From contig NZ_JAIHOM010000005.1 of NCBI RefSeq assembly GCF_026130165.1, positions 1 through 64,000 on the forward strand: a stretch of 64,000 bases of DNA, written 5' to 3'. The translations under genes were made by a program, and so were the position numbers. Positions within the stretch are counted from its first letter, which is position 1; each line of letters opens with the position of its first letter. The stretch is from Spirulina subsalsa FACHB-351. Its GTDB lineage: Bacteria > Cyanobacteriota > Cyanobacteriia > Cyanobacteriales > Spirulinaceae. Shown in pieces: positions 1 to 64,000 of the stretch. Under the pieces are notes generated by a model that was not told the origin of the DNA, made no database searches, and worked only from the letters and a program-made list of their open reading frames with translations.

Positions 1-1
1 C

Positions 2-130
2 CGGGATGTGAATGCCAGTGTAAATATTATGGCGGCAGGGCTTGCCGACCTGAATGGACAGGCGTTAAGCAGTGTTAGACCCCAATCTGGGGCGGTTGCT
101 TGTCTGTCTACCCATCAGGAGTCCACTTAA
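2..130 (+). CDS. tnpB: C-terminal end of an IS200/IS605-family TnpB protein (partial)
   Basis: An open frame enters from the left edge and ends at TAA 128-130, giving the last 42 residues. It begins RDVNASVNIMAAGL, the sequence around the last catalytic Asp of the TnpB RuvC-like nuclease (family pattern DRDxNAAxNI), followed by a short polar tail. TnpB is the RNA-guided nuclease carried by IS200/IS605 transposons. The tail ends inside a hairpin, as expected where the guide-RNA scaffold overlaps the 3' end of the gene. The zinc finger and the other catalytic residues lie outside the window, so intactness cannot be judged. Confidence 0.8.
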   Translation, partial: RDVNASVNIMAAGLADLNGQALSSVRPQSGAVACLSTHQEST

Positions 131-180
131 TGTGGACAGACTGGGAATCCCCGTGCCTTTAGGCCGGGGAGGATGTCAAT
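121..180 (+). ncRNA. IS200/IS605 right end and probable omega-RNA scaffold
   Basis: Two stem-loops follow each other. The first, GTCCAC (121-126) with GTGGAC (132-137), spans the tnpB stop codon. The second, CCCCG-T-GCC (149-157) with GGCCGGGG (162-169) around a TTTA loop, has the GC-rich form usual at the right end of these elements. In this family the RNA made from the 3' end of tnpB folds into the nuclease scaffold, and host DNA just outside the element serves as guide. The boundary, here put near 178-180, is inferred and not proven. Confidence 0.55.
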
Positions 181-211
181 CTGGGACTCTGGCTTAGGAC
201 TCCAGAGGCTT

Positions 212-3200
212 TTAGACCCCTAAACGCAAATCTAAAGTTAAGGGAAACTCCGGACTCCGTTGTACAGGAGGCAATTCAATCACCCCCGGACTGTGGCCCA
301 TCGGCACAAAACGCTCCATCATCCGGGATTCCGCTTCCCGAGGATTAATGGGGAACGTCTCGTAGAGCATCCCATTAGGGGGGGTGACATGATAGGTACA
401 GCCTCCAATAGAACGCCTGGTCCAAGTGTCTACAATGTCGAATAATAAAGGACTGTGGGGTGCGATCGCCGGATGGAGTTGTGAGGCATATTGACGAGCG
501 CGATAACGTACCCCGGCCACATATTCCCCCACCTTCCCTGTAGACCTTAATGGTACCGGCAAACCGTTACAAGTCACCGCATAGCGCCCCGAATCACTAT
601 CAGCATTCGGGGAATAGGCGATCGCACCCTCTAACTTCACCTGCAACCGTTCCATCGAATCATCCACATAGCGCGCCGTTCCTCCTCGACTGATTTCCTC
701 CCCCAACACCAACCAAGGTTCAATCCCGTGACGTAACTCCAAACGCATCCCCTCCCGCACAATCTCCCCATAAAACGGAAAACGAAATTCGAAAAACGGC
801 GCAAACCAATCCCACTCAAATAAAAAACCCGCCTCCCGCAACTCCACTATCACCCCGTTGAGATCCTCCCCAATAAAATGGGGTAACAAAAACCGATCCT
901 GTAACATCGTCCCCCAACGCACCAGAGGCCGTTCATAGGGACAATCCCAAAACCACGCCACTAACCCCCGAATCAGTAACATTTGCAACAAACTCATCTG
1001 AGCATGGGGAGCCATCGCAAAAGAACGAAACTCCAACAATCCCAACTGATTGCGGAAATTGTCCACCGGATATAACTTATCAATACAAAACGCCGTCCGG
1101 TGAGTATTTCCCGTCACATCAATCAACAAATTTCGCAACAATCGATCCACCAACCAAGCAGGCAACTCCTCAAACGGTTTAAACGACTGAAACGCCAATT
1201 CCAACTCATATAAACTCTCATGTCTCGCCTCATCCACCCTCGGCGATTGACTCGTTGGCCCCACAAACAAACCCGAAAATAAATAAGACAAACTGGGGTG
1301 ATTTTGAAAATAACTAATCAAACTCCTTAACAAATCAGGACGACGCAACAAAGGACTCTCCTCTACCCGTTGCCCCCCAATAGTAATATGAGATCCCCCC
1401 CCTGTACTCACCCGTCGCCCATCTCGCATATACTTTTCACTGCCTAAGCCACACAAACGCGCCTGTTCATACAAAGCCGTTTGAATCTTTACCAACTCAT
1501 CCCAACAGCTTGCGGGGTGAATATTCACCTCAATTACACCGGGATCTGGTGTAATTTGAAACCCCACAATTCCCCCCCCACCCGGCGGCGTGTAACCTTC
1601 CAAAATCACCGGAATTTTTAACGTTTCTGCCGTCTTTTCAATCGTCGCCATTAAATCCACAAATCCCCGCACCGAACTAAACGGCGGAATAAAAACATAC
1701 ATCACCCCACCCCGCACTTGCACCCCCAAAGCAATGCGAATGGAATCATCCGGTGAGAGACTGGGTTCAGTACAGACTTGAACCGGATCATGATCTAAGG
1801 AAAAAATCGCCTCAGAAACTAACTCCTCCGCCCAATCTTTCTGTTCCAACGGCAAGCGAAAGCCTAGGGTTGAATCCCCCACTAAAAGTTCTAAGCGTTC
1901 CTGCTTTAATGACCACTTACAAGTTGTCCAGATTAACGTTTCTTGTTCTACAGTAGATAAAATTGGTAAAATATAACCCGCCGCCTCGTCTTTTTCTACC
2001 TCATAAACCGGGAGAATTCCTGACGCATCAACCCCCAAAAAATGCCCTAACTGATGAATAAATTTATGGGCATCTTTGACCCCATATTTATAGTCTTTAT
2101 CCTCATCCGCCCGTAACAAGCTATTCTGCCATAACGGAACGCCATCTTTTCGCCAATAACAACCTAATGCCCAACGGGGTAATATTTCCCCCGGATACCA
2201 TTTACCCGAGCCATAATGGAGCAATCCGCCCCCTTGAGAAAAACAAGTTTCCAGCCGTTCTAATAATTTTTTGGCTAATTTATACTTATCTTCTCCCAAG
2301 GCTTCCACCTGCCACTGGGCAGATTCTAAGTCTTTCACCGAAACAAAAGTTGGTTCACCTCCCATGGTTAAACCAACCCCTAAATAGTCTAACTTATCCT
2401 CAATATTTTGCCCCAATTGATCAATTTTTTTCCAAACTTGTTCGCTGTAAGGTTTTGTCACCCGAGGAGTTTCTTCATGGCGCGTTACTGTCACCGCAAA
2501 ATCTAAACTCGACTCACAAGGTTCTGTTGTCCCTTGGACGGGACTCGCGGCCCCTGGTTCTGCGGTACAAACGAGGGGAATATGTCCCTCGGCAGCTAAA
2601 TATCCTGATGTAGGGTCAAATCCAATCCACCCCGCACCCGGTAAATAAACCTCGGTCCAAGCGTGTAAATCCCCACAATCTTCTTTAATACTGGGGGAAT
2701 CATCAAGGGGAGGAATGTCCTCTTGGAGTTGAATTAAATAGCCAGAAACAAAGCGGGCAGCTAATCCATAATGACGCAAAATTTGCACGAATAACCAAGC
2801 CGTATCTCGACAAGATCCTACTTTTTTATCTAAGGTTTCTTCGCAGGTTTGTATTCCTTCTTCTAATCGAATAATGTGGGTAATTTCTTGGGCAAGTTTT
2901 TGATTTAAGTCAATGATAAAATTGGGAGTATAAATATTAGAATATTGATTGTTTTGTATCCAGCTTTGCAGTAAATCTCCCGCTTCAATGGTTGCTAAAA
3001 AAGGTTCAAGTTCTTTGGCTAATTGATATTCGTAGGCAAAAGGATAATTGATGGCGTATTGTTCTAAAACAAAATTAAAGGGATTAATCGGTCGCATTTC
3101 CGCGATTAAATCTACATCAATTGATAAGTATTGCGTTTTTTGCGGAAAATTTAAGCGCGAGAGATAATTTCCGTAGGGATCTTGTTGCCAAGTAATGCTA

Positions 3201-3349
3201 TAGTTGCTCGGTTGGATGGTGATGTTATAGCTTTGAATGGGAGTGCGACAGTGAGGAGAAGGACGCAAACCCAAGGTATGAGGACCGAGAAAGACGGGTT
3301 GAGAATAGTGGTAGTGTAATTTATGATGCAGGCTAACTTTAAGGGTCAT
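212..3349 (-). CDS. Transglutaminase-like protease with DUF2126 domain
   Basis: A protein of 1045 residues. The bacterial transglutaminase N-terminal domain (about 1-90) is followed by a transglutaminase core with the cysteine-protease triad visible: Cys180 in GSCRDTAW, His229 in DLHAWTEVY and Asp245 in GFDPTSG. Residues from about 300 to the end form the large DUF2126 domain, with many conserved Trp, Arg and GGGSH-type segments. Length and order match the widespread bacterial family. No signal peptide is seen, so it is probably cytoplasmic. The substrate is not known. Elsewhere the family often sits with an alpha-E protein and a circularly permuted ATP-grasp protein, neither of which is adjacent here. 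The ATG start is followed directly by the family-typical first strand. Confidence 0.9.
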   Translation of the reverse strand: MTLKVSLHHKLHYHYSQPVFLGPHTLGLRPSPHCRTPIQSYNITIQPSNYSITWQQDPYGNYLSRLNFPQKTQYLSIDVDLIAEMRPINPFNFVLEQYAINYPFAYEYQLAKELEPFLATIEAGDLLQSWIQNNQYSNIYTPNFIIDLNQKLAQEITHIIRLEEGIQTCEETLDKKVGSCRDTAWLFVQILRHYGLAARFVSGYLIQLQEDIPPLDDSPSIKEDCGDLHAWTEVYLPGAGWIGFDPTSGYLAAEGHIPLVCTAEPGAASPVQGTTEPCESSLDFAVTVTRHEETPRVTKPYSEQVWKKIDQLGQNIEDKLDYLGVGLTMGGEPTFVSVKDLESAQWQVEALGEDKYKLAKKLLERLETCFSQGGGLLHYGSGKWYPGEILPRWALGCYWRKDGVPLWQNSLLRADEDKDYKYGVKDAHKFIHQLGHFLGVDASGILPVYEVEKDEAAGYILPILSTVEQETLIWTTCKWSLKQERLELLVGDSTLGFRLPLEQKDWAEELVSEAIFSLDHDPVQVCTEPSLSPDDSIRIALGVQVRGGVMYVFIPPFSSVRGFVDLMATIEKTAETLKIPVILEGYTPPGGGGIVGFQITPDPGVIEVNIHPASCWDELVKIQTALYEQARLCGLGSEKYMRDGRRVSTGGGSHITIGGQRVEESPLLRRPDLLRSLISYFQNHPSLSYLFSGLFVGPTSQSPRVDEARHESLYELELAFQSFKPFEELPAWLVDRLLRNLLIDVTGNTHRTAFCIDKLYPVDNFRNQLGLLEFRSFAMAPHAQMSLLQMLLIRGLVAWFWDCPYERPLVRWGTMLQDRFLLPHFIGEDLNGVIVELREAGFLFEWDWFAPFFEFRFPFYGEIVREGMRLELRHGIEPWLVLGEEISRGGTARYVDDSMERLQVKLEGAIAYSPNADSDSGRYAVTCNGLPVPLRSTGKVGEYVAGVRYRARQYASQLHPAIAPHSPLLFDIVDTWTRRSIGGCTYHVTPPNGMLYETFPINPREAESRMMERFVPMGHSPGVIELPPVQRSPEFPLTLDLRLGV

Positions 3350-3354
3350 GGATG

Positions 3355-3437
3355 ATAGGGAATAGGAAATGGGGAATAGTATTGTGACAAGTTAAGCCCT
3401 TTGTCCTCTTGTCAAGGCAATTGATAATTGATAATTA
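3355..3437. repeat. Short dispersed repeats (GGGAATA and AATTGATA types)
   Basis: The spacer upstream of the transglutaminase gene holds GGGAATAG-type heptamers (about 3357-3378) and AATTGATAATTGATAATT (about 3420-3437). The same motifs recur near 27.1, 28.2, 50.7 and 52.4-52.6 kb. They resemble the short tandemly repeated repetitive sequences known from filamentous cyanobacteria. No gene is seen in 3350-3573. Confidence 0.6.
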
Positions 3438-3573
3438 ATCACTGTTTACTAGACACCTCCTAAAACCCCCATGTTAGGAATGGGGTGATGGTAGTGGGTC
3501 AGATTTGACTTAGTTGGAACAGGAATTCCTGTAATCTTGACGCACCATCTTTAAACGGCTGTCTGATTACTGT

Positions 3574-4125
3574 TTACTGTAAAGAATGACCGCAATTGGC
3601 ACAAAAACGGTCACTCGGTTGTACAGGACTGCCACACTGACTACAAAAACGACGTTGTGCCGTGGGGGAAGATGACCCCATATTCATTTCCATGTTGCCC
3701 ATGCGCATTTGCATGGGGTTGGTGTTCATCTCCATATTGCCCATTTTCATGGGCTGCATGGGTTGCATGGGCTGCATGGGTTGCATGGGCTGCATGGGTT
3801 TCATTTCGGGTGCTTGGGGCATGGATACCCCGGAGGAAACTTGCATCTGTTGCGCTTGGCCCGAAGCGGGGAAACTGCCCATGGTACTCATGCTTCCCCC
3901 CTGAACTTGTATCAACTGTTCCCCTCGTTCGGTGTGAATTTGAATCACAACCCCTTGGGGAGTTTGGAAGACTTCCGGGGGAGCAGTCCAGGGTCCGGTG
4001 GTGAAACCACTGCTGGACTGTTGTTGCTGCCCTGAACTTCCTGTAAACGTGGTGACAACCGTTTGCGCCCCTTGATTGTCTAGATAAACGGTTCGATTGG
4101 CCCCTAACTCGCAGAGATAAGCCAT
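3574..4125 (-). CDS. Zinc-ribbon protein with Met-Gln-Pro repeats
   Basis: A 183-residue protein of unknown function. Residues 1-85 form a predicted beta-rich domain. Residues about 95-150 are low complexity and rich in Met, Gln and Pro, with about five PMQ units encoded by an 18-bp DNA repeat. The C-terminus has two Cys pairs, FCSQCG and FCANCG, a zinc ribbon of the type often fused to regulatory or membrane proteins. It lies just downstream of the Ser/Thr kinase gene on the same strand (84-bp gap), and that kinase also has a Cys4 N-terminal motif, so the two could be co-transcribed. That link is inference. Confidence 0.75.
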   Translation of the reverse strand: MAYLCELGANRTVYLDNQGAQTVVTTFTGSSGQQQQSSSGFTTGPWTAPPEVFQTPQGVVIQIHTERGEQLIQVQGGSMSTMGSFPASGQAQQMQVSSGVSMPQAPEMKPMQPMQPMQPMQPMQPMKMGNMEMNTNPMQMRMGNMEMNMGSSSPTAQRRFCSQCGSPVQPSDRFCANCGHSLQ

Positions 4126-4209
4126 GATTGCATTTGCCTCATTCGCTCTGCTGTTATTTTAAGACTGGGGGGAGATGCGATCGCCCATTCTTAACATTTA
4201 ATAAACTCT

Positions 4210-5802
4210 CTAGCCCCAAAAACCCCGTTTCCCGTTGGGTAAAATCGTCGTCCAACTGGTTTTAGCCACCCCTAACTGCTCATCCGTAATGGTGGCATTG
4301 GCTAAATTCGCCCCGCACAAATTCGTCCCGCGCAAGTTTGCCCCCCGGAAGTTGGCATAACTCAAGTCAGCCCCCCGTAAATCGGCCCCTTCCAAATCGG
4401 CCCCTACTAAATAAGCCCGTCCCAAGTTAGCATCCCGGAAATTGCTACTCACTAAACTCGCCCGACCAAAATCCGCATGATTCAAGTTTGCCCCCTGCAA
4501 ATTTGTCCGTTTTAACTTGGACTGGTGGAAAATTCCCCCTGCTAAGTTGGCTTCCGGCAAGTTTAAATTACTCAAATTTTGTTGGGCAAAATCCCGCCGC
4601 CCCTTGACATAAGCATTTAAAAGGGATTCTTCATCCAGTCGCTGAACTTTGCGTTTAGCCGGACGACCAGAGGTTTGTAGGGTGCTGGTTGTATCAAAAG
4701 CCCCCCGTCCACTCCGACCCAAGGGCGACCCCACATTAGGATTATTGCGCTTGTTGCGAATGGCCATCGCCAAGCGTTCCGTCGCCGAGAGGGGTTTTCC
4801 CGAGGGCGAGGAGTCATACATATCCCGTCCCGAGTTAGGCAGGTTATTCCCACTGCCTCCGGTGGGTTTTGCCACTAATCCCTCGGCTAAACTTTCGAGA
4901 TAGGGTTCCATATCCAAGGCTTTTAACACCTCGTCGGCTGTTTGGTAGCGATGACGGACGGAGACTTCTAACATTTTGCTTAATACATTGGCGAAGTTCT
5001 CCGAGATATCCACATTTTTCTGCCACATCATTTCCCCAGTTTTGGGGTCATAGTCTAAATCTTTGGGGGATTTCCCGGTGAGGAGATAAATACAAGTCAC
5101 CCCGAGGGCGTAGATATCACTAGCAAAGACAGGACGCAGGGCCATTTGTTCGGGGGGGGCAAAGCCCGGAGTCCCTACGGCAAAGGAGGTTAAGGCGGTT
5201 TGGTCGGAAGCGCTGGCTGGGGTTTGGGGGGTCACTTGATTTTTCACCGCCCCAAAGTCAATGAGAACTAACTTTTTATCTTGCTCTCGTCGAATTAAAT
5301 TAGCGGGTTTGATATCGCGGTGAATGACTTTTTGTGAGTGAATATACTGGAGCATGGGCAGAATTTCACTTAAAAACTGTCTGGCTCCGGCTTCACTGAC
5401 TGGACCATTGCGTTTAATTTCTTGCTGGAGATTATTCCCCTTAACGTACTCCTGAACGAGATAGAAAATCTTGTTGTCTTCAAAGTAGTCTAATAGGCGA
5501 GGAACTTGGGGATGATTGCCAATTTTTCCCAAGGTAGTGGCTTCTCGTTCAAAGAGTTCTCGCGCCATCTGGAAAACGTTGGGATCATTGGTGGAGGGGC
5601 GCAGTTGTTTAATGACGCAGAGGGGGTTTCCGGGTAGCTGTAGGTCAACGGCGAGAAAGGTTGCACCGAATCCGCCCTGTCCTAGTCCTTTGACGACACG
5701 GTAGCGATCGCGCAGAATAAGTTTACTGCCACAGGCTTGGCACACGGACACATGATCAGGGTTTTTGGGTTGAGGACAGGTGGGATTGAGGCAGTAACTC
5801 AT
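4210..5802 (-). CDS. spkB: Ser/Thr protein kinase with Cys4 motif and pentapeptide repeats (SpkB type)
   Basis: 530 residues. The N-terminus carries Cys4, Cys9, Cys21 and Cys24, a rubredoxin-like metal or redox motif. A eukaryotic-type kinase domain follows (about 34-300) with the glycine loop GQGGFG at 41-46, Lys65, HRD at 161-163 and DFG at 182-184, so all catalytic residues are present. After a low-complexity linker, residues about 410-510 are A(N/D)LxG-type pentapeptide repeats, which fold as a right-handed beta helix. This order of Cys motif, kinase and pentapeptide repeats is that of SpkB, a kinase linked to motility and oxidative stress in Synechocystis. The symbol rests on architecture, not on an alignment. 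Confidence 0.88.
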   Translation of the reverse strand: MSYCLNPTCPQPKNPDHVSVCQACGSKLILRDRYRVVKGLGQGGFGATFLAVDLQLPGNPLCVIKQLRPSTNDPNVFQMARELFEREATTLGKIGNHPQVPRLLDYFEDNKIFYLVQEYVKGNNLQQEIKRNGPVSEAGARQFLSEILPMLQYIHSQKVIHRDIKPANLIRREQDKKLVLIDFGAVKNQVTPQTPASASDQTALTSFAVGTPGFAPPEQMALRPVFASDIYALGVTCIYLLTGKSPKDLDYDPKTGEMMWQKNVDISENFANVLSKMLEVSVRHRYQTADEVLKALDMEPYLESLAEGLVAKPTGGSGNNLPNSGRDMYDSSPSGKPLSATERLAMAIRNKRNNPNVGSPLGRSGRGAFDTTSTLQTSGRPAKRKVQRLDEESLLNAYVKGRRDFAQQNLSNLNLPEANLAGGIFHQSKLKRTNLQGANLNHADFGRASLVSSNFRDANLGRAYLVGADLEGADLRGADLSYANFRGANLRGTNLCGANLANATITDEQLGVAKTSWTTILPNGKRGFWG

Positions 5803-6202
5803 TCAGCATCACCAATGTAGAAATACCAATCTGTAGAAATGCCCTTTGGGGGGCTGTACTAAATCCGGCTAGGGAAAGGGGGAGGTGTTCATTACTCAAA
5901 GAAAGGAAAACACACTGCGGAAAATACGCAATTTTTTAATCGCTTCTAATTTTAGAATCTCTGGGAGTTATTCGTATTTAGGGATTTATTCAAGGATTTC
6001 AAAAATAAGGTTGTCCCTTCGGCTCTTATCACTAGGATATACTAATTTTTCCCAATCTTCTTGTTAGACGACGGATTTTTAACACAGGGCAGGGTTGTAG
6101 ACCCTAGTTTTTTGCTACGATGAAACTTTGAACCCCAAAATGGGTACAAGTCCCGTCCTTCTAAAACGGGAAGTTGTTAAGTTAGCAGGAAGCGACGATT
6201 TA
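5803..6202. other. Gap between the divergent spkB-type gene and pheT
   Basis: A 400-bp AT-rich spacer that should hold both promoters. A 60-codon frame (5885-6067, GTG) lies here but has unremarkable composition and matches nothing I know. The only clear structure is the terminator-like hairpin at 6091-6113. A small inverted repeat, TCCCGT with ACGGGA, lies in the pheT leader at about 6152-6172. Confidence 0.5.
6091..6113 (+). terminator. Terminator-like hairpin in the pheT leader
   Basis: AGGGT (6091-6095) pairs perfectly with ACCCT (6101-6105) around TGTAG and is followed by TTTTTT (6108-6113). It lies 90 bp before the pheT start. It could end a short upstream transcript or act as an attenuator. 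The stem is only five pairs, so strength is uncertain. Confidence 0.4.
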
Positions 6203-8638
6203 ATGCTGATTTCTTTGAACTGGTTACGGGAGTTAGTTACAGTGGAACTCCCGCCGGAACAATTGGCGGAAGTGCTAACGCTGGCAGGTTTTGAAGTGGA
6301 AGAGATTATCGATCGTCGCGCCTTCGCAGAGGGTGTTGTTGTCGGTAAGGTTCTCGACTGCCAGCGTCACCCCAATGCGGATAAATTAAGTGTCTGTACG
6401 GTAGATTTGGGGCAAGCGTCTCCCTCTACGATTGTCTGCGGGGCGCCCAATGTGAAAGCGGGGATTTTTGTCCCGGTGGCCCCCCCTAAAACCTATTTAC
6501 CCGCGATTGATCTCAAGTTGAAGCCGACCAAACTGCGCGGGGTGAAGTCCGAAGGGATGATCTGCTCTTTGGCAGAGTTGGGACTGGCTAAGGAGTCGGA
6601 AGGAATTCATATTTTCCCCGATGAGGGGATGACTGTGGGCAGTGATGTGCGCCCCTATTTAGGTCTGGATGATGTAATTTTAGACTTGACATCGACAGCA
6701 AATCGTGCTGATGCCCTGAGTATGGTGGGGGTAGCGCGGGAAGTGGCGGCATTGACCCAAGGGGAGGTGAAGTTACCCCAAGCTTCTACGCCCAAGGTGG
6801 CGGGGAAGGGGGGGCTGACGGTGCGGGTGACGGAAAAACAAGCTTGTCCGGTTTATATTGGGACGGTGATTGAAGGGGTGAAAATTGGTCCGTCACCGGA
6901 TTGGTTAAAGTTCCGTCTCCAAGGGGCTGGCATTCGCCCGATTAATAATGTGGTGGATGTGACGAATTATGTGTTGTTGGAGTGGGGGCAGCCTCTGCAC
7001 GCTTTTGATCGCGATCGCCTGCAAACCCTGACCAACAACCCAGAATTGGCCGTAGGCGTGCGGTTTGCTCAGGGGGAAGAGTCTTTACCCACCCTCGACG
7101 GACAAACCCGCACCCTCCAACCCCAAAACCTGTTAATCACAGTGAATGATCGTCCTGTAGCTCTCGCTGGGGTGATGGGGGGCGAGGAAAGCGAGGTTCA
7201 TGACCAAACCACTAACCTCCTCCTAGAAGCGGCGTTATTTGACCCCGTAGCCATTCGCCGTTCCTCCCGGTGTCAAGGCCTCAGAACCGAGTCCTCGGCC
7301 CGCTATGAACGGGGGGTGAACCCAGTAGAATTGGATCTCGCCTGTGGGCGGGCGATTGCCCTGATTACCAAGTTAGCTGGGGGGCAGGTAGTGAGCCAAC
7401 AAGCCGATGATAGCCGTCCCCCAGTTCAAGACTGGACTCGCACCCTTGAATTGCGTTTATCTCGTCTTCAAGGGGTTCTGGGTCAGGTGAAGAAAGGGGA
7501 GGTGTTGGGAGAAATTGAAGCGTCGGAAGTGGAAGGGATTCTCAGCGCCTTGGGCTGTAAACTTAAAGCGGTTTCCGGTTCAGAAACGGTCTGGCAGGTG
7601 ACGATTCCCCCCTACCGTTACCGCGACCTAGAACGGGAAATTGACTTGATTGAAGAGGTGGCGCGATTATACGGTTATGACCGTTTTTGTGATACCTTAC
7701 CCCGCAAAACAGAACCGGGGATTTTGCCTCCCAAACGCAAGGCCTACAATGAGATTCGGTCGGCGTTGCGAGGGATTGGTTTAACGGAGGTGGTTCACTA
7801 TTCCCTCGTGAAACCAGAAATGGCGCAGGTGGTGATTGCTAACCCGTTACTGAGTGAATATTCAGCCCTACGTTATGAGTTGGTCAATGGGTTGTTAGAT
7901 GCCTTTGAATATAATCAATCCCAAGGGAATGGGGCTTTAAATGCCTTTGAAATTGGGCGCATTTTCCACAAGCTGGAAGATGGGAAACTGGGGGAAGCCG
8001 ATGAAATTGCCGGGATTTTAGGGGGGTCTTACTTCACCTCGGGACGCTGGACTACGAGCGGGAAGGGGTCGCCCATGACGTGGTATGAGGCGAAAGGGTT
8101 GTTAGAGAGTGCTTTCAGTCGTTTGGGGGTGACGGTGAACTATCAACCCTGTAGCACTGAGGCACTCTTTCACCCAGGTCGCACGGCTTCCCTGTGGCTA
8201 GGAGAACAGGAACTGGGGATTTTTGGCCAGTTGCATCCTCAAGTTCAGCGCGATCGCAACTTTCCCGAAGCCGTTTATGTGTTTCAACTCCAGGCCGAGG
8301 TTCTGCTGTCTCAAATGAAACACGACGAACCCACCAAATTTAAGGTCTATTCCCCCTATCCGGCCGTAGAGCGGGATTTAGCCTTCTTCGCCCCGGTAGA
8401 TTTAGCCGTGGGAACCCTTGCCCAGACCATGGAGGAAGCTGGAAAAGCCCTCCTAGAGCAGGTGGAACTCTTCGACGAGTATCAAGGGAAGGGGGTGCCA
8501 GAAGGTCAACGGAGTTTAGCCTTTAGTTTGGCCTACCGAGCAGGCGATCGCACATTAACCGACGAAGAAGTAGAACCCGTTCACCAAAAGGTACGGGATG
8601 CCTTAGTAGAGCAATTCACCGTCACCTTACGATCTTAA
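6203..8638 (+). CDS. pheT: Phenylalanine-tRNA ligase beta subunit
   Basis: 811 residues; charges tRNA-Phe in the cytoplasm as the alpha2-beta2 enzyme. I start at ATG 6203 ([12 protein letters not shown]), the standard N-terminus of the family, and not at an upstream TTG (6128) whose extension is not protein-like. Visible parts are the EMAP/OB tRNA-binding domain (about 40-150, with [10 protein letters not shown]), the B3/B4 editing region, the B5 domain with RLYGYDR, the catalytic-core-like region, and the C-terminal FDX-ACB anticodon-binding domain ([11 protein letters not shown]). Length is normal. No pheS is in the window, consistent with the split pheS and pheT genes of cyanobacteria. Confidence 0.96.
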
Positions 8639-8645
8639 GAAGACA

Positions 8646-8671
8646 CCGGGGGAGCATGAGCCATCCTCCGG
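8646..8671. terminator. Possible bidirectional hairpin between convergent genes
   Basis: CCGGGGGA (8646-8653) can pair with TCCTCCGG (8664-8671) with one G-U pair and a 10-nt loop. It sits just after the pheT stop and before the convergent 8726 gene. There is no T run, so it is a weak candidate. Confidence 0.3.
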
Positions 8672-8725
8672 ATTCTAAAGCTTGTGACCTGTGGGGGATT
8701 GTTAACCCGTTAAGGCTGAAACCTA

Positions 8726-9652
8726 TCAGTCAAGCGGAAAACGAGCAAGGATTTCCTCCCGGGAGAGTTGAATGAGGAGGGGGGTAAACTCTTCCGAGGA
8801 AAGGGAGGCGATGGTATTCACCCGTGCCATCAGTTGCTCATCCACTGTCCCAAAGCGTGTCCGGAGCAAGGTTTGAACAAATTCCCGGGTCGCTTGTTGT
8901 TCTCCTTCCCGCAAACCTTCAGCCTTCCCTTCTTCCCGCACTTCCGCCTTAATTTCCGCGTACATTTCTAATAAATTCATTATCAACTCCTGCTCTTCTA
9001 CATTTAAGGCTTCGGCTTTTCTTTGCCGCTTTTCCAAAATGGCAATCATCGCTTGTACTAATTCTAGAATATTTTCCCGTAGGGGGTCATTCTCCGGTAG
9101 ATTATCCAATTCCTCCACCGCTTGTTTTTGGACATTCCCCCGTCCTAATACTCTTAACCATAGCGTTTCTGGGGTTCGAGGTAACTGATGAATCACAATG
9201 AAGGCGGCTTTGAATCCTTCCCCGCAGAAGTAAATCCCACTCCCCCAGTTTTCCTCATCTGTACTAGCATTAAAACTGTTCAGAAAGTCTACGGAAGCTG
9301 TTGGAGTGAAAATCCACAGTCTGGGGAGTTCGTCCTCATTAACGGGGGTATTCTGGCGGTTGGCTTGACGTTCTAATTCTCCCTGTAAGGTAAAAAGTTT
9401 AATCAAACAAGTCCGCATTTCGGTGCGGGTAATGGCATTGCGGAAGGGTTCAAATAAGGCGGGGGTGCGGGTCATTTCCCCTAACAATCCTAAACGTTCT
9501 CGGTGGCTGTTGTTGGAGGTGTTAGGGGTGAAGAAAATATCAATATAACGGACTTCCGGGGCAATTTCTTTGTTGCTTTCTACTGTACCAAGGGGGGAGA
9601 GCAGTTCAGTGAGGTACTGTTTGGCGAATTGGTCGTGGATGAAACGAGTCAC
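8726..9652 (-). CDS. Rpn/PD-(D/E)XK transposase-like protein with DUF4351
   Basis: 308 residues, GTG start. The N-terminal half resembles the Rpn family of recombination-promoting nuclease/putative transposase proteins, with a conserved RYIDIFF strand near residue 36 and the helical FRNAITRTEMRTCL region. A Glu/Lys-rich helix (EIKAEVREEGKAEGLREGE) leads to a C-terminal DUF4351-like domain (RTRFGTVDEQLMARVNT...LSREEILARF). Cyanobacterial genomes carry many such genes, usually scattered and near repeats. The family belongs to the PD-(D/E)XK nuclease superfamily, but I cannot confirm a full catalytic set by eye. Confidence 0.75.
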   Translation of the reverse strand: MTRFIHDQFAKQYLTELLSPLGTVESNKEIAPEVRYIDIFFTPNTSNNSHRERLGLLGEMTRTPALFEPFRNAITRTEMRTCLIKLFTLQGELERQANRQNTPVNEDELPRLWIFTPTASVDFLNSFNASTDEENWGSGIYFCGEGFKAAFIVIHQLPRTPETLWLRVLGRGNVQKQAVEELDNLPENDPLRENILELVQAMIAILEKRQRKAEALNVEEQELIMNLLEMYAEIKAEVREEGKAEGLREGEQQATREFVQTLLRTRFGTVDEQLMARVNTIASLSSEEFTPLLIQLSREEILARFPLD

Positions 9653-9735
9653 AAGGGGTTACAGAACAAGGGACAGGGGTATTTTATCAGATGTTTTCTG
9701 GAGTCTCTCTTTTTGGTAGAGCTTAAAGGGTAGCT

Positions 9736-10362
9736 CTAAACTTTACGAATTTGTCCCTGTTCAATCTGCCAACACTGATCGGCAATGGGTAATAATTCTC
9801 CTGCATCATGGGTAACAACTAGCAGGGTCCAATGTTGCTTTAACTTCGCCAGTAATTTCGCTAATTGTTGCCGCATTGACCAGTCTAAACCCGCCGTTGG
9901 TTCATCCAACAATAAAATATTCGGTTGACGGATCAATTGAACGGCTAAGGCGAGACGGCGCTGTTGTCCGCCGCTTAAATCATGGGGAGAGGTGGAGAGG
10001 GGTAAATGGTCTAAACCGACCTCCTCTAGCGCCCTTTTGACTTGTTCTGAGGTTAATTCTGGGTGTCCAAGTCGTAATTCTTCGAGTAGGTTACTGCCGC
10101 AAAAATGGCGTTCTGGAAACTGGAAGACTAAACCGGCTAAATACTGTAATTCGTAAGCCTCTAATACCTGACTCCCCCAGCCAATCTCTCCACTGGTGCG
10201 TTCTGCGAGGCCTGATACCATTTCCAAAAAGGTGGATTTGCCTGAACCACTGGGACCGACGACTAAACCTAACTGTTGGGGGGCGAGTTCTAGGGAAATA
10301 TTACTCAAAATGGGTGTAGGGGTGGCGGGGGGGTGATAACTCAGGTTTTTGATATAGAGCAT
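9736..10362 (-). CDS. ABC transporter ATP-binding protein, ECF/CbiO-like
   Basis: 208 residues from ATG 10362; a TTG 30 bp upstream is less likely. It has Walker A GPSGSGKS, a Q-loop region LVFQFPERHF typical of energy-coupling-factor (CbiO/EcfA) ATPases, the signature LSGGQQRRL, Walker B ILLLDEPTAGLDW and the H-loop VVTHD. It hydrolyses ATP to drive a membrane partner, but no permease gene is adjacent and the substrate is unknown. Orphan ATPases of this type occur across cyanobacteria and chloroplasts (the plant ABCI11/NAP14 group), which may be the closest relatives. Confidence 0.85.
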   Translation of the reverse strand: MLYIKNLSYHPPATPTPILSNISLELAPQQLGLVVGPSGSGKSTFLEMVSGLAERTSGEIGWGSQVLEAYELQYLAGLVFQFPERHFCGSNLLEELRLGHPELTSEQVKRALEEVGLDHLPLSTSPHDLSGGQQRRLALAVQLIRQPNILLLDEPTAGLDWSMRQQLAKLLAKLKQHWTLLVVTHDAGELLPIADQCWQIEQGQIRKV

Positions 10363-10507
10363 TGAGGTTGAATCGTTAGATGGCTGTGACAAGAGGACTA
10401 GGTTAGGATGGCTTCAGGGTGGGGGTGGAACTAAGCTTTTAAGGATTCCGTCTCCCTACCTACTCAAATCTTATGCTCTCTTGTAGCTTACTCTGCGAGA
10501 AACTATC

Positions 10508-11410
10508 ATGAACGTTTCCTTAACAGCAATTCAACGACTCTCACTCACTTTTTCTTCTGCGATCGCCCTCAGTTTAACGCTCTGGGGCAATCCTGCTTTA
10601 GCGGGGGATCCCTTCCGCACCAATAACCCCCGCAATATTTCTGACACGACTGAGGCAGCTTTTGAAGCTTACTTTAAATATGGCAACTATCCCGAAGCAG
10701 CGCGACAAATCGAGGCCGCCATTGCCGAAGGAACTAATGATCCCCTCGCGCTGTCTCTCCGCGCTGCCTTAGCTTTCCAACGGGATGATCTCGCCGCTTT
10801 CAAAAGCTATGCAGATCAAACCCTAGCGGCGGCTCAAAGTTTGATGAGTCAAGATCCCTTACGGGGGAATCTCTACACGGCGATTGGCCATTTTCTCGAA
10901 GGCACTCACACCTTTAAAACTCGCGGTCCGATTGGTGCGGTGTCTAAACTTCAAGAGGTGTTACGCTACCTACAAGCGGCTGAACGAGTGGACCCCAATG
11001 ATCCGGAATTAAACATCATTAAAGGCTACATGGATTTATTGTTGGCGGTGAATGTCCCCTTTGTGAGTGCGGATAAGGCGATCGCTAACCTGCAACGCAA
11101 CGCCGCCCCTTCCTACCTCGTCAATCGGGGGATTGCCTTAGCCTACCGTGACTTGGGGGAATATGATAAAGCTCAAACTTACATTGAAAAAGCCCTCAGC
11201 GAAACCCCCAACAACCCCGAAGTGATTTATCTGCAAGCCCAGATTCTCCATGAAAAAGGGAAACAGAACAATCAAGTCACTGTTGTGCAGCAGTCAGTCC
11301 AACTCTTTGATAGTGCGATCGCCCAAAAAGACCAACTCCCGGCCGCCCTCATCCCCCAAATGGAACGAGAACGCCGCATTGCCCAAGAATGGCTGAATGA
11401 AAACTCCTAA
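10508..11410 (+). CDS. Secreted tetratricopeptide-repeat protein
   Basis: 300 residues. Residues 1-32 form a signal peptide ending near NPALA/GDP, so the mature protein should be periplasmic or lumenal. The rest is helical, with TPR-like pairs of helices, for example YGNYPEAARQIEAAI near residue 60 and LGEYDKAQTYIEKAL near 220. I recognise it as a conserved cyanobacterial hypothetical and know no function. The 145-bp spacer to the divergent ABC gene should contain both promoters. Confidence 0.75.
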   Translation: MNVSLTAIQRLSLTFSSAIALSLTLWGNPALAGDPFRTNNPRNISDTTEAAFEAYFKYGNYPEAARQIEAAIAEGTNDPLALSLRAALAFQRDDLAAFKSYADQTLAAAQSLMSQDPLRGNLYTAIGHFLEGTHTFKTRGPIGAVSKLQEVLRYLQAAERVDPNDPELNIIKGYMDLLLAVNVPFVSADKAIANLQRNAAPSYLVNRGIALAYRDLGEYDKAQTYIEKALSETPNNPEVIYLQAQILHEKGKQNNQVTVVQQSVQLFDSAIAQKDQLPAALIPQMERERRIAQEWLNENS

Positions 11411-11455
11411 AAACCGTGATAGCTTAGACAAAATATTACCCTTCTAAGCTCTCCC

Positions 11456-12286
11456 GTGAAACTCAATTTCTCCCGTCTTGCTCAATACCCAGCACCTCTG
11501 AGGCTGGGTATTTTCATCCTCACTCTCGGCCTCCTCTGGGCACCCTTCGCCCTCCCCCTCCACTGGTTTTTACGCCACGATACCAACTTAGCCACCATCG
11601 TGACCATGGCTATCCTCTTCGTGGAATTCCTCATCCTCCTTCCCCTGTGGGGGAAAAAAGTTTACCATCTCCCATCTCCCTTTTCTCACTATGGCCTCTC
11701 CCCCACTGTCACCAACGGCCGAGAATGCCTCACCGGATTAATCATCGGCGTTGTGATCACCTTTGACTTATTCGGCCTCATGGTCATCTTTGGCTGGGCT
11801 ACCTTACACCCCTCCCCCCAAGTCCTCCAAGCGGCCACGGAGGGCATTTTCACCGCGTTAGGTGTAGGATTTGCCGAGGAATTATTCTTTCGGGGTTGGT
11901 TTTTAGATGAACTAGAACGAGACTATCGACCCAACACCGTATTATGGGTTAATGCCCTCATTTTCGCCGCCCTCCACTTCATCAAACCCCTCAGCGAAAT
12001 GATTCGCACTTTTCCCCAATTTCCTGGCCTCGTTTTACTGGGTCTTAATCTCGTTTGGAGTCGTTGGAAATATGGCGGTTTGGGCATGGCTATCGGACTC
12101 CACGCGGGCTTAATTTGGGGCTATTACATCATTAATGTAGGCCAGTTAATTCACTATACGGATAAAGTTTCCCCTTGGATTACTGGAGTAGATCGTAATC
12201 CCTTGGCGGGTCTATTGGGCTTAATTTTCCTCGGTTTCTTGATGGTTTGGTTGGGTGATGCTCCCCGAGGTTCAAACACTCAATAA
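11456..12286 (+). CDS. CPBP-family intramembrane metalloprotease
   Basis: 276 residues, GTG start 45 bp after the TPR gene, so possibly one transcript. About seven hydrophobic segments are seen. The conserved motifs are present: Glu141-Glu142 and Arg146 in AEELFFRGWF, a FAALH segment with His174, and His216 in LHAGLIW. These are the expected glutamate-activated water and metal-binding residues of the CAAX-protease/bacteriocin-processing (Abi) superfamily. In cyanobacteria such proteins are plasma- or thylakoid-membrane proteases of mostly unknown substrate. The gene's 3' end overlaps the convergent 12280 gene by 7 bp. Confidence 0.85.
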   Translation: MKLNFSRLAQYPAPLRLGIFILTLGLLWAPFALPLHWFLRHDTNLATIVTMAILFVEFLILLPLWGKKVYHLPSPFSHYGLSPTVTNGRECLTGLIIGVVITFDLFGLMVIFGWATLHPSPQVLQAATEGIFTALGVGFAEELFFRGWFLDELERDYRPNTVLWVNALIFAALHFIKPLSEMIRTFPQFPGLVLLGLNLVWSRWKYGGLGMAIGLHAGLIWGYYIINVGQLIHYTDKVSPWITGVDRNPLAGLLGLIFLGFLMVWLGDAPRGSNTQ

Positions 12287-13773
12287 TTGATTGAAAACTT
12301 AATCATTTTTTTTATAATTCCCCAAAGATAAGGTGGGTAAATATTATAAATTTTGATATCAAAGTGTGGGAATTTGAAAAAAAACAGAGTATAAAGAAAC
12401 AAGCTTAAATAAGCAGGATAAAATTTCTCAACAAATGCTTGAGAATAAATCCAATAAACGGCTTTTTTATAAACAAGATATAAAGGAGAAAGGCAGGTTA
12501 GCATCCAGTGGGTACTATGACTGTGAAGGGTTTCTAGCTGAACTAAGCTAGGAGTTAACAAACACAAAACATAACTAATGGCAGTGATAAAAAGCCACCT
12601 CCCCCAATCCAGAGCAATAACATAAAGAATACCTGTACCAATGAAAGGTAGAAGAATATATTTAAAACTAAAACGAGTAAAGACTTCAATTGAGTTAGAT
12701 TGAGTATGAATAGATGGATCAATCGGGTTGTTTTGACGAGAGTATCGGTTGATAAAAGAATCTAAAACCCTAAAAGACATACGCATTAACAGGATAAGAT
12801 TAATGGTAAATCCAAAAATCCAAAGGACAAAGGACATCCCATGATCTTGAAGAATGTTCATCTCAATTACTTCTTGGATAGCTTCCAATGTAGAAATTTG
12901 GAAAAATTTTAAAACACCGTACATTTCTTGATTACAGTCTGCCATTAACTCAGGGTATAGATGACTATACTTTTGCCATGATTCACAAATGGCTAATGCA
13001 ATATTTTTATTACCTTTAAAAAATAAACAAATAACTGAGACGACCAGGGTAGGAGCGTAAATCATGATTGTACGCTTTAATGATTTGAGAGGAAAAAATT
13101 GTAGGCTCAGAACACTACTCGTAATAATCAGATTTAAGGGCAATGATAAAAATAAAATAGCTTCATGAGTTAAGGTTGTTGGTACTGAAATTAAATTATA
13201 AATCAACCCTAACTTTAGGGAATAAGAATCAATGAATTTGCGCTGATTGGATATGTCAAGATTGTCCCGAATGATGGGCGTTAATGCTTGATGAACTAGC
13301 CATAAATTTGCAAGTAAACTCAAAAAAAAGAGAAACTCTTTGCGACCCACAATGACTCTTGTATTTGCCGGGAAAAGAATCAGCACAGGCAAAAACAACA
13401 AAACGAGAAGCGATTCAAGATCGATGTATTTTTTATATTGCTTGACCTTAAGAACATAGAAAATAGAAAACATTAAAAATATGAAGTAGGATAAACCCGT
13501 TAAAACAAGACCAGCATTAATGCTATAATTGTCCTGTAAAAATAGCAAAATATGTCCACCTAATCCCCGTCGGACAAAACCACTTCTATAGTGAATGAAC
13601 CATTCAGCAAAAATATAATCGTGAAACTCACGCTTAATCACAAGAGAGTTTATAAAATAGCCGGATAATAGAATTATGAATCCATAAAAGACTAGGTTTT
13701 TCCATAAAAAATTCTGAGAATTATTTAAGATATTTTGACTAATTTCTCTAATTTTTTGATTCAATGCTTGCAT
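12280..13773 (-). CDS. Polytopic membrane protein, function unknown
   Basis: 497 residues with roughly ten hydrophobic segments. The loop after the first membrane helix reads WFIHYRSGFVRRGLGG, a motif I associate with a family of uncharacterised integral membrane proteins often near surface-polysaccharide genes; this association is recollection and not proof. The coding sequence is clearly more AT-rich than the flanking genes, with many A/T-ending codons, which suggests different ancestry or relaxed selection. It shares that composition with the glycosyltransferase-like gene at 47149. The gene overlaps the CPBP protease gene tail-to-tail by 7 bp. Confidence 0.65.
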   Translation of the reverse strand: MQALNQKIREISQNILNNSQNFLWKNLVFYGFIILLSGYFINSLVIKREFHDYIFAEWFIHYRSGFVRRGLGGHILLFLQDNYSINAGLVLTGLSYFIFLMFSIFYVLKVKQYKKYIDLESLLVLLFLPVLILFPANTRVIVGRKEFLFFLSLLANLWLVHQALTPIIRDNLDISNQRKFIDSYSLKLGLIYNLISVPTTLTHEAILFLSLPLNLIITSSVLSLQFFPLKSLKRTIMIYAPTLVVSVICLFFKGNKNIALAICESWQKYSHLYPELMADCNQEMYGVLKFFQISTLEAIQEVIEMNILQDHGMSFVLWIFGFTINLILLMRMSFRVLDSFINRYSRQNNPIDPSIHTQSNSIEVFTRFSFKYILLPFIGTGILYVIALDWGRWLFITAISYVLCLLTPSLVQLETLHSHSTHWMLTCLSPLYLVYKKAVYWIYSQAFVEKFYPAYLSLFLYTLFFFKFPHFDIKIYNIYPPYLWGIIKKMIKFSINY

Positions 13774-13832
13774 GGATTATCCTCTCTTACTGCAAGGAAA
13801 AATCATTAAGTTTGTCCTAAGCTAGCACAGTT

Positions 13833-16535
13833 TTAGAGGATGTCAACGGATACGGCTTGATCGAGTAATTGCAAGATGCCTGACTCATCAAACTCGGCGC
13901 TGAGGGTGAGAAGGCGATCGCAAAATCCCCGATAGTCTTTGTTCTCTGCTCCCAGTTGTCTCGCTGCTTCTTCCAGTCCGCCAATATCCCCAATTCTTAA
14001 AGTTTGGTAGAAAACTTGCAATTTCTGAGCTGGGGGAAAGACAAGAGGCTGTTCTTTGGTGAGGGGTTGCGCTTCTTGCTCATACATCCATTGTAACTTG
14101 AGATGTTGTTGAATATAACTTAGTAATTTTTCTAAGTCGAGTGGCTTTTCTAAAAAACTGTTACATCCTGCCTTAAAGGCTAGACTTTGATCGGATAACG
14201 ATACACTAGCACTGGCGGCAATAATTGGCACAGTGCAAGAGTAAGACTGACGCAAATTTCTAACAAATTCATAACCATTCATCTCAGGCATTGCAATGTC
14301 TGTAATGATTAAATCCGCTTGCCATTTCGCCAAAACAGCCAATCCTTCGACTCCATTGGTTGCCTCTTGAATCTCAAACCCCAAGGGGTTTAAAATCTCG
14401 TTAATCACTCTTCTATTGACTACTTTATCATCGACAATTAAGATTTTTTTTCGCTCTCCTGTATAGCTAATGATCCTTCCTTTTTGGCATTGAGTGACCC
14501 TATTAACCCATTTCTGAGAAACTGGTACATCAAGGGTAAACCAGAACTGACTCCCCGTGCCTAGCGTACTTTTAACTTGTAATTCACTCCCCATCATTGC
14601 CACAATTTGACGGCAAATGGTTAAGCCTAAACCTGTCCCCTCGGAGCGTTTTGCTGTACTCCCCACTTGTTCAAAGGGAAGAAAAATCTGGGTCAGTTGT
14701 TCGGGACTCATTCCGACTCCAGTATCTTCAATGGTGAAGCGCAGAGTAGCCGTTGCATCTGGCGAAAAATCAGGATGATTGGCAAGATTTTTTACCCTCT
14801 CCACTTTAAAAATAACTTGACCAATATCAGTAAATTTGATGGCATTTCCCAGTAAATTAAGTAAGACTTGACGCAACCGTTTTTCATCAGCGTGGATTGC
14901 ACTAGGTAGGTGTTCATTAAAGCTCGAATAAAGGGTAATTCCTTGGTGTTCAGCGCGAATTTTAGCGATTTCTGCTACACCAATGAGGAAAGCAGGTAAA
15001 TGAAAATCTGTGGGGTAGAGTTCCATTTTTCGTGCTTCTATTTTGGCCAGATCCAAAATATCATTAATCAGATTGAGTAAATGAGTACCCGCTTGAGCAA
15101 TGACTTCTACCCCTTGACGATGGTGGTTTAAATCTTTAGCGCGATGGAGAATTTGCGCATAACCTAAAATGCCATTGAGGGGGGTGCGTAATTCGTGGCT
15201 CATGTTGGCCAGAAATTCACTTTTAGCTTGATTCGCTGCGTCGGCAATTTCTTTGGCTTCTGCAAGTTCTGATGTGCGTTCTGCAACTTTTTGCTCTAGA
15301 TTTGTAAAGGCTGTATTGAGTTGGTTTGCCATGTGGTTAAAGACTTGAGCAAGGGTTTGAAATTCGGCGATCGCACCCCCCGAAACCTCCTGCTGTAAAT
15401 TGCCTTCCGATATCGCTTCTGAGGACTCAATTAAGCGTAAAATCGGCTGGCTAATCCAACGGGAGGTATAAATCCCCAAAAGGCTAGCCATGCCTAAAGC
15501 CGCCAGACAGAGTAAAATCGTGGTGCGCGTATTGGCGTGAATTTGTGCCATAAAATCCTGCTCTGGCACTACAAGGACAATCAGCCAATCTAGCCCCCCT
15601 TCGTCTTGATAGGGGAGAATATGGAGCAATAGGCGATCGCCTTCGATCTCAATATCCAATTGATCCGTCGCGGTAATCTGGTTAAAATCTCCGAATTTTT
15701 CCTGTAAAGATTGCGCGGTTTTTTGGATTAACAAATCATCGCTTTCTACCCCCAGTAAACGCTCATTTTTTCCCTCTTTATCTCGAAATAACAGTTCCTC
15801 CGTTGAAGTCGCTACTAAAAAGCCAGAACGCTCTATAATGAAAGCTTCTCCCGTCTTGCCAATTTCTAAACTTTCTAAAAAATCCCCAATCTGAGTGAGG
15901 ATTAAATCTGCTCCAATAATACCTAATAACTGTCCTTGAGCATCATAAACAGGACGACTGGCTGTAATGGCTAATTCTTGACTGACTAAATAAGGATAAA
16001 TTTCTGTCCAAATGGGTTTCCCCGCACTGACTCCAGTTTGATACCATTCACGCTGTCGGGGATCGTAACTGGGACCAGGATTTAATAATTCTACCCGTTC
16101 TCCCCCTTCATTCAATAACCAAGTATTAAGAAAATAGTTATTTCTCTCATCGGAGACTTCTAGAATTAGAGACTTATCGTCTCGACGTGCCACCCCTACA
16201 TAGTTTCGTTCTTCTGTTCCCAAGGAAATATAACTCACCGTTTTAAACTGCCGCATTTGGGCAAAAAAGTATGGTTCTAAACGGGGAATATCATTAATAT
16301 CTAATAACCCTAAACGGATAGCATCAGCATTAATTTCATTAACTAATAGGGGAATCTCTAAATAAGTGTGAACTCTCTCTTCAATGCGTTTAGCTAACTC
16401 GGTGTGTAACTGACTTGCCAAATCACTCACTGCTTTTTGTCCATTGCGGAAAGATAACCACCCAGTTAAGCCTACTATTGTAAATATTTGCAACAGAAAT
16501 GGTAGGATTAAGACCAAGCGCAGATGTAGTTTCAT
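13833..16535 (-). CDS. Cache-domain hybrid histidine kinase
   Basis: 900 residues from ATG 16535. A membrane helix (about 7-28) leads to an extracytoplasmic double-Cache sensor domain (about 35-335, with DPRQREWYQ), then a second helix (about 340-358), a HAMP linker and a coiled coil. HisKA carries the phospho-acceptor His447 in [12 protein letters not shown]; the HATPase has N, G1 (DTGVG) and G2 (GTGLGL) boxes; the receiver domain has Asp746. A helical tail follows (about 820-900). An upstream TTG (16583) would put the start inside a 16-bp tandem repeat and is less likely. It probably senses a small ligand and passes phosphate through its own receiver. The divergent neighbours are also kinases. 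Confidence 0.93.
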
Positions 16536-16553
16536 TACCGTAGTCCCAAGGAA

Positions 16554-16676
16554 GAAGTTTGAGTCAACAGAAGTTTGAGTCAACAGAAGTTTGAGTCAAC
16601 AGAAGTTTGAGTCAACAGAAGTTTGAGTCAACAGAAGTTTGAGTCAACAGAAGTTTGAGTCAACAGAAGTTTGAGC
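16554..16676. repeat. Seven perfect 16-bp tandem repeats
   Basis: The unit GAGTCAACAGAAGTTT occurs seven times without a mismatch from 16561 to 16672, preceded by a partial unit (GAAGTTT, 16554-16560) and followed by GAG. Each unit contains TTGAGTCAA, which is palindromic around its centre base. The array begins 19 bp upstream of the chosen start of the Cache kinase and lies between it and the divergent kinase at 17088. It could be a cluster of operator sites or a fast-evolving minisatellite. Confidence 0.95.
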
Positions 16677-17087
16677 TAATTCTGTTATCTCCTAGAGGTT
16701 TGATTTGAGCAGATTCTGACCTTCTTTAACCTACTCAGTTTGTGATTCTCGGAGGGGATTATTGGGCAATTTGGACTGATCGAATAAGTCTTAACCGTAT
16801 CTTTACAATAACTTAAAACTGAGAGTGTATTTTAGACCTATAATAGCACTATTAGGAAAAGATTCACCCCCTAAATATTTCTTAAGACTTTTTGTATATT
16901 TAGATACTTTATTTTTTGCCCTTTGGGTATTTAGCCCGAATCAAAAGCTCTAACCTTAAATCTCTAACTGGCTGTTGAACCAACTTCAATTAACGTTTAT
17001 TTTGGGTCTAAAATCAACCGAAAAAATACGGAATTGCAGACCAAATAATAATCGACTATTGATTTGTAACTTGCTAAGAGGTCAATC
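16677..17087. promoter_or_regulatory. Rest of the divergent kinase intergenic region
   Basis: About 410 bp of AT-rich DNA between the 16-bp repeat array and the response-regulator kinase gene. It must hold the promoter of the rightward two-kinase unit and probably that of the leftward kinase. I see no gene, no strong terminator and no clear regulator consensus. An AGAGG Shine-Dalgarno-like sequence lies just before ATG 17088. Confidence 0.5.
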
Positions 17088-18440
17088 ATGTTTGAAGGAG
17101 TAGAATCGAGTACCATTTTAGTGGTTGAAGATAACCCAACAAATATTAAGGTTGTGTTTAATTTACTGAGAGATGTCGGGTTACGGGTTTTAATTGCTAA
17201 AGATGGGGAAAGCGCGCTGAAGAAACTGGAAGATGTATTACCAGATTTAATTTTATTAGATGTGATGATGCCGGGGATTAGTGGCTTTGAAACTTGTCAT
17301 TTGATTAAAGAAAATCCTTCTACACAAGCCATCCCAGTTATTTTTATGACAGCCTTAGCTGATACAGAGAATAAAATCAAAGGCTTTGAATTGGGGGCGG
17401 TAGATTATATCACCAAACCGTTTCAGCAGAATGAAGTGTTAGCGCGGGTTAATCTTCATCTCAAACTGTGTAAACTGACTCAAGAATTGGCAGAAAAAAA
17501 TCGAGAATTGCTGAATCTTAACTTGTGCTTAGAGGAAAAAGTAGAAGAGAAAACATCTGAGATTAAATCGATGCAATCTCAGTTAGTTTTACAAGAAAAA
17601 ATGTCATCTTTGGGACAGTTAATTGCTGGAATTGCCCATGAAATAAAGAATCCAATTGGTTTTATTGAGAGCAACCTTAAGCCTGCCTATGATTACGCTG
17701 AAAATCTAATTGATCTGGTGAAGTTATATCAGACCTATTATCCTCAACCTGTGTCAGAAATTCGAGAAAGATTAGTGAATACTGAGTTTGACTATGTGGC
17801 GGAAGATTTTCCCCAGCTTTTGCGGTCTTTGGAAGAAGGCACAAAACGACTGACTTATATTAGTCAAGCTATGCGGACGTTTTGCCGCTCAGATCAGAGT
17901 CTGCCGGAGGTTTTTGACGTGCATCAAGGTCTAGATAGTACGCTTTTAATTCTTAAACATCGTCTACAAAGAAATGAACAACGACCGGCCATTCAGGTGA
18001 TTAAAGATTATGATCAATTACCTCTGATTACCTGTTTTCCCGGTCAGTTGAATCAGGTGTTTATGAATGTATTAGCCAATGCCATTGATGCTTTAGATGA
18101 AGCCTACCAGCAAGGGGAAATTTTTCAAGGAGATAATCAGGGCAACTGTATTATTATTCAAACCCGTTATGCTGAGGCAGATCAGCAAGTTTGGATCACG
18201 ATTCAAGATAATGGGGTGGGGATTCCTCTGGCTATTCAAAAGCAGATTTTTGATTATCTATTCACGACGAAAAAAGTCGGGAAGGGGACGGGGCTAGGGT
18301 TAAGCATTACTCGTGAGGTTATGGAACATCATCAAGGGAAAATTGAGGTAGAATCTATTCCTAATCAGGGAACAACTTTCCGATTAAAGTTGCCAGTTGA
18401 GGTTTCTTTTGCCCCGGACAATTCCATTACAGCGAGTTGA
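17088..18440 (+). CDS. Response regulator-histidine kinase fusion
   Basis: 450 residues. An N-terminal receiver (about 9-125, Asp58 in LLLDVMMP) is joined by a coiled coil (about 130-170) to HisKA with His184 (GIAHEIKNPIGF) and a HATPase domain with complete N, G1 and G2 boxes (GKGTGLGLSI). There is no sensor domain or membrane segment, so it is a cytoplasmic relay kinase likely controlled by phosphorylation of its receiver. Its HisKA type matches the membrane kinase at 60027. It begins a rightward unit with the 18452 gene only 11 bp downstream. Confidence 0.92.
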   Translation: MFEGVESSTILVVEDNPTNIKVVFNLLRDVGLRVLIAKDGESALKKLEDVLPDLILLDVMMPGISGFETCHLIKENPSTQAIPVIFMTALADTENKIKGFELGAVDYITKPFQQNEVLARVNLHLKLCKLTQELAEKNRELLNLNLCLEEKVEEKTSEIKSMQSQLVLQEKMSSLGQLIAGIAHEIKNPIGFIESNLKPAYDYAENLIDLVKLYQTYYPQPVSEIRERLVNTEFDYVAEDFPQLLRSLEEGTKRLTYISQAMRTFCRSDQSLPEVFDVHQGLDSTLLILKHRLQRNEQRPAIQVIKDYDQLPLITCFPGQLNQVFMNVLANAIDALDEAYQQGEIFQGDNQGNCIIIQTRYAEADQQVWITIQDNGVGIPLAIQKQIFDYLFTTKKVGKGTGLGLSITREVMEHHQGKIEVESIPNQGTTFRLKLPVEVSFAPDNSITAS

Positions 18441-18451
18441 GGTTTAGGTGA

Positions 18452-20278
18452 ATGAGTGACGGAATCAAAGAGCAGTCTATGAGTCAAGAATTGCAAATTT
18501 CTGAAGCGAAATATCGTCTTTTATATGAAGGATTGCAGGATGCTGTCCTGTTGTATGATCAAAAGATTATTAGCTGTAATCGGGCTACTTTGGCGATGTT
18601 TGGCTATGAGTTGGAGTCGGAATTGTTGGGTAAGTTACCGTCAGATTTATCGCCACCGACACAGCCAGATGGCCGAGATTCTCAAGTGGCTGCTTTGGCG
18701 GCGGTAGAAAAGGCGATCGCACAGGGAGAATATCGCTTTGAGTGGCAACACCGACGATGCAATGGGGAGGAGTTTTGGGCGGAGGTGTGGTTAGCGACGT
18801 TGGCATTGGGGGAAAAACAAGTGATTCAGGCGGTGGTGCGGGATATTAGCGATCGCAAACAACGAGAAGCGGCACTACAGGCAGCCAAAGAAGCGGCTGA
18901 GGTAGCGAATCAAGCGAAAAGCGAATTTCTGGCGAATATGAGTCATGAGTTACGCACTCCCCTCAATGGGATTCTTGGCTATACCCAAATTCTACAACGT
19001 ACCGATAATCTAAATATTCATCGCGAGGGGTTAAGTGTTATTCATCAGTGTGCAACTCATTTATTGACTCTGATTGAAGATGTGTTAGATTTTGCCAAAA
19101 TTGAGGCCAATAAACTAGAAATTATCCCCACTAATTTTCATCTGCCGTCCTTTTTACTCAGTGTGGTGGAAATGTCCCGCATTCGCGCTGAGGGGAAAGA
19201 TATTCAATTTTGTTATGAGATTCCCCTAGATTTGCCGCCGGGGGTGCAAGGGGATGAAAAACGTCTGCGACAGGTGTTAATTAATTTATTAACTAATGCG
19301 ATTAAGTTTACAGAGCAAGGGACGGTTTTATTTAAGGTGATAATTTTAGAACAAACTGGGGAACAAATCACTCTCCGGTTTCTGGTCAAAGATACGGGAA
19401 TTGGCATTCCCAAGAGTCACTTAGAACAAATTTTTCTCCCCTTTGAACAAGCTGGATTCCCTCACCATCATACAGAAGGGACGGGTTTAGGGTTAGCGAT
19501 TAGTCAACATATTGCGGAGACAATGGGGAGTAGAATTGAGGTCATTAGTGAAGTCGGAAAAGGGAGTAAGTTTTGGTTTGATTTAACCTTTCCCGTTGTT
19601 CAAGAATGGGCTAAACTGTCGGTTGTTCAACAAGGTCAACTGATTACGGGTTATATTGGTGCAACACGCAAAGTTTTGATTGTGGATGATAAGGAAGTTA
19701 ACCGCGCTGTTTTGCTGGATATCCTGCACCCTCTGGGGTTTGAATGTCAAGTGGCAGAGGATGGGAGGGAGGGGTTGGCGATCGCACAAACATTCAAGCC
19801 TGATGTGATTTTAACCGATTTAGTCATGCCGAATCTAGATGGCTTTGAAATGACCCGTCGTTTAAGAGAACAAGAGGCCTTTCAAGATACCATTATTTTA
19901 GCCCTCAGTGCCAGTGTTTTAAATAATGATCACGCCAAAAGTTTAGCGGTGGGTTGTAATGGTTTTATCCCTAAACCGATTGATCTGCAAAAGCTTTTAC
20001 ATGACCTCCATCAACTGTTACAAATCGAGTGGATTTGTGAAACACCTGAGATTAGTCTAACTCCTTCTGCTGTGGAATTGCCTCTCATTTTTCCCCCTTC
20101 TCCGGTGATAGATCGCCTGCACCAAGCGGCTAAAATTGGGGATATTTCTGCCATTGAGATGGAAGCGACACAACTAAAAAGTTTAGATGAAAAATATGAG
20201 CCTTTTTGTGCAAAACTCTTAAAACTCACTCAAGATTTTGATGACCAAGGAATTTTAACCTTTTTGGAGGCTTGTTAA
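18452..20278 (+). CDS. PAS-domain hybrid histidine kinase
   Basis: 608 residues. A PAS domain plus PAC segment (about 15-140) is followed by HisKA with His165 ([12 protein letters not shown]), HATPase (N box LLTNAIKF, G2 GTGLGLAI), a receiver with Asp456 and a helical C-terminal tail (about 540-608). It is soluble. The kinase core, receiver and tail are closely related to those of the divergent Cache hybrid kinase at 13833, so the pair looks like a duplication with exchanged sensor domains. It lies 11 bp after the response-regulator kinase, so the two are very probably co-transcribed and may form one phosphorelay. Confidence 0.93.
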   Translation: MSDGIKEQSMSQELQISEAKYRLLYEGLQDAVLLYDQKIISCNRATLAMFGYELESELLGKLPSDLSPPTQPDGRDSQVAALAAVEKAIAQGEYRFEWQHRRCNGEEFWAEVWLATLALGEKQVIQAVVRDISDRKQREAALQAAKEAAEVANQAKSEFLANMSHELRTPLNGILGYTQILQRTDNLNIHREGLSVIHQCATHLLTLIEDVLDFAKIEANKLEIIPTNFHLPSFLLSVVEMSRIRAEGKDIQFCYEIPLDLPPGVQGDEKRLRQVLINLLTNAIKFTEQGTVLFKVIILEQTGEQITLRFLVKDTGIGIPKSHLEQIFLPFEQAGFPHHHTEGTGLGLAISQHIAETMGSRIEVISEVGKGSKFWFDLTFPVVQEWAKLSVVQQGQLITGYIGATRKVLIVDDKEVNRAVLLDILHPLGFECQVAEDGREGLAIAQTFKPDVILTDLVMPNLDGFEMTRRLREQEAFQDTIILALSASVLNNDHAKSLAVGCNGFIPKPIDLQKLLHDLHQLLQIEWICETPEISLTPSAVELPLIFPPSPVIDRLHQAAKIGDISAIEMEATQLKSLDEKYEPFCAKLLKLTQDFDDQGILTFLEAC

Positions 20279-20331
20279 ATGATCGTATGTTTGAATTTTA
20301 CAACACATATTTTCAATCTCATTAACAAAAA

Positions 20332-21123
20332 TTATTTCATTTCATGATAAAGGTTCACAAAATAATCTACAGCTTCTTGGTTTTGAAAAAATTCAAAATC
20401 TTTGGAGTCTAGCAGCTTTTTCTGACAAGTGTCATAAAGTTTAACAGATAAGTTTCCTTCAGAAAAGGTCGATGTGTTTGCATTAATAATCAATAAAAGT
20501 AGATACTTAGAGCGATTTTTTTTGATAGATAGAGGAAATAAGACTTGATCAATTTTAGGATTAATCCCATAACTATTTAAGCCACTTTGTTGAACATATT
20601 CACCATTAGGATCTAAAGAGGATTTGCTTGCTTTAGCAATAACAGAAAGATTCGCATCCTTTAATCGTTGTCCAATATCTAACACTAATTTACTATAGTT
20701 TTCAATATTTTGCTTTTGATGAATACTGAGTAAAGCTACATTTTTTAACTGTTCTCTGTAGAGTTTATTTAAAAACTCATGTTCATCCTGTAACTCTTGG
20801 AATTCCTGAGCTTTTTCGCGTAACTCAAAATTTTCTTGCTCTAACTGTTCAACCCGTTGCTGTAATACTAAAACCCGAGTTTCTAAGGCTTGAATCCGTT
20901 GTTTTAATTGGGGGGTACTCAGTTCATCTAACCAACGTTGACGAGTTTGTTCCATCCGTTGGAGACGGTTTTCTAGTTTGGTGATTTGCTTTTGCCATTG
21001 TTCCTGATGTAGGGGATCTCGCTCACACTGGACCCGGGCATGATTGAGACTAGCTTTAAGGAGTTGAATTTCTAGATCCAGATTAACTAATCGTTCAGCA
21101 AGGGGGTTTAGTTCTTCGGTCAT
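20332..21123 (-). CDS. Coiled-coil protein of unknown function
   Basis: 263 residues. Residues about 5-145 are a long coiled coil rich in Glu, Gln and Leu; residues about 165-263 form a compact predicted alpha/beta part ending in EAVDYFVNLYHEMK. No signal peptide or membrane segment is seen. I do not recognise a family. It converges on the PAS kinase gene with a 53-bp gap, which is probably unrelated to its function. Confidence 0.65.
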   Translation of the reverse strand: MTEELNPLAERLVNLDLEIQLLKASLNHARVQCERDPLHQEQWQKQITKLENRLQRMEQTRQRWLDELSTPQLKQRIQALETRVLVLQQRVEQLEQENFELREKAQEFQELQDEHEFLNKLYREQLKNVALLSIHQKQNIENYSKLVLDIGQRLKDANLSVIAKASKSSLDPNGEYVQQSGLNSYGINPKIDQVLFPLSIKKNRSKYLLLLIINANTSTFSEGNLSVKLYDTCQKKLLDSKDFEFFQNQEAVDYFVNLYHEMK

Positions 21124-21496
21124 TGATAAACTCTAAGAGCAGTTTCTCGTAATACTTCAAGCACATTGTAACCCTTGTATACTGTTCCCTGTTCCCGTTA
21201 CTTTCCCTTGTGGATTACAAAACTCAAATGGAAACGCCATATCAAGCTTTAGCGTTTTCCGCAAGCAGCCCCGCGTCTGACCCGATAAGGCAGCGTGGGA
21301 CGAATTGCGATCGGGGATTATCAGAATCAGGTTTGTTCCGATTTTCGATATGGGGACAACACCGTTTTTGTCGTGCAACTTTGTATTAAAATGTAACAGG
21401 TCACAAGAGCTAAAGTCTTACGGAGTCTCTTCCCTGATGGTCGAGACTCGTTTTGCTGTCTGCTGAGTGAGAATAATAAGAAGAAATATAAATCTA
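21124..21496. other. chlI upstream region
   Basis: About 370 bp without a supported gene. It holds the promoters of the coiled-coil gene (leftward) and chlI (rightward). The right part contains a GAGTCTC/GAGACTC hairpin at 21423-21449 that is followed by GTTTT and would lie in the chlI leader. The left part (about 21240-21330) is GC-richer than its surroundings but shows no structure I can name. Confidence 0.45.
21423..21454 (+). terminator. Hairpin with short T run in the chlI leader
   Basis: GAGTCTC (21423-21429) pairs perfectly with GAGACTC (21443-21449) around a 13-nt loop and is followed by GTTTT (21450-21454), 43 bp before the chlI start. It may attenuate chlI or terminate a short leader RNA. 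The loop is long and the T run is short. Confidence 0.35.
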
Positions 21497-22579
21497 ATGA
21501 CTGCAACCGCCCTCCAAACCCCTCCCACCCAAACCCGTCGCCTCGTGTTTCCCTTTACGGCCATTGTCGGTCAAGAGGAAATGAAATTAGCCCTGTTATT
21601 GAATGTGATTGACCCCAAAATTGGCGGGGTGATGATCATGGGCGATCGCGGAACGGGAAAATCCACCACGATTCGCGCCTTGGCTGACCTCTTACCGGAA
21701 ATCGATGTAGTCGCCAATGACCCGTTTAATTCCCACCCTACAGATCCAGATTTAATGGGGGATGAGGTGCGCAATGCGATCGCCCAAAATCTCCCTCTCA
21801 CCATTACCCAGAAAAAAGTCACCATGATTGACTTGCCTCTAGGAGCAACAGAAGATCGGGTCTGTGGCACCATTGACATTGAAAAAGCCCTCTCCGAAGG
21901 AGTGAAAGCCTTTGAACCCGGTCTACTGGCCAAAGCCAACCGAGGGATTTTATATGTGGATGAGGTAAACTTACTCGATGATCACCTCGTCGATGTTCTG
22001 TTAGATTCTGCCGCCAGTGGTTGGAACACAGTGGAACGAGAAGGCATTTCCATCCGCCACCCCGCCCGCTTTGTTCTTGTCGGTTCCGGCAACCCCGAGG
22101 AAGGGGAATTACGCCCCCAACTCCTCGACCGTTTCGGGATGCACGCCGAAATCCGCACCGTTAAAGAACCAGCCTTACGGGTGCAAATTGTGGAACAACG
22201 GTCAGACTTTGACCGGGACCCCCAAGGATTTATGAGTCGCTATCAAGTGGAACAAGAGGCCCTACAAGCGCGTTTAGTGGAAGCCCAAAAACGCCTAGGA
22301 GATGTCACCATTGAATATGATTTGCGGGTGAATATTTCCGAAGTTTGTGCAGAATTAGACGTAGATGGGTTACGGGGTGATATTGTCACCAACCGCGCCG
22401 CAAAAGCCTTAGCCGCCTTTGAAGGTCGCACCGAAGTCACCGTTGATGATATTCGTCGTGTTGTCACCCTCTGCCTGCGTCACCGTCTGCGCAAAGATCC
22501 CCTAGAGTCCATTGATTCCGGTTATAAAGTTGAAAAAGCCTTTAACCGGGTGTTTGGGGTCGAAGGTGAAGCATCCTAA
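21497..22579 (+). CDS. chlI: Magnesium chelatase ATPase subunit I
   Basis: 360 residues from ATG 21497 (MTATALQ). It inserts Mg2+ into protoporphyrin IX with ChlD and ChlH, the first committed step of chlorophyll synthesis, in the cytoplasm or at the membrane. The AAA+ motifs are clear: Walker [10 protein letters not shown] at 49-57, Walker [14 protein letters not shown], sensor 1 [20 protein letters not shown] and the C-terminal helical lid. Length is normal for ChlI. The in-frame extension to 21467 lacks family residues. No chlD or chlH is nearby, which is usual for cyanobacteria. Confidence 0.97.
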
Positions 22580-22693
22580 CGGATCTCAGTAAAACACTGG
22601 AGAAACGAGAGAAATTAGCCGCTTAAACGTGGGGAGTTCAGGGGGTTTCTCCCACTCCCTCCTCTCGGCTTACAGGAGGTGTTGCGCTAGACC

Positions 22694-23746
22694 ATGTTTG
22701 AACTACTCACCAGTACGCTGCTGCTCCTGCTGATCGGCGTTTTTCTCTATTACTTACTGGCGAAAGTTATCCCCAAGGCAGCCCTCACGGTGATTGGGGT
22801 GGGCTTTATTTTGGCCGTGATTGCGATCGCCTTTATCAGCCCCACCTATACCCCCGTAGCGGTGTTGTGGAAAGTCATGTCCATTCCCCTCACCCCCTTG
22901 GGTTTATCTTTACTGTTAATTTTATCCAGCGTTTTCAAGATTAATAAAAAAGGGGAAATTAAACAGCCTGCTCCTGCTTTACTCTGGACCGCTTTAATTA
23001 TTTTAATCCTCTCTAGTAATCCTCTCATTTCCTATCAAATTGCCCGAGCCATTGAACTCGAAACCATTCAAGTCGAGCAACAAAAACGAGAAGCTTGTGT
23101 GCAAGATTGTCCCGAACCCCTCACCCCCGAACCCTTTCAAGTCGGGCCAGCCATTGTTTTATTAGGACAAGGTAGCACGGAGCCGAATCTTGGCTACCGA
23201 ACCCAAATTCAACTGACAGCCACAGGAAGCCGCATTTTATACACCGCCCAACTGTTCCGACAACAGCGAGAACTAGGGAGCTTTCCCATTGTAATTGTCT
23301 GTGCTAGTCCCAGACGTAATATTCAAGGCAGCGCGGAACAGATTGATGAGGCGCGGGATATTAGTATTGTATTGGAACGGTTAGGCGTGCCAGAAAGTGC
23401 TATCTATCCTGAAACGGTAGGCTTAAATTTGCGCACCAATGCCCTCGAAGTTCAGCGAATTTTAAGCACTCAATTGGGAGAAGATACTCCGACGATTTTA
23501 TTAGTCACTTCGGCGTTACAAATTCGTCGAGCGGCGCAAACCTTCCGAGAAGTGGGAATGCGGGTTATTCCCCGACCTACCGATTTTCAAACCTTTGAGG
23601 GGGAAGAAGGGGCGCGCCGACGGATTACCTTAGCCGATTTAATCCCCTCCATTCAGGCCTTAGAAATTACGACCAATGTGATTGAAGAATATTTAGCCAC
23701 GATTTATTATTTCTTGCGGGGTTGGCTTTCGCCCATTGTGTTTTAA
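22694..23746 (+). CDS. YdcF/DUF218-family membrane protein
   Basis: 350 residues. Three or four membrane segments lie in residues 1-120, and the C-terminal DUF218 domain spans about 150-330 (AIVLLGQGS, VCASPRR, ILLVTSALQIRRAAQTFREVG). The family includes E. coli YdcF, which binds S-adenosylmethionine, and SanA, linked to envelope integrity; the actual reaction is not established. An AGGAGGT lies 13-14 nt before ATG 22694, somewhat far for a ribosome binding site. It follows chlI on the same strand by 114 bp. Confidence 0.85.
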   Translation: MFELLTSTLLLLLIGVFLYYLLAKVIPKAALTVIGVGFILAVIAIAFISPTYTPVAVLWKVMSIPLTPLGLSLLLILSSVFKINKKGEIKQPAPALLWTALIILILSSNPLISYQIARAIELETIQVEQQKREACVQDCPEPLTPEPFQVGPAIVLLGQGSTEPNLGYRTQIQLTATGSRILYTAQLFRQQRELGSFPIVIVCASPRRNIQGSAEQIDEARDISIVLERLGVPESAIYPETVGLNLRTNALEVQRILSTQLGEDTPTILLVTSALQIRRAAQTFREVGMRVIPRPTDFQTFEGEEGARRRITLADLIPSIQALEITTNVIEEYLATIYYFLRGWLSPIVF

Positions 23747-23867
23747 CAAAATGTTGCGGAATTCCCCTTCCTCGGTTCCTTCCTTTTGTTGGATTGCCCC
23801 ATGCTGCCCGGAAAGCTATAGTTAATGATCAACGTGCCAAGAAACACAACAACAGGAGGAAGTTATT

Positions 23868-24881
23868 TTGGAGTCGGGGAGTCCCAATCGATTGAACAAT
23901 GACTCAGAAGCCTATCTAGCTGTACTTTCAGGCTCCGGGGTGTGGATTTGCGATCGCTCCGGTAGCGGTCTATTAGAACTTTCAGACCAAGACTGTCGCC
24001 AATTCCTCCATAATCAAACCACTAACCAAATCCAAACCCTCAAACCCGGAGAAGGGTGTCAGACCGTCTTTGTTACCTCCACAGCCCGCACATTAGATTT
24101 AGCCACGGTTTACGTCACAGAAAATACTGTCCTCACTCTCGTGTCCCCTAGTCAACGGGAAAATCTACTCCTTTGGTTAGACCGCTACCTCTTCCCAATG
24201 GATCGGGTTAAAATTCGCGATATTTCCCCAGAATTTGCCGTTTTTAGCCTGTTTGGGCGGTTCAGTGAAGAACAAGTCAAAACCTTGGGTTTAGAGGTCT
24301 TACAAGGGCAGCCAGAAGCCTCTCACGCCCTCTTTAATCTAGGGGGGGTAGAGGTGCGGGTGGCCGTGGGCAATGGTTTAGGCTTGCCGGGTTATACCGT
24401 CATGGTGCATCAAGAGCATAGTGCTTCCCTGTGGCAGTTTTTACTAGACTTGGACATCCAACCGATGGGGGAACAGGTTTGGGAGCAACTGCGCATTCGC
24501 CAAGGCCGTCCAGCCCCAATTTTAGAACTCACGGAGGACTATAACCCCCTAGAAGCAGGATTATGGCAGGCGATCTCCTTTAATAAGGGCTGTTACATTG
24601 GTCAGGAAACCATTGCCCGTCTCAACACCTATCAGGGGGTGAAACAGCGCCTCTGGGGGGTGAAATTGAATCAAGAGGTTGCTCCGGGCCAAGATATTAA
24701 ACAAGGGGAGCAGAAAATTGGTATTCTGACCAGTTGCACCAGCACCCCGGATGGCATTTGGGGTTTAGCCTACATTAAAACTAAGGCGGGCGGTGCAGGT
24801 TTAACGGTGCAGGTAGGGGAAGCTACGGGGGAAGTGGTAGAAGCTCCTTTTTTGAGCCATCAGTATTTTACAGCCCCTTGA
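23868..24881 (+). CDS. ygfZ: YgfZ/GcvT-like folate-binding protein
   Basis: 337 residues. The GcvT-like fold carries the signature KGCYIGQETIARL with its conserved Cys, the hallmark of YgfZ/IBA57 proteins. They use a tetrahydrofolate-type cofactor to help repair or assemble Fe-S clusters, including that of the tRNA modification enzyme MiaB. The start is TTG 23868, fixed by a perfect AGGAGG at 23854-23859 eight bases upstream. The 3' end overlaps the convergent TrpD-like gene by 14 bp. Confidence 0.9.
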   Translation: MESGSPNRLNNDSEAYLAVLSGSGVWICDRSGSGLLELSDQDCRQFLHNQTTNQIQTLKPGEGCQTVFVTSTARTLDLATVYVTENTVLTLVSPSQRENLLLWLDRYLFPMDRVKIRDISPEFAVFSLFGRFSEEQVKTLGLEVLQGQPEASHALFNLGGVEVRVAVGNGLGLPGYTVMVHQEHSASLWQFLLDLDIQPMGEQVWEQLRIRQGRPAPILELTEDYNPLEAGLWQAISFNKGCYIGQETIARLNTYQGVKQRLWGVKLNQEVAPGQDIKQGEQKIGILTSCTSTPDGIWGLAYIKTKAGGAGLTVQVGEATGEVVEAPFLSHQYFTAP

Positions 24882-25908
24882 GTTCTGCTAATTTTGTGGC
24901 TACTTGCCCTTCTTCTAGTAAGCGTTGAGCTTGTTGGATGCCGTCGGGTAAATGGGCAACTTTGCCACAACGCCAAAGATAAAACCCCCCATTCCACAAG
25001 ACAGCCGGCCATAGGGGCGAGGGTTTGCCTTCCAGGGTGGTGTTGATTTGTGCCAGCAACTCGTCCCGGGAGGTGAGGGGGACTTCTGTTCCGCCTAAAC
25101 CGTAATCTCGGGCATGGATTTTTAGGCGTTCTCGTTGGTCAAAATTACCGGGATCTTGACAGGTTATAATGGCGGTGCGATCGCGAGGTAAATCACAACT
25201 TCCCTCTAAACCCTTGATTAATGTATATTTTTCCACATCCCGTAATCTCAACGCTTCTTGAATAAAATGCTCCGTGGGAGGATGCACATATCCCGCCAGC
25301 AGATGATAGTTCCCCCCATAGGGCGACCAGATCAACTCTAAGGTGGCAAAGGGGGGGCGCTTGCCGATTTCGTCCCGATAGGTGATGAGGGAGGTAAAAT
25401 CAGGAAAATGGGAGGGGGTATAAAAAAAACCGAGTCCCGTTTGTTCTAACATCTGTTGGACTTTTGGCAGAGTAGCCGCAGGAAAATCTACCCCCAAATC
25501 TTGTCCGATCTGAACAAGGGGTAGCCCGTATTTGGTGGGCATCTTTTCCGCACCATGTAGCAACACAGACAAGCCCGAAGCCGCTAAAATCAAGGCCGTG
25601 AGAACTGTAACCGGAGCCGTGCGCGATCGCCCATCATAGGGAGTCCCCAAAACCACCACCTCCGATTCTCCCCCCAGAGAACTCAAACGAGGACACAGTT
25701 CATCATAAGCATCCAACATCCCCGCCAACTCTTCCCCCGTCGGACGCTTAATCCGATGAGCAATCATAAACGCCCCAATTTGAGCAGGAGTCGCCTCCTG
25801 TCTCAAAATCATCAAGGTAGCCGTTTTGGCCTCCTCCCGAGTTAAATCCCTCCCAGTATGAGGGCCACTCCCAATTTTTTTTAGTAATTCGCGAAATACA
25901 GCACTCAT
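24868..25908 (-). CDS. Anthranilate phosphoribosyltransferase-like (TrpD family) protein
   Basis: 346 residues from ATG 25908; a TTG 18 bp upstream is the only alternative. It has the helical N-domain of nucleoside phosphorylase/TrpD proteins (GRDLTREEAKTATLMILRQ, PAQIGAFMIAHRIKRPTGEELAGM) and the phosphoribosyl-diphosphate-binding domain. The canonical TrpD loop GTGGD and the NIST segment are replaced by LGTPYDGRSR and APVT. It is therefore probably a paralogue of the tryptophan enzyme (TrpD2/YbiB-like group) and not the enzyme itself. Cyanobacteria usually carry such an additional copy; its substrate is unknown. Confidence 0.8.
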   Translation of the reverse strand: MSAVFRELLKKIGSGPHTGRDLTREEAKTATLMILRQEATPAQIGAFMIAHRIKRPTGEELAGMLDAYDELCPRLSSLGGESEVVVLGTPYDGRSRTAPVTVLTALILAASGLSVLLHGAEKMPTKYGLPLVQIGQDLGVDFPAATLPKVQQMLEQTGLGFFYTPSHFPDFTSLITYRDEIGKRPPFATLELIWSPYGGNYHLLAGYVHPPTEHFIQEALRLRDVEKYTLIKGLEGSCDLPRDRTAIITCQDPGNFDQRERLKIHARDYGLGGTEVPLTSRDELLAQINTTLEGKPSPLWPAVLWNGGFYLWRCGKVAHLPDGIQQAQRLLEEGQVATKLAELKGL

Positions 25909-25952
25909 ACAGCCATCACGGATCAACGCTTCAGATATTTTTGAATCCTAAC

Positions 25953-26723
25953 CTAATCCATGCCAATTCCCGCACCCATCGGCTCAGAGGAAGCACTACC
26001 CTGGGGATAGTCCAGTAGGCGCTGGAAAGAATAACCCATCCCCCGTTCCGTAATTATATATTCCGGTTGTTTGGGGTCGTTCTCAATCTTGCCCCGTAAA
26101 CGGGAAATATGAACATCTACTAAGCGTAAATCCCCAGTTTGACGAGGAGTGTAACCCCAAATCGCCTCTAGAATCTCTGCCCGAGAAATCGGTTCTCCAG
26201 CTTGGCGAATTAACAGTTGCAACACATTGAACTCGATTTCTGTCAAACGCACAATACTATTCCCGGAAAAAACCTTACGTTTGTTCGTGTCTACGGTCAG
26301 TTTACCAATCCGTAACACCCCCCCATCAGGATTAGAACGGTATTCTGTTTTTTTAACCCGTCGTAAAATGGTACTAATCCGGGCTTCTAGTTCTTTTGGA
26401 GAAAAAGGTTTTACTAAATAATCATCTGCTCCAATTTGCAACCCTGTAATTCGGTCTGCTACATCAGATAAAGCCGTGAGCATAATGATAGGAATTTCAG
26501 AAAATTTTCGTATTTCTTGACAGATATAATAGCCATCTCCTTTGGGAATCATAACATCTAAAATGACTAGATCAGGAGACTCTTGATCAAACAATTTCAA
26601 GGCCTCCTCTCCGTCAGATGCGGTGACGACTTCATACCCCACCATAGAAAGACGAGTTTCTAAAATTCGCCGCACCGCAGGCTCGTCATCTACGACTAAG
26701 ATTTTTGCATTGTGGTTGTCCAC
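25953..26723 (-). CDS. OmpR-family response regulator, RpaB/Ycf27-like
   Basis: 256 residues from GTG 26723, which gives MDNHNAKILVVDDEPAVRR and matches the usual N-terminus of RpaB; a TTG 33 bp upstream is possible. The receiver (about 8-122) has its phospho-acceptor Asp in VILDVMIPKGDGY and is followed by a winged-helix DNA-binding domain (about 145-245, ending RGMGYSFQRL). RpaB is the essential cyanobacterial regulator of light-responsive genes that binds HLR1 boxes. This protein has many RpaB features (ETRLSMVGYEV, DVADRITGL, VKPFSPKELEARI) but the output domain differs (GYTPRQTGDLRLVDVH in place of GYTPERHVDTRVVDVH). It may be a paralogue, so I withhold the symbol. Confidence 0.85.
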   Translation of the reverse strand: MDNHNAKILVVDDEPAVRRILETRLSMVGYEVVTASDGEEALKLFDQESPDLVILDVMIPKGDGYYICQEIRKFSEIPIIMLTALSDVADRITGLQIGADDYLVKPFSPKELEARISTILRRVKKTEYRSNPDGGVLRIGKLTVDTNKRKVFSGNSIVRLTEIEFNVLQLLIRQAGEPISRAEILEAIWGYTPRQTGDLRLVDVHISRLRGKIENDPKQPEYIITERGMGYSFQRLLDYPQGSASSEPMGAGIGMD

Positions 26724-26855
26724 GTTCCCTTCCAGACTAACTTTGGGTCTGTCCAATTGTTATCAACATTATAACTATTCAAATAATAGCATGAGTCTTT
26801 TTACTTAAGCAAACTAACTCAAAAGTAAAAAAAATTATCCCTTTAACACTTATTT

Positions 26856-26864
26856 TGTTATAAT
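26856..26864 (+). promoter_or_regulatory. Extended -10 promoter with hairpin at the RNA 5' end
   Basis: TGTTATAAT (26856-26864) is a perfect extended -10 element. Just downstream GGCGA (26868-26872) pairs with TCGCC (26879-26883), so a transcript would start with or near this hairpin. It precedes the 28-codon frame at 26920 and, further on, truB. No convincing -35 is seen, as expected with an extended -10. Confidence 0.45.
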
Positions 26865-26919
26865 GCAGGCGATTTATCTCGCCTAGACTCTGGGCGAGAA
26901 CCTCGGGGGAGTTTAAATT

Positions 26920-27006
26920 ATGTTTACAATTTTATCATTGCTGATCCCCGCCTGTTATTATCAAGGGGAAAATTGGGTCTGCACTCTGACTCAAGGAAGA
27001 TATTGA
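26920..27006 (+). CDS. Possible 28-residue small protein
   Basis: ATG 26920 to TGA 27004-27006 encodes MFTILSLLIPACYYQGENWV and eight more residues. A GGGGGAG sequence lies 8-10 bases upstream of the ATG, and an extended -10 promoter lies 56 bp upstream. The hydrophobic start and IPAC segment look like a very short lipoprotein signal, but this may be chance. It could also be a leader peptide for truB, which begins 148 bp downstream. I know no homologue. Confidence 0.3.
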   Translation: MFTILSLLIPACYYQGENWVCTLTQGRY

Positions 27007-27153
27007 CCTACTTATTGACCTCCTTGGCGAATGCGCAGCCCATAATGGAAAGCTCCTAATGGAAAGCTGCTCATGGAAAATGGATAATTGAGCTTAACCC
27101 CCATAATTTTGATATCCTGAGAATTGATAATTGATAATTTATAATTGATTCCC

Positions 27154-28083
27154 GTGTTTGGCTTCCTAAATCTTAACAAATCGGCTGGCATGACTTCTCA
27201 TGACTGTGTTGCCCGGGTGCGACGATTGCTGAAACTCAAGCGGGTGGGACATGGGGGAACCTTAGACCCTGCCGCAACGGGGGTGTTGCCCATTGCTTTG
27301 GGCAATGCTACTCGTTTGTTGCAATACTTGCCAGAGGGCAAGTCCTATCGGGCGCGCATTCATTTGGGGATGTGTACCAGTACAGATGATTTAGAGGGAG
27401 AAGTGTTGGCGACGACTTCGGCCGAAGGGGTGACACAGGAGGGAGTAGAGGGCTTATTAAGGGAGTTTGTCGGGGAAATTGAACAGGTGCCGCCTGTCTA
27501 TAGTGCCATTAAGCAGGGGGGGAAACCTTTGTATGCGAGGGCGAGGGCGGGGGAAGTGGTAGAAGTGCCGAAGCGAGTGGTGCGGATTGACCGGGTGGCT
27601 TTAGTGAGTTGGCAGGCTGGGGAGTTGGCGGAGTTGGAGGTTGATATTGATTGTGGGGGCGGGACTTATATCCGGTCAATTGCCCGGGATTTGGGGGAAA
27701 AGTTAGGAGTAGGGGGGACACTGGCGCACTTGACGCGGACATTGAGTTGTGGGATGAGCTTGGGGGAGAGTGTGACGTTGGAGGAGTTGGCGGCACAGGT
27801 GGGGGAGGGGTGTTTTATGCCCTTGGGGGTGGATGGGCCTTTAGGTCATTTACCCAAGGTGGTATTACAGGAGGAGGAAGCGCAACGTTGGTGTCAGGGT
27901 CAAGGGGTTTTGTGTCCGTTGGGGAAGTCAGGGCTTTTTCTGCGAGTGTATAATGATCAGGGCTTTCTGGGGATAGGTTTGGGTCAAGGGGAGGGGGAGA
28001 TAATGCAGTTAGTCCCTAAGACAGTCATCAGTAATCAGGTTCGTAGTTGCGCTTGGGCGCCCAATCGGGAGTCAGGTTCGTAG
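27154..28083 (+). CDS. truB: tRNA pseudouridine synthase B
   Basis: 309 residues. It makes pseudouridine 55 in the T-loop of most tRNAs. The catalytic Asp38 is in the motif GGTLDPAATG, and the TruB core motifs SAIKQGGKPLYARAR and GTYIRSIARDLG are present. I choose GTG 27154 (FGFLNLNKSAGMTSHD), the usual TruB start; TTG 27145 adds three residues. No Shine-Dalgarno is visible, because the upstream DNA is the AATTGATA repeat. The last 20 or so codons run into a 37-bp dispersed repeat, so the C-terminal tail and stop codon derive from that repeat. Confidence 0.94.
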   Translation: MFGFLNLNKSAGMTSHDCVARVRRLLKLKRVGHGGTLDPAATGVLPIALGNATRLLQYLPEGKSYRARIHLGMCTSTDDLEGEVLATTSAEGVTQEGVEGLLREFVGEIEQVPPVYSAIKQGGKPLYARARAGEVVEVPKRVVRIDRVALVSWQAGELAELEVDIDCGGGTYIRSIARDLGEKLGVGGTLAHLTRTLSCGMSLGESVTLEELAAQVGEGCFMPLGVDGPLGHLPKVVLQEEEAQRWCQGQGVLCPLGKSGLFLRVYNDQGFLGIGLGQGEGEIMQLVPKTVISNQVRSCAWAPNRESGS

Positions 28084-28142
28084 TTGCGCTTGGGCACCAA
28101 ATCGGGAATCAGGTTCGTAGTTGCGCTTGGGCGCCCAATCAG
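28036..28142. repeat. Three tandem copies of a 37-bp dispersed repeat
   Basis: Copies start at 28036, 28073 and 28110 with exact 37-bp spacing. The core is CAGGTTCGTAGTTGCGCTTG followed by GGCGCCCAATCGGGA with small variation. Copies 1 and 3 contain the perfect palindrome TTGGGCGCCCAA. The first copy overlaps the 3' end of truB. A further copy and a half lie at 63483-63530 with the same 37-bp period. Confidence 0.9.
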
Positions 28143-28160
28143 TAATCAGGAGTCGGAAAT

Positions 28161-28206
28161 AATTGTCAATTATCAATTGTCAATTGTCAATTATCAATTA
28201 TCAATT
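28161..28206. repeat. CAATTATCAATTGTCAATT-type tandem repeat
   Basis: A run of heptamers of the kind TCAATTG/TCAATTA, the reverse complement of the AATTGATAATTGA repeats found at 27121-27149 and 52528-52586. It lies between the 37-bp repeats and the sbcC stop codon. The function is unknown. Confidence 0.8.
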
Positions 28207-28242
28207 TCCCACCCCCGGCATTAGAGCCTGATTCAACAGACC

Positions 28243-31200
28243 CTAACTTAACACGCTCAACTGGGAACCTTGTTCCGTTTTCTGAACTTCAATACGATAC
28301 TGGAAGGCTTCTTTAAATTGGGGCATATGGGTAACGGCTAAAATACAGGCGAAATCGCTGGCAATGGCGTTAATGGCGGCAATGAGGCGATCGCATCCTT
28401 CCCCATCTTGAGTCCCAAATCCTTCATCGACGATTAACATTTGCAAGGATGCCCCAGAGCGTTGGGCTAACAGTCGCGCTAGGGCTAAACGAATGGAAAA
28501 GTTAATGCGAAAGGCCTCCCCCCCAGAATAGGTCTCATAAGCGCGAGTCCCTTGGACATCGGCAATCAGAATCTCTAGGGTATCAATCATTTTCGGGTTT
28601 TTCTTCCCTTGATTACTCTTGCCCACCTTTTGGGTAATAAATTGAACGTGCAGTTGATTCCCCGTGAGTCGAGCGAGAATCTGGTTAGTTTCGGCCTCTA
28701 GTTGGGGGAGAATATTCTCAATCATCAGCGCTTGAATGCCATTTTTCCCGAAGGCTTGACTCAGTTCCTGATAGACTCGGTACTGTTGGCGGACGGTTTG
28801 AATTTTCTCCTGAGTCCGTTCATATTCCCCCTCGTAGTGTTCGAGTTGGCGCAGTTGTTCCCCTAAACGCCCTTGTTCGGCAATCCGATGATCTAAGGCC
28901 TGTCGATTTTGTTGTAGGGTTTGTTCTAAGGTCTGGATTTGGGGGCGATAGTCGGGCATTTCTGCCATGCGGGTGTTTAACTGCTGAATCTCTTGCCCCA
29001 TGTTCTGGCGCTCTTGTTCTCGCATCTGTAGTAACTGCCGTTTTTCCTGCTCGTCGGCCTGGACTTGGGGTAGTTGGGCTTGAGCTTGTTCGAGTTGATG
29101 ATAGCGCAGTTCCACTCCCTGCATGGCGCGCAGGGTTTCTGTGAGTTGGCTGTGTTCCTGACGATCATAGCCCAAGGCGGTGATCTGATCCTTAACCTGT
29201 TGAATCTGCCGTTGCAGGTCTGAGTTTTGTTCGAGTTGGGCGATCTGTTGTTGGATGTTTTGCAGGCGATCGCACAATTGGGGCCGTTGACGGGCTAACT
29301 CCCCTTGTTTGCGCTTGGCATCCTCAATCTTCGACTGTTTAATTTCTGCCCACTGTCGATTTTTCACCTCCCCCCGAATCAACGCATGGGTCTTTTCATC
29401 ATAGTTTAATTGCACTATCTTTTCATTCAGTTGGTGGAGTTCCTGATGGAGTTCCAGCGCATAGCCCCCCACCGTCAGAGAGCGTTCCAACTCGCTCATC
29501 TCCTCTTCAAGTTCTTGCAGTCGTTCGTACTGCTCACAACTTTGTTCTAACTGGGCTTCTAACTGGCCCCGTTCTTGAATCAAGGCTGAATGTACAGTTA
29601 ACTCTTGCTGGAGTTGGCTGTATTCCTGTCGCAGTTTCGTTAATTCTCGCTCACAGATCGCCATATCTTCCCGAATCGCCCAGATTTGTTTTTGCAGTTG
29701 TTCCTGTTGCGCTTGGGTTTTTTCAATCACATGGCGACGATGGTCTTCATCTAGAGCGCGATCGCACAATGGACAGACGGCCTCCGGCACAGCCAATAAA
29801 TCCAGCTTTTGCTGTAACTCCCCAATTTGCTGTTCATTCTGCTTTTGCTGCTCTTCCAAACGACTGCGGAATAACTTCCGTTCTTGTCCCTTTTCATGAA
29901 CTCGTTCCTGATACACCTTTTTTTTATCTAAGGCCATCACCTGAGCATCGACACTTAAAATCCGTTGTCGTAACGGAGGAATCGCCGCGATTTGCTGCTC
30001 AATCCTCCCTTTCGTCACTTGCAACTGTTCCAAACGGACTTGATAACGGGTGCGGACCTGTTCCACTTCCATCTCCAAACGGTGACGCCTCTCCAACAGA
30101 GGCGACACCTCCAACTGGAGCGCATCTAGTTCCTGTAATCGTTGACGAGAACGCTGTAATTCTTGTAGTGCCTCCCGAATCTCCCCCTCCTGACTCAAAA
30201 TTCCCAGAACTTCCTGTTCCTGTTGGTCCAAATCAGTGAGACGAGCTTGTTGCTGTCCAAGGGAGAGACTTAACTCATTCTTGCGTTGTAGTAACTGCTG
30301 CTGTAACTCTTGGTGCTGCTGTTGTAACTCCTGATAGGCCTGAAACTTTTGGGCTAAACTTTGCTCCTGTTGGCGTAACTGTAATAACTGCTCATACTGG
30401 GCTTTAATCTCAGACCCCTGTTCTACCAACTGCCGTAAGCCCTCAGAACGTTGATGGGACTGCTCAATTTCTTGGTAGAGGCGATCGCAATCCTGCACCA
30501 ACTTTTGATACTGATTCTGCTGCCACGTGACCTGATTCTCCCAGTATTGGCGATGATGCTCCTCCTTCTGCAAATGGGTCAGTTCCCCCTTTAATTTCTC
30601 CTGTTCCCCTCGCAATCCTTCAATCTGGACCCCTAACTGCTCCTGTTGCTCAACAATTCCCCCCCGTTCCCCCAGTCGGCTTTGTAACGGTCCCAGAGTC
30701 GCCTCCAACACCTCCACCTCAGCCTTATACTGTTTCGCTTGATCCTTCGCCCTCTGGGCCAACACCTCATAATGATCCAGTTTCAGCAAATCCGCCAACA
30801 CCTGTTTCCGTTCCCTCGGACGACGTAACATAAACTCATCCGCCCGACCTTGACGCAAATACGCCGAATTGACAAACGTATCATAATCCAGCTTCAACGT
30901 TTCAATAATCTGCTGTTGTGTCCCCTTGACTCCCTTCCCACTAATCGAACGGAAACGCCCCTCCCCCATCATCACCTGAAACTCTAAACTCCCACTGCGC
31001 CCCCTTGAACGACTGCGAATAATGCGATAAGTTTGGTCATCACTACAAAAGGTAAAATCAACCCGGACATCCTTCGTTCCGGCATTAATCACATCATCCT
31101 CCGTTGCCGCCCGACTTTGCCCCCACACCGCCCAAGTAATCGCCTCCAACAGCGACGACTTCCCCGCCCCATTCGCCCCACAAATACAAGCCGTATGCAA

Positions 31201-31269
31201 GCCCCGAAAATCTAAGGTGACTTGGCGATAACTCAGGAAATTTTTCAGGGTGAGTTGTAACGGAATCAT
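28243..31269 (-). CDS. sbcC: SbcC-type exonuclease subunit (SMC/Rad50-like ATPase)
   Basis: 1008 residues. Walker A is at about 31-38 (GANGAGKSS), long coiled coils run from about 170 to 830, and a CxxC zinc hook (CPLC) lies near residue 500. The C-terminal lobe has the ABC signature YSGGEAFRINFSIRLALARL and Walker B MLIVDEGFGTQD. With the SbcD nuclease it would process hairpins and broken ends. No sbcD is in the window, so the partner must lie elsewhere. The stop codon (TAG 28243-28245) is the first part of a TAGGGTCTGTTGAA motif also found at two other gene ends. Confidence 0.95.
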   Translation of the reverse strand: MIPLQLTLKNFLSYRQVTLDFRGLHTACICGANGAGKSSLLEAITWAVWGQSRAATEDDVINAGTKDVRVDFTFCSDDQTYRIIRSRSRGRSGSLEFQVMMGEGRFRSISGKGVKGTQQQIIETLKLDYDTFVNSAYLRQGRADEFMLRRPRERKQVLADLLKLDHYEVLAQRAKDQAKQYKAEVEVLEATLGPLQSRLGERGGIVEQQEQLGVQIEGLRGEQEKLKGELTHLQKEEHHRQYWENQVTWQQNQYQKLVQDCDRLYQEIEQSHQRSEGLRQLVEQGSEIKAQYEQLLQLRQQEQSLAQKFQAYQELQQQHQELQQQLLQRKNELSLSLGQQQARLTDLDQQEQEVLGILSQEGEIREALQELQRSRQRLQELDALQLEVSPLLERRHRLEMEVEQVRTRYQVRLEQLQVTKGRIEQQIAAIPPLRQRILSVDAQVMALDKKKVYQERVHEKGQERKLFRSRLEEQQKQNEQQIGELQQKLDLLAVPEAVCPLCDRALDEDHRRHVIEKTQAQQEQLQKQIWAIREDMAICERELTKLRQEYSQLQQELTVHSALIQERGQLEAQLEQSCEQYERLQELEEEMSELERSLTVGGYALELHQELHQLNEKIVQLNYDEKTHALIRGEVKNRQWAEIKQSKIEDAKRKQGELARQRPQLCDRLQNIQQQIAQLEQNSDLQRQIQQVKDQITALGYDRQEHSQLTETLRAMQGVELRYHQLEQAQAQLPQVQADEQEKRQLLQMREQERQNMGQEIQQLNTRMAEMPDYRPQIQTLEQTLQQNRQALDHRIAEQGRLGEQLRQLEHYEGEYERTQEKIQTVRQQYRVYQELSQAFGKNGIQALMIENILPQLEAETNQILARLTGNQLHVQFITQKVGKSNQGKKNPKMIDTLEILIADVQGTRAYETYSGGEAFRINFSIRLALARLLAQRSGASLQMLIVDEGFGTQDGEGCDRLIAAINAIASDFACILAVTHMPQFKEAFQYRIEVQKTEQGSQLSVLS

Positions 31270-31781
31270 AATTTTCGATCTCCCTGAAAATACGGAGCAA
31301 CATTAAGCACAATCATTGAGAAAATTTTTCCCTAAATACTCCCAGATTAGCAAATCCTATGTTAGTCTAATAGTAAGGCTTTTAAAGATTTTGTACACTC
31401 GTTCTGAGTGCAAAGCTCTTTTAACTGAGAAGCAGTCTGATGAATTGCAGTTCGATTCTTTGTATTCTACAATACCGAACTGTCTCCTCCGCCTTTTGGG
31501 TTTAGAGCTTCTTGGGTTCGGGTTTGATAACCCTGTTATGATTGCCCTTATGGGGTTTTGTCCCGGTTTTTAATGATCAGTTGAGTGCTGGTCGTGAGTG
31601 CTGGTCTTGGAGTAGTCAGGTGTGGTCAACAGGCCAACCTGTTCAGGTGAGACTTCAAGATTGACAGGTCTAAGGATTCGAGACAAAATACTGAGAAGGG
31701 TTCTCAAGACCACAACAAGCGGCTCTTGGCCGAGTGGGTAGGATGGAATACAACACAGCCTTGCTCTGGGAGATCAAGAGT

Positions 31782-31806
31782 TTTAGCCAAAGAGATTTTG
31801 GCTAAA
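31782..31806. repeat. Perfect 10-bp stem-loop
   Basis: TTTAGCCAAA (31782-31791) and TTTGGCTAAA (31797-31806) are perfectly complementary around the loop GAGAT. No T run follows on either strand. It is the strongest local hairpin in the gene-poor region after sbcC. Confidence 0.7.
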
Positions 31807-32122
31807 GTCTTTGAATAGGGTATTGAGGGTGAGGGGAGTTGTGACGGGAATTGGAGACTCGTCCGGTTCAGGGTTGACTCTTGAGGAGTTCAATTATACC
31901 CTAAATCCATTGCGCCAAGCTAGAACCTCTAAATCTAGAACCTCTAAGAGTCTAGAAGCTCTAAGAGTGAGATCCCTAGAATTCCAGTCCGAGAGTAAAA
32001 GTTCGAGTCTCCTACATCTGCTTCAAAGCCTCTGTTACAGAAACCCCTGAAAGTTTTGTTCTCGAACAATTTTGTTCTTGAAAAAAACGGGTTAATCCGT
32101 GAGCTTGTAGGGGAACAGTTCA

Positions 32123-32150
32123 GGCGTTCGCGAAACGTCTCCCGTGGAGA
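32123..32150. repeat. REP-like element (GGCGTTCGCGAA ... TCTCCCGTGGAGA)
   Basis: GGCGTTCGCGAAACG is followed by TCTCC-CGT-GGAGA, a short perfect hairpin. Sequences of the GCGTTCGCGAAGCGTCTCC kind are common dispersed repeats in filamentous cyanobacteria. Only one copy is seen in this window. Confidence 0.55.
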
Positions 32151-32302
32151 TTGTCTTTCGCTCGTCTTGCTTTGCCCTGCCTGAAAACGCCAAACTAGCC
32201 ATTGCTGGAAAAATTGAATAAAAAACTGAATAAAAAACTGAATAACTGTTTAAGATTGAATGCCCTTGACTTTCCCCCACTCATAACCTTGGAGGTGTAC
32301 CC

Positions 32303-32413
32303 ATGATGATCCTGTTAGTGGCCACAAGCTACTTAATGTTTATCTATATATTGTTATGTTTAGCGCAACGTTTAATCAAAATGAACCAAACCTCAACACG
32401 GGAGGTGCGTTAG
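32303..32413 (+). CDS. 36-residue single-pass membrane protein
   Basis: ATG 32303 (or the next codon, ATG 32306) to TAG 32411-32413. A near-perfect Shine-Dalgarno, GGAGGTG, lies at 32291-32297, five bases before the start. The product begins MMILLVATSYLMFIYILLCL and continues with a basic, polar tail (about AQRLIKMNQ) ending REVR: one membrane helix with a positive cytoplasmic tail. A strong terminator follows at 32454-32487, so the gene is a monocistron. Size and topology resemble small subunits of photosynthetic or respiratory complexes, but I cannot match it to a named Psb, Pet, Psa or Ndh peptide. The combination of signals makes a real gene likely. Confidence 0.65.
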   Translation: MMILLVATSYLMFIYILLCLAQRLIKMNQTSTREVR

Positions 32414-32453
32414 ACCTTGATTGTCCAATGATATCGTCCAATGATGATGGACA

Positions 32454-32487
32454 GGGGATAGGAAGCGTTCAATCCTATCCCCTTTTT
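32454..32487 (+). terminator. Strong intrinsic terminator
   Basis: GGGGATAGGA (32454-32463) pairs without mismatch with TCCTATCCCC (32473-32482), a 9-nt loop, followed by TTTTT (32483-32487). It ends the 36-residue membrane protein gene 40 bp after its stop and isolates it from the TRAP operon downstream. Confidence 0.9.
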
Positions 32488-32576
32488 CGTGAGTTCGGGC
32501 AAGATTTGGGATAGACTGAAGCCAAGCCTAACGTGAGGACTTCGCTCCAGCCCCTTCGCCCAAACCCAGAGAGATC

Positions 32577-33686
32577 ATGAAGCGTAGACAGTTTGTTCAG
32601 AGTAGTGCGATCGCCGGAACCACAGCCGCCGCCCTAGTGGCTTGTCAGGCCAACCCCTCGGGTTCCCCCTCCACCGACTCCACCAGTCTCCCCCAGTTAC
32701 AATGGCGCATGGCCACCAGTTGGCCCCAATCCTTAGATACCATCTACGGCAGCGCCGAGGCCTTTTGTCAAAAAATTAGCGACATGACCGGAGGTCGCTT
32801 TACAATCACCCCCTTTGCGGCCGGGGAAATTGTCGGGGGGTTAGAAGTCCTCGATGCCGTCCAAAGTGGAGCCGTAGAATGTGGTCATACCGCCGCCTAT
32901 TATTACATCGGCAAAAGTGCCGCCCTAGCCTTCGGGACTACCGTCCCCTTTGGCCTCAACGCCCAACAACATAACGCTTGGCTCTATAGTGGTGGTGGTT
33001 TAGAAGCCATGCAGAAAATTTACGCAGACTTCAACATCATCAACTTTCCAGCCGGGAATACCGGAGCCCAGATGGGGGGCTGGTTTAAACGGGAAGTCAA
33101 CACCCTCAGCGACCTACAAGGGCTAAAAATGCGCATTCCGGGCTTAGGGGGGAAAGTAATGGAACGCTTAGGAGTCAATGCCCAAGTGTTGCCTGGGGGG
33201 GAAATCTTCCTAGCCTTAGACCGGGGAACCATTGATGCGGCCGAATGGGTCGGCCCCTATGATGATGAAAAACTAGGTCTGCACAATGCCGCCCAATACT
33301 ACTACTATCCTAGTTGGTGGGAACCCGGAGCCGCCTTAGAAGTCCAGGTCAATAAAACCGCTTGGGAGAGATTGCCCAAAGAATACCAAGCCATTTTTAA
33401 GGCCGCCAGTTATCAGGTCAATCTGGAAATGTTAGCCCGCTATGACCGTTTAAATCAAGAAGCCTTAGAGCGCTTACTCGCCGGAGGGACTCAACTACGG
33501 AGTTTTTCCCCAGAAATTATGGCAGCCGCCCAACGGGTAGCCTTTGAGATTTACGCCGAAACCGCCAACAGTGATGCCACATTTAAAGAAGTCTATGAAC
33601 CGTGGCGAGAGTTCCGGGATAAAATCCTACAGTGGCACAAAATTAACGAGTTGAGTTTAACCAATTTTGTGGCGGAAACCTTGTAA
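32577..33686 (+). CDS. TRAP transporter substrate-binding protein, TakP-like (2-oxo acids)
   Basis: 369 residues. The N-terminus RRQF with a hydrophobic stretch and LVAC (Cys23) suggests a Tat-exported lipoprotein, so it should be anchored in the periplasm. The DctP fold is clear: [36 protein letters not shown] (Gln165), [10 protein letters not shown] (Arg186, the carboxylate-binding Arg of the family) and [10 protein letters not shown]. These match TakP, the Rhodobacter protein that binds pyruvate and other 2-oxo monocarboxylates; a pyruvate TRAP system of this kind has been described in Anabaena. It is the first gene of an operon with both membrane subunits. Confidence 0.9.
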
Positions 33687-33710
33687 ATCAATAGGGTTGG
33701 GTTTGTTTTG

Positions 33711-34277
33711 ATGGAATTTTGGTTAACTGTAGCGCGCTGGATTGATCGACTTAATGAGGGAATTGGTCGCCTCAGCACAGGGTTAGTTTTAATTTTAGTG
33801 GGCGTTGGAGTTTGGAATGTGTTGGCGCGCTATCTGGGTCAGTATATTCAGCAAAATCTCGCCTCTAACGCCCTGATTGAAATTCAATGGTATCTCTTCG
33901 CCCTGATTTTCTTTTTAGGGGCGGCCTATACCCTCAAACATAACGGCCATGTGCGGGTAGATATTTTTTATAAAAATTGGGATAGACGGAAACAGGCGAT
34001 CGCCAACTTAATCGGCATCACCTGTTTTCTGCTCCCCTTCTGCTTTCTCGTCCTCTACTTTTCTTGGCAAACCGTCCTCCAATCTTGGCTGATCCGGGAA
34101 ATGTCCCCAGACCCCGGCGGACTGCCCCGCTACCCCATAAAATCCATGGTATTGGTCAGTTTTAGTCTGCTCATCCTCCAGGGCATCTCCGAAGGGATTA
34201 AAAACCTAGCCCGTTTAAAAAACCATCCCCCCGCACCCACCGATTTAATCCCCGAGGAGGAGAATCATGGGCTATGA
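33711..34277 (+). CDS. dctQ: TRAP transporter small membrane subunit (DctQ)
   Basis: 188 residues from ATG 33711, 24 bp after the binding-protein gene; a TTG lies one codon earlier. Four membrane helices are seen, with the DctQ-typical segments [41 protein letters not shown] and a charged C-terminus. It docks to the large subunit in the cytoplasmic membrane. Its 3' end overlaps the DctM gene by 11 bp, so the two are translationally coupled. Confidence 0.93.
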
Positions 34278-35595
34278 CTGGTTAGGCCCAGCCATGTTTG
34301 CCGGGGCATTACTCCTTCTTTCCTTGGGCTACCCCGTCGCCTTTTCCTTGGGCGGAGTCGCCATTCTCTTTGGTCTAGTGGGAGTCGCCTTAGACATCTT
34401 TAATCCCCTCTTTCTCACCGCCCTACCCCAACGCATCTTTAACATCATGGCCAACTATACCCTCTTGGCCATCCCCTATTTCGTCTTTTTAGGGGCGATG
34501 TTAGAAAAAACTGGACTCGCCGAAAACCTACTGGAAACCATGGGGATTCTCTTCGGACGACTGCGAGGAGGACTCGCCCTAGCGGTGGTCCTCGTGGGCG
34601 CTCTCCTGGCCGCCTCCACGGGGGTAGTGGCCGCCACAGTAGTCGCTATGGGCTTAATTTCCCTCCCCGTGATGTTGCGCTATGGGTACAACAAACAACT
34701 GGCTACAGGGGTGATTGTGGCCTCGGGGACTTTGGGGCAAATTATCCCCCCCAGTTTGGTGTTAGTCGTCTTAGGAGATCAGTTGGGGATTTCCGTGGGG
34801 GATTTATTCATCGGGGCTTTTATTCCCGGACTCCTGATGGCTGGTGCATTTGCCCTTCATGTGTTGATCGTGGCTTTTTTGCGTCCCGATGTCGCCCCCG
34901 CCCTACCGGAGTCAGTGCGTAACATCAGCAAGGGAGAATTAGCCCGTCGGGTGGTAAGTGTGATGATTCCCCCCTTGTTGTTGATTTTCTTGGTGTTGGG
35001 GAGTATTTTTTTTGGTGTTGCTACCCCCACCGAAGCGGGGGCTGTGGGGTCTTTAGGGGCGATTATTTTGGCGGCCTTGAATGGGAAATTAACTGGGTCT
35101 GCTTTGGCCGAGGTGAGTGATTCGACCCTACGGATTAGTAGCATGGTGATCTTTATCCTGTTTGGGTCTACGGCCTTTAGTTTGGTCTTTCGGGGGTTAA
35201 ATGGCGATCGCTTTATGTTTGATCTACTCACCAACTTACCCGGCGGAACCGTTGGTTTTCTCTTGGTCAATATGCTGGTGATTTTTGTCCTAGGCTTTTT
35301 TATCGACTTTTTTGAGATTGCCTTCATTATCATCCCCATTTTCGCCCCCGTCGCCCGGGCTTTGGGGTTAGATATGCTTTGGTATGGAGTGATTTTGGGC
35401 GCAAACTTACAGACTTCTTTTTTAACCCCACCCTTCGGTTTTGCCCTATTTTTCCTGCGTGGCGTGGCTCCTCCCGAAATCACCACAGAGGACATTTATC
35501 GGGGGGCAATTCCTTTTATTGTGTTACAAGTTTTGGTTTTGGTTGTGTTAATTCTCTTTCCCCCTTTGGTAACGTTTTTGCCCTCTTTGGGGTAG
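34267..35595 (+). CDS. dctM: TRAP transporter large permease subunit (DctM)
   Basis: 442 residues with about 11-12 membrane helices. It forms the Na+-driven transport channel of the TRAP system. Typical DctM segments are [56 protein letters not shown] and [22 protein letters not shown] lies just before ATG 34267, inside the end of the DctQ gene. It ends only 10 bp before the convergent HD hydrolase gene. Confidence 0.95.
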
Positions 35596-35605
35596 GGTCA
35601 GAGCA

Positions 35606-36169
35606 TTAAAACCGCTCTAATTCCCCCACAACTTGGGCAAATTCTCGCCATAAAACCGTTTCCTTGTGATGGGTATAAACCATTAACAACGATTGATAAA
35701 ACCAGAGACTTAACTCTCGCCCCCCGGCAAAATGACTCCAAATGGTTGAACCTTGTTGACGTAAAGACCAGAGCAACGAGCGTCCATTATGGAGTTTATC
35801 GGCTAAAGACACTAACTGCACCGAGGGACTCCCGGCTTGAATTTGTTTTAAATACTGAACCTTGCGCGCTTGCCAAGGGGGTTTAGGGAGACTGTGGAAT
35901 TCTGTGCAACCTTCGACAATGGCGGCGACCGTGGGGCCAAAACGTTCTAAAATTTCTTGGCGGGTGGGTTCCCCTCCTTGGTCTTCAATGGCATCATGGA
36001 GTAGGGCGGCGATCGCCTCATCCTCACTTCCCCCCGCTTCCAAAACCAAAGCACTCACTGCCATCAAATGGGCAATATAGGGGACTTGCCCCACCTTTCG
36101 TCTCTGGTTTTGGTGGAGACGAGTCGCATAAATGAATGCCTGCTCAAAACGTTCGCTTAAAACTGCCAC
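35606..36169 (-). CDS. HD-domain phosphohydrolase
   Basis: 187 residues, GTG start. The HD metal site is visible: His34 (YIAHLMAVSA), His58-Asp59 (LLHDAIEDQGG) with the nearby Glu62-Asp63, and Asp124...Asn128 (SLADKLHNGRS). This is the RelA/SpoT-type hydrolase arrangement of stand-alone small (p)ppGpp hydrolases (MESH1-like), so degradation of an alarmone or another nucleotide pyrophosphate is possible. There is no synthetase or TGS domain. It converges on the TRAP operon with only 10 bp between the stop codons. Confidence 0.85.
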   Translation of the reverse strand: MAVLSERFEQAFIYATRLHQNQRRKVGQVPYIAHLMAVSALVLEAGGSEDEAIAALLHDAIEDQGGEPTRQEILERFGPTVAAIVEGCTEFHSLPKPPWQARKVQYLKQIQAGSPSVQLVSLADKLHNGRSLLWSLRQQGSTIWSHFAGGRELSLWFYQSLLMVYTHHKETVLWREFAQVVGELERF

Positions 36170-36227
36170 CTTTAAACCCCCTCGTCTGCGTTAGGATCAC
36201 TGCTAAGGCTCATGATACGAGAAGACT

Positions 36228-38135
36228 ATGACTGGGAATACTGAACCGTCGAAAGGTAAAATTTTGGTAGTGGATGATTTACCCGAAAATCTTCGCTTAT
36301 TAGCAGAAGTTCTCAGTCAGAAGGGTTATGAAGTCCGTTTAGCCCCCGATGGAAAATTTGCCCTTGCCAGTATCTCCCGCTTTCGTCCCGATTTAATCCT
36401 CCTCGACATCAATATGCCCCAGATGGATGGCTATGAAGTCTGTCGCTACTTAAAATCTCAACCCCAAACTGTTGATATTCCCGTCATTTTCCTGAGTGCC
36501 TATCAGGAAGTTCTCGACAAACAAAAAGCCTTCGCCGTGGGAGGAGTAGACTATATCAGCAAACCCTTCCAAGTTGAGGAAGTCTTGCTAAGGGTCGAAA
36601 ATCATCTCAAATTGCAACGCCTTCATCAAGAAGTCATCAGCCAACGGGAAGAACTCAAAGCTAGAAATGAAGAGCTACAACGGGAAATTGTCGAACGACG
36701 GAACGCCGAAGAACTCGCCCACAGTGCCTTAAACGCCAAAAACCAGTTTCTAGCCCAAGTCAACCACGAACTCCGCACCCCCCTGTCTGTTATCCTCGGA
36801 TTTGCCCGCATTATGCGCCACTACTCCCCCCACAGTGCGGAGGAGGAAAAATGGCTCGATACCATCATCCGCAATGGAGAACACTTACTGGCACTGATTA
36901 ATGATGTATTAGACCTTGCCAAAATTGAGGCCGGACGAGTCACCCTCGAAGAAAACGAAGTCACCATTTCGGTATTGCTCAATGACTTAAGAAGTGCATT
37001 TTTACTACCCAGCCAAGAAAAAGGGCTAGAATTTGAGGTAGATTGTGCCTCGGCCGTTCCCAAGGTGATCTACACCGATGAAGTAAAACTGCGGCAAGTG
37101 TTGATTAATTTGCTCAGTAATGCGGTGAAGTTCACCGAACAGGGGAAAGTCCGCCTACAAGTCACTCCCATTTATGAGCAGGAAGATCAACCCCCCACTG
37201 CCTTAAAGTTTGCCGTAAAAGATAGTGGGGAAGGCATTGCACCCGAAGAAATCAATAAACTCTTTGAAGCCTTTGCTCAAACCCGTGCTGGTCGAAAATC
37301 GAGCAGCAAAGGGACTGGATTAGGCCTCGTGATTAGTCAAAATTTTGTGCGCTTACTGGGGGGCAAAATTGAAGTAGAATCCCGCTATCAACAGGGCAGT
37401 TGTTTCCACTTTAATCTCCCCTTGAAAACCCCCACAGCCTTGGCCTCCCCTAAACCCTCCTCCGGTGAACTCCACTGTCCGATTGTGAGTTTATGCCCAG
37501 ACAGTCAACCGTGCCGGGTGTTGATTGTGGATGATTACCCGGATAATCGCGCCTTTTTAGAGAAACGCTTGACGAGTTTGGGGTTTGAGGTGGAAGAGGC
37601 CCAGGATGGTTATGAGGCGATCGCACAATGGCGCGCTTGGCACCCCCACTTAATCCTCATGGACTTACTCATGCCTAATTGTGACGGTTACGAAGCCACC
37701 CAACAAATCCGTCAACAGGAAGAAACCGCCCCCACGGTCATTTTTGCCCTCACCACCGACATTTCCCCCGCCAGTCGTGACCTAACCCAACAAGTGGGCT
37801 GTAATGACATCCTCTACAAACCCATTGATGAGCAACAGTTATTCACAAGAATTGCACAAGCACTACAACTTTCTTACGTTTACGCTTCCCCTTCTCCAGA
37901 CGGTGTAAGATCAGGAATCCCTTCCTATGGCCTGTTGTCCGTGGCCGATTTACAAGTCATGCCTACTGAGTGGGTGACAAAAGTCCATTACGCCGCCCAA
38001 GCCTTAGATGTTGAGCAAATCCGCACCTTAATGACTGAAATTCCAGCCAGTGCAGAATCCCTCAGCACTCAATTGAAATTACTTTTAGATAATTTTGATC
38101 TAGATACTTTACGTCAATTGACAACTCCAGATTGA
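36228..38135 (+). CDS. Response regulator-histidine kinase-receiver hybrid
   Basis: 635 residues. Order: receiver 1 (about 11-128, Asp60), coiled coil (about 130-168), HisKA with His180 (AQVNHELRTPLSVILGFARI), HATPase (G2 box KGTGLGLVI), receiver 2 (about 430-545, Asp in LILMDLLMPNCDGYEA) and a helical tail (about 575-635). It is soluble and has no sensor domain. Such proteins act as relay hubs. The tail resembles those of the hybrid kinases at 13833 and 18452. It precedes the multidomain regulator at 38203 by 67 bp on the same strand, a likely functional pair. Confidence 0.93.
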   Translation: MTGNTEPSKGKILVVDDLPENLRLLAEVLSQKGYEVRLAPDGKFALASISRFRPDLILLDINMPQMDGYEVCRYLKSQPQTVDIPVIFLSAYQEVLDKQKAFAVGGVDYISKPFQVEEVLLRVENHLKLQRLHQEVISQREELKARNEELQREIVERRNAEELAHSALNAKNQFLAQVNHELRTPLSVILGFARIMRHYSPHSAEEEKWLDTIIRNGEHLLALINDVLDLAKIEAGRVTLEENEVTISVLLNDLRSAFLLPSQEKGLEFEVDCASAVPKVIYTDEVKLRQVLINLLSNAVKFTEQGKVRLQVTPIYEQEDQPPTALKFAVKDSGEGIAPEEINKLFEAFAQTRAGRKSSSKGTGLGLVISQNFVRLLGGKIEVESRYQQGSCFHFNLPLKTPTALASPKPSSGELHCPIVSLCPDSQPCRVLIVDDYPDNRAFLEKRLTSLGFEVEEAQDGYEAIAQWRAWHPHLILMDLLMPNCDGYEATQQIRQQEETAPTVIFALTTDISPASRDLTQQVGCNDILYKPIDEQQLFTRIAQALQLSYVYASPSPDGVRSGIPSYGLLSVADLQVMPTEWVTKVHYAAQALDVEQIRTLMTEIPASAESLSTQLKLLLDNFDLDTLRQLTTPD

Positions 38136-38202
38136 CAATACCCGCTCTTGCCTAGACGGGGCTTTCATGTTTCCGCATTACTTGGTTATGTAGGATTGAT
38201 CT

Positions 38203-40560
38203 ATGAGATTACTTCTAGTCGAAGATGACGAAATTCAAGCCCAAGCCATTCACCAAGCCCTGACACAACAAGGTTATGTGGTGGATTTAGCCGTAGATGG
38301 GGAAACCGGATGGGATTTTGTACAGGCGTTTACCTACGATTTAATTTTATTAGATATTAGCTTACCTAAACTCGATGGGATTAGTCTTTGTCGGCGGATT
38401 CGTCAGCAAAATTTAACTGTTCCTATTCTGCTTTTAACCGCCCGGGATGATAGTCAAGATAAAGTACAAGGTTTAGACGCAGGAGCCGATGATTATGTGG
38501 TGAAACCTTGCACCCCACCGGAACTTTTTGCCCGTTTACGCGCCCTGCTCCGGCGGCGCAGTGTGGCGGGAGCGTTACTCTTAGAATGGGGGGATTTATG
38601 TTTAGATCCGAGTTCCCATAATGTCACCTATCAGGAGGAATTTTTATCTCTTTCCCCCAAAGAATATGGGCTATTAGAATTATTTTTGCGTAATCCCAAA
38701 CGGGTGCTAACCCATAGCACTATTTTAGAGCATTTATGGTCTTTTGATGACCCTCCCACCGAGGCCACCATTCGCGCCCACATGAAACGGCTACGACGGA
38801 AGTTAAAAAATGTGGGAATTGATGAGATTATTCAAACGATTTACGGGGTAGGATATCGTCTCCTGCCTGCGCCAGAATCCCCCTCTGACTCTGGTCAATC
38901 TAGTTACTCTTTGTCTACTCTCCCAGAAGAGAAAAGCCCAGCAACCGCTTTAACTCAATTGTGGGAAAAATCTAAAGGTCAAATTCAAGAGCGTCTGGAC
39001 ATATTAGAGCGGGTGTTAAAGGCAGCAACTCAAGGAAAAATGGCAGAAGAAGACCGCGCTCAAGGTCAAATAACCGCCCATAAATTAGCGGGTTCTTTGG
39101 GGATATTTGGGAAGCAGATGGCCTATCAACTGGCTCAAGAAATGGAAGATTATTTAATGATGTTAAAAGCCCCGGAATTAGATAGGACTCAGAGGGAAGA
39201 TCGGGTCAATGGGTTAAAGATTTTATTGCAACAATTACAAGAAGAATTAGGCTTTAAACCTGCGGAAATTGTCAATTCATCGTCCCCTTTATTGAGGGTG
39301 CCAGAACAAAAAATTTGGCGGATTTTGGTGGTGGATGATGATGCGGAATTAGTGCAACAATTGCAACAAGAGGCGGTGCATTGGCAGATTCGACTTGAGG
39401 GGGCTTTAAGTATTGAAGAAGCCCGCCATTTGATCATTGAAAAGTTGCCTGATTTGGTGTTGTTAGATTTGGTCTTTCCCGAACATCCCGATGAGGGGTT
39501 GATGTTCCTGCAAGAGTTGCGTTTACGATTCCCAGATTTGCCGATTTTAGCCTTTTCGGTGCGGGATGGATTAAGCGATCGCGTCGCTGTGGCCGAAAGT
39601 GGTACAGCTTTCCTCTCTAAAGCCTCTTCCCCCGCAGAGGTTTATGAGTCCATTCTAGGCATTTTACAGGCTTCTCATTCCGTTGCCCCGAGGGTGTTGG
39701 TGGTGGATGATGATCCGGTGTTTTTGGCTTCTCTAGAGCCATTATTATGGGGGTGGGGGCTACAATTTACGCCCCTCTTGGACTCCCGACGCTTCTGGGA
39801 GGTGTTGGAGTCTACGGCCCCGGATCTGTTAATTTTAGACTTGGAAATGCCCCATTTTGACGGGTTACAGTTATGTCAGGTGGTGCGGCAAGATCGGCGC
39901 TGGCAAGGATTGCCGATTTTGTTTGTCACGGTGCGTCAAGATCCCTCAGTGATTCAGCGCATCTATCAAAGTGGGGCTGATGATTATTTAGCTAAACCGT
40001 TTACAGAAGGGGAGTTAGCGACTAGGATTTTTAACCGTTTGGAACGCTGTCAGTTGTTAAATAGTCTGTCGGATACGGATTTGTTAACGGGATTAACGAA
40101 TCGTCGCTGTGCGACACAGGATCTAAAGCGCTATCTCCGCTTGTCTCAACGTCATAATCAAAGTTTGTGTCTGATTTTGTTGGATGTGGATCGTTTGGAA
40201 CAGATTAATCAGTCCTATGGGTACAAAATGGGCGATCGCATTTTGCAACAGTTAGGCAGTGTCTTACAGCAACATTTCCGCTTAGAGGATATTATTGCCC
40301 GTTGGGAGGGGGATGAGTTTCTGATCGGGATTTATGCCATGTCCAAGGAAGATGGCCTCAAGCGAGTGACTCATTTATTGTCTCGTCTAGAAACCGAACG
40401 CTTCATGGGGACAGGTAAGACAGAAATTAAGATTAAAGTCAGTGCTGGATTAGCCGTCCATCCTGATGATGGGGAGGATGTGGGGAGTTTATATGCGATC
40501 GCCCAAAACGCCCTCAACCAAGCCCAAAACCAAGGCGGAGGAATCGTTCTCGCCCTCTAA
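38203..40560 (+). CDS. Six-domain response regulator: REC-wHTH-Hpt-REC-REC-GGDEF
   Basis: 785 residues. Receiver 1 (1-117, Asp51), OmpR winged helix (about 130-222, ending TIYGVGYRLL), histidine phosphotransfer domain (about 245-355, His293 in AHKLAGSLG), receiver 2 (about 372-490), receiver 3 (about 500-615) and a GGDEF domain (about 622-785). The GGDEF motif reads WEGDEF, so the first Gly is replaced by Glu; cyclase activity is therefore uncertain. One protein combines DNA binding, phosphotransfer and possible cyclic-di-GMP output. The upstream hybrid kinase could phosphorylate its receivers or Hpt domain. Confidence 0.92.
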   Translation: MRLLLVEDDEIQAQAIHQALTQQGYVVDLAVDGETGWDFVQAFTYDLILLDISLPKLDGISLCRRIRQQNLTVPILLLTARDDSQDKVQGLDAGADDYVVKPCTPPELFARLRALLRRRSVAGALLLEWGDLCLDPSSHNVTYQEEFLSLSPKEYGLLELFLRNPKRVLTHSTILEHLWSFDDPPTEATIRAHMKRLRRKLKNVGIDEIIQTIYGVGYRLLPAPESPSDSGQSSYSLSTLPEEKSPATALTQLWEKSKGQIQERLDILERVLKAATQGKMAEEDRAQGQITAHKLAGSLGIFGKQMAYQLAQEMEDYLMMLKAPELDRTQREDRVNGLKILLQQLQEELGFKPAEIVNSSSPLLRVPEQKIWRILVVDDDAELVQQLQQEAVHWQIRLEGALSIEEARHLIIEKLPDLVLLDLVFPEHPDEGLMFLQELRLRFPDLPILAFSVRDGLSDRVAVAESGTAFLSKASSPAEVYESILGILQASHSVAPRVLVVDDDPVFLASLEPLLWGWGLQFTPLLDSRRFWEVLESTAPDLLILDLEMPHFDGLQLCQVVRQDRRWQGLPILFVTVRQDPSVIQRIYQSGADDYLAKPFTEGELATRIFNRLERCQLLNSLSDTDLLTGLTNRRCATQDLKRYLRLSQRHNQSLCLILLDVDRLEQINQSYGYKMGDRILQQLGSVLQQHFRLEDIIARWEGDEFLIGIYAMSKEDGLKRVTHLLSRLETERFMGTGKTEIKIKVSAGLAVHPDDGEDVGSLYAIAQNALNQAQNQGGGIVLAL

Positions 40561-40599
40561 AAGAATCAATAATTAAACAGTGATCTGTAGTGATCTGTA

Positions 40600-40629
40600 G
40601 GTTGGGTGAAGCGCCAGCGCAACCCAACC
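40600..40629. repeat. Hairpin repeat GGTTGGGT ... ACCCAACC
   Basis: GGTTGGGT (40600-40607) pairs perfectly with ACCCAACC (40622-40629) around a GAAGCGCCAGCGCA loop. It is preceded by two copies of TGATCTGTAG. This matches a dispersed hairpin repeat common in cyanobacterial spacers. It lies between the six-domain regulator and the STAND NTPase gene and may work as a terminator although there is no T run. Confidence 0.7.
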
Positions 40630-40691
40630 AAACCGGATAACCCATCAACTTCGCTACAATTCCCCAATAAACCCACTTTTCCTCAACGCCA

Positions 40692-43628
40692 ATGGACTTG
40701 TTAACCCAGCGTCAGCAGCGTTTAACCACCGCCACAGCCATCCTAGCCGGAGGCGCTGTCTGTGGCGGCATCTTCGGAACCATCGCCACCTCAGTCGCGG
40801 GGGGGATTGTCGCCAATGACATGATACCCCAACACCTTAGCCATATTGGGGTACGGCTGCGGCGTAGTGGGGAAAAATTGGCCAATCATGACCTAACGGC
40901 TGCCACAGGTTTCGCCATTGCCTTAATCATCAAAGCCATTGCTGAGGCCGGCACCTATCCCCAGTCAATAGGGAAGCTTACAGCCCTTGCTAAAAATACC
41001 CTGAAAGCATGGGAAGAGGTCGCCCAAGCCCTGAAACAGGGTGAAGAGGTCAAATTTGACCTAATCCAAGAAACAGGGATTTCTGAGTTATTTCAGCAGG
41101 GGACGGCGGGCTATGTGAACCAGAAAGTTTTGCAGGTGGAAGATTGGCGGGAATTAATGCAAGATTGGCTTTGTCCAAAAGCCGGAGTAACATTCCCAGA
41201 GTATGTTTTAGAGGAAGTGGCGACGCAGTTACGGGATAAGTTTGCTTTGGCGTTGCGGGAGGTGTTGAAAGCGGATTTTGAGGCGGGGGGGAAGGCGTTT
41301 GCGGGGTTAACGTTGTCGCTGTTGGGGGAAATGCGGGAGGTTTTGGCGGAGTTGCGGCAAAGCAGTCCTGAAGCGGTTTCTGGGGAGTTGGCAGAAGCTC
41401 TAGAGGCTGTGGTTCAATTGCGGCGGGAGTTGGAGGGGAATAGCGAACGGTTTCGGGAGTTAGGCCAGCAGGTTGATTCGGGGTTTGCGGCTGTTCTCGA
41501 TGAGTTGGGGGTGACTCAGGCGCAAATTGCGGGGGTGCGGGATTGGTTAGAGGGGGAGTTAGAGAGTTTACAGGAAGCAGTAATAGCAGGGTTTGACCGG
41601 GTTAACGAAGACAATCAACGGTTACAGGAGACGGTAGAGGGTGTTAAGGAGGATACTCAAGCCATTCTTCGCTTTTTGAAGGCGCAACAACAGCCGAAGG
41701 TGCAGGCAATTTCTTACTTTTTGGATATAACCCCCCCAAACGTGACCCATTGGCAGGGGAGGGAGCAGGATTTAGCGATAGTGAATGGGTGGTTGGATGA
41801 TGAGAATACGAAGTTAGGGGTGATTGTTGCCATTGGGGGGATGGGAAAATCGACGCTGGCGGCGAAGGTGTTTGGGGAGCGGACGGATTTTGTGGATAAG
41901 CTGTGGCTGGATTTAGGGCAGCGTCCCAGTTATACGATTGTGGCGCGGGGGATTTTGCAGCATTTAGGGAAGCTTTCGCCGCAGGATTTAGAACAAATTG
42001 AGGAGACGCGGTTAACGCGGGTGGTGATTCATTGTTTGGCGCAACAGCGGTTTTTGTTGGTGTTGGATAATTTTGAGTCTGTGATTCAGGATGAGGGCTA
42101 TGTGGAGTTTTTGCAGCAGTGGGTGGGGGAATGTCGCCATACGGAAATTTTGGTGACGACGCAGGAGGTTCCCCGTTTACAGCAGGTGAGGCCGACGGAG
42201 TGGCCGTTGGGGGGTCTTTCTCTTCAGGAGGGGAAAAATCTGTTGGTGGCGTTGGGGATGGGGGGAAGTGAGGCGAGTTTAGAGGGGTTTGTGGCACAGG
42301 TTAATGGTCATCCGTTGACGTTGGCGTTGGTGGCGGGGTTATTGCGGGATGAAGTGGGGGAAGGGGGGACGATTGAGGATTTGGAGGGATTAGGATTAGC
42401 GGACGTTGGCTCGTTGTTGGGGAGTTTGCAGGGGTATCACCGTCGGGAAACGGTGCAGTTGGTGGCGGTGTTGGATGCGAGTTTTAATCGTTTGTCGGAG
42501 GGGTTGCAGGGGGTGTTGTTGTCGTTGGTGGTGTTGCGTCGGGGGTTTGATGCAGAGGTGGCGAGTGCCATTGTGGGGGAGGTGGTGACGGGGAAGGTGT
42601 TGCGGGATTTGATGAAGCGGGGGTTTTTGGTGGAGGAGCAGCGGGGATTTTTTACGTTTCAGCCGTTTATTGGGGAGTATTTGAAGTTTAAGGTGGGGGA
42701 TTTAAGGGAGGCGCATTTAAGGGCGATCGCGTTTTATCGGGGTCGGTTTAAGTCCGGTGGGGAATGGGAAACGGTTGAGGATGTGCGGGAATATTTGGAG
42801 GTGTTTTATCATCGTTGTGAGTTGGGAGAGTATGAAGCGGCGTTTGATGGAATTTATGATGGTAGGAATATTGATCGAGATGTTGATAAGTTTCTTGATT
42901 TACGCGGTAATAATCAACTCCGGGTTGAACTCTATCAGCAATTAGTCAATCATCTCCCGGATCACCACGACTGGCGATACACTGCATCGTTAACCTCCTT
43001 AGGCAATGCCTACAATGCCCTAGGACGCTACCAGGAGGCGATCGCCTTTCTCCAGCAATCTCTGGACATTGCACGAGAGATTGGCAACAGAGGGGGGGAA
43101 GCTAATTCTTTGGGCAATTTAGGCAATGCCTACAATTCCCTAGGACGCTACCAGGAGGCGATCGCCTTTCTCCAGCAATCTCTGGAGATTAAACGAGAGA
43201 TTGGAGACAGACAGGGGGAAGCTAATTCTTTGGGCAATTTAGGCAATGCCTACAATGCCCTCGGACGCTACGAGGAGGCGATCGCCTTTCTCCAGCAATC
43301 TCTGGAGATTAAACGAGAGATTGAGGACAGACGGGGGGAAGCTACTTCTTTGTTAGTATTGGGTAACTTGTACCAAAAAACAGGCAAAATCAAAGAAGGA
43401 TTTGCCGCTTCTCAACAAGCACAAGCCATTTTACAAGAATTAGATTTACCCCTTGCCGCTTACCCAATTCCTAATTGGGCGAAAGCAGTTGCTAAATTTG
43501 CCCAACGTAGTAACTTTCATTTAATTGCGTGTTTTATTGGCGGCATTTTTGCCTTTCCCTTCTTCCTCCTTTGGATTATCTTGCTAATGCTCTACCGGAT
43601 AATCCGCAACCTCTTCCCCCACCCCTAA
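40692..43628 (+). CDS. STAND NTPase (NB-ARC) with TPR repeats and membrane segments
   Basis: 978 residues. A glycine-rich hydrophobic stretch (about 16-44, AILAGGAVCGGIFGTIATS) opens an otherwise unrecognised N-domain (about 45-230), then coiled coil (about 230-345). The NB-ARC NTPase has Walker A GGMGKST at about 382-388, Walker B FLLVLDNFE at about 453-461 and a winged-helix region. Three nearly identical 40-residue TPRs follow (about 770-890), then a C-terminal membrane helix (about 935-970) and a basic end. STAND proteins are switch ATPases that detect a trigger through their repeats and fire the N-domain; many are phage-defence receptors. The trigger and effector activity here are unknown. 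The G-rich NTPase part and the C-richer TPR part differ in composition. Confidence 0.85.
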   Translation: MDLLTQRQQRLTTATAILAGGAVCGGIFGTIATSVAGGIVANDMIPQHLSHIGVRLRRSGEKLANHDLTAATGFAIALIIKAIAEAGTYPQSIGKLTALAKNTLKAWEEVAQALKQGEEVKFDLIQETGISELFQQGTAGYVNQKVLQVEDWRELMQDWLCPKAGVTFPEYVLEEVATQLRDKFALALREVLKADFEAGGKAFAGLTLSLLGEMREVLAELRQSSPEAVSGELAEALEAVVQLRRELEGNSERFRELGQQVDSGFAAVLDELGVTQAQIAGVRDWLEGELESLQEAVIAGFDRVNEDNQRLQETVEGVKEDTQAILRFLKAQQQPKVQAISYFLDITPPNVTHWQGREQDLAIVNGWLDDENTKLGVIVAIGGMGKSTLAAKVFGERTDFVDKLWLDLGQRPSYTIVARGILQHLGKLSPQDLEQIEETRLTRVVIHCLAQQRFLLVLDNFESVIQDEGYVEFLQQWVGECRHTEILVTTQEVPRLQQVRPTEWPLGGLSLQEGKNLLVALGMGGSEASLEGFVAQVNGHPLTLALVAGLLRDEVGEGGTIEDLEGLGLADVGSLLGSLQGYHRRETVQLVAVLDASFNRLSEGLQGVLLSLVVLRRGFDAEVASAIVGEVVTGKVLRDLMKRGFLVEEQRGFFTFQPFIGEYLKFKVGDLREAHLRAIAFYRGRFKSGGEWETVEDVREYLEVFYHRCELGEYEAAFDGIYDGRNIDRDVDKFLDLRGNNQLRVELYQQLVNHLPDHHDWRYTASLTSLGNAYNALGRYQEAIAFLQQSLDIAREIGNRGGEANSLGNLGNAYNSLGRYQEAIAFLQQSLEIKREIGDRQGEANSLGNLGNAYNALGRYEEAIAFLQQSLEIKREIEDRRGEATSLLVLGNLYQKTGKIKEGFAASQQAQAILQELDLPLAAYPIPNWAKAVAKFAQRSNFHLIACFIGGIFAFPFFLLWIILLMLYRIIRNLFPHP
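43001..43360. repeat. Three 120-bp in-frame repeats encoding TPRs
   Basis: Copies start at 43001, 43121 and 43241 and are nearly identical over 120 bp, each with GCGATCGC. They encode 40-residue TPR units (GNAYNALGRYQEAIAFLQQS). The very low divergence indicates recent duplication or gene conversion, as is usual in repeat receptors with variable copy number. Confidence 0.92.
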
Positions 43629-43632
43629 ACCC

Positions 43633-43694
43633 AGAAACCGGGTTTTTGTCAAAACTTCAGCAAAAAACAAGCCAAACCAAGCAACCCGGTTTCT
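43633..43694. repeat. 62-bp inverted-repeat element, copy 1
   Basis: AGAAACCGGGTT (43633-43644) and AACCCGGTTTCT (43683-43694) are perfect inverted repeats around a 38-nt centre. A second element of exactly the same length is at 52400-52461, with a largely different centre. It lies directly after the STAND NTPase stop codon. Confidence 0.85.
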
Positions 43695-43768
43695 ATCCAC
43701 AAAGTCTATTGATCATTCGCAACCCCTTCCCCTAACCCTAATGAATCAAAATCAACTCAAACAAAAAT

Positions 43769-44101
43769 ATGGTTCTCTTACCACAAGACTCCACAATCAA
43801 CCCATCAAAACTGACACAATATTTACTGATTGAACTTCCTAAAGATGATAAATCTAAATTTTTAGCCCAAGCAGGGTACACATTAACAAACTGGCAACAG
43901 CTAGAACAAGATTTAAGAACCCAAATCCTCACTCAACCCGCTGAACTCGTCGAAACTACCCTCTATGGTCAAAAATACAGGATTCGTGCAACATTGCGAG
44001 GTCAAAATGGTATTAAACTCAAAATTATAACAATATGGATAGTCAACAATAATACCACCCGATTTGTAACTCTAGTCCCCGACAAAGGAGAAAATTCATG
44101 A
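43769..44101 (+). CDS. DUF6883-like small protein
   Basis: 110 residues. The order LTQYLLIELPKDDKSKFLAQAGYT, then LYGQKYRIRATLRG and a strand-rich end resembles DUF6883, a small domain found in toxin-like and mobile contexts. Only four bases separate its stop region from the next start (ATGA overlap at 44098-44101), so it is translationally coupled to the DUF4926-like gene. Such tight small-gene pairs are often toxin-antitoxin or toxin-immunity modules; that role is inferred. It follows the STAND gene by 140 bp. Confidence 0.65.
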   Translation: MVLLPQDSTINPSKLTQYLLIELPKDDKSKFLAQAGYTLTNWQQLEQDLRTQILTQPAELVETTLYGQKYRIRATLRGQNGIKLKIITIWIVNNNTTRFVTLVPDKGENS

Positions 44102-44430
44102 AACTCCAATACCCTCTATTTTCCCAAGTTGCCCTAACCGAAGACCTGCCCCAATATCACCTCAAACGTGGTGATATTGCAACCATCGTTGAACACTACC
44201 CCATGCCAGACCCTCAAGAAGATGGTTATAGCTTAGAAGGCTTTGATTTGCCTCACATTACCCTTGAAGTCGCAGCATCACAAATCATGCCCATGAACGA
44301 CTACCTAAGGGAAGAAGCAATCTTAAGTAAATTTCGTAACCTATCCCAAAACCGACAAACCCAACTAGAAGAATACCTTGACTTTTTGTTGCAAAAAGAC
44401 CAAACCACCCCAATCAATCACACTCATTAA
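44098..44430 (+). CDS. DUF4926-like small protein
   Basis: 110 residues. The N-terminal 60 residues (LFSQVALTEDLPQYHLKRGDIATIVEHY ... YSLEGFDLPHITLEV) form the beta-barrel-like DUF4926 domain. The C-terminus (KFRNLSQNRQTQLEEYLDFLLQK) is helical, with a DUF2281-like flavour. The start codon overlaps the previous stop by four bases. In other bacteria DUF4926 genes accompany DUF6883 genes, which supports a two-gene module. Confidence 0.7.
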   Translation: MKLQYPLFSQVALTEDLPQYHLKRGDIATIVEHYPMPDPQEDGYSLEGFDLPHITLEVAASQIMPMNDYLREEAILSKFRNLSQNRQTQLEEYLDFLLQKDQTTPINHTH

Positions 44431-44431
44431 A

Positions 44432-44458
44432 AATCTAAGTGCAAACTGCACTCAGATT
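44432..44458 (+). terminator. Hairpin directly after the DUF6883/DUF4926 pair
   Basis: AATCT-A-AGTGCA (44432-44443) can pair with TGCACT-C-AGATT (44447-44458) with one mismatch and an AAC loop, starting two bases after the DUF4926 stop. There is no T run. It probably marks the end of the transcript together with the following long hairpin. Confidence 0.4.
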
Positions 44459-44522
44459 GTAGGGTGCGTCAGACCCAAATCAATCGTCAATATCATAATT
44501 GATCCCCTCTGACGCACCCTAC
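44459..44522. repeat. Hairpin repeat with perfect 15-bp arms
   Basis: GTAGGGTGCGTCAGA (44459-44473) and TCTGACGCACCCTAC (44508-44522) are perfectly complementary around a 34-nt centre. Elements with GTAGGGTGCGTCAGACG arms are abundant in cyanobacterial intergenic DNA and are thought to be non-autonomous mobile or structural repeats. It separates the DUF4926 gene from the antitoxin-like gene. Confidence 0.9.
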
Positions 44523-44610
44523 GATTCTTGCCCCTGTTTCTCTAGGCATTTTTCACCCCCCTAGATTTCACCATTCGGCAATATTATCACTGAATTAACG
44601 AGGGAAAAAT

Positions 44611-44796
44611 ATGACCATCAAAGAACAAATTATCAAAGAACTAGACTCCTTACCCGATTCAACCCTAGAGGTTATCTTAGAAAATATTCGCCAGATCAAA
44701 TCCCAAGAAAAAGTCGAAAAAGACCCCTTCCTCCAAGCCTATTTAGATACATTGCCGCAATGGGAGGAGGTTTATCGTCGCCTTGCAGATGCCTAA
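44611..44796 (+). CDS. Small antitoxin-like protein (DUF2281-like)
   Basis: 61 residues: MTIKEQIIKELDSLPDSTLE and further helices ending PQWEEVYRRLADA. The start of the protein resembles DUF2281/VapB-associated antitoxins that bind a toxin with a C-terminal helix. GAGGGA lies shortly before the ATG. No intact toxin gene follows: only a 26-codon frame (44815-44895) is open before the convergent 44866 gene. It may be an orphan antitoxin. Confidence 0.6.
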   Translation: MTIKEQIIKELDSLPDSTLEVILENIRQIKSQEKVEKDPFLQAYLDTLPQWEEVYRRLADA

Positions 44797-44814
44797 ATTT
44801 GTACCCCTGACCTA

Positions 44815-44895
44815 ATGATTCAAGTTGCTGAACACAAAATCAACAAAGACAAGCTGATTGCTTATCTAACAGAACATATTCAACAAAAGTTTTAA
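44815..44895 (+). pseudogene. 26-codon frame after the antitoxin-like gene, possible gene remnant
   Basis: ATG 44815 to TAA 44893-44895 encodes MIQVAEHKINKDKLIAYLTE plus six residues. It starts 18 bp after the antitoxin-like gene and overlaps the convergent 44866 gene by 30 bp. No ribosome binding site is clear. It may be what is left of a partner gene, or chance. Confidence 0.25.
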
Positions 44896-45048
44896 AAAAA
44901 AGGCGGTGCTTAAATTTTGGGATAAGTCAATGGGGGCGGGAATCATCTCCCCACGCATATCTAAAACTTGGACTAGGACTAAGTAAATTACGGCTAAAAA
45001 GATAGAAATTGCTCCGGTAATGATGGCTAAAATTTTACCTCGATCCAT
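44866..45048 (-). CDS. Small single-pass membrane protein near petJ
   Basis: 60 residues. MDRGKILAIITGAISIFLAV continues to YLVLVQVLDMRGEMIPAP: one membrane helix (about 5-28) followed by a polar segment. I recognise this as a conserved cyanobacterial small hypothetical protein with an (M)(D/E)RGKILAIITGAI start, but know no function. It lies 144 bp downstream of petJ on the same strand, with a hairpin between. Confidence 0.65.
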   Translation of the reverse strand: MDRGKILAIITGAISIFLAVIYLVLVQVLDMRGEMIPAPIDLSQNLSTAFFLKLLLNMFC

Positions 45049-45120
45049 AGTTTTTAAAGAAAAATAAGATGGGGCAAGCGTTGCGCTCTGTTGACAATTT
45101 ATGATAAATCTCGGAAAGAA

Positions 45121-45151
45121 TACCCCACCCTACTACATTTAGGGCGGGGTA
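45121..45151 (-). terminator. Hairpin downstream of petJ
   Basis: TACCCCACCCT (45121-45131) pairs with AGGGCGGGGTA (45141-45151) with one mismatch around a 9-nt loop, 42 bp after the petJ stop. It may end the petJ transcript, although there is no strong T run on the minus strand. Confidence 0.5.
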
Positions 45152-45192
45152 CTTCATTATAACGACACTTGTAAAAGATAACTAGGTTAAAA

Positions 45193-45528
45193 CTACCAGC
45201 CTTTTTCGGCTTGTGCTAAAACGTAGGCGGCAACGTCTTCAATTTGTTGTTCGTTGAGTTTGCCGAGGAAAGCAGGCATGGCGGCCTTTCCTTTGCTGAT
45301 CTGGGTTTTAATGGCATCTAAGGACAACATCCCGTATTTTTCAAGGTCGGATTTTTGTAGCGTTTTGGCGGGATTGACGACGTTTTTTCCGCCGAGGTGA
45401 CAAGCGGCACAGTTGGCCTGGAAGAGGCTGGCACCTTTGGCGGGATTGCCTTCAGCGAGGGCAGGATGGGCAAAGGATAAGGTAGTGATGGCCAGCAACA
45501 GGGCAATCACCCAACGTAATGTTCTCAT
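45193..45528 (-). CDS. petJ: Cytochrome c6
   Basis: 111 residues. A signal peptide ends at about residue 25 (HPALA/EGNPAKG), sending the 86-residue mature protein to the thylakoid lumen. The haem site is Cys40, Cys43, His44 (CAACH) and the axial Met84 is in KAAMPAF. It carries electrons from the cytochrome b6f complex to photosystem I or to the terminal oxidase, often replacing plastocyanin when copper is low. AGAGGAG lies nine bases before the ATG. No copper-response site is evident in the 57-155 bp upstream. Confidence 0.97.
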   Translation of the reverse strand: MRTLRWVIALLLAITTLSFAHPALAEGNPAKGASLFQANCAACHLGGKNVVNPAKTLQKSDLEKYGMLSLDAIKTQISKGKAAMPAFLGKLNEQQIEDVAAYVLAQAEKGW

Positions 45529-45684
45529 GGAATGAATCTCCTCTCAATACAGCTATGGTTGAGCATTAGGGGTTATTGTTGAAAGTTGGCCGGGGTTTTG
45601 TCAAAAGACAGCTTGTCGAAGTTGGGCATTGGGGGCGGAAGGGTGCATTATGTTAAGGGTGAGTGTTTTCGATGTGAGAGGACG

Positions 45685-46668
45685 ATGGATGTTTTAGTTG
45701 AGGATGCGATCGCCGAAAATCCCCCTAATGAACCGATGGCTGCTGTCCAGACTTGGGAGTTAAGCAAGGTTTATCGCAGTGGGTTTTGGTTGAGTCAGAA
45801 AATTGCCTCGTTACAAAGCTTAACGCTACGGGTAGAGCAAGGGGAAACCTTTGGTTTGTTGGGACCCAATGGGGCGGGGAAAACCACGCTGTTAAAGATT
45901 CTCTTAGGGATTGTACGACGGACTGGGGGACGGGCGACAGTGTTGGGGAAACCCATTGGCGATCGCACCGTCAAACAACAGATCGGCTATTTACCCGAAA
46001 ACCCCTACTTTTACGACTATCTCACCGGATGGGAATTCCTACGCTTCACCGGGGATTTATTCAGCATCCCCCTAGACGAACAAAAGCAACGGATTCCCGA
46101 ACTCTTGGATATGGTAGGGTTAGCTCAAAGCACCGCCCGCAAGAAGGAATTACGGCAATATTCTAAGGGGATGTTACAACGGATTGGGTTAGCCCAAGCG
46201 TTAATCAACGACCCGGATTTAATCTTTTTAGATGAACCTATGTCCGGTTTAGATCCCACAGGACGTTATCGCATTCGAGAAATTATTCTCGCCTTAAAAG
46301 CCCAACAGAAAACCATCTTTTTCAACTCCCATATTTTGGCCGACGTTGAACAGATTTGCGATCGCGTCGCCATCCTCGCTCAAGGGGAACTCCTCTGTAT
46401 CGGCACCATTGACGAACTTCTAGGGCGTTCCCCCCACTATACAGTAAGCGGCATCGGCGGCAACCTAGACATCCTCAAACGTTGGGTAAACCCCCTCGAA
46501 TACAACGAAACCGGATGGCAAGGTCAACTTCAAGGCAATCCTCAAGAATTCCTCGCCACCTTAAAGCTTATGGATGCCCAACTCATCACCATGACCCTCC
46601 TACAAAATACCCTAGAAAGCTATTTTCTCGACCAACTCCAACAACGGGGCATTGATACCAGTCGGTGA
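45685..46668 (+). CDS. ABC transporter ATP-binding protein, ABC-2 exporter type
   Basis: 327 residues from ATG 45685; ATG 45736 is also possible, while an open frame from 45586 has an unlikely Cys-rich extension. It has Walker A GPNGAGKTT, signature YSKGMLQRIGLAQAL, Walker B LIFLDEPMSGLDP and the H-loop FNSHI. The C-terminal part (about 240-327) is the extended domain of drug/polysaccharide/ABC-2 exporters (CcmA/NatA group). No membrane partner gene is adjacent. The C-terminal half changes to C-rich codons compared with the start. Confidence 0.88.
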   Translation: MDVLVEDAIAENPPNEPMAAVQTWELSKVYRSGFWLSQKIASLQSLTLRVEQGETFGLLGPNGAGKTTLLKILLGIVRRTGGRATVLGKPIGDRTVKQQIGYLPENPYFYDYLTGWEFLRFTGDLFSIPLDEQKQRIPELLDMVGLAQSTARKKELRQYSKGMLQRIGLAQALINDPDLIFLDEPMSGLDPTGRYRIREIILALKAQQKTIFFNSHILADVEQICDRVAILAQGELLCIGTIDELLGRSPHYTVSGIGGNLDILKRWVNPLEYNETGWQGQLQGNPQEFLATLKLMDAQLITMTLLQNTLESYFLDQLQQRGIDTSR

Positions 46669-46760
46669 CGACTAGCCACAGGGGAAGTCCCCATGAGATA
46701 ATCACGCCTTCCCCTGCTAGTCTAATGGTTGATCTTACCTCTTCGGTTTAGTCCCCCTCT

Positions 46761-47039
46761 ATGGTTTCCTTTAATCTGCGTGATCCTCAATATCGTCTGG
46801 CCTTACAACATCGCATTGAAATGCAGCGCCAGTCTAGTCTTGCCACTTGGATTGAACCTGAGTTATTAGAAGCCGCCCGCGTGATTTATTACACTTACTA
46901 TCAAGTCCATAAAGCAGTGCCTTGGGTGCCCTTAGGAGTAGTCATTAATGCCCGCAATCGTCGCGGAACGTTAGTCTTTCATTTCAAACCTGCCCTACTG
47001 CCCAGAGAACGTTTTATTCCCTTAGAAGAAATTGTGTAA
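46761..47039 (+). CDS. Conserved cyanobacterial hypothetical protein
   Basis: 92 residues, soluble, with no known domain. It reads as a helix (LRDPQYRLALQHRIEMQRQ) followed by EPELLEAARVIYYTYYQ and a strand pair containing VINARNRRGTLVFHF. It looks like a conserved cyanobacterial protein of unknown function. It lies 92 bp after the ABC ATPase on the same strand. Confidence 0.6.
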   Translation: MVSFNLRDPQYRLALQHRIEMQRQSSLATWIEPELLEAARVIYYTYYQVHKAVPWVPLGVVINARNRRGTLVFHFKPALLPRERFIPLEEIV

Positions 47040-47148
47040 CCCGCCATTTTAAACCCTTTTGACCCAAAACTCTAACCTTTTAAGCCTAATAATCTAAGGA
47101 GATTTATTAAAATATATCCCCACAAACTGACTCAGGATACTTTTATAT

Positions 47149-48765
47149 ATGCTCAATTTATTACCTTCTAATCCATCACCAGAATTTAACAATAAAATAA
47201 AAAATTATACCAATCTTTTTCTAAATACTCTCTCAATCGTTATTCTCTGTTCCTTCTGTGCCTTAATCATCCAGCGAACCTTTAGTCAAGTCATTATTGA
47301 TCATGTAGAAGGGCAAGTTGCTAGTGTTTCTTGGGCTTTTATAGACCAAAATTATCCCCTTTATCATAGCTTTGACAATCCAGAACGCTACACCATTGTT
47401 TACGGTCCACTCCTGTATATAATCACAGGAATATTTTTAAAGCTCTTCAGTCCTAATATTTGGGTCCTTAAACTTCCCACGGCTTTAGCTTTACTATTTA
47501 GCCTTGTCTGTCTTTTTGCGGTTATACAAAAGATCCAAAATTCTAAAACCGCACTACGGATGACAGCCTTTATTTCACTCATTATCCTCTGTTTCGGCAC
47601 AGTTTACGGACATCTTTTATTTTTAATTCGCTCAGATGCCTTAATCTTCCTCTTTACCTGTCTAGGGTTATGGGCAGTCATTCAGAAAAATAAAGTTCAC
47701 GCTCTGATTTTACTATCCCTCAGTTTTGGCATTAGTTTTAACTTAAAAATAACGGCAGTCTTATATTTCTTGCCCTTTTATCTACTACTCTTTACTCAGC
47801 ATGGCTTAACCTTAACGTTAGTTTCAGGATTTGCTGGAATTATATTAGGATTAATGCCCTTTCTCCATCCACAAATTTCATGGATTAATTACATAAAATG
47901 GCTCATTGTGACAACTAATCACGGATTTTATTTCCATTTGTTGCTTGATAATTTAAAAACAACTTTTTATCTATTTTTGCCCATTATATTGATTACAGTT
48001 TCTTTGTGGATGGAAAACAAGCCTCAATTTCACAAAGTGATTAAGTCGCTGCAATTTTACTTTTATGTTTTATTATTCAGCACAGCCGCAACTATAGTTA
48101 TTGCGTCTAAAGGGGGAGCAGGCAGCCATCATTTAATTCCTTTAATTCCGGGAATTTTATATCCTTTTTTGCTGTTATTTAAAATTGAAACCCCCTTAGA
48201 TTACCACAAACTCTTAAGCCAAAACTCTGTCACCCTTCCTAACACCCGTATCTCACGGATTATCTCTATAATAATCGCTCTGACGCTCATAGTCTTTACC
48301 GCCAACCACGCCGGGATTAAAGGTGTATTTGTGGCGCAATATTACAGCACAGATGTATCTGAAGTAATCAATGATCTTCACTGGATTTTATCAAGTTATC
48401 CCAATCAAACCATCGGCATGGGATACGCCAAACATGAACAATATGCACTGACTCATTATCGCTCTTTATTAGTTTTTGCAGGCAACCCACTTTTAATCGA
48501 TGGTGCGGCCTTAATGGATATGCAAACGGACGGGATTGAAATTCCTCAGAGAACTTTAGAGGATTTGTCGTCCTGTAGAAATCAAATTTGGCTTATTCCA
48601 AAAGAGGGAGAGCAGGATGGAGAACCTTTTGCTCAACTCAATTACTATCTCCCCAATCCCCCATTATTTAGTGAAGAGTTTCGCCAAACTTTTTTAGAGA
48701 ACTATGAACCCCGTAGACAAAGCCAATTTTTTACCCTTTGGTTTTGTAAAAATAATTCAGAATAG
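47149..48765 (+). CDS. Polytopic glycosyltransferase-like membrane protein (GT39/PMT-like)
   Basis: 538 residues with ten or more membrane helices and a soluble C-terminal part (about 400-538). The first extracytoplasmic loop has an acidic residue pair in DHVEGQVASVSW and IYGPLLYIITGIFLKLFSPN, as in the family using polyprenyl-phosphate sugars to glycosylate proteins or lipids (GT39/GT83 type). Sugar and acceptor are unknown. The gene is AT-rich relative to its neighbours, like the membrane protein gene at 12280, and may be laterally acquired. Confidence 0.75.
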   Translation: MLNLLPSNPSPEFNNKIKNYTNLFLNTLSIVILCSFCALIIQRTFSQVIIDHVEGQVASVSWAFIDQNYPLYHSFDNPERYTIVYGPLLYIITGIFLKLFSPNIWVLKLPTALALLFSLVCLFAVIQKIQNSKTALRMTAFISLIILCFGTVYGHLLFLIRSDALIFLFTCLGLWAVIQKNKVHALILLSLSFGISFNLKITAVLYFLPFYLLLFTQHGLTLTLVSGFAGIILGLMPFLHPQISWINYIKWLIVTTNHGFYFHLLLDNLKTTFYLFLPIILITVSLWMENKPQFHKVIKSLQFYFYVLLFSTAATIVIASKGGAGSHHLIPLIPGILYPFLLLFKIETPLDYHKLLSQNSVTLPNTRISRIISIIIALTLIVFTANHAGIKGVFVAQYYSTDVSEVINDLHWILSSYPNQTIGMGYAKHEQYALTHYRSLLVFAGNPLLIDGAALMDMQTDGIEIPQRTLEDLSSCRNQIWLIPKEGEQDGEPFAQLNYYLPNPPLFSEEFRQTFLENYEPRRQSQFFTLWFCKNNSE

Positions 48766-48805
48766 AGATAATTTTTCTCTTCTCTCTCCGTGACTACCCA
48801 TCCTT

Positions 48806-49846
48806 TTAAATCCCTAGGATTGCTTTAATATCCGCCACCAATTCATCAATCCTTTCTCCTGTTGTTGCCCAACTACACATCAAACGAATGCCCCCCACTC
48901 CGATAAAATTATAGAACAACCAACCTTTCTCCCGTAACTGGTAAATTACCTCTTCTGGCATCTGGACAAATACCCCATTAACTTCTGTGGGGAACATTAA
49001 CCGGAGTTGGGGAATTGCCGCTAATTGTGTGGCTAAATAACGGGCGCACTCGTTGGCATGGCGGGCATTTTTTAGCCAAGTGTCCTGATGTAATAATCCT
49101 AACCAAGGAGCGGCAATAAAGCGCATTTTAGAGGCTAATTGTCCCGCTTGTTTACACCGATAGGCAAAATCTTCCGCTAAAGTTCTATCAAAAAATATCA
49201 CGGCTTCCCCCATTGCCATCCCGTTTTTTGTGCCGCTAAAACACAAAATATCTACCCCAGAACGCCATGTAATCTCCGCCGGACTTCTCCCTAGTGCGAC
49301 AACTGCGTTGGCAAATCTAGCGCCATCCATGTGAATTTTTAACTGATATTGATCGGCAACAGATTTGATGGCTTTGAGTTCGTCAACTTGATAGACTGTT
49401 CCTAATTCTGTGGCTTGGGTTAAACTAATGACTTTGGGTTTAGGGTAGTGAATATCCTGCCGTTTGGTGACAATTTTGGCAATTCCTTCTGGGGTTAATT
49501 TGCCATTTTCTCCCGGACTTAATAATAATTTAGATCCGTTAGAAAAAAATTCTGGTGCGCCACATTCGTCGGTTTCTACATGGGCGACTTCGTGGGCAAT
49601 CACACTATGATAGGATTGGCATAAGGTGGCTAACGCTAAGGAATTAGCGGCTGTTCCATTGAAGACAAAAAACACTTCACAATCGATTTCAAAGAGTTCT
49701 CGAAAGGCATTGGCGGCTTTTTCTGTCCATTGATCATTGCCGTAGGCAGGAGAACTTCCTTGATTGGCACTGATTAAAGCGTCTAATACTTCAGGACACA
49801 TTCCTGAGTAATTATCACTGGCAAATTGTTCTAATTGTTCTAACAT
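48806..49846 (-). CDS. ltaE: Low-specificity L-threonine aldolase
   Basis: 346 residues. A fold type I PLP enzyme that splits threonine (and allo-threonine) into glycine and acetaldehyde. Lys207 in CFSGTKNGMAMGEA is the PLP Schiff-base residue and Asp174 (IHMDGARFANA) holds the pyridine ring. The N-terminus ASDNYSGMCPEVLDAL is typical. It is divergent from the 5-formyl-THF cyclo-ligase gene with only 18 bp between start codons. Both enzymes connect to glycine/one-carbon metabolism, so shared control is plausible. Confidence 0.9.
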   Translation of the reverse strand: MLEQLEQFASDNYSGMCPEVLDALISANQGSSPAYGNDQWTEKAANAFRELFEIDCEVFFVFNGTAANSLALATLCQSYHSVIAHEVAHVETDECGAPEFFSNGSKLLLSPGENGKLTPEGIAKIVTKRQDIHYPKPKVISLTQATELGTVYQVDELKAIKSVADQYQLKIHMDGARFANAVVALGRSPAEITWRSGVDILCFSGTKNGMAMGEAVIFFDRTLAEDFAYRCKQAGQLASKMRFIAAPWLGLLHQDTWLKNARHANECARYLATQLAAIPQLRLMFPTEVNGVFVQMPEEVIYQLREKGWLFYNFIGVGGIRLMCSWATTGERIDELVADIKAILGI

Positions 49847-49864
49847 CTGGAAAGTTAAAAGATA

Positions 49865-50440
49865 GTGTCTGAGTTAAAATCTACCCTACGTCATCAACTT
49901 TTAGGGCAACGAAAAGCACTCTCTCAGGAGGTGTGGCGAGAAAAAAGCGATCGCCTTTGTCAACATCTCCTCGCGTCTCCCCCTTTTCAAGCCGCCACTA
50001 CGATTTTAAGTTATTGCAGTTTTCGCCAAGAACCGGATTTAACTCTATTGTGGCAACAATCAGAAAAACAATGGGGGTTGCCTCGATCTGTCGGTAAATC
50101 TTTAATCTGGCATCGCTGGCAGCCCTCAGAAGGCTTAGTTCAGGGAAAATATGGCATTTTTGAACCTCACCCCGATTCAACGGGCTTATCGGGGGAGGAG
50201 GTGGATTTAATCCTCGTTCCGGCTGTGGGATGCGATCGCCTTGGCTACCGTTTAGGCTACGGGGGAGGCTTCTATGATCGGCTGTTGGCAGATCCCCCTT
50301 GGTGCAATATTCCCACCATCGGCATTATTTTCCACTTCGCCCTCTCCCCCCAACTCCCCCGAGACAGTTGGGATCGTCCCCTTCAGTTTATCTGTACTGA
50401 ACAAGCATTCCTGTCCTGCTGTGATGATCATCACGACTAA
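49865..50440 (+). CDS. 5-formyltetrahydrofolate cyclo-ligase
   Basis: 191 residues, GTG start. It converts 5-formyl-THF to 5,10-methenyl-THF with ATP. The N-terminal LRHQLLGQRKALS and the C-terminal signature GCDRLGYRLGYGGGFYDRLL (ATP-binding and substrate residues) are diagnostic. The start lies 18 bp from the divergent threonine aldolase start, so each promoter must extend into the other gene's coding DNA. Confidence 0.92.
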   Translation: MSELKSTLRHQLLGQRKALSQEVWREKSDRLCQHLLASPPFQAATTILSYCSFRQEPDLTLLWQQSEKQWGLPRSVGKSLIWHRWQPSEGLVQGKYGIFEPHPDSTGLSGEEVDLILVPAVGCDRLGYRLGYGGGFYDRLLADPPWCNIPTIGIIFHFALSPQLPRDSWDRPLQFICTEQAFLSCCDDHHD

Positions 50441-50467
50441 AAGGTTGTCAAGTCACAGCAATAAATC

Positions 50468-50485
50468 TTTACATTGCGTTACATT
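50468..50485 (+). promoter_or_regulatory. HLR1 box, RpaB-binding site
   Basis: TTTACATTGCGTTACATT is a perfect match to the HLR1 consensus (G/T)TTACA(T/A)(T/A)NN(G/T)TTACA(T/A)(T/A). RpaB binds this site to control high-light genes (hli, psbA, psaAB). It is 46 bp upstream of the Psb34-like ATG (50532), in position to repress or activate it. An RpaB-like regulator is encoded at 25953. Confidence 0.85.
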
Positions 50486-50531
50486 AAGTAACAACAAAGG
50501 AAATACAGCACACCCAAACGGAGGTACGCGA

Positions 50532-50702
50532 ATGTACACCACAATCAGCCCCGAAGGACAACTCAACAACTACGCCAGCGAACCCAAAATGTATTATGCC
50601 CAGTACCCCAATCAAGCGCAGCAAAAACGCTATGTGCGTCAAGGGGCGTTAGCCATTCTCCTCGTCACGAGCTTAATCCTGATGGCTTTTGCAGTGAGCT
50701 AG
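50532..50702 (+). CDS. psb34: Psb34-like photosystem II assembly protein
   Basis: 56 residues from ATG 50532, with GGAGGT seven bases upstream. The soluble N-terminus has GQLNNYASEPKMYYAQYP, as in Psb34 (Ssl1498 family): LNNFA-EPK-Y, then a basic turn KRYVRQ and one membrane helix (about 37-55) ending AFAVS. Psb34 binds CP47 in photosystem II assembly intermediates, competing with high-light-inducible proteins. The HLR1 box upstream fits a high-light-controlled role. The identification is by sequence pattern only. The TAG stop is shared with a repeat element. Confidence 0.7.
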   Translation: MYTTISPEGQLNNYASEPKMYYAQYPNQAQQKRYVRQGALAILLVTSLILMAFAVS

Positions 50703-50824
50703 GGCTTGCTGAATAACTGTACTCGTGGGGCTAGGGAATAGGGAATAGGGAATAGGCAATAGGGAATTTCTCCCCTGCTCCCCTGCTCCCCTGCTCCCTC
50801 TCCCCGAGTTATGCAGCCAGCCCT
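50701..50824. repeat. MITE-like element with 18-bp inverted ends
   Basis: AGGGCTTGCTGAATAACT (50701-50718) and AGTTATGCAGCCAGCCCT (50807-50824) are inverted repeats with two mismatches. The 124-bp span contains tandem GGGAATA heptamers (50733-50766) and CCCCTGCT octamers (about 50771-50800). CTA lies at the outside of both ends, a possible target duplication. No transposase is present. The left end overlaps the stop codon of the Psb34-like gene. Confidence 0.75.
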
Positions 50825-50837
50825 CTAATTGGTGAAA

Positions 50838-52283
50838 TTAGCCCACAGAATCCGCCCAATCCTTAGCCCAGTCTAGGGTTTTCTTCACCTCAAGGAGTGT
50901 GGGAGCCTCACAATAGAGGCGTAAAACGGGTTCAGTACCACTAAAACGAATCAGTAACCAACTGCCATCCTCCAACCGGAACTTATAACCATCAATGGCT
51001 AAACAATCCGTGACAGCCTTTCCTAGGATGGTTTGAGGGGTTTCCTTTTCCAGTTTCTCCAGTAACTTCCCTCGGATTTCCATACTGGCTAAATGAACAT
51101 CAACCCGATCGTAGCTGAAGTTAAAGCCCGTTTTAGCTTGGAGTTCCCCGTAAAGGGTGCTAAGGTCTTTCCCCGACTGCACAATGGCTTCTAGGACGTA
51201 TAAAGCCGAAAGGAGCGCATCCCGTTCCGGGATATGAGTCCCATAGCCAATCCCCCCGGATTCTTCGCCCCCAATCAGGACCGTTTGGCTTAACATTCGT
51301 TCGGCAATGTATTTATAACCAATGGGGGTTTCATAGAGGGGGATATGATAGAAGTCGGCTACACGGGGGATGAGATCAGAACCGCTCACGGTTTTAATAA
51401 TCTCTCCGGTGAACTGTTTGCGTTCTGCCAGATGTTCAATCAAAATCGGGATGAGAATTTGGGAACTGAGGAAGTTTCCTTGTCCATCGACGGCGGCAAT
51501 GCGATCGCTATCTCCATCAAACACAAACCCCACCCGCAAGGCATCCCCCCCCGTTTTAGCCCCTTCCCGAATAGTGCGGAACAAATCGGCTAAATACTTA
51601 GGGAGTGGCTCCGGTGCGCCCCCCCCAAACAGGGGATCCCGTTCTCCGTTTAACTCATGAATCTCTAGCCCTAACAGCCGTTTAAACCCCGTTGCGGCGG
51701 CCCCGTGCATCACATCGGCGAAAACCTCGATTTTCCCCCCACGAATAGCGTCTTGAATCTCGGGAATATTGACTTTAGTCTGCAATTCTTGACAATAACT
51801 CGCCCAAGGATCAAACATCGTCAGGGTACCCGGGGGGCGGTTAAATGAGTTTTCTTGTTCTAACAGCGCTTCAATTTGTTGGGTAATCTCTCCCGTGACA
51901 GATCCCCCGAAAGCCCCTTTCACTTTTAGGCCCAAATACCCCGCCGGATTGTGACTGGCGGTGATCACCAGCGCCCCCAAAGCAGAGCGAGCATGAGCTT
52001 CCCAAGATAGGGCGGGAGTGGGGGAAAAGGTATCCGCTAAAAGGACATCAAACCCAGCATTCTGGACAGCTTCGGCGGCAGCTTGGGCGAAATTCTCAGC
52101 CATGAAGCGGCGATCATAACCCACAACAATCAAATTATTCTGGGAAACCTGGGCATAATTACGGGCGAGGACTTGGGCAGCGAGGGGGGCGACTTGCACG
52201 AGGCGCTCAAAGGTAAAGTCGGCGGCAATCAAACCGCGCCAGCCATCAGTGCCAAATTTGATCGGATTTATGGTAACAGGCAT
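50838..52283 (-). CDS. Phosphoglucomutase/phosphomannomutase family protein
   Basis: 481 residues. It interconverts hexose 1- and 6-phosphates in the cytoplasm. Ser110 in ITASHNPAGY is the phospho-serine, FDGDSDR (about 257) binds Mg2+, GGEESGG selects the sugar, and the C-terminal RFSGTEPVLRLY binds phosphate. Whether glucose, mannose or another sugar is preferred cannot be told by eye. Its 3' end is next to the MITE-like element. Confidence 0.92.
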   Translation of the reverse strand: MPVTINPIKFGTDGWRGLIAADFTFERLVQVAPLAAQVLARNYAQVSQNNLIVVGYDRRFMAENFAQAAAEAVQNAGFDVLLADTFSPTPALSWEAHARSALGALVITASHNPAGYLGLKVKGAFGGSVTGEITQQIEALLEQENSFNRPPGTLTMFDPWASYCQELQTKVNIPEIQDAIRGGKIEVFADVMHGAAATGFKRLLGLEIHELNGERDPLFGGGAPEPLPKYLADLFRTIREGAKTGGDALRVGFVFDGDSDRIAAVDGQGNFLSSQILIPILIEHLAERKQFTGEIIKTVSGSDLIPRVADFYHIPLYETPIGYKYIAERMLSQTVLIGGEESGGIGYGTHIPERDALLSALYVLEAIVQSGKDLSTLYGELQAKTGFNFSYDRVDVHLASMEIRGKLLEKLEKETPQTILGKAVTDCLAIDGYKFRLEDGSWLLIRFSGTEPVLRLYCEAPTLLEVKKTLDWAKDWADSVG

Positions 52284-52356
52284 GAATATTTTTTTGACAG
52301 AAACCCTTAGTCTGAATCTTAGCGCTGTTCCCCAACCAGTTCACAGTAATTTCGAC

Positions 52357-52395
52357 TAGGGAACAGGGAATAGGGAATAGATAATTGATAATTGA
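52357..52395. repeat. GGGAATA and AATTGATA tandem repeats
   Basis: Heptamers of GGGAATA (about 52361-52380) are followed by ATAATTGATAATTGAT (to 52395). Same motifs as at 3.4, 27.1, 28.2 and 50.7 kb. They border the 62-bp inverted-repeat element at 52400 and lie upstream of hisC and the mutase gene. Confidence 0.75.
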
Positions 52396-52399
52396 TATT

Positions 52400-52461
52400 A
52401 GAAACCGGGTTTTTGCTAGGGTGTATCGAGAAAACTAGACAATGAACGCAACCCGGTTTCT
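52400..52461. repeat. 62-bp inverted-repeat element, copy 2
   Basis: AGAAACCGGGTT (52400-52411) and AACCCGGTTTCT (52450-52461) are perfect 12-bp inverted repeats around a 38-nt centre, as in the copy at 43633-43694. The next three bases inside the left arm (TTT) are shared; the centre otherwise differs. Confidence 0.85.
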
Positions 52462-52500
52462 GGCTCAAGTTAGTCAATGACATTACACCCGACTCCTGAC

Positions 52501-52622
52501 CTCCCCCGCTCCCCTGCTCCCCTGAGAATTGATAATTGATAATTGAGAATTGAGAATTGAGAATTGATAATTGTCAATTGTCAATTCCCCGCTCCCCTGC
52601 TCCTCTGCTCCCCACTCCCCCC
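52501..52622. repeat. Compound CCCCTGCT / AATTGATA repeat tract
   Basis: The tract has C-rich octamers (GCTCCCCT, 52508-52523), then AATTGATA/GAGAATT and TCAATTG heptamers (52527-52586), then C-rich octamers again (52587-52622). It forms the region directly upstream of hisC, whose ATG is at 52659, so the hisC promoter must be embedded in or close to repeats. Confidence 0.8.
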
Positions 52623-52658
52623 CAGTGATAAACTAGATCCATTGCCCGACCGTGAATT

Positions 52659-53822
52659 ATGTTTAATTTTATTCGCTCCGATTTGGCTCAGTTAAAAGCC
52701 TATACTCCCCACCCCGGAGGGGAGATTACTGTTCCGGTGGATCAGTTAGACACCAATGAGAATCCCTACGATCTCCCCCCTTGGATTAAGGGAAAACTAG
52801 CGCGTCTCTATCAGATGGAAATGGCCTCCAATCGCTACCCCGATGGCAGTCATAGCGCATTGAAAGAGGCGATCGCACAATATGTGAATCATTCCGCCCA
52901 TCTCCCCACCTCCCCCATTGACCCCCATCAAATTTCCGTGGGCAATGGTTCAGATGAACTGATTAGATCCCTACTCATTGCCACCTGTTTAGGTCAAGAA
53001 GGCCAGATTTTAGTCGCCCATCCCACCTTTTCCATGTACGGCATTTTGGCGAAAACCCTAGGGATTGGTGTGGTTTCCGTCGGACGCTCCCCAGATACCT
53101 TTGAAATCGACCTCAACGCCGCCCAACAGGCCCTAGAACAAACCCAAAAGCCCCCCATTCGGGTAGTGTTTGTCGTCCATCCCAACTCCCCCACCGCCAA
53201 CGCCCTCACCGAGGCAGAATTAGCCTGGTTACGGGAGATTCCCCAACAGGTGTTAGTGGTGATTGACGAGGCCTATTTTGAATTTAGTCGCACTTCAGTG
53301 GTCGGGGAACTGGCAGAACATCCCAATTGGGTCGTCCTGCGCACCTTTTCTAAAGCCTTCCGTTTAGCCGCCTTACGGGTAGGGTATGCGATCGCCCATC
53401 CCCAACTCATCACCACCCTCGAAAAAATCCGCCTCCCCTACAACCTCCCCACATTTTCCCAAGCCGCCGCTCAACTCGCCCTCGCCCACCAAGACAGCCT
53501 ACTCGAAGTTATCCCCCAACTCTTACAAGAACGAACCCAACTGTGGCACAACTTAGAGCAAATCCCCCGCCTCAAACTGTGGCCCACAGATGCTAACTTC
53601 ATCTATGCTCGTTTAAAAGACATCCCCGAAAGCGAGGAAGCCCTAGCCCACCTCGTCACCACCCTAAAAACCCAAGGCACCCTGATCCGGCACACCGGGG
53701 GCGGATTGCGCATTACCGTTGGCAGTCCCCCAGAAAATCAACGCACCTGCCAGAGAATGATCATGCTCCTAACTAACGGCCTCCTTACAAACGAGCATCA
53801 GCCCGACGACCTCTTATCATAG
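52659..53822 (+). CDS. hisC: Histidinol-phosphate aminotransferase
   Basis: 387 residues, fold type I PLP enzyme of histidine synthesis. Typical features are [13 protein letters not shown] near the start, [29 protein letters not shown] and the PLP lysine in [17 protein letters not shown]. Length and motifs are normal for HisC; related aromatic aminotransferases are the alternative. The last 38 bp overlap the convergent 53785 gene. Confidence 0.9.
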
Positions 53823-54261
53823 TTTGGGGAAGAACCCCCACCAAACGGGCAAATGCCTCATCAGGAACACAGGAAACCGTCTCCTCATCAAACCAGTTCT
53901 CAAACTGGTTCAATATAATTTGCGCCCGTTGGAGGGGGGCAGGATTCACCGTGATTTGACGCACTAACTTAATCCACTGGCGACGGATTAAATAAGCCCG
54001 GTGGCGTTCCTCAGCATTTTTAGGGGGGACTAAAGACCAATTGCCCACAGGCAAAACCCCTATGGCATCTAAATCAAACACACTGCCAACCACAGAGCCA
54101 GGTCCAGCAAATTCAGCATGATAGCGTTTATAAATAATTAGCCCATTTTTTCGACGGCTATTGACAATCAAAAGCTCCTTGTTCTGGAGTTGAGCCAGTA
54201 ACTGAGCCTGATCATTCGCGTCTTTATTCAAATTCGGCACGTCTTTATCCAGATTCGGCAC
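53785..54261 (-). CDS. Conserved hypothetical protein with N-terminal heptad repeat
   Basis: 158 residues from GTG 54261. The protein begins [16 protein letters not shown], a 7-residue repeat encoded by a 21-bp DNA repeat, followed by a compact domain (about 20-158) with [23 protein letters not shown] and [16 protein letters not shown] do not recognise a family. No ribosome binding site is clear, and the reading frame stays open upstream with no ATG. It overlaps hisC tail-to-tail by 38 bp. Confidence 0.55.
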
Positions 54262-54483
54262 GTCTTGATTCAGAATATCGTTGTTTAATCCATTTAATCC
54301 AATGGGTTGAGAAGTCTCTTAACTCCAAGGGAACCAGTCCTGAAGACCAAAAATTAAGATTAAGAGAAGGTCAAGTCGATCGGGGATGGGGGATTGGGCG
54401 AAACCCTAGCCCCTAAATCTTACTCCCTAAAAGGTTGTGTCAACATTTTAGCTTAAATGTCGGTCGAGAGAAGCCCCACACCC

Positions 54484-55149
54484 TCAACGAAGAGACTTCT
54501 GGAGCAACAACCGTCTAGGCTGCTGAAACAACCCAAAGAAACACCCTGATTCTATTCGTTTGATGCGATAACCTAAAGACCAATAGAGTTGTTTCGCCTG
54601 GTCATTATTCTCTAACACATGGAGATAAATCTCCTTAAACCCCCATTCTAGAGCAATCGGTTCACAACTTAAGAGCAATTGGCGGCCAATCCCCCGCCGT
54701 CGAAAATTCGGACTGACCGCCAAATTGGAAATGTAGGGATATTGGGGACTGTTACCCCCACTGGGCAAAGACCGCAGGGCAATTTCCACCGTTCCGGTGA
54801 TTTCCTCCTGTAGTCCAGTGGGGGTAGGATTTGATGCGATCGCCGAGCATCCCGGAACGAGAATCGCCGTAAAACAATGATAGTGAGGCGAAGCCCCACG
54901 GAAGCGACTGCGCAGGTCTTCATAAATGCCAAAACTCAAAAACGGATACAACCACCCCGTCAACCAGCCCTCAGAAGAATGAAAGCTAGTGGTCAAAATA
55001 TCCGCCAAAGATTTCAAGTCCCGGAATTGAGCCGAACGAACCGTCAACTCCCAAGGAGGATCTGAATCTTGAGTGAGTGATTTTTCTGGATACCGTTCCC
55101 GCACAATGGGTTGATTTTTAAACCCCAAAAAAGAGTAGTCCACGGCCAC
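54484..55149 (-). CDS. GNAT-family N-acetyltransferase
   Basis: 221 residues, GTG start. The acetyl-CoA-binding motif A is clear (ISNLAVSPNFRRRGIGRQLLLSC), followed by motif B (LHVLENNDQAKQLYWSLGY). The first 45 residues are an extra N-terminal segment. The acceptor is unknown. A similar acetyltransferase is widely conserved in cyanobacteria and plastids, where relatives act on protein N-termini or lysines; this is only a possibility here. Confidence 0.8.
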   Translation of the reverse strand: MAVDYSFLGFKNQPIVRERYPEKSLTQDSDPPWELTVRSAQFRDLKSLADILTTSFHSSEGWLTGWLYPFLSFGIYEDLRSRFRGASPHYHCFTAILVPGCSAIASNPTPTGLQEEITGTVEIALRSLPSGGNSPQYPYISNLAVSPNFRRRGIGRQLLLSCEPIALEWGFKEIYLHVLENNDQAKQLYWSLGYRIKRIESGCFFGLFQQPRRLLLQKSLR

Positions 55150-55496
55150 CCCACTTTAAGCGGGAATAGAAAATGGGGGATAGACTAAACCCGAACCCCT
55201 AAACCCTATTCCCTGTTTCTCTTAGCCGTACTCTAGCAGAATCAGAGCAAACTGGCTATGACCTCTAGCCCGATGGAGTAGTTCAGACCGAGAATTTCCG
55301 ATAAGATTGTAAACAAGTCCGTTGTCAGCCAACGACTAGAGAAGAAGAAAGGTCGTAACTGATGTTGGGGGGTGCAAAAGCGACTATGATCAAGGCGATA
55401 TCAATGCGCCCAGCCAGAGGAGTAAATGACTTATACTGTCCCGATGGCTATGGACGTGCCTAGCGCGTCCCGTCAGCAACGGTAGGAGAGCGGTGG
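55150..55496. promoter_or_regulatory. cyaC upstream region
   Basis: About 350 bp without a large gene. It contains the promoters of the GNAT gene and cyaC. The last 70 bp hold a 19-codon frame (55426-55485) and a hairpin GGACG/CGTCC at 55452-55470. I see no CRP or NtcA consensus that I would defend. Confidence 0.45.
55426..55485 (+). CDS. Possible 19-residue leader peptide of cyaC
   Basis: ATG 55426 follows AGAGGAG (55416-55422) by three bases. The frame encodes MTYTVPMAMDVPSASRQQR and stops at TAG 55483-55485, whose last bases form the AGGAG Shine-Dalgarno of cyaC (55484-55488). Ribosomes ending here could therefore affect cyaC initiation. A hairpin lies within the frame (55452-55470). Part of the frame resembles a dispersed cyanobacterial repeat, so it may be chance. 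Confidence 0.35.
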   Translation: MTYTVPMAMDVPSASRQQR

Positions 55497-58400
55497 ATGA
55501 AGTCCCAAGCAAAGAAGAAGCCTAAAATTCTGGTGGTGGATGATGAGCCGGATAATCTCGATTTGCTCTATCGGACTTTCCATCGAGAGTATAAGGTTTT
55601 ACGGGCAACCAGTGGACCAACAGCCTTAGAAATATTGGAACAAGAGTCCAATATTTCGGTCATTATTTCCGATCAACGGATGCCCATCATGACGGGGACA
55701 GAATTCCTCAGTCTAACGGCCATGCAATATCCGGATATTATCCGGATCCTCCTAACAGGGTATACCGATGTTGAGGACTTAGTAGAAGCCATCAACAGTG
55801 GGAAGGTATTTAAGTATGTCACCAAACCTTGGGAAGCCACAACCCTCAAGGAAATTGTCAAACAGGCCTTAGACACCCACAACGTCCTCAAAATCCGCAC
55901 CGAAGAATTATCCCGTTCCCTCAAGCGGGAAACCTTGCTCAATAGTGTCACCAATACCATTCGCAATGCTCAGTTTGACCGTTTGGGGGATTCTCCCCTA
56001 CGGGAGGTGTTACAAACTGTAGTCAATACCGTGGGGGATGTCCTGAATGTCGATATTTGTTTATTGCGCTCCTTTGCTGATCATGAGTTAGTCGATGAGT
56101 GTTTTATTTATCAAAAAGTCTTGGGGAGGCCTTGCGGGAGTGAAGCCTTCCACCGGACAGAAATTGCCCCCTCGGGTGAGGAAGATGCACAGTCCTTAAC
56201 CATTACAGACCCCCCCCCTTGGTTAAAACTGACCGTTTGGGAAACCCAACAGGTGGAAGTGATTAACGACATCCAATCTCACCCCCACCTTCAAGGAACA
56301 AGCGCCCCATATCAAGATCGTCTAGATGCCTTTGGCCGAGCCAAAATCACCTCAACCTTAATGGTGCCGCTCATCTGTCAACGGGATTTAATGGCCGTGT
56401 TAGCACTCCACCGTTGTGGGAAAAATCAAGGCTGGGAGGAAGATGAGATCCAACTGGCCCGCATGGTAGCTGATCAAGCCGCCTTAGCCATTTCCCAAGC
56501 CAGAGCCTATGAGAAGGTGCAGGCCTTGGCCAAACGGGAAACCCTCGTCAATACCATTACCTCCGCCATCCGTTCCACTTTGGATCCCCAAGAGATTTTT
56601 ATGGCCATTACGGAACAATTAGGGACATCTTTGGGGGTGGATGGTTGTGCCTTGTCCTTGTGGACCGAAGAGGATGAGTTTGTACAATGTGTGGGACTCT
56701 ATGACCGCCACTCAGAACGAGTCGATGCCAGTGTAGATCCCGCCCTCACCCCCCATCGTCCGGGGACTGTTTCCCTTCCCCAGTCCCTCGTCCCCATTGT
56801 CGGAAACCCCGTTTTACTAGAACTTCTACGGACTAAACAACCCGTTGTGGTGGAGGATATGGTAGTCGCTACCCCAGACTCCATGAAGGGGGTAGATTTG
56901 CCCATTCGCGCCCCGGCTCGGGCTTTGCTGATTGTTCCCCTGTTGGTGGATGGGCGCATTATTGGCAGTATTTCCCTCCGCCAAACCGAACGCCCCCGTC
57001 ATTGGTCGGGGGATGATATTGAATTATCTCAGGCTGTGGCTTCTCAAGCGGCGATCGCCGTGCAACAATCCCGCCTCTACCAAAAAACCCGCCAACAAGC
57101 CGAACGCCTGCTCGAACTCGATCGACAAAAAACCGAATTTTTCCAAAACATCTCCCACGAATTCCGCACCCCCCTCACCCTGATGATTGGCCCATTGGAA
57201 TCAGCCATCAACAAACAGCAGGGTTTACCCTACGATCAAGCCCAAATCGCCCTCCGTAACTCTCGCCGTCTCTTACGCTTAGTCAACCAACTCCTCGACC
57301 TCCAACGATTAGACGCCGGACGGATGCAGCCCAAATTCCGCCCCTGTGATTTAAAAGAATTTGTTGAGCAAATTGTAGAAACCTTTCGCCCCTACTGCGA
57401 AAAAAAAGGCATTCAGTTAAACCTTAAACTAGAATCCTGTCGTGCCATTTACTTGGATAGTGAGAAATTCGACAAGGTACTCTATAACCTACTCTCCAAT
57501 GCCATGAAATTCACAGAACCCGGGGGCAAAATTACCGTTTCCCTCAAACCAGCCGGGGATCATGTCAACTTACAAGTGAGTGATACTGGGATTGGCATTG
57601 CTAACTCTCAAATCCCCTACCTTTTCGACCGTTTCCGCCAAGCCGAAGGCTCCGTCAACCGTTCCTATGAAGGGACAGGCTTAGGATTAGCCTTAGTCAA
57701 AGAAATTGTCGAGCTCCACGGCGGCCAAGTGATGGTTAATTCAGTCAAACAGGGGGAAGAAAGCGACAATCAAGGATGCGGCACCACCTTTAAGGTCTGG
57801 TTACAGATGGGCTCCGCCCATTTGCCCCCCGAACAAGTGTTAGAAGTTCCCACAGAAATTCAAGCCGCCCGGTCTGCCGTAGAATTAGCCGATTTAGAGG
57901 CCGAACTCTTAGAAGCCGACGAAGCGCGAGCTATTGAAGCCATCAGCCCCCTAGACCTCCCCAACTACAACACCCCCCCACCCAGCCTTGACCCCAACCA
58001 GCACCGCATTTTAGTCGTCGATGACAACCCCGATTTGCGCACCTATGTTTCCCATATTCTCACCTCCGCCGGATATCAAGTCACCACCGCCCGCAACGGG
58101 GCCGAAGGCTTTCAACTCCTGCAACAACAGCGCCCAGAATTAGTTATCAGTGACCTCATGATGCCTAAAGTGTCTGGTTTGGATCTCATCCGGATGGTAC
58201 GGAATGAAGAAGAACTACGCGGCACCCCGATTATTCTCCTAACGGCCAAAGCTGATGAAACCAGCCGCTTAGAAGGCACTGAACAAGGGGCCGATTCTTA
58301 CCTCTCCAAACCCTTCAATGACCGCGAACTGTTGGCCAGTGTGCGCAATTTACTCTCCCTGAAAGAAAATGAAGCCCGGGTGAAACAAATTAATGATTAC

Positions 58401-59075
58401 CTGACAGAATCGGTCTTAAAACGCTTCTTACCCCCCGAAATGGTTAAACGGGCAGCGAAAGGGGAAATGGAGCTAGATTTGCACCCAGACCCCCGTTTAG
58501 TGACGATTTTATTTAGTGATATCGTCGGTTTTACCCAACTCTCCAACCGTCTCCAAGCGCGGGGCATTGCTCAAGTGTTAAATGAGTATCTAGAAGCCAT
58601 GACTCAGGTGGTATTTGAGCATGGTGGCACGGTGGATAAATTTATGGGGGATGCCATTATTGCCCTGTTTGGCGCGCCGGAAGACCTCACCCCGGCGGAA
58701 CAGGTGCGTCGGGCCGTGAATACAGCCCGGGGAATGTATCAACGTTTAGATGACCTCAATGCTTACTGGGAGCAACAGGGCATTGTGGGCCAAAATCAAC
58801 CGCCCCCGGTTCAGTTTCGGTGTGGTATCCACCACGGGCCGGCGGTGGTGGGGATGTTTGGGGGAAAGTTGCGCTCGGACTACACGGCCATTGGTCCAAG
58901 TGTCAATATTGCGGCTCGTCTTCAGGAAGCGACCCACCCCAATAGTATTTTAGTCTCAGCGGCGGTGACGGAGTATCTTGTCCCCTCGGAGGTGGAGGAG
59001 TTTGGTCCGTTACAGTTGAAGGGGATTGATGGCAAGGTTCTTACCTTTTTAGTCAAAAAAGAAGGATGTTATTAA
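55497..59075 (+). CDS. cyaC: Multidomain adenylate cyclase CyaC
   Basis: 1192 residues. Order: receiver 1 (about 10-125), two GAF domains (about 180-340 and 360-530), HisKA with His at about 553 (NISHEFRTPLTL), HATPase, receiver 2 (about 840-955, Asp at about 884 in VISDLMMPKVSG) and a class III cyclase domain (about 995-1190) with LFSDIVGFTQL and KFMGDAIIALFG carrying the two metal-binding Asp. This is the layout of CyaC from Spirulina platensis and Anabaena (about 1150-1200 residues), where phosphotransfer within the protein turns on cAMP synthesis. AGGAG at 55484-55488 is eight bases upstream. Confidence 0.95.
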   Translation: MKSQAKKKPKILVVDDEPDNLDLLYRTFHREYKVLRATSGPTALEILEQESNISVIISDQRMPIMTGTEFLSLTAMQYPDIIRILLTGYTDVEDLVEAINSGKVFKYVTKPWEATTLKEIVKQALDTHNVLKIRTEELSRSLKRETLLNSVTNTIRNAQFDRLGDSPLREVLQTVVNTVGDVLNVDICLLRSFADHELVDECFIYQKVLGRPCGSEAFHRTEIAPSGEEDAQSLTITDPPPWLKLTVWETQQVEVINDIQSHPHLQGTSAPYQDRLDAFGRAKITSTLMVPLICQRDLMAVLALHRCGKNQGWEEDEIQLARMVADQAALAISQARAYEKVQALAKRETLVNTITSAIRSTLDPQEIFMAITEQLGTSLGVDGCALSLWTEEDEFVQCVGLYDRHSERVDASVDPALTPHRPGTVSLPQSLVPIVGNPVLLELLRTKQPVVVEDMVVATPDSMKGVDLPIRAPARALLIVPLLVDGRIIGSISLRQTERPRHWSGDDIELSQAVASQAAIAVQQSRLYQKTRQQAERLLELDRQKTEFFQNISHEFRTPLTLMIGPLESAINKQQGLPYDQAQIALRNSRRLLRLVNQLLDLQRLDAGRMQPKFRPCDLKEFVEQIVETFRPYCEKKGIQLNLKLESCRAIYLDSEKFDKVLYNLLSNAMKFTEPGGKITVSLKPAGDHVNLQVSDTGIGIANSQIPYLFDRFRQAEGSVNRSYEGTGLGLALVKEIVELHGGQVMVNSVKQGEESDNQGCGTTFKVWLQMGSAHLPPEQVLEVPTEIQAARSAVELADLEAELLEADEARAIEAISPLDLPNYNTPPPSLDPNQHRILVVDDNPDLRTYVSHILTSAGYQVTTARNGAEGFQLLQQQRPELVISDLMMPKVSGLDLIRMVRNEEELRGTPIILLTAKADETSRLEGTEQGADSYLSKPFNDRELLASVRNLLSLKENEARVKQINDYLTESVLKRFLPPEMVKRAAKGEMELDLHPDPRLVTILFSDIVGFTQLSNRLQARGIAQVLNEYLEAMTQVVFEHGGTVDKFMGDAIIALFGAPEDLTPAEQVRRAVNTARGMYQRLDDLNAYWEQQGIVGQNQPPPVQFRCGIHHGPAVVGMFGGKLRSDYTAIGPSVNIAARLQEATHPNSILVSAAVTEYLVPSEVEEFGPLQLKGIDGKVLTFLVKKEGCY

Positions 59076-59995
59076 AAATTACTAATTAGCAATTCAAATA
59101 ATTCACCCCTGCCATCCCCTTTAGAATTAATACTGCGCCTTGCTCTCACTCGTTTAATCTTATAGTCTTGATAGAGGTCATCAAAAAAAGTATTTTCATG
59201 ATTAAAATTTTTAACATCTGAGTTACTCAAAACAAAGTAATGACCATTAATATGAATTTTATCGCAAAACTGTTTAAGTCTCATTTGATCTTCATCAGTA
59301 AAACTTTCCGAAGAATAAGACGTAAAGGCAGAGGTGGATGTGATGGGTTTATAGGGTGGATCTAAATAAAATAGAGTTGGCTCTTGAGCATATTTTAAGG
59401 TTTGGTGAAAATCTCCTTGCAAAATTCTAACTTTTTTTAAATGGTGATGAACTGAAATGAGATTGCTTTTATTGCAAATTGTAGGTTTTTTATATTTGCC
59501 AAAAGGTACATTAAATTTACCCTTTTTATTAACTCGATATAATCCATTAAAACAAGTTTTATTCAAAAACATCATTAAAGCCGTTTGATTAACTAGACAA
59601 AATTTAGTATCTTTATCCTCCTTATTAAATTCGTCTCTTTTGGCTAAATAAAATTCTTGTTGACCCTCCATTGAGTCAAAACTATAATATTTTTGCTCAA
59701 TCTCTGTCAATAATGAAATTAACTTTTGATGATCTTCTTTGATTAATTTATAGGCACTAATCAAGTTTGAGTTTATATCGTTAATGACAATATTATTGAT
59801 TTGAGAGAATTTTGATAAGACATGAAATAAAACTGCACCACCCCCAACAAAAGGCTCAATATAAGTCAGGTCTTTATGTTGAGAAATTTGGTAGCTAATC
59901 ATTTGATCAATTTCATTAATTAATTGAGTTTTGCCACCTACCCATTTGAGAAATGGTTTAGGTTTTTGTAATGAAGCTACATTAAATGAAAGCAT
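59072..59995 (-). CDS. Dam-family adenine-specific DNA methyltransferase (orphan)
   Basis: 307 residues. A class D12 N6-adenine methylase: the SAM site is FLKWVGGK (15-22) and PFVGGGAVLF (48-57), and the catalytic motif is DPPY (212-215). The closest type by eye is the Dam/DpnM group, which methylates GATC, but target specificity cannot be read from the sequence. No restriction gene is adjacent. The gene is far more AT-rich than cyaC, on which it converges with a 4-bp overlap, pointing to lateral origin. The DNA-binding region is intact and no frameshift is seen. Confidence 0.9.
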   Translation of the reverse strand: MLSFNVASLQKPKPFLKWVGGKTQLINEIDQMISYQISQHKDLTYIEPFVGGGAVLFHVLSKFSQINNIVINDINSNLISAYKLIKEDHQKLISLLTEIEQKYYSFDSMEGQQEFYLAKRDEFNKEDKDTKFCLVNQTALMMFLNKTCFNGLYRVNKKGKFNVPFGKYKKPTICNKSNLISVHHHLKKVRILQGDFHQTLKYAQEPTLFYLDPPYKPITSTSAFTSYSSESFTDEDQMRLKQFCDKIHINGHYFVLSNSDVKNFNHENTFFDDLYQDYKIKRVRARRSINSKGDGRGELFELLISNF

Positions 59996-60026
59996 AAATT
60001 TTTAGGTGATTCATTTTGTGGGAACA

Positions 60027-62000
60027 TTAATGACGTTCAGGTAAGGCATAATCCCCCTGTAATTCTTGGGTTGAGTCCACGGATTGGATGGCTTTCCCCC
60101 GTCGTTTGGGCAGTTTAATAATAAACTGTGTTCCTTGTCCGGGTTCAGACAGACAAGACAAGTCCCCTTGATGTTTTTCGACCACAATTTGATAACTAAT
60201 GGCTAACCCTAAACCTGTCCCTTTCCCAATGGGTTTAGTGGTGAAGAAAGGATCATACAAACTGCTGCGAATTTCGGGTTTAATCCCAATCCCATTATCT
60301 GAGATGGAAACTGTCACCCAATCTTCATCGCAACTGGTTTTAATCGCAATCATGCGCGACATTTCCTTTTGGGTGTTGCGAGAAGCTTGGTTATAAAACT
60401 CGTCTAACGCATCAATGGCATTGGCGAGAATATTCATGAACACTTGATTGAGTGAACCGGGATAACATTCAACTAAGGGCAGATCCCCATATTCTTTAAT
60501 TACTTGAATGGCGGGGCTTTCGGGTTTTGCTTTGAGTCGATTGTGTAAAATCAATAAGGTGCTATCTATACCTTGATGCAGATTCGCTTCTTTGACTTCG
60601 GCCTCATCCATGCGTGAAAAATTGCGTAAAGATTGGATAATTTCCCGAATTCGATTCGCCCCAATTTGCATGGAAGATAGAATTTTAGGAATATCTTTCA
60701 ACAAAAACTCTAAATCAATATCCTCAATTTTATCTTCAATTTCTGGGGTAGTCTCGGGATATTGTTGCTGATACATTTCGACTAAATCAATCAGGTTCTG
60801 ACTGTATTCTTCGAGGTGGACTAAATTCCCGTAGATAAAATTAACGGGATTGTTAATCTCGTGGGCAACTCCAGCGACTAATTGCCCTAAGCTAGACATT
60901 TTCTCACTTTGAACCAGTTGTAACTGGGTGCTTTTCAGTTCTTTGATCAGGGTTTTCAGTTTCTGGTTGTTTTCTTTGAGGGCAATTTCAACTTTTTTGC
61001 GATCGCGAATTTCCACCGTTAGCTGATCATTCGTCTGTACTAACTGTTCTGTCCGTTCTTTAACCCGGTTTTCTAGCTCCTCATTGGCTTCTTTGAGGGC
61101 AAATTCCGCTTGATGGCGACGTTGATCAATCTTACCCAATGAGCGGGCATTCCACCAAATTAACACCCCGAAAATCACCACATTGAGAATCCCTAATAAA
61201 CAGATGGCTAGTTCTGCGGTATAAATCTCTTGTTGGTAGCCTAGTAAAATCACCCAACAAATCGCCGGAGGCAAAATAATCACGGTGGGAAATAGGCGTT
61301 GTGCCATTAATCCCCCGGCATTGTCTTGAGTTAAAACGGACATCATCCCTTTACGGGGTGTGGCAAATAGCACACTTAAACAGAGGAGAATAAAGGCAAT
61401 TGCTGTATGTAATGCCATTGCCGTGAAAGCGGAACCATACTGATAAAAGTAGGCATTGCCGTAAACATAGCCTAAAAACCCCAAAAAGGCGATGAGAAAG
61501 ACCACTACGGTGATACTATGAATTACCCCATGAATGGGGCGGCGATTGCTTAATAATAAAATCCCAATGCCTAATAGGAAGAAATTTAAAGCGGTATTAG
61601 GAGCCATGCGCCCCGGTGTAGCTGTAGCAACAGCATCCACTGATTCTTTAACTAATAATTGGTCAATGCCAAAGTCAAGGTTAAAGGTGTATTGAAGTAA
61701 AGTCAGTAAGCCAATTAATAACACCAGCGCGGCAGAAATTTGGGCAACCATGCGCCAAGAATGTCGCCTTTTTCGTTCATATAAGATCCAGAGGGCTAAT
61801 CCACTTAAAATAAATCCGATGGCGGTGTTGGCTTTCATTGTTACCCAACCGGGTAAAATGCTTTTGAGCAGGGGAATATCGAAAAACCAGCCAACCATTA
61901 CTACGAACCCAATGAGGGTGACTGCGATCGCAATAATTCGAGCGCCCTGTTTCATTGTTTTAAACATGGCAGGAGATGAAGAGATAGAAGCGTGATTCAT
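60027..62000 (-). CDS. Membrane sensor histidine kinase
   Basis: 657 residues. Seven or eight membrane helices (about 20-285) form the sensor part, with no large loop, so it may sense a membrane or lipid-soluble signal. A coiled coil (about 290-360) leads to HisKA with His at about 380 (GVAHEINNPVNFIYGN) and a HATPase with GKGTGLGLAI. There is no receiver, so it needs a separate response regulator; none is adjacent. The HisKA type equals that of the kinase at 17088. Kinases of this form with the MASE-like N-terminus are common in filamentous cyanobacteria. Confidence 0.9.
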   Translation of the reverse strand: MNHASISSSPAMFKTMKQGARIIAIAVTLIGFVVMVGWFFDIPLLKSILPGWVTMKANTAIGFILSGLALWILYERKRRHSWRMVAQISAALVLLIGLLTLLQYTFNLDFGIDQLLVKESVDAVATATPGRMAPNTALNFFLLGIGILLLSNRRPIHGVIHSITVVVFLIAFLGFLGYVYGNAYFYQYGSAFTAMALHTAIAFILLCLSVLFATPRKGMMSVLTQDNAGGLMAQRLFPTVIILPPAICWVILLGYQQEIYTAELAICLLGILNVVIFGVLIWWNARSLGKIDQRRHQAEFALKEANEELENRVKERTEQLVQTNDQLTVEIRDRKKVEIALKENNQKLKTLIKELKSTQLQLVQSEKMSSLGQLVAGVAHEINNPVNFIYGNLVHLEEYSQNLIDLVEMYQQQYPETTPEIEDKIEDIDLEFLLKDIPKILSSMQIGANRIREIIQSLRNFSRMDEAEVKEANLHQGIDSTLLILHNRLKAKPESPAIQVIKEYGDLPLVECYPGSLNQVFMNILANAIDALDEFYNQASRNTQKEMSRMIAIKTSCDEDWVTVSISDNGIGIKPEIRSSLYDPFFTTKPIGKGTGLGLAISYQIVVEKHQGDLSCLSEPGQGTQFIIKLPKRRGKAIQSVDSTQELQGDYALPERH

Positions 62001-62280
62001 AGGTCGTTTTAATATCTCAGTTTGCGGGTTAATGTCAGCATTCCGTCATAATAAATGCCGTTGGAATAACGAATAAAACTAAGCCAGTCACCAAACTAAG
62101 CGGGACGAAACTGAGTAGCACAAGAAGACACTTAGCCACACCTAGCCACCCTGATGGTAGCGAGTCAATTTTTAGATATTTGTTCGTTTAACTACATTTT
62201 AATAAACGTTACATTTCCAATGGCTTCTTAACTCATAGTAAATCGCAGAAATCATGAGTAAAAACACGATAAAAGCAGAA

Positions 62281-63468
62281 TTAACTAATCCGTGCAAAAT
62301 TAACTGGATCTTGATCTCGACGATGCTTTACGGGGAGGGGAACTCCTTGATGATCTCCCACTAGGGCGGCCGTTGTTTCTAGGGCTTCTCGTAGGCGTTT
62401 GGCGGCATAAATGGACATATCCCGAGGAACACTAATGCGATCGCGCAGATACCGTAACGCCCCATCAGAACCCGCAGGAGGAGGGCATAACTCCCCCGTC
62501 ATCATAAACGTTAGCGCGCAACGCAAGGCCTCATCAAACAAAGCATCATCCGCCGGATTCACCCGGATAATATTCTCATGATGTTTAATCACCCGGTGCA
62601 GCGCCTCCGCTTTGGAGGTTTCCGGTTCAGGATACCGCGCATCGGGAAGCCCCAACCAAGGCCCTTGATCCACCTTGGCTTGATAAACTAAGCGTTGAGG
62701 ATTGTCATTGTCCCAACAAGCACCCATTTGGGGGGGTAAATCATGGACATGGGTATGAAAATCACTCTGAGTTCCCCGATAAGTGGAACGGGTTTCCATG
62801 CCATCAAACCAAGCCCCTAAACGCTCATTTTCCTCCCGGAGGGAATACCCCTTGTAATAGTAGAAACTGGCGTTCATCCGTTCGAGAAAGGGCGTAAAAA
62901 CCACATCTACTACACTAAACTCAGGCAGAAAATAGGGCCCCGGATGTTCCCTTAAGGCCTCTTCCACCTGTGCCGCTACTTTAAGAAATTGATTCCGTCT
63001 AGTTTCATCTTGACGGGCAGAACACAACCAACTACACCAAGCGCGAAATAGGGAGCGTTCCAAGCGTCGCAAGGGGATCACTTGTTGATCATTGAGTCCC
63101 CACCCCAAGGGGCCAAAAGTCTCCTCTAGGGCTAATAAAATATCATCACTTTCGGTAATTAAGCGCCCGTCTAATTCCAACGCGGGCAGCATTCCCGAGG
63201 GGACTTTTCGCTTATACCAAGCCTCTTTTTCCCCATAGCAAAACATGGTTACTTTTTCCACCCGGTAGGGGATTTGCTTTTCTTCCAACCACAGCCAAAC
63301 CTTTTGACAGTAGGGACACCAAGCGTGATGATCTCGATACAATGTCACCCGTACCTCAGATTCTGGTTGACCAAAGAGACGCAAACGAGATTGAGGGTTA
63401 GTGGGGCCATTTACGCGGTCAATTTGCCACTGGGTTAGGGCGGCAAGTTCTGTCCAAGCTAGAGTCAT
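62281..63468 (-). CDS. Glutathione S-transferase family protein
   Basis: 395 residues from ATG 63468. A longer frame to 63510 runs into repeat DNA and is unlikely. The N-terminal thioredoxin-like domain carries Cys51-Cys54 in WCPYCQKVW, then [24 protein letters not shown], which binds glutathione in the family. The C-terminal helical region is longer than in typical GSTs. A substrate cannot be named. Its relatives occur in cyanobacteria, algae and plants. Confidence 0.85.
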
Positions 63469-63482
63469 AGGGAATGGGGAAT

Positions 63483-63530
63483 GGGGTTCGTAGTTGCGCT
63501 TGAGCGCCAAATCGGGAGTCAGGTTCGTAG
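63483..63530. repeat. Further copies of the 37-bp dispersed repeat
   Basis: GGTTCGTAGTTGCGCTTGAG at about 63485 and CAGGTTCGTAG at 63520 reproduce the repeat of 28036-28142 with the same 37-bp spacing. The second copy is cut off and runs into a TTTTTTCAGCAGACCCTAA end at 63537-63556. It lies between the GST gene start and the next gene's stop. Confidence 0.85.
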
Positions 63531-63552
63531 GGAACGGTTTTTTCAGCAGACC

Positions 63553-64000
63553 CTAATTATTTTCAAAATCATCATAATAAAAGGGACGTACTCGCGCTGT
63601 GAAACCAGAGGCCTTAAACTGTTTGAGTTGGAGGGGGGTGGGTTGAGTCGCTGACATAAAGATTGGGATTTCAAAGGTACTTTCACCGGGGGGGACTTCG
63701 GGAATTGTGCCTAAACGGGTGCGGTTTTGCATGGCTGGGTTGCCGTTAGCATCATAAATCCGCCCGAATACATCCGCATCGACGATGTATTTCCCCGTTT
63801 CATTGATGGCTGTCCCTGTGATTAAATAACAGTTGGCGGCATCAGTATTCATGCTCATCACAGCCCCTTGAGCAAGTTCTGGGGGACAATCTTGATAGCC
63901 TATATCTTTGAGTTTGATGGAGGTTAGAGCGTAACTGGGAGGGGAAAAGACCCAACTGCTCACCCAAAGGATTAAGGAAAGAAGGGCGATCGCACAAGCT
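63553..64000 (-). CDS. Secreted protein, 5' end beyond the window
   Basis: The frame is open to the right edge of the window, giving at least 149 residues. The visible N-terminal part (AIALLSLILWVSSW followed by SPPSYALTSIKL) is the hydrophobic core and cleavage region of a signal peptide, so the initiator codon lies just outside. A GTG at 63963 would cut the signal peptide and is not used. The mature part contains two Cys (QDCPPELAQG and AANCYLITG) and a beta-rich FxxVR core. I know no family; possibly an FxLYD-like periplasmic domain. The TAG stop is part of a TAGGGTCTGCTGAA repeat end. Confidence 0.7.
   Translation of the reverse strand, partial: ACAIALLSLILWVSSWVFSPPSYALTSIKLKDIGYQDCPPELAQGAVMSMNTDAANCYLITGTAINETGKYIVDADVFGRIYDANGNPAMQNRTRLGTIPEVPPGESTFEIPIFMSATQPTPLQLKQFKASGFTARVRPFYYDDFENN

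Follow-up and report, generated by a model that had tools for sequence, protein, structure and literature searches.

The window analysed here is a stretch of 64,000 nt from the draft genome of Spirulina subsalsa FACHB-351 (5.26 Mb in 279 contigs); judged by protein, the nearest relatives are cyanobacteria, including Roseofilum, Spirulinaceae and Oscillatoriales. Three signalling genes, assigned from their Pfam domains, lie around the locus of interest. A dCache-HAMP-HisKA-HATPase-REC hybrid histidine kinase of 900 aa (the Cache kinase) is encoded at 13833-16535 on the minus strand, with a conserved ATG at 16535. On the plus strand are its divergent neighbour, a REC-HisKA-HATPase signalling protein (17088-18440) that is 91% identical to its orthologue in the sister species G001, and a PAS-HisKA-HATPase-REC hybrid kinase (18452-20278). 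G001, which is in two contigs, is the single same-genus genome compared.

Between the divergent genes, TRF and a unit-by-unit printout place seven perfect head-to-tail copies of AGAAGTTTGAGTCAAC at 16553-16664, followed at 16665-16680 by an eighth, degenerate copy, AGAAGTTTGAGCTAAT (13/16 identity to the unit), with which the array ends. TRF itself reports 16553-16675, with a period of 16, 7.7 copies, 100% match and no indels; at 123 bp in a 279-contig draft, the exact copy number could be wrong by at least one unit. Such an array is far from what chance would give: it scores 246 in TRF, whereas 20 mononucleotide shuffles of the whole window reached 58 at most. The observation is thus confirmed as real. 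Each unit contains TTGAGTCAA, a 9-bp palindrome about its central base. The array begins 18 bp upstream of the Cache kinase ATG, its other end is about 400 bp from the start of the 17088 gene, and the intervening intergenic DNA is unique. The preliminary description, made from the letters of the window, had reported seven perfect 16-bp repeats, the palindrome, the divergent kinase flanks and the absence of a CRISPR; all of these were borne out, save that its coordinates were one base off and the eighth copy had been missed. A CRISPR array is ruled out by the lack of unique spacers between the repeats.

The same description had pointed to an in-frame TTG within the array. The codon is there, at 16581-16583 on the minus strand; the conserved start, however, is the ATG at 16535. 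The latter is the likely start of the Cache kinase because, for most near-full-length homologues in other genomes, the alignment starts at query residues 2-5, and because the ATG, along with most of the bases that separate it from the array, is conserved in the sister species. The TTG, an unlikely start codon, has no counterpart there and is private to the window, on which grounds a start within the array was rejected. In the sister species the Cache kinase orthologue is split by an element of about 1.2 kb with a DDE transposase (L037:8189-9364), and the matches on either side of it share 11 bp, which is what a target duplication would leave. Since that copy is split, strong constraint on expression of the Cache kinase in the genus is doubtful, and the kinase itself does not seem strongly constrained there.

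Apart from the transposase insertion, gene order in the sister species is the same as in the window, and at the site of the array it carries two imperfect units, AGAAGTTTAAGTTAAC and AGAAGTTAAAGCTAAT. Comparison of copy number with a relative, which had been proposed as a check, thus gave eight units in the window against two: the focal site measures 128 and 32 bp, respectively, a difference of 96 bp or exactly 6 x 16 bp. The last copy of the window is identical to the second unit of the sister species at 14/16 bases, including a GCTAAT end that is absent from the other copies, and the contrast between the two units of the sister species is also that between the last two copies of the window. 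Two substitutions, G9A and C13T, separate the first unit of the sister species from the window unit; they fall on mirrored positions of the palindrome, so that the dyad is preserved (TTGAgTCAA to TTAAgTTAA). Of the 120 possible pairs of positions, 4 would be symmetric in this manner (~3%), and the symmetry was noticed post hoc. The counterparts of the dyad are TTAAGTTAA and TAAAGCTAA, of which the former, in the first unit, is the only intact one. The only further large gap of the intergenic alignment corresponds to the sister species' own 14-bp array (L037:10090-10180; 6.5 copies of CCTGACTCTAAATC), which lies in the same intergenic region and of which the window has about one unit.

Beyond the genus, the intergenic region had no detectable match in 11 further members of the family, nor was any found in the plasmid collection. 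Similar arrays upstream of the homologues of either gene were absent from 15 upstream stretches, bar an unrelated 7/14-bp array in L012 and L041, apparently one locus under two identifiers.

Tandem arrays are frequent in this genome. In a 355-kb sample, from which the genome-wide density was estimated, TRF found 76 separate ones (21 per 100 kb), and 17 were found in 89 kb of the sister species. Several arrays of the sample are likewise perfect and comparable in length (24 bp x 6.1, 19 bp x 5.8 and 8 bp x 9.9), and this genome also has heptamer arrays in common occurrence. A high density of short tandem repeats is a known trait of cyanobacterial genomes (PMC4692102, PMC4679880, PMC2408588). For three control arrays the flanks could be located in the sister species. 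The first, of 24-bp units, measures 147 bp against 27 bp there (five units fewer in the sister species), the second, of 15-bp units, 46 against 31 bp (one unit fewer), and the third, of 19-bp units, 111 against 169 bp (three units more, within 1 bp). Whole-unit change of copy number was therefore observed in every array that is comparable between the two genomes. As to the AGAAGTTTGAGTCAAC unit, it is not dispersed, with only four single matches outside the array genome-wide (at most two mismatches), and a dispersed repeat family was rejected, the unit being private to one locus. Occurrence of the same array at other genomic sites, which the preliminary description had named as an argument against a regulatory role, was accordingly not found.

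Two more arrays lie within the window. The one at 28033-28150 has 3.2 copies of a 37-bp unit, 37 bp being also the unit length of cyanobacterial LTRR sequences; the one at 42999-43352 (120 bp x 3.0) resembles repeats in the coding sequence of a TPR protein (LGNAYNALGRYQEAIAFLQQSLEIKREIGDRRGEANS). Elsewhere, L166:9980-10126 and L177:1480-1577 hold similar 24-bp tandem units, GATTCTCGTTCCGAGACGCTTCGC and ATTCTCATTCTGAGAGGCTTGGCG. With single copies spread through the sister genome, these 24-bp units are a dispersed repeat family.

We conclude that the array is very probably a lineage-specific, recently expanded minisatellite, probably without a specific job. The history would start from two imperfect units, an old duplication upstream of the Cache kinase that persists in the sister species; in the lineage of the window the first unit would then have been amplified from one to seven copies, probably via replication slippage or unequal exchange. 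Such an expansion is the simplest history because the last copy of the window matches the second unit of the sister species at all but two bases. Contraction from a long array in the sister species is less simple, because its two units differ like the last two of the window. With the site known in two genomes only, it is the degeneracy of the second unit from which we infer the direction of change. That the seven copies are perfectly identical would be the mark of recent expansion and not of selection on each copy. At most, the 5' leader or promoter spacing of the kinase would have gained 96 bp, with an effect that is probably mild, and no specific role for the array was found in our analyses. 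What speaks against a near-neutral reading is the position of the array, so close to the start codon that length changes could matter. A variable-number minisatellite was one of the two explanations offered by the preliminary description: the six-unit difference between congeners upholds it as to the kind of element, but not as to a tuning of spacing or of start choice; the TTG is absent from the sister species, while the ATG is conserved.

The alternative that survives best, although we consider it unlikely, is that the length of the variable array sets promoter spacing or leader length and, through them, expression of the kinase. The 18-bp distance to the ATG and the unlike copy number of the two species fit such tuning, and copy number may affect kinase expression through leader length. 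There is also a precedent: in Moraxella, according to literature quoted in PMC4679880, phase variation is driven by repeats that separate a promoter from the start codon. However, similar variable arrays are scattered across the sampled genome, the kinase of the sister species is split, which casts doubt on its expression being strongly constrained in the genus, and the region yielded no promoter-like match. Although 16 is not divisible by 3, the reading frame is unaffected by copy number because the array is upstream of the ATG. Two other candidates were rejected: a sigma-70 promoter provided by the repeated TTGACT of the minus strand (no consensus match in the region; shuffle mean 2.0), and a stable RNA structure in the leader, whose fold is unremarkable (z of -1.6 for the kinase strand and -0.2 for the other strand).

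It is improbable that the array is a multi-operator, the other explanation of the preliminary description, in which a regulator of the cluster would bind each TTGAGTCAA and control both divergent transcripts. The dyad is perfect in all seven copies and is kept as TTAAGTTAA in the first unit of the sister species; its sequence, however, is not conserved at that orthologous site, where a single intact dyad stands. The motif shows no clear enrichment or clustering elsewhere in the genome, be it as single sites or as phased pairs. A search of the whole genome gave 95 sites, 88 of them outside the array versus 75 for the reversed-pattern control, a slight excess which we do not treat as enrichment; it gave no other 16-bp-phased TTGAGTCAA pair, and relaxed TTRAGTYAA-N5-9-TTRAGTYAA pairs in the sister species were not above control (1 versus 1). 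A spacing of 16 bp places adjacent sites on opposite faces of the DNA. Furthermore, Pfam shows no DNA-binding domain in any of the three proteins, and the array touches one gene while being about 400 bp from the other. The multi-operator claim is thus not supported; we rate it no lower mainly because the symmetric substitutions preserve the dyad, a weak hint that the dyad might be used. In its most elaborate form, which we hold to be very improbable, the dyad would be a true regulator site under compensated change (TTGAgTCAA / TTAAgTTAA), amplified sevenfold so as to titrate, or to bind cooperatively, a regulator of the phosphorelay cluster. Finally, an assembly artefact or a wrong copy number, which the 279 contigs of the draft and an array about as long as one short read might bring to mind, has a negligible probability, given flanks that are unique and colinear with the sister species and similar arrays in the latter's two-contig genome.

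Outside the array, the intergenic region contains a Pho-box-like triple 8-mer on the plus strand at 16790-16819, CTTAACCG tat CTTTACAA taa CTTAAAAC (8+3+8+3+8). With a matrix built from published cyanobacterial sites (Table 1 of PMC1906773), this CTTAACCGtatCTTTACAAtaaCTTAAAAC is the top-scoring site of the region; among 500 dinucleotide shuffles of the intergenic region without the array, 8 attained its score. The site is identical at 28 of 30 positions in the sister species, whose own best site was reached by 2 of 500 shuffles. A score of 16 is middling (training sites range from 8.7 to 25.8), and five positions in 354 kb score at least as high. A TATAAT that is conserved in the sister species (16839-16844, plus strand) is, on sequence alone, a candidate -10 element towards 17088. 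The Pho-box-like site suggests phosphate control of the 17088-20278 genes and, together with the TATAAT (16790-16844), may be a more important lead than the array. The two-unit form of the repeat in the sister species (L037:9802-9831, minus strand) also scores 16.0 as a Pho-box-like site. A Pho box formed by the expanded array of the window was rejected, since it is absent from the best four matches of the window.

As a minisatellite, the array is an ordinary object, another example of a familiar class. The locus is nonetheless a clean worked case, in which a unit expansion beside a start codon can be seen in its earlier and later states (2 and 8 units) in two congeners, and it could be used as a strain-typing marker. 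It also calls for caution: even where repeats are perfect, have a palindromic core and lie near regulatory genes, they are not necessarily operators.

Among known systems, the cyanobacterial STRR and LTRR sequences are likewise tandem repeats and mostly intergenic. They differ from the window array, whose 16-bp unit is private to one locus and does not occur in tandem at many places of the genome; the conserved LTRR repeats, in contrast, recur across the genome (PMC2408588). The TAACTGA heptamer arrays (PMC4679880) are, like the present one, direct repeats just upstream of a start codon, in cyanobacteria among others; their unit is another one and they are found at many genes of a single genome, whereas the window array stands at a single gene. 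The closest likeness is to the minisatellite (VNTR) loci of bacteria, from which we found no difference: there as here, near-identical units in the range of about 7-100 bp follow one another head to tail in intergenic DNA, perfect and free of spacers, and relatives differ by whole units, here eight against two.
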